From a virus: a DNA stretch of 23,080 nt. Positions within the stretch are counted from its first letter, which is position 1. Each line of letters opens with the position of its first letter. The stretch lies in the IMG/VR virus record IMGVR_UViG_3300019730_000011, positions 1 through 23,080 of that record; one strand, 5' to 3'. The position numbers and the translations under genes are program-made. Below the pieces are notes generated by a model. It had not been told where the DNA came from. It saw only the letters and a program-made list of their open reading frames with translations, and made no database searches. Shown piece after piece: positions 1 to 23,080 of this stretch.

Positions 1-1
1 G

Positions 2-1405
2 ATACAAATACCTGAAAATTTAAGCTTTCTATTCAAACCTAAGCGTTTTAAGATAATGTTTGGGGGCCGTGGCGGGTATAAAACCGTCTCAGCTTCTAAG
101 GCTTTGTTATTCTTAGCCGCCAGGGAAAAGAAAAGGGTTTTATGTCTTAGAGAGTACATGAATTCAATCGATGACTCTGTCCATTCTGCTCTTAAAGATG
201 AGATAGAAGGGCTTAATATGACCCGACATTTCAGGGTTACAAACAACCAAATCAATGGGGTCAATAAATCCGCTTTTCGATTTGCGGGCCTTGCTCGCAA
301 TTTATCAAGTATAAAATCTAAACATGATTTTGATATAGCTTGGATTGAGGAAGCTGAGACGACAACACAAAAAAGCCTAGACGTGCTATTCCCTACCATA
401 CGTAAAAACAATTCTGAGATATGGATCACGTTCAACCCCGAGGATGAATTCTCTGCCGTTTATACCCTCATAAAACCGTTTTTAGACGAGGTTAGGGCTA
501 AGGGCTTTTATGAGGATGATACATTTTACATCGTGAAAACCAGCCTGGAGGATAACCCTTTTGCGCCCAAAGAACTTCTGGAGGACTCCGCCCGGATGAA
601 ACTAGCGAACCCTAAAAAATGGTTACACATTTACGGCGGCGAGGTTTACAGCGACTATAAAGACAGCATTATTCAGCCGGAATGGTTCGAATCGGCTAAG
701 GATGCGCACCTTAAGCTTAATTTTAAGCCGATGGGTGTTAAGTCTGTGGGTTTCGACTTGGCCGACACTGGAGACGCTAAAGCTCTCATACATCGATACG
801 GCTCAGTAATTACCAGAGGCTCAAGGTGGCACGACGGGGAACTCCCGGACGCTATTGACCGGGCTTTCGCTGAGTGCGAGGAAGAAAGAAACGAGTTTCA
901 AGTCTACGACGACGACGGGCTCGGGAAGTCTATGAAAGTCTATCAGGCTAATGTCACACTTAACAAACGAATTAATGTCATACCGTACAACGGGAACGGG
1001 AGAGTGGACGACCCCGAGGAACTGTACACGGAGTACGAGGGCCAGCCGGACCGAGAGAAAAAGAAAAATAAAGATATGTTCCGCAATAAACGCGCTCAAT
1101 ACTATTGGCGGTTACGGGATCGATTCGAAGCCACACACAACGCGGTTACCAGGGGGATTTACACGAACCCCGAGGATCTGATAAGTCTATCCTCAACAAT
1201 GGAAGATCTTGACGTCCTAAAGTCTGAACTGGTAAAGGTCAAACGCGTACGGGGCAATAACAGTTTTATCCAGATACAGAGCAAAAAAGATGCAGCTAAG
1301 GAGGGCATTAAATCCCCTAATATGGCGGACGCTCTCGTTATGTGTTTCGCAAACCCGGCGCCCAAACCGGCCCCGGTAGAGCTTAATTTTACATCGGAGT
1401 TTTAA
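2..1405 (+). CDS. Terminase large subunit (TerL), 5' end outside window
   Basis: ATPase and nuclease that drives DNA into the procapsid and cuts the concatemer. The first ATG is at 56, but the frame is open to base 2 and the upstream codons (IQIPENLSFLFKPKRFKI) match the usual TerL N-terminus, so the true start lies left of the window. Counting from the ATG at 56: a Walker A-like loop GGRGGYKT at 3-10, a Walker B segment DIAWIEEAE at 93-101 with the catalytic acidic pair, and an RNase H-like nuclease domain with acidic residues in FDLAD (about 234), YDDDG (about 285) and NMADA (about 425). This order fits the PBSX/Terminase_3 type. The Walker A loop has Tyr where Gly usually precedes Lys. The small subunit is probably just left of the window. 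Portal starts two bases after the stop. Identity is firm; the packaging mode cannot be read here. Confidence 0.96.
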   Translation: MQIPENLSFLFKPKRFKIMFGGRGGYKTVSASKALLFLAAREKKRVLCLREYMNSIDDSVHSALKDEIEGLNMTRHFRVTNNQINGVNKSAFRFAGLARNLSSIKSKHDFDIAWIEEAETTTQKSLDVLFPTIRKNNSEIWITFNPEDEFSAVYTLIKPFLDEVRAKGFYEDDTFYIVKTSLEDNPFAPKELLEDSARMKLANPKKWLHIYGGEVYSDYKDSIIQPEWFESAKDAHLKLNFKPMGVKSVGFDLADTGDAKALIHRYGSVITRGSRWHDGELPDAIDRAFAECEEERNEFQVYDDDGLGKSMKVYQANVTLNKRINVIPYNGNGRVDDPEELYTEYEGQPDREKKKNKDMFRNKRAQYYWRLRDRFEATHNAVTRGIYTNPEDLISLSSTMEDLDVLKSELVKVKRVRGNNSFIQIQSKKDAAKEGIKSPNMADALVMCFANPAPKPAPVELNFTSEF

Positions 1406-1407
1406 AA

Positions 1408-3588
1408 ATGACACCAGACGAAAGACACAAAGAAGGGTTGAAACGGTTTGAGCTTGCCAGGAACGCAGACAGAGAGCAACGGAAATTAATGGTTGAGGAT
1501 TTACTATTCCTCGCCGCTGAAGATGGGCAATGGTCCGAGGATGTGGTCACGAAACGCAAAGACCGACCACGCTACACAATCGATAAGATATCGGGCGCTA
1601 AGGACCAGATAATCGGAAACCAAAGACAGACTCGATCAGGTATTAAAGTCATACCCCGAAAAGATGGAGACGAGAAGACAGCTAGGATTTACACGGGGTT
1701 GATTAGAGATATTGAAACGTCTTCTAACTCTGGCGATGCTTACGACATGGCATTCGATGAGCAATTGACGAGCGGTTTTGGTGGCTGGCGTGTACTGACG
1801 GATTACGAAGCGGACGACTGTTTTGAACAGATACTAAGGATCGAGCCTATCGTATCCACAGCGACGAGCTTATATTTTGACCCGGACGCTAAGAGCTACA
1901 CAAAAGAAGACGCGGCCTGGGCTTTTGTGATTACCTCGATGCTACTGGAGAATTTTAGAAAAGAATTCCCCAACGCTTCCGAAACTGATTTTACAGACGA
2001 ACGGTACAAAGAGGATTCAATGCGCGACTGGTTCGGGGATAGCGGTATCCGGCTCGCTGAGTATTGGTATAAGGTCCCGGTAACTCGTACTATTGGATTA
2101 ATGTCGGACGGTCGGGTTATTGATCTTGAGGAAGAGGCGGCGGTTTTAGATGAGCTACAATACCAGGGCGTAACAGTTAAGCGGGAAAGGAAAGTGCAAT
2201 CCCACAAGGTTGAAATGGTAATCATGAACGGCGCCGAGGTTTTAACAGAGCCCCAAAAGTGGGCTGGAAAATATATCCCTTTGGTTCCAGTGTACGGCCG
2301 GACCGCCACGGTTAAAAATAAAAATTACACATGGGGGCTTGTCAGGAAAGCAAAGGATGCCCAAAGGATTTACAATTATGCGACAAGCGCCGCGGTCGAA
2401 GCGACAGCACTAACCCCAAAAGATCCGGTATGGTTAACCCCAACCCAAGCAGCAGGGCACGAGAGACAGCTAACAAATTTCCCAACACAGAATAGTCCTT
2501 ACATGTTATACAACGCCGACCCCTTAGCACCTGGGCCACCACAAAGAGGCGGAGCCCCGCAGCTACAAACGGCATTATTGCAACAAGTACAACAGGCTTC
2601 TACTGATATCCACGCGACGACCGGACTCGAACCGGCAAGCCTGGGGAACGTACCGGAGCTTAAGAGCGGCAAAGCGATCCAGGCCCAACAAGCAATGGGC
2701 GATCGGGGTTCTTTTGTTTTTCAAGATAACCTTGAAAAATCCAAACGCTACACAGGCGAGATCTTAGTCGATCTGATCCCGAGAGTGTATGATACCGAGC
2801 GCATAGTTAAAATAATCGGACCGGACGAAGTGGCGGAGGAAGTCACAATCAACGAGCCAGCGACCCACGGGAACGGCATAAATGATCCGATCTTAGACGA
2901 GCAGACAGGGAAGCAGGTTATCGTGAATGATCTTTCACAGGGTAGTTATGGCGTAACGATTACGACCGGCCCGGCGTTTGCGACACGACGGGAGGAGACA
3001 GTCAACCAACTTGTGACTTTAGCCGGACAGTCCCCAGTCATACAGGAATTAGCGCTCGATTTGATTCTTGAAAATATGGAACTGAACAACAAGGAAGAGA
3101 TTAAATCAAGGGTTAGAAAACATATGATAACGCAGGGGACAGTCGAGCCGACAGAAGAGGAAAAGAAAGACCTTGGGCTAGACCGGCCACCCGAGCCGGA
3201 TCCACTTAACGAGGCCATGGTTAAAAACCTTCAGGCGGACACTGAAAAGATATTAATCGGGAACGAGAAAATAATTGCTGAGATCCACAACAAAGACGCA
3301 GACACACAGAATAAGGTGATGGAAGCATATAAAACATCCATGGAGCCGCTAGTAAGCTACATGGAAACCATCATTAAAAAGCTTGACGCCGGGCTCGCAG
3401 TCTCCGAGGGGGATGCGGAAATAATTGAAGGCGGTCAGGCGCTTGTTGGGGAGACACAAATCGACGCCATACAAGGCGCAGAGGTAGCAGGGTCAACCCC
3501 TGGACCAGCGGGACAGGTGATAGCGCCCCCAATTCCAGAGGGACAACCCCAACCACTTGACACAGGTCAAGGTGATTTGATACAGTAG
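1408..3588 (+). CDS. Portal protein, P22 gp1 type
   Basis: Forms the ring at one capsid vertex through which DNA enters and leaves, and docks TerL and later the gp4-like protein. The 726 residues almost equal the 725 of P22 gp1. Recognisable features are the N-terminal region with WSEDVVTKRKDRPRYTIDK and the following GNQRQTR segment, the GFGGWRVLTDY stretch, and a long acidic, helical C-terminal part (about 590-680) consistent with the barrel seen in P22 portal. The C-terminus is rich in Gly, Pro and Gln. The start ATG has GGAG about ten bases upstream, inside the last codons of TerL. Its last codons contain an inverted repeat and a promoter-like sequence, annotated separately. High confidence in family and role. 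Confidence 0.95.
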   Translation: MTPDERHKEGLKRFELARNADREQRKLMVEDLLFLAAEDGQWSEDVVTKRKDRPRYTIDKISGAKDQIIGNQRQTRSGIKVIPRKDGDEKTARIYTGLIRDIETSSNSGDAYDMAFDEQLTSGFGGWRVLTDYEADDCFEQILRIEPIVSTATSLYFDPDAKSYTKEDAAWAFVITSMLLENFRKEFPNASETDFTDERYKEDSMRDWFGDSGIRLAEYWYKVPVTRTIGLMSDGRVIDLEEEAAVLDELQYQGVTVKRERKVQSHKVEMVIMNGAEVLTEPQKWAGKYIPLVPVYGRTATVKNKNYTWGLVRKAKDAQRIYNYATSAAVEATALTPKDPVWLTPTQAAGHERQLTNFPTQNSPYMLYNADPLAPGPPQRGGAPQLQTALLQQVQQASTDIHATTGLEPASLGNVPELKSGKAIQAQQAMGDRGSFVFQDNLEKSKRYTGEILVDLIPRVYDTERIVKIIGPDEVAEEVTINEPATHGNGINDPILDEQTGKQVIVNDLSQGSYGVTITTGPAFATRREETVNQLVTLAGQSPVIQELALDLILENMELNNKEEIKSRVRKHMITQGTVEPTEEEKKDLGLDRPPEPDPLNEAMVKNLQADTEKILIGNEKIIAEIHNKDADTQNKVMEAYKTSMEPLVSYMETIIKKLDAGLAVSEGDAEIIEGGQALVGETQIDAIQGAEVAGSTPGPAGQVIAPPIPEGQPQPLDTGQGDLIQ
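3556..3571. repeat. Inverted repeat at the 3' end of portal, overlapping a promoter-like TTGACA
   Basis: CTTGAC-ACAG-GTCAAG is a perfect 6-base inverted repeat with a 4-base spacer inside the last codons of the portal gene. It contains TTGACA (3557-3562), a perfect match to the sigma70 -35 hexamer. TACAGT (3581-3586) lies 18 bases further on and matches the -10 consensus at four of six positions. It could be an operator or promoter for scaffold and coat, or an RNA hairpin, or chance: codons are constrained here and no transcription evidence is available. Confidence 0.35.
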
Positions 3589-3606
3589 TGTTTCAGAGTG
3601 AGACAC
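3588..3606 (+). promoter_or_regulatory. RNA hairpin directly after the portal stop codon
   Basis: GTGTTTC and GAGACAC pair over seven bases (one G-U) around the loop AGAGT, beginning at the last base of the portal stop codon. There is no following U-run, so it is unlikely to be an intrinsic terminator. It may stabilise or process the message at the portal-scaffold boundary. Confidence 0.5.
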
Positions 3607-3615
3607 TAAAGCCAA

Positions 3616-3631
3616 CGGGCGGCCAAGCCCG
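3616..3631 (+). promoter_or_regulatory. Second short hairpin ahead of the scaffold gene
   Basis: CGGGC and GCCCG pair around GGCCAA. The hairpin sits 30 bases before the scaffold ATG and leaves the ribosome binding site (GGAG at 3648) free. With the hairpin at 3588-3606 it fills most of the 72-base gap, the longest in the rightward operon. No U-run follows. Confidence 0.4.
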
Positions 3632-3660
3632 GTAAAAATTCGCTTACGGAGAAAAGCGCA

Positions 3661-4434
3661 ATGTCAGAAGAAAGAGAAGCTGTCGAACTGGATGACAATA
3701 TGCCGCCAGTCGAAGAGATCGAGGAATCAGCCCCTCCTGAGGAAGAAATTGAAACGCCCGAACCAGTCGAGGAACCGGAACCGGAAAAGAAACCGGACGG
3801 CGACCGGGTTCAAAAGCGTATTAATAAAATAACCCGAGAGAAACACGAAGCGAGAGCCCGAGCGGAAGCCGCAGAAAGAAGGCTGAAGGAGCTAGAAGCC
3901 CAAAAGCCACAAGCCGCGACAGTCGCAGAGGAGCCAAAAATTGAGGACTATGACTATGACGACGAAGCCCACAGGGCGGCGCTCGTCAGGTATCAAGTCG
4001 CTCAAGAAATGGCAAGAGAGCGCGAGCGAATGGCGATTGAGAGCCAGGAGACAGCTAAACAGCAAGCGGCCCGAGAGTTTCAAGCGAAAGTAGATGCCGC
4101 AGGAATCGAGGATTACGCGGAAGTGATCCAAAATCTTGTGGAGGTCGTACCGATCCCCGAGACAATTGTTGATGCTATACAGCGGGACGAACGGGGCCCG
4201 GAATTAGCTTATTATCTTGGTAATCATTTGGACGTTGCTGATAAATTGGTTGGGTTACCCCCAATGCAAGCCGCTCTAGAATTGGGTAAAATCTCGGCGG
4301 GTTTATCGAAGGGCAAACAGATTAAAACAACGACAGCGCCCGAACCGGTTAAAACCGTTGGTTCTGGAGGAGGTACAGCCCCGAAAGAGCCGGAAGAAAT
4401 GTCGATGGATGAAATCATGGAAATTGACATCTAA
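3661..4434 (+). CDS. Scaffolding protein
   Basis: Internal assembly protein that co-polymerises with coat to set procapsid size and leaves before or during packaging. The assignment rests on position between portal and coat and on composition: 257 residues, a very acidic Pro/Glu-rich N-terminus (1-45), a charged helical coiled-coil-like region (about 47-150, including RVQKRINKITREKHEARARA), and a flexible Gly-rich stretch near 235 followed by the short acidic end MSMDEIMEIDI, which is typical of phage scaffolds. P22 gp8 has 303 residues and a basic C-terminal coat-binding helix; the acidic tip here differs. RBS is GGAG about ten bases upstream. Scaffold by context and composition, not by a diagnostic motif. 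Confidence 0.85.
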   Translation: MSEEREAVELDDNMPPVEEIEESAPPEEEIETPEPVEEPEPEKKPDGDRVQKRINKITREKHEARARAEAAERRLKELEAQKPQAATVAEEPKIEDYDYDDEAHRAALVRYQVAQEMARERERMAIESQETAKQQAAREFQAKVDAAGIEDYAEVIQNLVEVVPIPETIVDAIQRDERGPELAYYLGNHLDVADKLVGLPPMQAALELGKISAGLSKGKQIKTTTAPEPVKTVGSGGGTAPKEPEEMSMDEIMEIDI

Positions 4435-4445
4435 GGCGCTATGAT

Positions 4446-4461
4446 ACCCCGAGGAGGGGGT
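4446..4461 (+). promoter_or_regulatory. Hairpin enclosing the coat gene ribosome binding site
   Basis: ACCCC (4446-4450) can pair with GGGGT (4457-4461), leaving GAGGAG in the loop. GAGGAG plus the following Gs is the Shine-Dalgarno sequence of the coat gene, whose ATG is at 4466. The strong ribosome binding site can therefore fold on itself, which could adjust coat synthesis relative to scaffold. The stem has only five pairs, so its strength in the cell is uncertain. Confidence 0.5.
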
Positions 4462-4465
4462 TCTT

Positions 4466-5707
4466 ATGGCTAATGATTTTAAGAATACCAGTCTGGTTGT
4501 TAAGTGGGCTGTTAAAGCCTTCTTAAACAGCCTACAGCTCGGCGCGAAGGTTGACCGCCAGCTTGACGAGAAGAATATTTTTTCCGGTAAAATTGGCGCC
4601 ACGGCTAAGGTCAGACGGGCGGTTTATTTTGCTGCGACAGACGGCGAGGTTATTGGGTCCGGCGAGACTTCCGACATCGAGGAAGGGACGGTTGACGTCA
4701 CTCTGGCTTTTAGGAAAAAGGTTGTGTTTTCCATTACCAGCCAGGATCAGACGTTGAAGATCGAGGACGCATATGAGCGGTATATTATGCCCGCCATGCA
4801 GGAACTTGCACAAAAAGTTGAGTCTGAAATCGCCGCGGTTTATAAGTATATCTACAATTTTGTAGGTACACCTGGAACTTCCCCCGGTACATTTTTGGCA
4901 GTTGCTCAGGCAAAGGCTAAACTTGATAACCTGGGTGTCCCAATGGATCAAAAGCGCTGCGCTTTTTATGATCCTGATTCAAGTATCACACTGGCGGACG
5001 GCCTTAAGGCTGTATTCCCTCAAAAGATCGCGACTAAGGCGATTGAAGAGGCCGCAATCGGTCGATACAGTGGGTTCGAGATTTACACGAATCAATCTCT
5101 TAAGATCCATACTGTCGGAGTTGCTACTGGAACACCTCTTGTGAACGGGGCGTCTCAGAATACAACCTACCTGTTGAGTAAAGATACTTGGACCCAATCC
5201 CTTGTGACTGACGGTTGGACAAACAGCCAGACGGGTATTTTGAAAGCTGGGGATGTATTCACAATTGCGGGCGTTAACTCTGTCAACAGACGGACCCGAG
5301 AGGACACCGGGTCCCTCGCTCAGTTTGTGGTTACTGCGGACGCAGACAGCGGCGCGAGTACTGGACCTGCAACTCTTACAATTTCACCCCCAATTATCAC
5401 AAGCGGACCTTACAAGACAGTTACAGCCGCACCGGCGGACAACGCGGCCATTACTGTTAAGACGGGTACAGGCGGGACATCGTACCGTCAGAATCTAGCG
5501 TTTCATAAGAACGCTATTACCCTGGCGGTCGCCCAGTTGGACCTCCCACAGGACGGCGCGACAGCTTCCAGGGAGAATTACAAGGGTGTTTCCATTCGGT
5601 TGGTGAGACAGTACAACGTCACAACTGATAAAACGGTTATGAGATTTGACATTTTGTTTGGTGTTAAAGCTCAGAATCCGGGCTTTGCGGTCAGAACTAC
5701 CAGTTAA
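4466..5707 (+). CDS. Major capsid (coat) protein, P22 gp5 type
   Basis: Forms the icosahedral shell. The 413 residues compare with 430 in P22 gp5, and the position after scaffold agrees. The N-terminal arm and long helix region (1-200) contain GSGETSDIEEGTVDVTL and the YERYIMPAMQELAQKVESEI helix, as expected for an HK97-type fold. Residues about 215-335 form a beta-rich block with LKAGDVFTIAGV, matching in place and style the extra I-domain of P22-like coats. The C-terminus returns to the core with RQYNVTTDKTVMRFDILFGV. The Shine-Dalgarno (GAGGAGGGGG) is among the strongest in the window, as expected for the most abundant protein. A terminator-like hairpin follows the stop. Confidence 0.93.
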   Translation: MANDFKNTSLVVKWAVKAFLNSLQLGAKVDRQLDEKNIFSGKIGATAKVRRAVYFAATDGEVIGSGETSDIEEGTVDVTLAFRKKVVFSITSQDQTLKIEDAYERYIMPAMQELAQKVESEIAAVYKYIYNFVGTPGTSPGTFLAVAQAKAKLDNLGVPMDQKRCAFYDPDSSITLADGLKAVFPQKIATKAIEEAAIGRYSGFEIYTNQSLKIHTVGVATGTPLVNGASQNTTYLLSKDTWTQSLVTDGWTNSQTGILKAGDVFTIAGVNSVNRRTREDTGSLAQFVVTADADSGASTGPATLTISPPIITSGPYKTVTAAPADNAAITVKTGTGGTSYRQNLAFHKNAITLAVAQLDLPQDGATASRENYKGVSIRLVRQYNVTTDKTVMRFDILFGVKAQNPGFAVRTTS

Positions 5708-5721
5708 CCGCATAATTTGAC

Positions 5722-5743
5722 GGGCGGACTTTTTCCGCCCTTT
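5722..5743 (+). terminator. Terminator-like hairpin after coat
   Basis: GGGCGGA and TCCGCCC form a perfect seven-base stem with loop CTTTT, followed by TTT and then AAA. The stem is GC-rich but the U-run is short, so partial termination or an mRNA 3'-end stabiliser is more likely than a full stop. It starts 14 bases after the coat stop codon. Confidence 0.7.
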
Positions 5744-5766
5744 AAACCTTCATTTTATGAGGTTAT

Positions 5767-5982
5767 ATGAGTGTTAATAATGAATTCGAACTCGTGGCCG
5801 ACGTAAGCGGGCCCTTGGTTATTACTTGGACGTCTAACGAGCCCACAGCGGCGCTGACTCAAACAATCGCTAATGGAACAATTCCGACGGTTGCCGAATT
5901 GGGTCAGGCGGTTAAAAATCTGAATACGATTGTAACTGCTCTCGTTGCAGCTCAACAGAGTGGCGACATCTCCACAACATAG
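5767..5982 (+). CDS. Small structural-type protein, paralogue A (head fibre or decoration candidate)
   Basis: A 71-residue protein. Its core (about 18-46, with TWTSNEPTA, QTIANGT and PTVAELGQ) is shared with the products at 5991-6257 and 10246-10533. After the core comes a short, probably helical C-terminal part (VKNLNTIVTALVAAQ). The layout, a small beta-type core followed by a helix, recalls small trimeric head-fibre or decoration proteins such as those grouped as phage head fibre proteins, but I cannot confirm membership. It follows coat and a hairpin; GAGG lies five bases before the ATG. It has no cysteine, signal peptide or membrane segment. The DNA shares 30 identical bases with paralogue B, pointing to a recent duplication or gene conversion. 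Function is inferred from position only. Confidence 0.72.
   Translation: MSVNNEFELVADVSGPLVITWTSNEPTAALTQTIANGTIPTVAELGQAVKNLNTIVTALVAAQQSGDISTT
5824..5853 (+). repeat. 30-base direct repeat, copy 1 (paralogue A)
   Basis: Identical over 30 bases to 6063-6092. It encodes TWTSNEPTAA. Beyond it the two genes still align in protein but differ at most third codon positions, so the perfect block suggests recent gene conversion or strong local constraint. Confidence 0.9.
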
Positions 5983-5990
5983 GGGGCTTT

Positions 5991-6257
5991 ATGGGAGTAG
6001 GTACACGTTTTGAAAAAATGGAGAGCAAAACCGCCAGTGCTACGGCGACAGGCGTAACAATAACTTGGACGTCTAACGAGCCCACAGCGGCGACAACCCA
6101 GACTATAGCCAACGGAACAATCCCGACGGTTGCGGAGTTGGGGCAATATGTCGCTAACAATGAGGCTCAAATTGCCTTAATTGTGGCGGACATTGCGAAA
6201 CTTATCGCCGATATGGAGACCGTTAGATCTAAGATCAACGCGGGCGAAGGCGGTTAA
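5991..6257 (+). CDS. Small structural-type protein, paralogue B (head fibre or decoration candidate)
   Basis: An 88-residue neighbour and paralogue of the preceding gene. The core at about 23-51 (ITWTSNEPTA, QTIANGTIPTVAELGQ) is nearly identical in protein sequence. The N-terminus differs (MGVGTRFEKMESKTASATAT), and the C-terminal helix is longer, with hydrophobic residues at heptad-like spacing (IALIVADIAKLIADMETV), suggesting a short coiled coil and perhaps trimers. AGGGGG precedes the ATG. A strong intrinsic terminator follows the stop, so coat, A and B could form one abundant transcript. A shared core with different ends would suit two related fibres or one mixed oligomer; neither can be chosen from sequence. 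Confidence 0.72.
   Translation: MGVGTRFEKMESKTASATATGVTITWTSNEPTAATTQTIANGTIPTVAELGQYVANNEAQIALIVADIAKLIADMETVRSKINAGEGG
6063..6092 (+). repeat. 30-base direct repeat, copy 2 (paralogue B)
   Basis: Second copy of the block at 5824-5853, with a 239-base offset. The third family member encodes the same motif at about 10378-10407 but with diverged DNA. Confidence 0.9.
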
Positions 6258-6262
6258 TTTAT

Positions 6263-6286
6263 AAGGGGCTTTAGGGCCCCTTTTTT
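6263..6286 (+). terminator. Rho-independent terminator after paralogue B
   Basis: AAGGGGC and GCCCCTT form a perfect seven-base stem around TTTAGG; with the stem's final TT the run is six Ts. This is the clearest intrinsic terminator in the window. It separates coat and the two small genes from the downstream tail genes, which must depend on read-through, antitermination or another promoter. Confidence 0.85.
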
Positions 6287-6297
6287 CGGAGATAAAA

Positions 6298-6681
6298 ATG
6301 GATATGGAAAGAGAGCGCTGTTACGTCTATAAAAAAGGCGAGGAGCCTCGCATGGTTTACGTGGAACAGGCGGCGGATTTTTATAACGAAGGTTGGGCGG
6401 ATAGCCCGGCGAAGTTTTTCGACATGAAAGAACACGGTATGGACCCAGAAAACGAGATCGAAGTCCAGACGGTTGGCGAAGCATTGGAAGGCGTTAAGGA
6501 AATGGCTAACGGGGCGCTTAATTTAAAGCGTATGACAAAAATTGAGCTTCAGGAATACGCCGAGAAACATTTTGACATGAACCTTGACGACGGTATGTTA
6601 AAAGCTGAAATGATCACAGTTATCGAGGACATGATTGAACCTAAAGAGGACGACGTAATCAAAAAGCTAAACGAGGGCTAA
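6298..6681 (+). CDS. Hypothetical phage protein with C-terminal HeH/LEM-like domain
   Basis: A 127-residue acidic protein. The N-terminal third has a pattern common in small phage proteins beside head genes: an MVYVEQAADFYNEGW stretch followed by DSPAKF at about 35-40. Residues about 78-113 (MTKIELQEYAEKHFDMNLDD then LKAEMITVIEDMI) form two helices joined by an extended turn, the HeH/LEM-like fold often found near phage head-completion genes and sometimes linked to DNA binding. It starts 12 bases after the terminator with CGGAG as RBS and ends three bases before the gp4-like gene. Its role is unknown; a minor head or DNA-contact protein is possible. No cognate P22 protein comes to mind. Confidence 0.7.
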   Translation: MDMERERCYVYKKGEEPRMVYVEQAADFYNEGWADSPAKFFDMKEHGMDPENEIEVQTVGEALEGVKEMANGALNLKRMTKIELQEYAEKHFDMNLDDGMLKAEMITVIEDMIEPKEDDVIKKLNEG

Positions 6682-6684
6682 CTA

Positions 6685-7125
6685 ATGGCTACAGCGCGGA
6701 AAATACTTGAACGGTCTTTTTCTATGGCTGGGATTAGGGCGGCGGAAACCCCTTTGACGGCCGCGGAGATTGCGGACGGTCTCGATTTAATGAATGATCT
6801 GTTAAGTCTTTGGGATGCTACCGGGACCTTGAAAGGGGTCGCGCCGGTAATGGGCGCAGATGATGAGGTTAACGCGGACCGACATGAATTGTACGCGATT
6901 AAGTCTAATGTGGCTATAGGGTTAGCAGGGGAATATGGTATCCCGGTTAATCAAAGTTTAGCGCACAACGCTAATACAGCGCTGTCTGGTCTTGTTTCCG
7001 CTAATATTAATTTACGGGACATAAAATACCCTTCTACCCTTCCCGTCGGCTCTGGGAACCGAGACGAATTCGGAACGGGCTATGATAGGGATTTTTTCCC
7101 GGAAAATGAAAAGGAGAATTTTTGA
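6685..7125 (+). CDS. Head completion / tail accessory factor, P22 gp4 type
   Basis: Closes the portal after packaging and provides the platform for the gp10-like hub. The 146 residues compare with 166 in P22 gp4. The N-terminal helix opens with ARKILERSFSMAGI and continues into LTAAEIADGLDLMNDLLSLW, the hallmark of this family, and the segment YPSTLPVGSGNRDEF near 115-127 matches the conserved LPxGSGN region. The order portal, scaffold, coat, this gene, gp10-like is that of P22. P22 gp4 also has peptidoglycan-hydrolase activity; no such catalytic motif can be identified with confidence here. The stop overlaps the next ATG as TGATG. Confidence 0.88.
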   Translation: MATARKILERSFSMAGIRAAETPLTAAEIADGLDLMNDLLSLWDATGTLKGVAPVMGADDEVNADRHELYAIKSNVAIGLAGEYGIPVNQSLAHNANTALSGLVSANINLRDIKYPSTLPVGSGNRDEFGTGYDRDFFPENEKENF

Positions 7126-7430
7126 TGACACAGCCTAGCAATAGACGTTTACAGCTACTTGAAAATGCTACCGCTAACGTAACGGGCGAGTGGTTCGAGT
7201 GGGACGGTGTGGGATCAGGGACCCAAGCGGCCTATGGTACGTTTGACACCTGCTCTATTCAGATTCAGATCAGTACTGACGGGGGCGTCACGGCTGTTAA
7301 TTTAGGTTCCGCTATAACCGCCGCAGCGGTCGCCGCTTTTTTACAAGGCAACATCCTTGTAAGGGCGGTATTATCGAGCGTCGGGGCTAGCACTTCTGTA
7401 TCTGTTGATATCGTAGGGCCCGAACGATGA
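7125..7430 (+). CDS. Small beta-rich virion-associated protein, unknown role
   Basis: 101 residues from the ATG at 7125, which overlaps the previous stop and has AAGGAG nine bases upstream; a TTG three bases earlier is a less likely start. The sequence suggests a single beta-sandwich: an opening ENATANVTGEWFEWDGVGSG, a QIQISTDGGVTAVNLG strand pair, and a closing ILVRAVLSSVGASTSVSVDI. Similar small proteins lie between gp4- and gp10-type genes in other podoviruses in my recollection, but I have no function to give. P22 has nothing at this position. The stop overlaps the next start as ATGA, so the two may be translated together. Confidence 0.72.
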   Translation: MTQPSNRRLQLLENATANVTGEWFEWDGVGSGTQAAYGTFDTCSIQIQISTDGGVTAVNLGSAITAAAVAAFLQGNILVRAVLSSVGASTSVSVDIVGPER

Positions 7431-8797
7431 AATGGAGCCCAACCATTGGACCGGATTTATATATCTGGGTCGGCGTATCGACTGCAACGAAACCAACAGC
7501 GGGCATACTTGCGGGGCAACGGGCGTTTGAAACAGACACCCAAGATGAATATAAGTGGTGGGGTAATGCCTGGGTTAAAGTGTCCTCTAAAGGGGCGTCG
7601 AATGTGGTAATACAAGACCCCACTACCGGGGACGTTGCCCGTGTTAAAGAAAACGCCAACACTAACAGCAATGAACTATTAGTAAATCTTGAAGGCCACG
7701 AATGTCCTGAGAATTCAACTACTGCTCAACTTGGCGCAGATGCGGTATTCACTGGTAGCGGGTGGCAAGATACGCTTGATTATGGAGTTCTTAGTGTCAA
7801 TATAACGACAGACCAAAACAGCGCAACAGATGGACTTGAGATTCAATGGAGTGATGACGGGATTTCCGTAAACGACTATGATTATTTTACAATCCTTGCT
7901 AACCAATCAAAAACTTTCACTTTCGGACCAGCGAATAGATACTACAGAATAAAATATACAAACGGGTCAGGCGGTACTACTACAACTTTAAGCATTACGT
8001 CATTGGTGCGGCGAGTATACGTTAAGCCTAGTTCACACAGAATTAATGATTCTATCGTTGGTGAAGATGATGCCGAACTTGTAAAGTCAGTATTAACAGG
8101 TCTTGCACCTGACGGGGCTTTTAAAAATGTACAAGTAACTAATGCGGGTAATCAAAAGATATCTATTGAAGAATTTGATGGGGCTGTATCTTCAACTATG
8201 GATTCATTTTCTGATAACATTGACGGGGAAACAGGCTTACTTGTTGCAGCTGGCATATATGGCAGGGTTAGCGATACGATATTAGCGCCGATAAGCATTG
8301 ACAGTTCAACGCACGCAATAAACGCAATAACTTATGAACATCATGAAATACATGGAGGTTCACACTATAATTATTGTGACTATCTTGCTGCTACTGGTTC
8401 AGGGACTGTGATAGAGTTTATCTTTACGACTCCAAACACAACTAAATGGGTACATCTAACTTTCGATGTCTTTTCCGCCACAGGGGCAACAATTCAGCTG
8501 TATGAGGGTACAAGTGGAATTACAGGCGGAACACCAATAACGCCAAGGAACAACAACAGAAATTCATCCAATACTTCAGATGTCACATTGTTAAAAGATC
8601 CGTCAGCCATTACGTCAGACGGGGCAAGAGCGGCCGGATTTTTGGCGGGGGCTGGGAGGAACTCAGGCTTTGTGGCAAGAGACAAGGAATACATACTTGC
8701 ACAAAATCAGACATATATGGTAAGGATAACTTCCACAGCTGCATCTAATGCTATTTCATGGTGCGCTGAGTGGTATGAACATACAGACAAAAATTAA
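7427..8797 (+). CDS. Modular virion structural protein, likely tail or capsid surface
   Basis: 456 residues in separate modules. Residues 1-55 hold a short motif common at phage structural N-termini (AGQRAFETDTQDEYKWWGNA). Residues about 90-195 resemble a beta-sandwich repeated in many baseplate and tail proteins (ENSTTAQLGADAVFTGSGW, then IQWSDDG and ANRYYRIKYTNGSG). Residues about 200-250 are a linker (PSSHRINDSIVGEDDAELVK). Residues about 303-456 form a C-terminal domain with HHEIHGGSHY, FTTPNTTKWVHLTFDV, TPRNNNRNSSN and a closing WCAEWYEHT, seen in other phage virion proteins. No enzyme motif is evident. From about 7670 the DNA looks more AT-rich than neighbouring genes, as often in swapped surface modules. 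It lies between gp4- and gp10-like genes, a place empty in P22. Confidence 0.78.
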   Translation: MKWSPTIGPDLYIWVGVSTATKPTAGILAGQRAFETDTQDEYKWWGNAWVKVSSKGASNVVIQDPTTGDVARVKENANTNSNELLVNLEGHECPENSTTAQLGADAVFTGSGWQDTLDYGVLSVNITTDQNSATDGLEIQWSDDGISVNDYDYFTILANQSKTFTFGPANRYYRIKYTNGSGGTTTTLSITSLVRRVYVKPSSHRINDSIVGEDDAELVKSVLTGLAPDGAFKNVQVTNAGNQKISIEEFDGAVSSTMDSFSDNIDGETGLLVAAGIYGRVSDTILAPISIDSSTHAINAITYEHHEIHGGSHYNYCDYLAATGSGTVIEFIFTTPNTTKWVHLTFDVFSATGATIQLYEGTSGITGGTPITPRNNNRNSSNTSDVTLLKDPSAITSDGARAAGFLAGAGRNSGFVARDKEYILAQNQTYMVRITSTAASNAISWCAEWYEHTDKN

Positions 8798-8798
8798 T

Positions 8799-10256
8799 AT
8801 GGCTAGAATGCCGATACCTCTCGGGGTAGGATCTTACGAATCAGTGTCAAGGCCGTTCAGTGTTCAGCGCTGTGTCAATATGTACGCGGACGCCGCCCAG
8901 GCGGAAGCCTTGAATGATTTTATGTTATATGGTACGCCCGGAATAGTCAGTTTTAGCACTGTTGGGGCTAGCGCTAGCCGAGGCGCTCATGTAATGAACG
9001 GGGTTTATTATGTTGTCTCTGGGACGTCCCTATACTCCATAGATAGCTTGGGTGTGGTCTCGTCGTCACTCGGAACGGTGGCCGGGACGGCGCGGGTTAA
9101 ATTTGCGGACAACGGGGATAAACTTGTAATTCTAGTACCGGGCGGGAACGCCTATGTCTATATAGCCTCGGCGCCTTCATTCGCTCAGATAACGAGCGTT
9201 AATTTTAGGACCTCGGATAGTGTATGTTTTAAAGATGGGTACTACATTTTTACGGAAACAGGAACGAATGTATTTTTTAATTCCGCACTTAATGACCCGT
9301 TGACTTTTGGCGCTTTGGATTTTGGGACCGCCGAATTAGCCCCCGGCCCCATAATAAGCTGTCATGTTAATTTTGATGAGCTATTCATTATTAAATCTGA
9401 TATGCTGGAAATTTTCCAAAATGTCGGCGGCTCCGGGTTTCCATTCCAGAGGGTCCAGGGTGCGAGCATGGAAAAAGGGACCCATTCGAAATATAGCCCG
9501 GTGGAATGGGAAGACGATTTCTATTTCTTGGGCGGTGGCAGGAACGAGAAAACGGCGGTTTTTAGGACGGGGACAACGACGACCCCGGAAAAAATAAGCA
9601 CAGACGCCATAGACAACGAGATTCAGAAATTTACACAGGCCGAGGTCGCTCAGAGTTTCAGTTTTACTTATGCTATTGGGGGCTTTAGTTTCGTGGGGTT
9701 CACGATCCGTTCGGTAAATATTAATTCCCGGACGTTTGTTTTTAACGTAACTGCTAGCCGGTTAATGCAAAGGCCGATATGGTTCGAGCAACAGACAGGG
9801 ATCACCGAAAATGCCTGGAGACCGCAGTCTGTAACTCTTGTGTATGATAAATTGCTCGTTTCGGACGTCACGGACGGCCGTATCGGCTATTTGGATGAGG
9901 GGACGTACACGGACTACAGCGCGGTGATAAGTAGGGAAAAAACCCTACCCCCACTATCAGCGGGCGGGGTAGCTACCTATCTACACGCGCTAGAGCTAAC
10001 AGTTGACGCGGGTCAGGGGCTAATCTCCGGCCAAGGCTCGGACCCTGTTATAATGTTGGATTATTCCGACGACGGGGGCCGAACTTGGTCAAGCGAGTTA
10101 AAACGCCCACTTGGAGACATCGGGGAGTATTTCAGGCGGGTAGAATGGCGGCGCCTCGGACGGATACCATCACATAGGGTTTTCCGGTTCCGACAGACGG
10201 ACCCTATTAAAACAGCATGGATTAAATTAGAGGGAGATTTAACAGGTGGCCGATAA
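8799..10256 (+). CDS. Tail hub / packaged DNA stabilisation protein, P22 gp10 type
   Basis: Attaches below the gp4-type protein and helps hold packaged DNA in the head. About 485 residues, against 472 in P22 gp10. Features include the RPFSVQRCVNMYADAAQAEA opening followed by YGTPGIVSF, a series of short beta repeats through the middle consistent with the gp10 propeller, and an ending (GDIGEYFRRVEWRRLGRIPS and a final RFRQTDPIKTAWIKLEG) characteristic of the family. The ATG at 8799, one base after the previous stop, gives MARMPIPLG; the ATG at 8808 would give MPIPLG, closer to the MPI start of P22. An upstream ATG at 8748 would overlap the previous gene by 50 bases and add residues without family resemblance. 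No strong Shine-Dalgarno is seen, so coupling is likely. Confidence 0.88.
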   Translation: MARMPIPLGVGSYESVSRPFSVQRCVNMYADAAQAEALNDFMLYGTPGIVSFSTVGASASRGAHVMNGVYYVVSGTSLYSIDSLGVVSSSLGTVAGTARVKFADNGDKLVILVPGGNAYVYIASAPSFAQITSVNFRTSDSVCFKDGYYIFTETGTNVFFNSALNDPLTFGALDFGTAELAPGPIISCHVNFDELFIIKSDMLEIFQNVGGSGFPFQRVQGASMEKGTHSKYSPVEWEDDFYFLGGGRNEKTAVFRTGTTTTPEKISTDAIDNEIQKFTQAEVAQSFSFTYAIGGFSFVGFTIRSVNINSRTFVFNVTASRLMQRPIWFEQQTGITENAWRPQSVTLVYDKLLVSDVTDGRIGYLDEGTYTDYSAVISREKTLPPLSAGGVATYLHALELTVDAGQGLISGQGSDPVIMLDYSDDGGRTWSSELKRPLGDIGEYFRRVEWRRLGRIPSHRVFRFRQTDPIKTAWIKLEGDLTGGR

Positions 10257-10533
10257 AATTTTTGCACCAAAAAGGAACCAGCCCCTTGTGCACGTGGGCG
10301 GGAAACCGACGCTTAGGACGTCGGAGTTTTTGGAAGCGCTGGCGAAACAGGCCGACAACGTGCCGGATTTAACTATCACTTGGACTACAAACGAACCGAC
10401 GGCCGGGAGTATCCAAACAATAGCCGACGGGACGGCGCCGACAGCGGCCGAGCTGGGTCAAGCTGTAGCAAATTTAACAGCTAAAGTCAACGCAATTTTT
10501 AACGCTTTGGACGAAGCGGGGGTAATGCTATGA
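10246..10533 (+). CDS. Small fibre-type protein, paralogue C, in the tail-needle slot
   Basis: A 95-residue protein starting at GTG (10246), with GGGAG upstream, and overlapping the gp10-like stop. Residues 1-40 are unique (MADKIFAPKRNQPLVHVGGK, then FLEALAKQ), a pattern like the N-termini of small tail-associated proteins. Residues about 42-72 are the shared core (ITWTTNEPTA, QTIADGT, PTAAELGQ) of paralogues A and B, and the last 20 residues are probably a helix with hydrophobic repeats (VANLTAKVNAIFNALDEAGV). In P22 this position, directly after gp10, holds gp26, the trimeric tail needle that plugs the hub. This protein is much shorter than gp26 (233 residues), but position and a possible coiled-coil C-terminus make a short plug or fibre an attractive reading. 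That is inference. Confidence 0.75.
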   Translation: MADKIFAPKRNQPLVHVGGKPTLRTSEFLEALAKQADNVPDLTITWTTNEPTAGSIQTIADGTAPTAAELGQAVANLTAKVNAIFNALDEAGVML

Positions 10534-11081
10534 CAGACGCGGTACAATTAGCGGGCGCGGGCTCAGACGTAGCTTTAAAAGCTGAATTTTTAGCAGCGTA
10601 CCAAAAGGCCCTATATGAGATACAAGAGGGATGTAAAGAACAGGAACAAGTTGAACTACCTCTCTTACATGATTTTACACCGGGGCTTTATTTAAGAAGA
10701 ATATTTATGCCTTCGGGTACGTTCGTTATAGGTAAAACTCACAAAACGGAACATTTTAATATGATATTGGCCGGGTCGGCTAATGTAATGATAGACGGCG
10801 AAATAAGACTTATTAAAGCGGGGGACGTGTTTATTAGTAAAGCCGGGACTAAAAAAGTTTTACATATTATCGAAGATATGATATGGGCGACGACTCACGC
10901 CACGGAAGAGACGGACCCGGAAAAACTCGAATCTTTGTGTATTTACACGGACGAGGAAGAAAAACAATTAATGTTAGGGGGTAGTTATGACCTGGGGAGC
11001 GGTAGCGATAGCGGGGGCAACCCTGATCGGTTCTTACATGAGCCAGCAACAACAAGCGGAAGCGCAGAGGGCGGCAAATAA
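10530..11081 (+). CDS. Cupin-fold protein, virion or assembly role unknown
   Basis: 183 residues. Residues about 40-135 look like one cupin barrel: LYLRRIFMPSGTFVIGKTHK leads to a His-rich motif (H71, H75), the FNMILAGSANVMIDGE strand pair and AGDVFISKAGTKKVLHIIED follow, and WATTHATEE supplies H123. H71, H75 and H123 are the likely metal ligands, though the motif is not the exact classical one. Cupins of this type occur in tail-gene regions of other phages; a substrate cannot be named. It starts as ATGA on the stop of paralogue C. The last 31 residues (from about 153, rich in Gly, Ser and Asp) lie in the overlap with the next gene and do not look like part of the fold. In P22 the equivalent place between gp26 and gp7 holds gp14. 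Confidence 0.78.
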   Translation: MTDAVQLAGAGSDVALKAEFLAAYQKALYEIQEGCKEQEQVELPLLHDFTPGLYLRRIFMPSGTFVIGKTHKTEHFNMILAGSANVMIDGEIRLIKAGDVFISKAGTKKVLHIIEDMIWATTHATEETDPEKLESLCIYTDEEEKQLMLGGSYDLGSGSDSGGNPDRFLHEPATTSGSAEGGK

Positions 11082-11850
11082 AGCGAACGCTAAAGCGGCG
11101 GCGGCCCAGTTAGGTCTCGGGTATGATCAATTAGGGCTTAGTGAAGGCCAATTCGCGGCGACCACTGGGGAACTTGCTATCTCCAAACGTGAACGTGAGG
11201 ACGAAATCAACCGGCAGATTCAGGAACGTTTCGAGCGATTAAGACAGGAAAATTTACAGCGTCTTTTACCTTACGGGGAAGGCGGCCAGCTCGCGGCCAG
11301 AGAGCAACAGGCTTTATTAGGTTTAAGCGGGGAGGAAGCGGAGGCGGAAGCATACGCCCGAATATCTGAAAGCCCTGGACAGAAATTTTTAAGAGAGCGC
11401 CAGGAGAGAGCTCTACTAAGGAACCAAGCCGCTATTGGCGGACTCGGCGGTGGTAATGTCAGGACGGCGTTGCAAGAGGAAGCTTACCAAAGATCACAAC
11501 AGGCAATTGACGAGCGGGTCCAACAATTAGGGGCCCTCAGCGGTCAAGGTTTAACAGCCAGCCAAACAGCGGCCGGTATCAGTAGGGCGCCTGATTACGT
11601 TTCTACCGGAGCCGATACCGGCGTCCGGTACGCGGCCACCCCGGAGGGCGTAGCGGAGGAAGCAGAGCGACGGAAAGCGGCGGCGGAAGCGGCAGCGGCA
11701 GCGGCAGCTAGAGCCCCAAAGTTTAATTTTAGCGGGTTTAATATGGGCGGTGGGTACGGCGAGGGCCGTTCTAATACTGGGATATCTAATTACAGTAGCG
11801 GCGGAGTTAATACTAGTGGTTTTGGAGCCCGAGGTGGCGACTGGACTTAA
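10987..11850 (+). CDS. Ejection / DNA transfer protein, P22 gp7 type
   Basis: Internal virion protein released into the cell envelope with the DNA. 287 residues, against 229 in P22 gp7. The N-terminus is hydrophobic and small-residue rich (WGAVAIAGATLIGSYMSQQQ), followed by an Ala/Gln helix; residues about 125-165 contain SPGQKFLRERQERALLRN and GGLGGGNVRTALQ, typical of podovirus DNA transfer proteins. A poly-alanine run (231-241, from GCGGCA-type repeats near 11676-11708) and a Gly/Asn/Ser/Phe-rich tail follow. The ATG at 10987 is chosen although it overlaps the cupin by 95 bases: AGGGGG lies six bases upstream and the N-terminus matches the family only from here. The two ejection genes after it complete a gp7-gp20-gp16 order. 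Confidence 0.87.
   Translation: MTWGAVAIAGATLIGSYMSQQQQAEAQRAANKANAKAAAAQLGLGYDQLGLSEGQFAATTGELAISKREREDEINRQIQERFERLRQENLQRLLPYGEGGQLAAREQQALLGLSGEEAEAEAYARISESPGQKFLRERQERALLRNQAAIGGLGGGNVRTALQEEAYQRSQQAIDERVQQLGALSGQGLTASQTAAGISRAPDYVSTGADTGVRYAATPEGVAEEAERRKAAAEAAAAAAARAPKFNFSGFNMGGGYGEGRSNTGISNYSSGGVNTSGFGARGGDWT
11676..11708 (+). repeat. Short GCGGCA-type repeats coding for poly-alanine
   Basis: Tandem GCGGCA and GCGGAA units within the gp7-like gene encode a run of alanines with single glutamates and arginines. The tract is likely prone to length change by slippage in steps of three or six bases. Confidence 0.7.
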
Positions 11851-11862
11851 ACAGGGGATACT

Positions 11863-13017
11863 ATGGCAAGGATACAACCAGTTTATGGGCCGGATTACGG
11901 TCAAATGATTCTACAAGCACTCGGGGCCTATCGGGGGGTCAAAGGGATGCAAGCCTCAGCGGCGAGAGCCGAACGGGAGCAACAAGAATTCGAGGATTTA
12001 CGTTTCAGACGTGAGCGCGCGGGCATGGCGTCACAAATGCAAGGCATGAACCGTGAACAAAGAATGAACTTAGTCAATCAACACATCGAGAAAGTAAAGC
12101 AGAGGGGCGGGGACCCTTCTAACTCTCAGGGATTACTTGATCTATACGCAAGTAACGACCCGGCTCAGATACAACAAGCGGATCAAGCGGTTCGTAATGC
12201 ATACCAACAGGGCGTAAATGAGGGGTTTATAAAACCGGCCCCAACGGTAAAACCAGAGAGCCGGACGGCGCTCGCTAAAAATTTAGAGTTGTACAACAGT
12301 CTTCCTGATACGGACCCAAATAAAAAAATAGTATTAGCTAGTTTGGTGGGATCTCAGCAAAAATTGGAAGTGTCCCCCGACGGAACTATATCTTTAGTGT
12401 CGGGGAAAGGGCTAGGGGTTGGGGGAGAAGAAGGCCCAGGGAAAAAAGCAGTGGGGGCACTTGAAAAAGATTTGATTAAATCAGAGATTGACATAGCAAA
12501 CCTTGACGAAATAAAAAAGAACTATGAGCCGTCTTATTTAACTTTTAAGGGGGATATCGGGTCTAAATGGGCCGCTTTCAAATCTAAGGCCGGGGCGGAT
12601 TTGTCACCGGAAGAGGTAGAATTTGTAAAAGGTAGGCGGAAGTTCACACAAGGGGTAAACCAGTTCTATAACGCATACCGAAAGGATATTACAGGGGCGG
12701 CTGGAGCCGAAAAGGAACTGCGAGACCTTAAAAAAGCGGTTATCAATGTGGATTTGAGTCCGGTAGAATACGAGGCCGCATATGAGCAATTTAGAGGCGC
12801 TATCTTAAGGACACAACGGATAAAACGGAAAATATTAAGGGCGGGGGTCAAGGGGAGCCTAAAGAATAAAAATTCCCCGGCGGCGAGACAGTTTGACGCT
12901 ATGTACCTTGGGGGTCAAGACGACTCCGCCCTCGATAGGATAAAGGACCTCCAAAAAGAAGGAAAAGACGAAAACGCAATTTTTCAGACTCTAAAAAATG
13001 AGGGGTATAAAATATAA
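11863..13017 (+). CDS. Ejection protein in the P22 gp20 position
   Basis: 384 residues, mostly helical and rich in Gln, Lys, Ala and Glu. It opens with YGPDYGQMILQALGAYRG and a charged helix, a pattern usual in this class of podovirus internal virion proteins, and closes with short helices (SALDRIKDLQKEGKDENAIF). Residues about 190-310 (ALEKDLIKSEIDIANLDEIK and on) form long amphipathic helices. No catalytic or transmembrane segment is evident. The AGGGGA RBS sits in the 12-base gap after the gp7-like gene, and the TAA overlaps the next ATG (TAATG). P22 gp20 has 471 residues. The role, forming part of the DNA conduit across the envelope, is inferred from position and composition; direct sequence similarity to P22 is not claimed. 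Confidence 0.78.
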   Translation: MARIQPVYGPDYGQMILQALGAYRGVKGMQASAARAEREQQEFEDLRFRRERAGMASQMQGMNREQRMNLVNQHIEKVKQRGGDPSNSQGLLDLYASNDPAQIQQADQAVRNAYQQGVNEGFIKPAPTVKPESRTALAKNLELYNSLPDTDPNKKIVLASLVGSQQKLEVSPDGTISLVSGKGLGVGGEEGPGKKAVGALEKDLIKSEIDIANLDEIKKNYEPSYLTFKGDIGSKWAAFKSKAGADLSPEEVEFVKGRRKFTQGVNQFYNAYRKDITGAAGAEKELRDLKKAVINVDLSPVEYEAAYEQFRGAILRTQRIKRKILRAGVKGSLKNKNSPAARQFDAMYLGGQDDSALDRIKDLQKEGKDENAIFQTLKNEGYKI

Positions 13018-15173
13018 TGGCTACCGCTGAAGAATTACTATTAAGTTTTCAAAAACGCCAACAGGCGCCTAAGGTACAACAGGCGCCTCAGGTACAACCA
13101 GAACCGGTTGACGAGGCGGGCGAAATGCTACAAAGGTTCCAACAGCGGGAAGCCGCGGAGGTCGCCCTCGGGCCCCCAGCGGAAGATCCTAGCTATTGGG
13201 AACAATTCAAGGATGTGTTTACCGGCGAATTAAGAGAGACGCCAGAAACGGCGGGGCTCCCAGAGTTGGTATCGTCTAGGGGTGTTACTACTGGGACTTT
13301 TGTCGGGGATTTAAAAACCGCCGCGGGCTTAATGCTTGCCAGCAACGACGAAGCTAAAAAAGATATTATTAAAGAAAATTTTGGACTTAAGGACGAGGAT
13401 TTCCAAACAGACGAGAAAGGTACGACTATAATCACATTGCCGGACGGAAAAAGGGTTGTATTAAATAAGCCCGGGTTTTCTTTCCAAGACGTCCAAAGCG
13501 TCCTAGGGGACTTGGTGGCTTTTTATGGACCCTCAAAAATTGCGGGTCTCGGTCAGGGGTTAGCGAAGCGGTTCGCTATCGGAGCGGCCGCGACAGGGGC
13601 CACGGAGGCCGGGCTACAAAAAGGGGTCCAGGCGCTCGGAAGTAAGCAGGAAGTAGACCCGGTAACGGTCGGAATGGCGACGGGACTGGGCGGGGTGGCT
13701 GAGGTTGCGGGCCCTTTGGTCAGGGGTCAATTAGCTAAACGCCGAGCGGCTAAAGTCGGCGCCGAGGTCGAAGGTATGACCGAAGCACTAGGGCAAGTAA
13801 CACAAGCGGAGAGGGTTACTAAAAAAACAGGGATACCATTAACGAGGCCACAAAAAACCGGAGTCTTGACGGATCTCGAACGTCAATCTTATGTTGCTTC
13901 TCTACCTGGGGGGTCTAAAAAAGCCGCCGAGACATTACAGGCCCAAAATAGGGCAGCATGGGAAGCCGTAACGGACGTAATGAACAAACTAGCCCCAGCG
14001 GAAGCAGTAGAAACCGCAGCGGGAAAAACGAGAGAGGCAGCCGCGAAAGCTATCCGAGCAAAAAAGCAAGCTAGGACCCAGGCAGCAAAACCGTACTACG
14101 ACGAAGCTTTCGCCGATACCTCCCCGGTAGAATTGCCGGAGACCATGGCGAAAATAAAAGAGCTTAAAGAAGGATTCACGGAGGGCGGGGACGTTTGGAA
14201 GATTTTAGAAATGGCTGAGAATCGAATCGAGCCTAAAATTAAAGTTGCGGCTATAGGGGACGCCCCGGCGACAACCGTCGTTAAACGTCCAAACCTCAAA
14301 CAGCTCAATGGTACTAAAAAAGAATTTGACAGCAAAATAAATAAATTTGGGACCGATAGCTTAGGCCAGGAAGAAAAACGCGCTTTAACCGAGATTAAAA
14401 ACACTATGCGCGACGAAATGGCCGAGGTTAGCCCCTCATACAAACAGGCCCTTGAGACCCACGCGGAATTTTCGCCGGACGTCCAACGGCTTGAGGATTC
14501 TATCATCGGTAAAATTGCCGGGCTAGATGACACCCAATTGAAAAGCGTTTCCTCTAAATTGTTTGACGTACAGGAGGCCGGGGCGAATGCCGCCAGTGTG
14601 GTAAAAGCCCGAAAAATAATTGAGGCCCAGGACCCGCAAGTCTGGCGGGATATCACAAGGTTAGAATTCCAAAAGCGCCTTGGTAAAATGAGGGCAACGG
14701 CGGACGAGTTAGGCGGGACTATCGAGAATATACCCGGACAAATGAACCGGGCGTTGTTCGGTAACGTCGCCCAGAGCAAAACGCTATACGCCGGGCTTGA
14801 TAAAGAAACCGCTAAAAACGTCCGGTTCCTTCAGGAAGGGCTCAAGCGAGCGAGTGGCGGGCGGCCTGGAGGGTCTCAGACCGCGATCAGGGGGGTTATA
14901 CAAAAAGAGCTTAAGGGCGGAGTCGGCGGGGCTATCCGGGATTTTATAGGGTCTCCACTGAAGGCCGCCGGGGATGTCGGGGCGGATTATGCTTTTGAGC
15001 AAAGAACTCGGGCCCTTGCTAACGTTATGTTTGACCCTAAATGGAGGCCGCAGCTTAAAAAAGCGAGAGCGTCTAAAAAGCCGTATAGAATAATGAAAGA
15101 CATATTAAACCGAGCCGTTAAGGATTTCGGTAAACCAGCCGCGCAAGCGCTAAGACCAGACAGGGGGGACTAA
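13017..15173 (+). CDS. Ejection / internal virion protein in the P22 gp16 position
   Basis: 718 residues, the largest of the three ejection proteins, as in P22 (gp16, 609). The first 60 residues are Gln/Pro-rich with a six-residue repeat (QQAPKV, QQAPQV). Residues about 155-240 are glycine- and alanine-rich and hydrophobic (GDLVAFYGPSKIAGLGQGL; AIGAAATGATEAGLQKG; VGMATGLGGVAEVAGPLV), a candidate membrane-inserting region. The rest is helical and charged, ending in a basic tail. No transglycosylase or protease motif is recognised. Such proteins are delivered from the capsid into the envelope to make the DNA channel. Junctions on both sides are TAATG. Family assignment rests on position, size and composition. 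Confidence 0.8.
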   Translation: MATAEELLLSFQKRQQAPKVQQAPQVQPEPVDEAGEMLQRFQQREAAEVALGPPAEDPSYWEQFKDVFTGELRETPETAGLPELVSSRGVTTGTFVGDLKTAAGLMLASNDEAKKDIIKENFGLKDEDFQTDEKGTTIITLPDGKRVVLNKPGFSFQDVQSVLGDLVAFYGPSKIAGLGQGLAKRFAIGAAATGATEAGLQKGVQALGSKQEVDPVTVGMATGLGGVAEVAGPLVRGQLAKRRAAKVGAEVEGMTEALGQVTQAERVTKKTGIPLTRPQKTGVLTDLERQSYVASLPGGSKKAAETLQAQNRAAWEAVTDVMNKLAPAEAVETAAGKTREAAAKAIRAKKQARTQAAKPYYDEAFADTSPVELPETMAKIKELKEGFTEGGDVWKILEMAENRIEPKIKVAAIGDAPATTVVKRPNLKQLNGTKKEFDSKINKFGTDSLGQEEKRALTEIKNTMRDEMAEVSPSYKQALETHAEFSPDVQRLEDSIIGKIAGLDDTQLKSVSSKLFDVQEAGANAASVVKARKIIEAQDPQVWRDITRLEFQKRLGKMRATADELGGTIENIPGQMNRALFGNVAQSKTLYAGLDKETAKNVRFLQEGLKRASGGRPGGSQTAIRGVIQKELKGGVGGAIRDFIGSPLKAAGDVGADYAFEQRTRALANVMFDPKWRPQLKKARASKKPYRIMKDILNRAVKDFGKPAAQALRPDRGD
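13059..13094 (+). repeat. Tandem 18-base direct repeat in the gp16-like gene
   Basis: Two adjacent 18-base units (13059-13076 and 13077-13094) differ at one base (A at 13071, C at 13089). They encode QQAPKV and QQAPQV in the flexible N-terminus, and look like a recent in-frame duplication. Confidence 0.9.
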
Positions 15174-17590
15174 TGCCTATTTTTTATCTACCACAAGCGA
15201 GCGCATACGGTCAGAATATTAAACCGTCGGACGGGGCGAAGTTGTATTTTTACGAAGCGGGAACTACCACACTGAAAACGGTTTACACTGACGCCGGGCA
15301 AACTATACCAGCGACTAATCCGGTTATTGCAGACGGGTCTGGGCGTTGGGCGGTCACGTATGTGTCAGGGACCTATAAGATTGTGATCACTGATAAAAAT
15401 GACGTTCAGATATACGAGGAAGACGACCTCCGGGGTTTCGGGGATTCTATAGCTTATCAGGGGGATTTTGACAGCTCGACCAATGACGGGGACTATCCGG
15501 CCACAGGTGACAAGGGCGATATGTATAAAGTGTCTGAGGCTTTTACTTTGAACGCGGCCTCTGGTACTCATGTTTTAATTATCGGTAATTTTATTATTTG
15601 CAATAAAGACGGGGCGACCGGTATCGACGCGGATTGGGACATTATCAAAGGTCAAATACTGGACGAGGACACTTTTACCAGCAATAGCGACACGCTCCCA
15701 GCGACCCAACAGTCCATAAAAGTTTATGTGGATACCACAACAGCGGCGAAAGTGGCGGACACGGCGGTTGAATCGACCAGCTCGTCTACTGTGGCGCCCA
15801 GTTACGACGCGGTGAACGCTTGGTTAATTGACGAAGACGACATGTCGTCCAACGTGGACGATCAACCGCCGAGCCAGCAGAGTGTAAAGGCTTATGTGGA
15901 CGCCCAGGCCGGAGATTACGAACCGGTCACAACGTTAGAGGGGGTTAAGCAGATTCAAGACGGCGCTATATATTCTTTTGACGACTGGGGCGGGACTGAA
16001 ATTTTACAGGGATCAGCAGACCTTACAAGCGGGACTTTAACGAGCGGGGTAACTTACAAAATTAAAACCTTTGTTGCTGGTGATGATTTTTCAAATATCG
16101 GCGGTACTAACGTCAGTGGGACAAAATTTACAGCGACCGGCACAACTCCTACTACATGGACTAATTCAAGCGTCTTATATGCTGAACCGTTAGCAAAGCC
16201 GATACCGTACAAAAGCGCTCTTAGTAACGTATGGACTGGGTGTGAGACTATTGGGTATAAAGGTGAGTTTCAAAATAAAAAAATACCTTTCAACATTGGG
16301 TCAGGATTTTCATGGATTAAGAATAGATCGGGGGCTAACGATCATTTCCTAACCGGTCTATTGAATGGTTATGAGTATTGGATATCTAATTTAACAGCAG
16401 CATCCGCCTATAGTCTTGTTAGTTTTGGTGGTTACTTTACTGATAGATTTGAGACTGGCGGAAGGGCCGGAGGTACTGGTATATTTAGCAATTCATTTAT
16501 TGCTTGGAACTGGTCTTACCCACTGGCAAAAGCATGGCATGCAAACGGCGGGGTAAGCAGAAAAGTACCTACTCCTTGGGGATTACTTGACAGCGTAGAG
16601 TCAAATGCGTCTAGCGGGCTGACAGGTGATCAGGTTGTTATTGAAGTTTACAATCCATTAACTGGAAATGGTGCCTTGTTATATGTTGGTAATGCTGCGA
16701 ACAGGTTACTTGATATTAGCGGGGGTGTAACTCCTAATTTTATGCTAGGAAAGTATTTGACCGGATCGGACGGAGGGTATGTGTATCATAGTAGTATGAC
16801 ATCTGCCGACTATTACATGAAAATTGACACTACCGCGGCAGAAACGAATTCCGCTAATATATTTAATGACACCGATCCAACTGCAAATTTAATATCGGTT
16901 GGGGCCACTGGAATTAATTATACGGGTGCACTACATATCCTCTATTACTTCTCACCAATAGCAGGATTGCAAGCGTTTGGTGGGTATGCTGGTGACGGTT
17001 CAGCAACGCTCAGAAATATAGCAACTGGGTGTAAAGATGGGTTGTCAAATATCAAGCTAAGTGCTGGAGGGACAGGGAATTGGGTCGTTCACGATAGCTT
17101 TAGGGGTGATAATCTTAGTTTATTATGGAATTCAACAGCGGTCGAAGGTAGCTTGGCATTAGCATTCAATGGGACGTCTGGTTTAGATATATCAAGCACA
17201 AGCGGCGATTTAAATGCATCTGGTGACGACTATATATATAGCCACTTCGGAAAAGAGATGGTTATCCAGGATGACTTTGACGTCTTTCCGGTTGATGCTA
17301 TAACCTCAGATGGGGGTTCTAATAGTACCGTAAAAATCACTTTTGAATACAAAGGGTCGGCCACCCTTAACTCGGAGTTGTTGGCGTATGCGACCCGAGA
17401 GTCAACCCCTAATTGGGTTCTAGCGAGTTTATCCAAAGTAGCCGATCTATCAGACGGTTATGAAAAAATAACCGCCACGATTGATATATCAGGAAACGCC
17501 GCCGGAACGGCTATGCGTTGGCGTATGGCTACAAGTGAAAGCCCGTATACTGAGCATAATATAAAAAATTTAAAAATTTCTTGGAGCTAA
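15173..17590 (+). CDS. Tail fibre / receptor-binding protein, modular
   Basis: 805 residues. Residues 1-90 (MPIFYLPQASAYGQ; GAKLYFYEAGTTTLKTVYTD; NPVIADGSGRW) are the virion-attachment domain common to podovirus tail fibres and spikes. Two copies of a linker follow, DEDTFTSNSDTLPATQQSIK at 164-183 and DEDDMSSNVDDQPPSQQSVK at 220-239. Residues about 280-340 hold a small beta module (GDDFSNIGG; SGTKFTATG). Residues about 352-697 show three divergent copies of a beta-sandwich (NVWTGCETIGYKGE; VVIEVYNPLTGNG; LQAFGGYAGDGS), a triplicated pattern I associate with a phage tail domain recently termed DUF7483. Residues about 698-805 resemble a carbohydrate-binding jelly roll. No lyase or glycosidase active site is recognised. 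DNA from about 16200 to 17250 looks more AT-rich, fitting a swapped receptor-binding part. The RBS is AGGGGGG. Confidence 0.88.
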   Translation: MPIFYLPQASAYGQNIKPSDGAKLYFYEAGTTTLKTVYTDAGQTIPATNPVIADGSGRWAVTYVSGTYKIVITDKNDVQIYEEDDLRGFGDSIAYQGDFDSSTNDGDYPATGDKGDMYKVSEAFTLNAASGTHVLIIGNFIICNKDGATGIDADWDIIKGQILDEDTFTSNSDTLPATQQSIKVYVDTTTAAKVADTAVESTSSSTVAPSYDAVNAWLIDEDDMSSNVDDQPPSQQSVKAYVDAQAGDYEPVTTLEGVKQIQDGAIYSFDDWGGTEILQGSADLTSGTLTSGVTYKIKTFVAGDDFSNIGGTNVSGTKFTATGTTPTTWTNSSVLYAEPLAKPIPYKSALSNVWTGCETIGYKGEFQNKKIPFNIGSGFSWIKNRSGANDHFLTGLLNGYEYWISNLTAASAYSLVSFGGYFTDRFETGGRAGGTGIFSNSFIAWNWSYPLAKAWHANGGVSRKVPTPWGLLDSVESNASSGLTGDQVVIEVYNPLTGNGALLYVGNAANRLLDISGGVTPNFMLGKYLTGSDGGYVYHSSMTSADYYMKIDTTAAETNSANIFNDTDPTANLISVGATGINYTGALHILYYFSPIAGLQAFGGYAGDGSATLRNIATGCKDGLSNIKLSAGGTGNWVVHDSFRGDNLSLLWNSTAVEGSLALAFNGTSGLDISSTSGDLNASGDDYIYSHFGKEMVIQDDFDVFPVDAITSDGGSNSTVKITFEYKGSATLNSELLAYATRESTPNWVLASLSKVADLSDGYEKITATIDISGNAAGTAMRWRMATSESPYTEHNIKNLKISWS

Positions 17591-17594
17591 AAAA

Positions 17595-17990
17595 ATGGAC
17601 AGGCAAGAGATTAGGGAAAAATTACAACTAAATAAAAATTTATTTGGGGAGTTTTTATATCTGCTTTTTCCAGAGGGAGGCCCGGACTATTGCAACCCTG
17701 ATTTTTTAGTATCAGACGAAAGCCAAGCTAGAACCGGAGGTGTGTTTACCGGTTCCGTGGCGTGGCCAACGGAGGAGGCTATCCAAGCCGCTTTCTCTGA
17801 AGCCCTCGCGGTTTACCCGGAGGTGTCGGAAGAGGAAAAAGAGGTGAGAGACTTAAGGAGAGCGGAATATGAAAGACAGGGCCTAACTTTCGACCGCTGG
17901 GCGGAACTGAGTATAGAGGGGGACAGTGCGGAAATTGCAAGGTTCAAAAATAAGAGAAACAAAATAAAACAGAAGTACCCAAAACCTTAA
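17595..17990 (+). CDS. Small protein after the tail fibre, possible fibre assembly factor
   Basis: 131 residues, charged, no membrane segment. The middle has SVAWPTEEAIQAAFSEAL, a motif frequent in small proteins encoded directly after phage tail fibres, and the basic C-terminus ends with NKIKQKYPKP. These neighbours are sometimes chaperones for fibre folding or trimer formation, but similarity to a proven chaperone is not evident. The N-terminal part (LFGEFLYLLFPEGGPDYCNP) is unfamiliar. Starts five bases after the fibre stop, with GGAG upstream. Function undetermined. Confidence 0.72.
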   Translation: MDRQEIREKLQLNKNLFGEFLYLLFPEGGPDYCNPDFLVSDESQARTGGVFTGSVAWPTEEAIQAAFSEALAVYPEVSEEEKEVRDLRRAEYERQGLTFDRWAELSIEGDSAEIARFKNKRNKIKQKYPKP

Positions 17991-18003
17991 AAAACAGGGG
18001 CCT

Positions 18004-18348
18004 ATGATAAACGCAGAAACAGGGGTGTATTTAAAAAACCGCGCTTGGTTCGGGGTGATAGCGGTTCTGTGTGGTCTTGTTTTCTATGGCGCCAGTTTTA
18101 TTCAGGATGTTAAAGCCTATAAAAAACACGTTGAAACGCACCCGGCGAGACTGGCGGCGTATAATGAAAATTTACGGAAACAAGAGGTTCTAAACGCTGT
18201 TGTTGAGCAAAAATTAAAAGTGTTAGAGAAGTGTGCGGAGGATACCAACCGCCAGCTTAAGGAGATCAACAAGCATTTAGGGCGGTTGCAATTAATCACT
18301 AACAAGGGGGTGAAAAATGCCGAAAAAAAGCGGGAAAAAACCAGTTAA
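18004..18348 (+). CDS. Single-pass membrane protein with coiled-coil tail, possible lysis protein
   Basis: 114 residues. A single hydrophobic segment (about 14-33, AWFGVIAVLCGLVFYGASF) follows a short N-terminus, then a long charged helix (about 36-95) with coiled-coil character (NAVVEQKLKVLEKCAEDTNR) and a lysine-rich end. The layout, one N-terminal anchor and a helical outer part, is that of inner-membrane spanins, and genes for lysis often follow the tail fibre. However, no outer-membrane spanin lipoprotein or endolysin is visible nearby and no diagnostic motif exists, so a holin or accessory membrane protein is equally possible. AGGGG precedes the ATG. Confidence 0.68.
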   Translation: MINAETGVYLKNRAWFGVIAVLCGLVFYGASFIQDVKAYKKHVETHPARLAAYNENLRKQEVLNAVVEQKLKVLEKCAEDTNRQLKEINKHLGRLQLITNKGVKNAEKKREKTS

Positions 18349-18469
18349 AATAAAACGCCAGGACGGTAAAACGGTAAAAATCGGGAAAAAAGAGCCGACG
18401 CTCGTCACTAAAAAAGACGGGACCGTCGATGTAATAATGATACTCAAAAAGAAAAAAGGAAAAAAATGA
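18317..18469 (+). CDS. Lysine-rich 50-residue protein, unknown function
   Basis: A short gene inside an otherwise overlapped stretch: it starts 32 bases before the end of the preceding gene and its stop overlaps the next ATG (ATGATGG). The AAGGGGG upstream of the ATG is a strong ribosome binding site. The product has 18 lysines and one arginine against four acidic residues, giving a high positive charge. Two similar halves (VKIKRQDGKTVKI and TKKDGTVDVIMI) suggest a small beta-hairpin pair. High charge fits nucleic-acid or phospholipid binding; no family is recognised. Reality as a gene is supported by RBS, spacing and both overlaps. Confidence 0.66.
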   Translation: MPKKSGKKPVKIKRQDGKTVKIGKKEPTLVTKKDGTVDVIMILKKKKGKK

Positions 18470-18768
18470 TGGAATTGTTAGCAGGATTCGCGGCGAAACA
18501 AGCGTTAATTTACGCCGCCGGGTCCGGTGGGGCTTTCATTCTCGCCTGGATTTTAAAAAGAATACCAAACGAGAATATTAAGAAATGGGTCGGCCGTGTA
18601 ATGTATGGGGCGGGGGTAGCTGTAACCCTCGGGCTCTCAAAATGGAAATACACAAAAAAATTCTGGAATAAAATTATCGAGCCTTGGTTCATCGATTTAA
18701 TAGATAATACCATATGCCACGGAGTCCGGGAATTTATCCGCGGCTTACGGTCCGACGGCGACGACTGA
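18466..18768 (+). CDS. Small two-segment membrane protein, holin-like candidate
   Basis: 100 residues. Two hydrophobic stretches, about 12-30 (QALIYAAGSGGAFILAWIL) and 41-58 (WVGRVMYGAGVAVTLGLS), joined by a short basic turn, then a charged, amphipathic C-terminus ending GLRSDGDD. Two segments with a small turn and charged tail fit a class II holin, and gene order after the tail fibre agrees, but no endolysin is recognised in the window, so the role is tentative. Two adjacent ATGs (18466 and 18469) could start it; AAGGA lies upstream. The 3' end overlaps a gene on the opposite strand by 35 bases. Confidence 0.7.
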   Translation: MMELLAGFAAKQALIYAAGSGGAFILAWILKRIPNENIKKWVGRVMYGAGVAVTLGLSKWKYTKKFWNKIIEPWFIDLIDNTICHGVREFIRGLRSDGDD

Positions 18769-19258
18769 GCCCTACTACCCCCTGGGCTTGCGCTTGCATT
18801 TGACGCAATTCGAATTCGTATCTTTGTTGGTATTGGGCGGCCCTCGCTTCCGCTGATTGTCTAGCGTTTTGTTGCGAGGATAGGGCCGAGCATGCAGCTA
18901 TCGCGGCCGGTATGGCGGACGTAGCACCGAAAAAATCGGACACCCGTATCGTTGGTTCGCACGACTGCCAGACCGGCGGATAGACTTTCCGCTCTAATTC
19001 TTCCGGGACCGTTCCGAAAAATTCATCCATCATATCTTCCTCTGCGGACTTAACACTCGCTCTTTTCAGGTGGGCCTCAAGGCCCTTATTGAACGCCCCC
19101 TCTGCGGTAGGCTCGCCCCCGACACGTTCTGGTTCCGGGGGCCCCTCAATCAATTTAATATTCCGGGTAGCCCACATAAAATAAAGGCGACGGGATCGGG
19201 TCCGAATGAACCAGGCCGCGACCAATGCCCACGCTACGAGTTTGATTAAAATTTTCAT
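18734..19258 (-). CDS. Small membrane-anchored protein at the end of the replication operon
   Basis: 174 residues, reading leftward. The ATG overlaps the polymerase stop as ATGA, strong evidence for translational coupling. The N-terminus has one hydrophobic segment (about 2-18, KILILVAWALVAAWF-like) followed by RTRSRR, which predicts a signal anchor with the remainder inside. A charged middle (about 60-95) contains SAEEDMMDEF, and the end is an Ala/Gln-rich helix (AIPAAIAACSALSSQQNARQ; AEARAAQYQQRYEFELRQMQ) then RRRR. This final part resembles in composition the N-terminus of the gp7-like ejection protein, but I do not claim homology. No enzyme motif. The overlap of 35 bases with the opposite gene at 18734-18768 is confirmed. 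Function unknown; an envelope-located protein is likely. Confidence 0.72.
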   Translation of the reverse strand: MKILIKLVAWALVAAWFIRTRSRRLYFMWATRNIKLIEGPPEPERVGGEPTAEGAFNKGLEAHLKRASVKSAEEDMMDEFFGTVPEELERKVYPPVWQSCEPTIRVSDFFGATSAIPAAIAACSALSSQQNARQSAEARAAQYQQRYEFELRQMQAQAQGVVGLSRRRRTVSRG

Positions 19259-21612
19259 TTCCTAAACCTCTTACCTCGCCAGCCGCCAGCGGCTTTAATA
19301 GGCCAGTCCGCCGCCCAGGTTGGCATAATTGACATTATCCTTTCGTACTCCTCAATTGAGCCGGAGCCCTCCGGGATCTCTGAAACAATTTCATCATGGG
19401 TGTGCATAACAACAGGGTAGCCCGCTTTTTCCACATTAACTAAAGCATGAGACAGGATAAAACGGGCCGTAGCTTGTGTGATATTCTCGGCAAGCTTCCC
19501 GCCATACGTATCAATTTCAACCCATTTATAGGACTGAGTACCCCAATAAAATAGCGTATCCGCCCAGGTGTAGAAAATTTCAGTCAGGGCGTTTCGTATC
19601 GTAGCGGTAACTTTAAAACGGGAGTTTCGTAATTTTTCAAAGATTCCCGGTCTTTGATACAATAGCGTTTCGACCTCATACAGCGCGCCCATATCGTTAT
19701 TCTCGACCACTTCCTCGCACAATTCTAAAATTTTCCAACCGTCGCCGGATAATTTTTTCTTGGATTTTATCGACGGATCGACATAAGTCAACCAATCGCC
19801 ACCCGGCAAAATACAATATAGCGCCCGGTCTACCTGTTGGAAAGTGACACCTGTCGGCGCCCCGTCCATTTGGTAAACTGGAAATTGGGCTCCGGGATTC
19901 CGTACGGCGGACAGGGCGGCCGCTTCGACTGACCCCCAATAATAAACTATATTAGGGGACGCCGCGCGCCACCCTTTAACGCCTTCGTCAATTTCTTTAT
20001 TTGACAGGAATTTTCCCGCCCCAAATTTTAGCCACGCACCCCGAGCCCCTTGAAACTGCGACGCCAACGAGGCGACTTTCCCGAGCTTCCTGGCTGGATG
20101 GTGTGTTCCGTGGGTTGCTTTGTGGTCAAATAGTACCTGAACGTCTTCCCCGGTAATTTTCGCCCCGGTTCGTTCGTATAGCTTCCCGTCTGAATTAAAA
20201 ACATCAACTATCCATTGTTCACCCGCCATACATGCCATGACAACGGCCTCAATTGCTGAGTAGTCGCTCGATATGTATTCGTATCCTGGGGCGGCGATCA
20301 GCATCGAACGGAGACACCCGGAAACGGCTTTTGCGGGGTTCCCCCATTGTGCGGCCACCGTGTCGTAGTCCCCAGTTTGTAAGGAGGGCACGGCCTTTTC
20401 TATTAAATCAATACCCCATTCTATTGGGGTTGTGGGGGAGTCACAAGGGCATTCCGGGCCGTCGGTTTCCAAGTGGACACCCCCACAGCTCGGGCACTCT
20501 CTCATGCTGGGCCCCCCATTAGGCATATTTTGGGTCTGGATACCCCTCCCCGCCCAGCGTCTAGTACGTTGTGCCCCGCAATATTGAAGTATACCACGGA
20601 CCCGGCCGTCGCTAGCGGCTTGGTATTTCATTGCCACAAGTTTAGCCGGAGCATTTCCGCCGACGTCACGCCGTATCTCAAGGACTTTAACGACTAAATC
20701 CGGGAGTGTGTGAGTATCTAAATATTCTTGCAGGACTGGGACCTCCAGACTTTTTAAATACAGTTCAGGGACCTGGGAATTAACCCACTTTAAAATAGAT
20801 GTGGCTTGACTTACCGCTGTAATAGCGCCCCCGGTTAGGTGTGCAAGCTCAATGCCCGCCCGTGTCCGGCTTTCTTTCATTATTTTTAAGCTGGATTCAA
20901 CTAACGGGCGGTCAATTAATACCCCACGAGCATTAATTTTTTGGTCGAGTAGCCACACTTCTAATTCACTAGGTGTGAGATCCGGGAGAGCTTTATCGAC
21001 CCCAATCTCGGCGAGTACATCGTCGCCACAATAAGAGTCGAGGCGGTCCCACTCGGTCGCCTCTTTGGCATTTTTAGGCGCGTGGCGCTCATATCTGAGA
21101 CGGGGGTCGTTTTTTGTCGGGTTCCGAGGTTGTGATAATTTCCGCATTATCCGGTTCCCTTCCATATCTTTCTGAGTCGCCCCAGAAATAACCGCGGACG
21201 ATTTAGCAAGGGCTCCAGGCAATGACCACGCGAGAGCCTTCGCCATTGTGTCCCGTGTTTGTTCGATCGGGAGCGGCGGCCAGCCATATAAACGTACACA
21301 AACAAGATTCCAGATACACCATTCGAAAAATGAATTATAAGCGGTAATTATTCCGCCCTGGGAGACGTAGTTTAGTAGGTCGGTCGGGGGCGGGTCCATA
21401 TGCGGGACCCATTGCCACACGGTCGCCCCGTCGTCGTCCGAGTACCGGGCGACTAATACCTCGGTCGAGTGGTGTTCGGCGTAGGCATACGCCCCGACTA
21501 ATGTGATACCCCGTTTAGTACCCCCCGTTTCAAGATTAGCGGTAAAAAATTTACTGGTCTCTAAATCGTAGTAAGTCCCGGCCGCGCTGTAGGTTTCAAA
21601 ATCTAGGTTCAT
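19255..21612 (-). CDS. Family A DNA polymerase with 3'-5' exonuclease, phage type
   Basis: Copies the phage genome. 785 residues. Exonuclease domain: motif I LDFET (D4, E6), motif II AYNSFFEW (about 91-98), motif III in DRLDSYCGDDV (Y194, D198), so proofreading is likely intact. Polymerase domain: RTRRWAGRGIQTQNMPNGG (about 349-367), motif A DYSAIEA (D450), motif B RKLGKVASLASQFQGARG (about 508-525), motif C HTHDEIVSE (D740). The type is the phage-specific family A subgroup that pairs with DUF2815 and DUF2800 genes. Between the RxxxQTQN region and the next helix lies a cysteine cluster (C373, C376, C388, C390, with H380 between) not expected in most members. The start ATG at 21612 is preceded by GAGGGG inside a hairpin. 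The stop overlaps the next gene by four bases. Confidence 0.94.
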   Translation of the reverse strand: MNLDFETYSAAGTYYDLETSKFFTANLETGGTKRGITLVGAYAYAEHHSTEVLVARYSDDDGATVWQWVPHMDPPPTDLLNYVSQGGIITAYNSFFEWCIWNLVCVRLYGWPPLPIEQTRDTMAKALAWSLPGALAKSSAVISGATQKDMEGNRIMRKLSQPRNPTKNDPRLRYERHAPKNAKEATEWDRLDSYCGDDVLAEIGVDKALPDLTPSELEVWLLDQKINARGVLIDRPLVESSLKIMKESRTRAGIELAHLTGGAITAVSQATSILKWVNSQVPELYLKSLEVPVLQEYLDTHTLPDLVVKVLEIRRDVGGNAPAKLVAMKYQAASDGRVRGILQYCGAQRTRRWAGRGIQTQNMPNGGPSMRECPSCGGVHLETDGPECPCDSPTTPIEWGIDLIEKAVPSLQTGDYDTVAAQWGNPAKAVSGCLRSMLIAAPGYEYISSDYSAIEAVVMACMAGEQWIVDVFNSDGKLYERTGAKITGEDVQVLFDHKATHGTHHPARKLGKVASLASQFQGARGAWLKFGAGKFLSNKEIDEGVKGWRAASPNIVYYWGSVEAAALSAVRNPGAQFPVYQMDGAPTGVTFQQVDRALYCILPGGDWLTYVDPSIKSKKKLSGDGWKILELCEEVVENNDMGALYEVETLLYQRPGIFEKLRNSRFKVTATIRNALTEIFYTWADTLFYWGTQSYKWVEIDTYGGKLAENITQATARFILSHALVNVEKAGYPVVMHTHDEIVSEIPEGSGSIEEYERIMSIMPTWAADWPIKAAGGWRGKRFRK

Positions 21613-21619
21613 AAGATTA

Positions 21620-21633
21620 GCCCCTCACGGGGC
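21620..21633 (-). promoter_or_regulatory. GNRA-capped hairpin enclosing the polymerase ribosome binding site
   Basis: On the leftward message, GCCCC and GGGGC form a five-base perfect stem closed by GUGA, a GNRA tetraloop. GAGGGG, the only good Shine-Dalgarno for the polymerase ATG eight bases downstream, lies inside the loop and 3' arm, so folding would hide it. In phage T4 the DNA polymerase represses its own translation by binding an RNA hairpin at its ribosome binding site; similar autoregulation here is a hypothesis. Confidence 0.55.
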
Positions 21634-21654
21634 GGTTAATATGGTATGTCAAGC

Positions 21655-22419
21655 TCATTGTCCAGGCGCCACTGTTGGCGTGCCCGGAGGGTATAAAAAA
21701 GATTGGTCCGGCTGTACGGGGGCACTGGGGGCCACAGGGGGCGCCTGGGGTACAGGAGCCACAGGGGGGGCCTGTGGTACAGGGACCGCTGGGGGCGCTT
21801 GGTATCCAGGGACCGCTGGGGGCGCCTGAGGCGCCGGTACTCCCGGGACCGAAGGTATTGCCCCCGGTTGCATTGGGAGGGGGGCCGCTGGGGCTGCGAA
21901 TACTTCCGAGGCCGCCGGTCCGGTCTGGATCTCTTTATCCACAGAAACAAGCTGTACCATATTAAAATTCAAATACACCCCCGGTTTTTGTGCGTTTCCG
22001 TTCGCTTTGCAGCTATAAGCTACACGGACCTGATACCCCGGTTTTATGGCGTGGGGGTCGATAATTTGTTGACTGTTAATGTCAACGATTGCGTTTGGTG
22101 CGAAAGTCGTCCTGAAGGTAAACACAAAACAACCGGCCCAGCCTTCTTTCTGTGAATTCTCGGGGAGATCCCCGTCCTTAAATTTCCAAGCGAAGTCTTG
22201 ACGCTGGTTTTCCCCGGCAAAGAAACCGGCCGCCGCCGCTCCTTGGATATTCCCAAAAAGAGCGGGGAGTCCGGGGTCGGTTTTTGGGATCGCTATCTGT
22301 ATGTAATAAACAGGTGTTTCAAGCTGTTTGCCTTGGTATCCCTTGCTTGAGGGTTGAAATATCGCGCCGGAAATCATCCGGCCTGTAGGCGTCACGCCCA
22401 TAAATTGTTGATCTGTCAT
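21655..22419 (-). CDS. DUF2815-type ssDNA-binding-like protein with proline-rich tail
   Basis: Probably coats single-stranded DNA during replication. 254 residues. The core (about 10-160) follows the DUF2815 pattern: QIAIPKTDPG, FKDGDLPENS, FVFTFRTTFAPNAIVDIN, GYQVRVAYSC and GVYLNFNMVQLV. From about 165 the protein becomes a Pro/Ala/Val/Gln-rich tail built on nine-residue units such as VPQAPPVAP, coded by 27-base tandem repeats, and ending GTPTVAPGQ. Bacterial and several phage SSBs end in a short acidic tip; none is present. The ATG has GGAGG eight bases upstream and overlaps the DUF2800 stop as ATGA, fitting co-expression with the nuclease and polymerase. DUF2815 members are generally placed beside DUF2800 and polymerase A in phages, which supports the call. 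Confidence 0.82.
   Translation of the reverse strand: MTDQQFMGVTPTGRMISGAIFQPSSKGYQGKQLETPVYYIQIAIPKTDPGLPALFGNIQGAAAAGFFAGENQRQDFAWKFKDGDLPENSQKEGWAGCFVFTFRTTFAPNAIVDINSQQIIDPHAIKPGYQVRVAYSCKANGNAQKPGVYLNFNMVQLVSVDKEIQTGPAASEVFAAPAAPLPMQPGAIPSVPGVPAPQAPPAVPGYQAPPAVPVPQAPPVAPVPQAPPVAPSAPVQPDQSFLYPPGTPTVAPGQ
21738..21818 (-). repeat. 27-base tandem repeats in the DUF2815 tail
   Basis: Three clear 27-base units (21738-21764, 21765-21791, 21792-21818) with partial copies on each side, differing at several bases. Each encodes nine residues of the PQAPP type. On the other strand they give a misleading collagen-like reading frame, rejected elsewhere. Confidence 0.85.
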
Positions 22420-23078
22420 TTAAAAACCTCCGTTGGTTTAAATGGAACTAATTTTTTAGAGCCCTCCGATTTTTTAACCAGAGATTCTATAAGAGGCCGC
22501 GCGGCTGTATTTTTCCAAGCGGATGTGATTGAAATCGGTTTTTCCTGAATTAAATCGAGCCCTGTCATACCGGCTACGGCTTTTATCTCGTCGATATCTG
22601 CGGACCAGTAACGGCGACCCCCGGTCCGTCCAATTTGCCAACCCTGGACCGGCTCGCCGCCCTCAATCTTTGATAGTATCAAATCCCCAAAGGCTTTTCT
22701 AGCAGAAACGACTAGCGCCTCCGCTCTTTTAATGTATTCGTATTCAGCCCCTAAAGCGTCGAGCGGTACGTCTTCCGGGTTCGGTGTGATTGTTTCCAGT
22801 ACGGCCGCCTTGGATTTGCGGAACGCTCCACAAAATACCCGGCTTTCACAATGTTTGCACTGGGACCCAGTATTAGAGGGGGTTCCAGAACGGGCTGAGG
22901 CTGTCCGTCTGTGTAACTCGGCCGTAAGCTCGGATATTTCCGAGCGGGTTAACTCCCAAACCTTGAATGCTTCGCCGACATAATCCCTGGGTTGCACTAT
23001 GTGCAAATGTACGTGCTTAGCCTGTGAAAATTGAGGGAAATCAAGCGCCCCGACGGCGTAGCAAACCAGTTGCCAATT
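22416..23078 (-). CDS. DUF2800-type nuclease (PD-(D/E)XK, Cas4-like), 5' end outside window
   Basis: Predicted DNA exonuclease of the RecB-like class acting with the polymerase and DUF2815 protein. Only the C-terminal 220 residues are visible. A TTG at 23004-23006 could start a shorter form, but the frame is open to the right edge and upstream codons give NWQLVCYAVGAL, the QLxxYA motif of this nuclease group, followed by HIVQPR typical of DUF2800. Three cysteines in CKHCESRVFC match the position of the iron-sulfur cluster cysteines found in Cas4-like enzymes; the fourth, expected near the N-terminus, and the catalytic Asp/Glu/Lys lie outside. The stop overlaps the DUF2815 ATG. High confidence in family; activity cannot be judged without the missing part. 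Confidence 0.88.
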   Translation of the reverse strand, partial: NWQLVCYAVGALDFPQFSQAKHVHLHIVQPRDYVGEAFKVWELTRSEISELTAELHRRTASARSGTPSNTGSQCKHCESRVFCGAFRKSKAAVLETITPNPEDVPLDALGAEYEYIKRAEALVVSARKAFGDLILSKIEGGEPVQGWQIGRTGGRRYWSADIDEIKAVAGMTGLDLIQEKPISITSAWKNTAARPLIESLVKKSEGSKKLVPFKPTEVFK

Positions 23079-23080
23079 AC

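Follow-up and report, generated by a model that had tools for sequence, protein, structure and literature searches.

The stretch analyzed here, hereafter the window, is an IMG/VR record of 23,080 bp that represents a fragment of an uncultured, short-tailed P22-like phage. Its genes run in the order terminase, portal, scaffold, coat, SF1, SF2, a 127-aa gene, gp4-like, two more genes, gp10-like, SF3, cupin-like, and genes of ejection type, in agreement with the annotated P22 order 5-orf69-4-10-26. The coat gene (4466–5707, plus strand) and the gene for a gp10-like tail/head-closure protein (8799–10256, plus strand), both named as such in a first-pass annotation made from the sequence alone, were confirmed by matches to the Pfam P22 coat family (PF11651, 7e-56; phrog_283, 2e-83) and to phrog_578 (7e-100), respectively. 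The gp10-like product is the presumed partner of a tail needle. Its gene probably starts at 8799 (ATG GCT AGA), after a preceding gene that ends at 8797, and not at the first ATG at 8748: in the ORF that opens there, phrog_578 is matched from residue 18 onward. Between SF2 and the gp4-like gene, the 127-aa gene (6298–6681) has relatives after the coat gene in many P22-like contigs, many of them with the N-terminus W(I/V)YHxxxxPKIIN.

Three small genes on the plus strand encode a common core: SF1 (5767–5982, 71 aa, core 5821–5907), SF2 (5991–6257, 88 aa, core 6060–6146), and SF3 (10246–10533, 95 aa, core 10375–10461). All three lie exactly where the first-pass annotation had placed them, and its claim of a shared core holds, with Smith-Waterman z scores of 22 for SF1/SF2, 21 for SF1/SF3, and 19 for SF2/SF3 against a background of 2000 shuffles. 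The start codon of SF3 is GTG, and the first 11 nt of this gene lie within the 3' end of gp10. The homologous core spans 29 residues, ITWT[S/T]NEPTA...QTIA[N/D]GT.PT.AELGQ; SF1 and SF2 agree at 28/29 of these, and SF3 agrees with either at 22/29. No further copy of the core occurs elsewhere in the 23,080-bp record.

The family has no Pfam name, none of the three proteins reaching the threshold of any Pfam family, and its PHROG match is partial. That match, to phrog_31660 (Synechococcus phage S-CBS1 gp20, annotated ‘tail fiber protein’), was obtained with 20/29 family members at E<=0.01 (best E 4e-9). The two share a C-terminal module, TIADxTTPTVAEL...LRTVGVIA; S-CBS1 gp20 differs in its longer N-terminal fiber domain and in its location in a siphovirus tail gene cluster. 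The window proteins match from about position 117–123 of 182, and no full-length match that includes the N-terminal fiber domain was found. A scan of genome contigs returned no relative. Among the phage isolates searched the matches were weak, with S-CBS1 the best, and matches to mycobacteriophage tape-measure proteins (E ~0.3) were taken as chance.

In all three proteins the core runs into a helix. AlphaFold monomers, built from 23–29 sequences and of moderate confidence (pLDDT 74–80), show the core as extended but without strands, followed by a single long helix at residues 47–85 in SF2 (6129–6245) and 67–91 in SF3. Across 29 sequences, large hydrophobic residues occupy two heptad phases of the helix at frequencies of 0.75 and 0.84, compared with <=0.31 at the other phases. 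Relative to aligned members, the SF2 helix contains one extra heptad (IADMETV, 7 residues, 6204–6224, plus strand). In a related contig (L025) the core occurs three times at a spacing of exactly 30 aa, and behind these cores come three helix repeats whose spacing is exactly 28 aa, or four heptads. Length changes by whole heptads are what a coiled coil allows. The heptads, the 7-residue insertion, and the 28-residue repeats thus support, at the level of sequence, an architecture in which an extended or beta base would be followed by a coiled coil. The first-pass annotation had described differing C-termini and a changeable C-terminal helix. A coiled-coil heptad helix does adjoin the core, but the helices are related to one another, and core and helix travel together.

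We scanned viral contigs with the family alignment and obtained 33 loci, all of which contain ORFs with the core by iterated HMM. In about 21 distinct P22-like contigs, the family gene lies directly after the coat gene, with gaps of 8–83 nt. With gp10 used as bait, 80 contigs were collected, and the coat gene is visible in 55; the family follows it immediately in 12 of these 55, or in 10 by a mechanical ORF criterion, which misses two contigs (L071 and L074) whose first start codon falls inside the coat gene. Unrelated major capsid genes are also followed directly by the family (phrog_371 in L026, L032, and L034; phrog_3437 in L029). In L035–L038 the neighbor is a weak major capsid match (phrog_1328), in L031 the family gene sits between portal and scaffold, and in L018 and L027 the core is present with no capsid gene recognized beside it. 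A scan with the class-B modules, those found next to the capsid genes of non-P22 phages, added no new kind of gene context. The post-coat slot is optional, and in other P22-like contigs it holds different small proteins. Two such occupants, a 178-aa protein (MAFDSTGLKAMGGKGKAF..., L083 4839–5375) and a 104-aa protein (MFNNDRDGDAGGV..., L075 2289–2603), are probably alternative decoration proteins.

A GC-rich hairpin, GGGCGGA-CUUUU-UCCGCCC, occupies 5722–5740 on the plus strand between coat and SF1 (folding z=-5.0 for 5705–5762). Eight of the nine relatives that were folded have GC-rich stems of differing sequence in the same gap, and P22 has an annotated stem-loop at this place after its coat gene. 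These hairpins suggest that the accessory genes may be read at a lower level than the coat gene. After SF2, a terminator-like hairpin with a T run (AAGGGGC-loop-GCCCCTTTTTT, 6263–6282, plus strand) is weak by energy (z=-0.9).

The reading of SF1 and SF2 that fits best is as minimal head fibers or decoration proteins, proposed by analogy to be trimeric. The head fiber of phage Andhra consists of a 44-aa beta-prism and a 30-aa coiled coil and is trimeric on the capsid (PMC9710869). SF1 and SF2 resemble Andhra gp13 and P68 gp14 in arrangement, with a coiled coil behind a short beta base at the N-terminus; those proteins differ in being 285–481 aa long, in having a C-terminal receptor-binding domain and a gene that is not beside coat, and in lacking a sequence match. 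Phage L Dec and phi29 gp8.5 are likewise small, trimeric capsid accessories, and phi29 gp8.5 has a beta base and a helical coiled spike (PMC7602432), but the bases of these proteins are an OB-fold or a beta-tulip and a PDB search gave no sequence match to them. Given the likeness to the Andhra head fiber, and since proteins of this sort are usually trimers (PMC7602432), we infer that SF1 and SF2 are trimers as well, in which the core would form the inter-chain beta base. The first-pass annotation had pointed to a resemblance to phage head-fiber proteins. This survives as a likeness of arrangement; homology to known head-fiber families was not found by sequence, and a profile search of the PDB with the core, of the kind suggested together with that resemblance, gave no match. 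PDB profile searches with the set of genes that follow gp10 (see below) also returned nothing, nor did a Foldseek search of the PDB with the SF2 model; a core this short and extended is difficult to match.

It is unlikely that SF1 and SF2 are instead assembly chaperones or scaffolding accessories made beside the coat protein and absent from the finished virion. Adjacency to coat is by itself no proof of virion location, and proteins this short could act transiently. However, the module is fused to the fiber protein of S-CBS1 and, at the capsid slot of L029, to a different N-domain (phrog_18004; z 9.6), one of those that small proteins in this slot have in other P22-like contigs, a graft comparable to that of SF3. 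In addition, the slot is optional and filled by different small proteins in relatives, as decoration slots are, and the anatomy fits an extended base with a coiled coil. We consider it quite unlikely that the core, instead of serving as a trimer base, binds receptors or glycans at fiber tips and owes its spread to selection for adhesion. Head fibers and the tips of needles do often point toward the host, and S-CBS1 gp20 carries a tail-fiber annotation, but the core is N-terminal, on the base side, in SF1 and SF2 and lies between anchor and helix in SF3, so that the end of the helix, and not the core, would be distal. The core is also the most conserved part of these proteins, unlike typical adhesin tips.

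SF1 and SF2 contain an identical 30-base tract (SF1 5824–5853 and SF2 6063–6092, both plus strand), which the first-pass annotation had attributed to recent conversion or duplication. The block is real, and the cores are nearly identical though the remainder of the two genes differs. It consists of ten successive codons that are identical in the two genes and is followed by six successive synonymous mismatches. The probability of such a block by chance is ~2e-4 given the rate of codon identity outside it, and 0.0075 by permutation of all codons. A conserved DNA or RNA element was ruled out because relatives use other codons there, and the codon string of the block is used by no relative. A related contig (L030) repeats the pattern, its two cores being near-identical (28/29) and the remainder divergent. 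The N-termini of SF1 and SF2 belong to two lines, M..N..E..DD and MG.NTRF, both of which recur in other contigs. The 30-base tract fits local and recent gene conversion between SF1 and SF2, as read from the sequences of these genes.

SF3 is built differently. Its core (ITWTTNEPTAGSIQTIADGTAPTAAELGQ, predicted extended) matches those of SF1 and SF2 with z of 15–17, while the N-termini have no match to theirs, bearing out the earlier idea of a mobile core with interchangeable N-termini, of which the L029 graft is a second case. Residues 1–38 (10246–10359, plus strand; predicted helix at residues 23–36) form an N-terminal anchor common to genes in the position directly after gp10. They match the N-termini of the post-gp10 genes in 8 of 13 relatives with z of 7–13, and the most distant relatives show a weak match or none; against the core, those genes score z<1.6. 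An HMM built from 73 other post-gp10 N-termini, with the window excluded, matches SF3 residues 1–43 at E=9e-13, and all of its strong matches across the 14 sources searched are genes directly after gp10. None of about 75 other post-gp10 genes contains the core, and the whole records of 15 relatives hold no core copy beyond the slots described above. The idea of a divergent core in the post-gp10 genes of L108, L117, and L135 (end VAELADIVxTLIxDLxAAGVI) was rejected, the helix end alone being alike and the family HMM giving no match. Judged from its sequence, SF3 is a mosaic of a tail-needle anchor and a head-fiber-type module, because its N-terminus is of the post-gp10 type and its core and helix are of the capsid-adjacent kind.

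Structure comparison points the same way. In a Foldseek search of 350,542 PDB chains, the top match to the SF3 model was 9vyg_S (prob 0.89, E 1.2, rmsd 1.3 over 34 columns), the needle of cyanopodophage Pan3 (Pan3_08; also 9vzi_B), which is present as three chains in its PDB entries and whose gene directly follows a gp10-like gene. Aligned by VIA, the N-terminal ~45 residues superpose in register with a modest score (Z 4.5 over 43 residues, rmsd 2.0). The needle is also the best match in Pan3 to the post-gp10 HMM, in the same register (E=0.13), although the direct sequence match to SF3 is weak (BLASTP E 0.13; hhalign P 0.004). Unlike SF3, the Pan3 needle is 197 aa long, with a long Ala-rich stretch and a C-terminal domain of its own, and lacks the WTxNEPTA core. 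Matches of SF3 in BFVD were unnamed or unspecific, with none besides. SF3 lies directly downstream of gp10, the order of P22 10-26 and of Pan3_07-08, and hence in the gene slot of P22 gp26 and the Sf6 and HS1 needles. P22 gp26 ends in LRAHGL, which resembles the LRxxG(L/I/V) ends of the SF family, but at 233 aa it is much longer than SF3 (95 aa), and no sequence homology between the two was detectable, the post-gp10 HMM included; the Pan3 needle, too, is difficult to find by sequence. P22-like needles share a virion-binding N-terminus that plugs the channel, carry swapped C-terminal tips, and form a trimeric coiled coil (PMC3741392). Ends of the R(A/I)HGLI type occur in the long needle-slot proteins of L104 (7464–8165) and L121 (2766–3935) as well as in P22 gp26 (L043 8210–8911), and the class-B ends at head slots are similar.

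SF3 is thus most likely a tail needle: it has the position and the anchor that define one, and a plug function is predicted by analogy. The first-pass annotation had listed it as a third virion protein after a gp10-like gene, but by its N-terminus it is more than that, a tail-needle homolog. We think it distinctly unlikely that SF3 is another head-fiber or decoration protein that merely follows gp10, with a generic phage motif at its N-terminus and the needle missing or encoded elsewhere. Such a reading would draw on the otherwise capsid-adjacent location of the core and on the weak sequence match to Pan3, but it has to contend with the highly significant match of residues 1–43 to N-termini found directly after gp10, with the Pan3 needle as first structural match, and with the P22 gene order.

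The core and helix of SF3 appear to have a separate history. In a tree of both parts, which comprises 60 columns and has few resolved forks, SF3 groups with class-B modules (support 94/89) and away from SF1 and SF2. SF3 and class B have in common an AxxLTAK(V/L)N helix and an LxxxG end; the SF3 heptad helix (10444–10518, plus strand) ends in LxxLxxxG(V/I/L) and scores 43–57 against class B, compared with 19–25 against SF1 and SF2. We therefore regard the SF3 module as probably acquired from outside, not copied from SF1 or SF2, on the strength of these sequence affinities. That its core is a recent duplication within this genome, as the presence of three related cores in one genome might suggest, is very unlikely in view of the class-B grouping, the helix scores, and a longest identical DNA run to SF1 or SF2 of 8.

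We consider it likely that a single module explains all three proteins, with SF1 and SF2 as head fibers or decoration proteins and SF3 as a short tail needle. The oligomerization or fiber module would comprise a base of ~29 residues (WTxNEPTA...QTIADGTxPTxAELGQ), extended and probably inter-chain beta, that runs into the heptad-repeat helix. SF1 and SF2, each a short N-terminus, the module, and a coiled coil, would be expressed as a gene pair behind the hairpin just after coat and would sit on the capsid. At the tail tip, the first ~40 residues of SF3 would be inserted in the gp10 ring, like those of the Pan3 needle, and would close the DNA exit channel, the fiber module serving as shaft and tip of the needle. 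All three proteins would form trimers on a beta base of three strands. Historically, the needle slot would have taken up a module of the type encoded beside capsid genes in non-P22 phages, and local conversion between SF1 and SF2 would have kept their cores alike.

The earlier proposal of one core at several virion sites is upheld by gene position, with the capsid slot in about 21 distinct P22-like contigs and the tail-needle slot in the window, and its formula of one core with a changeable anchor was mostly correct; what is new is that SF3 is probably a needle, and of foreign origin. The module occurs at two stations with different anchors, at the head slot and in a probable needle, and a single building block thus seems to have passed between separate parts of one virus. 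We put at about even the odds that a single fiber module moves among phages and between two functionally different sites of the virion, the capsid surface and the tail needle that plugs the DNA, and that this phage carries it at both. If so, the two-station module would be direct sequence evidence for a suspected common origin of some head fibers and tail needles; on grounds of shape, a relationship between the phi29 head fibers and the P22 needle has been suggested (PMC7602432). In the present case one module can be traced through its sequence from head slots in several capsid lineages to a needle slot, where the anchor was left in place. Moreover, the N-terminal signature obtained for the gene after gp10 allows candidate tail needles to be recognized in many uncultured phages with short tails.

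Two other genes of the window deserve mention. Directly 3' of the needle gene, 10530–11081 encodes a cupin-like protein (phrog_12032, ‘short tail fiber’, 6e-34; weak Cupin_2), and a cupin-like gene also follows the needle gene in many relatives (L014, L019, L023, L024, L025, L030, and L042), at about the place of P22 gene 14. Farther downstream, on the minus strand, 21655–22419 encodes a protein with a C-terminal proline/alanine/glutamine-rich repeat of PQAPPVAP units.
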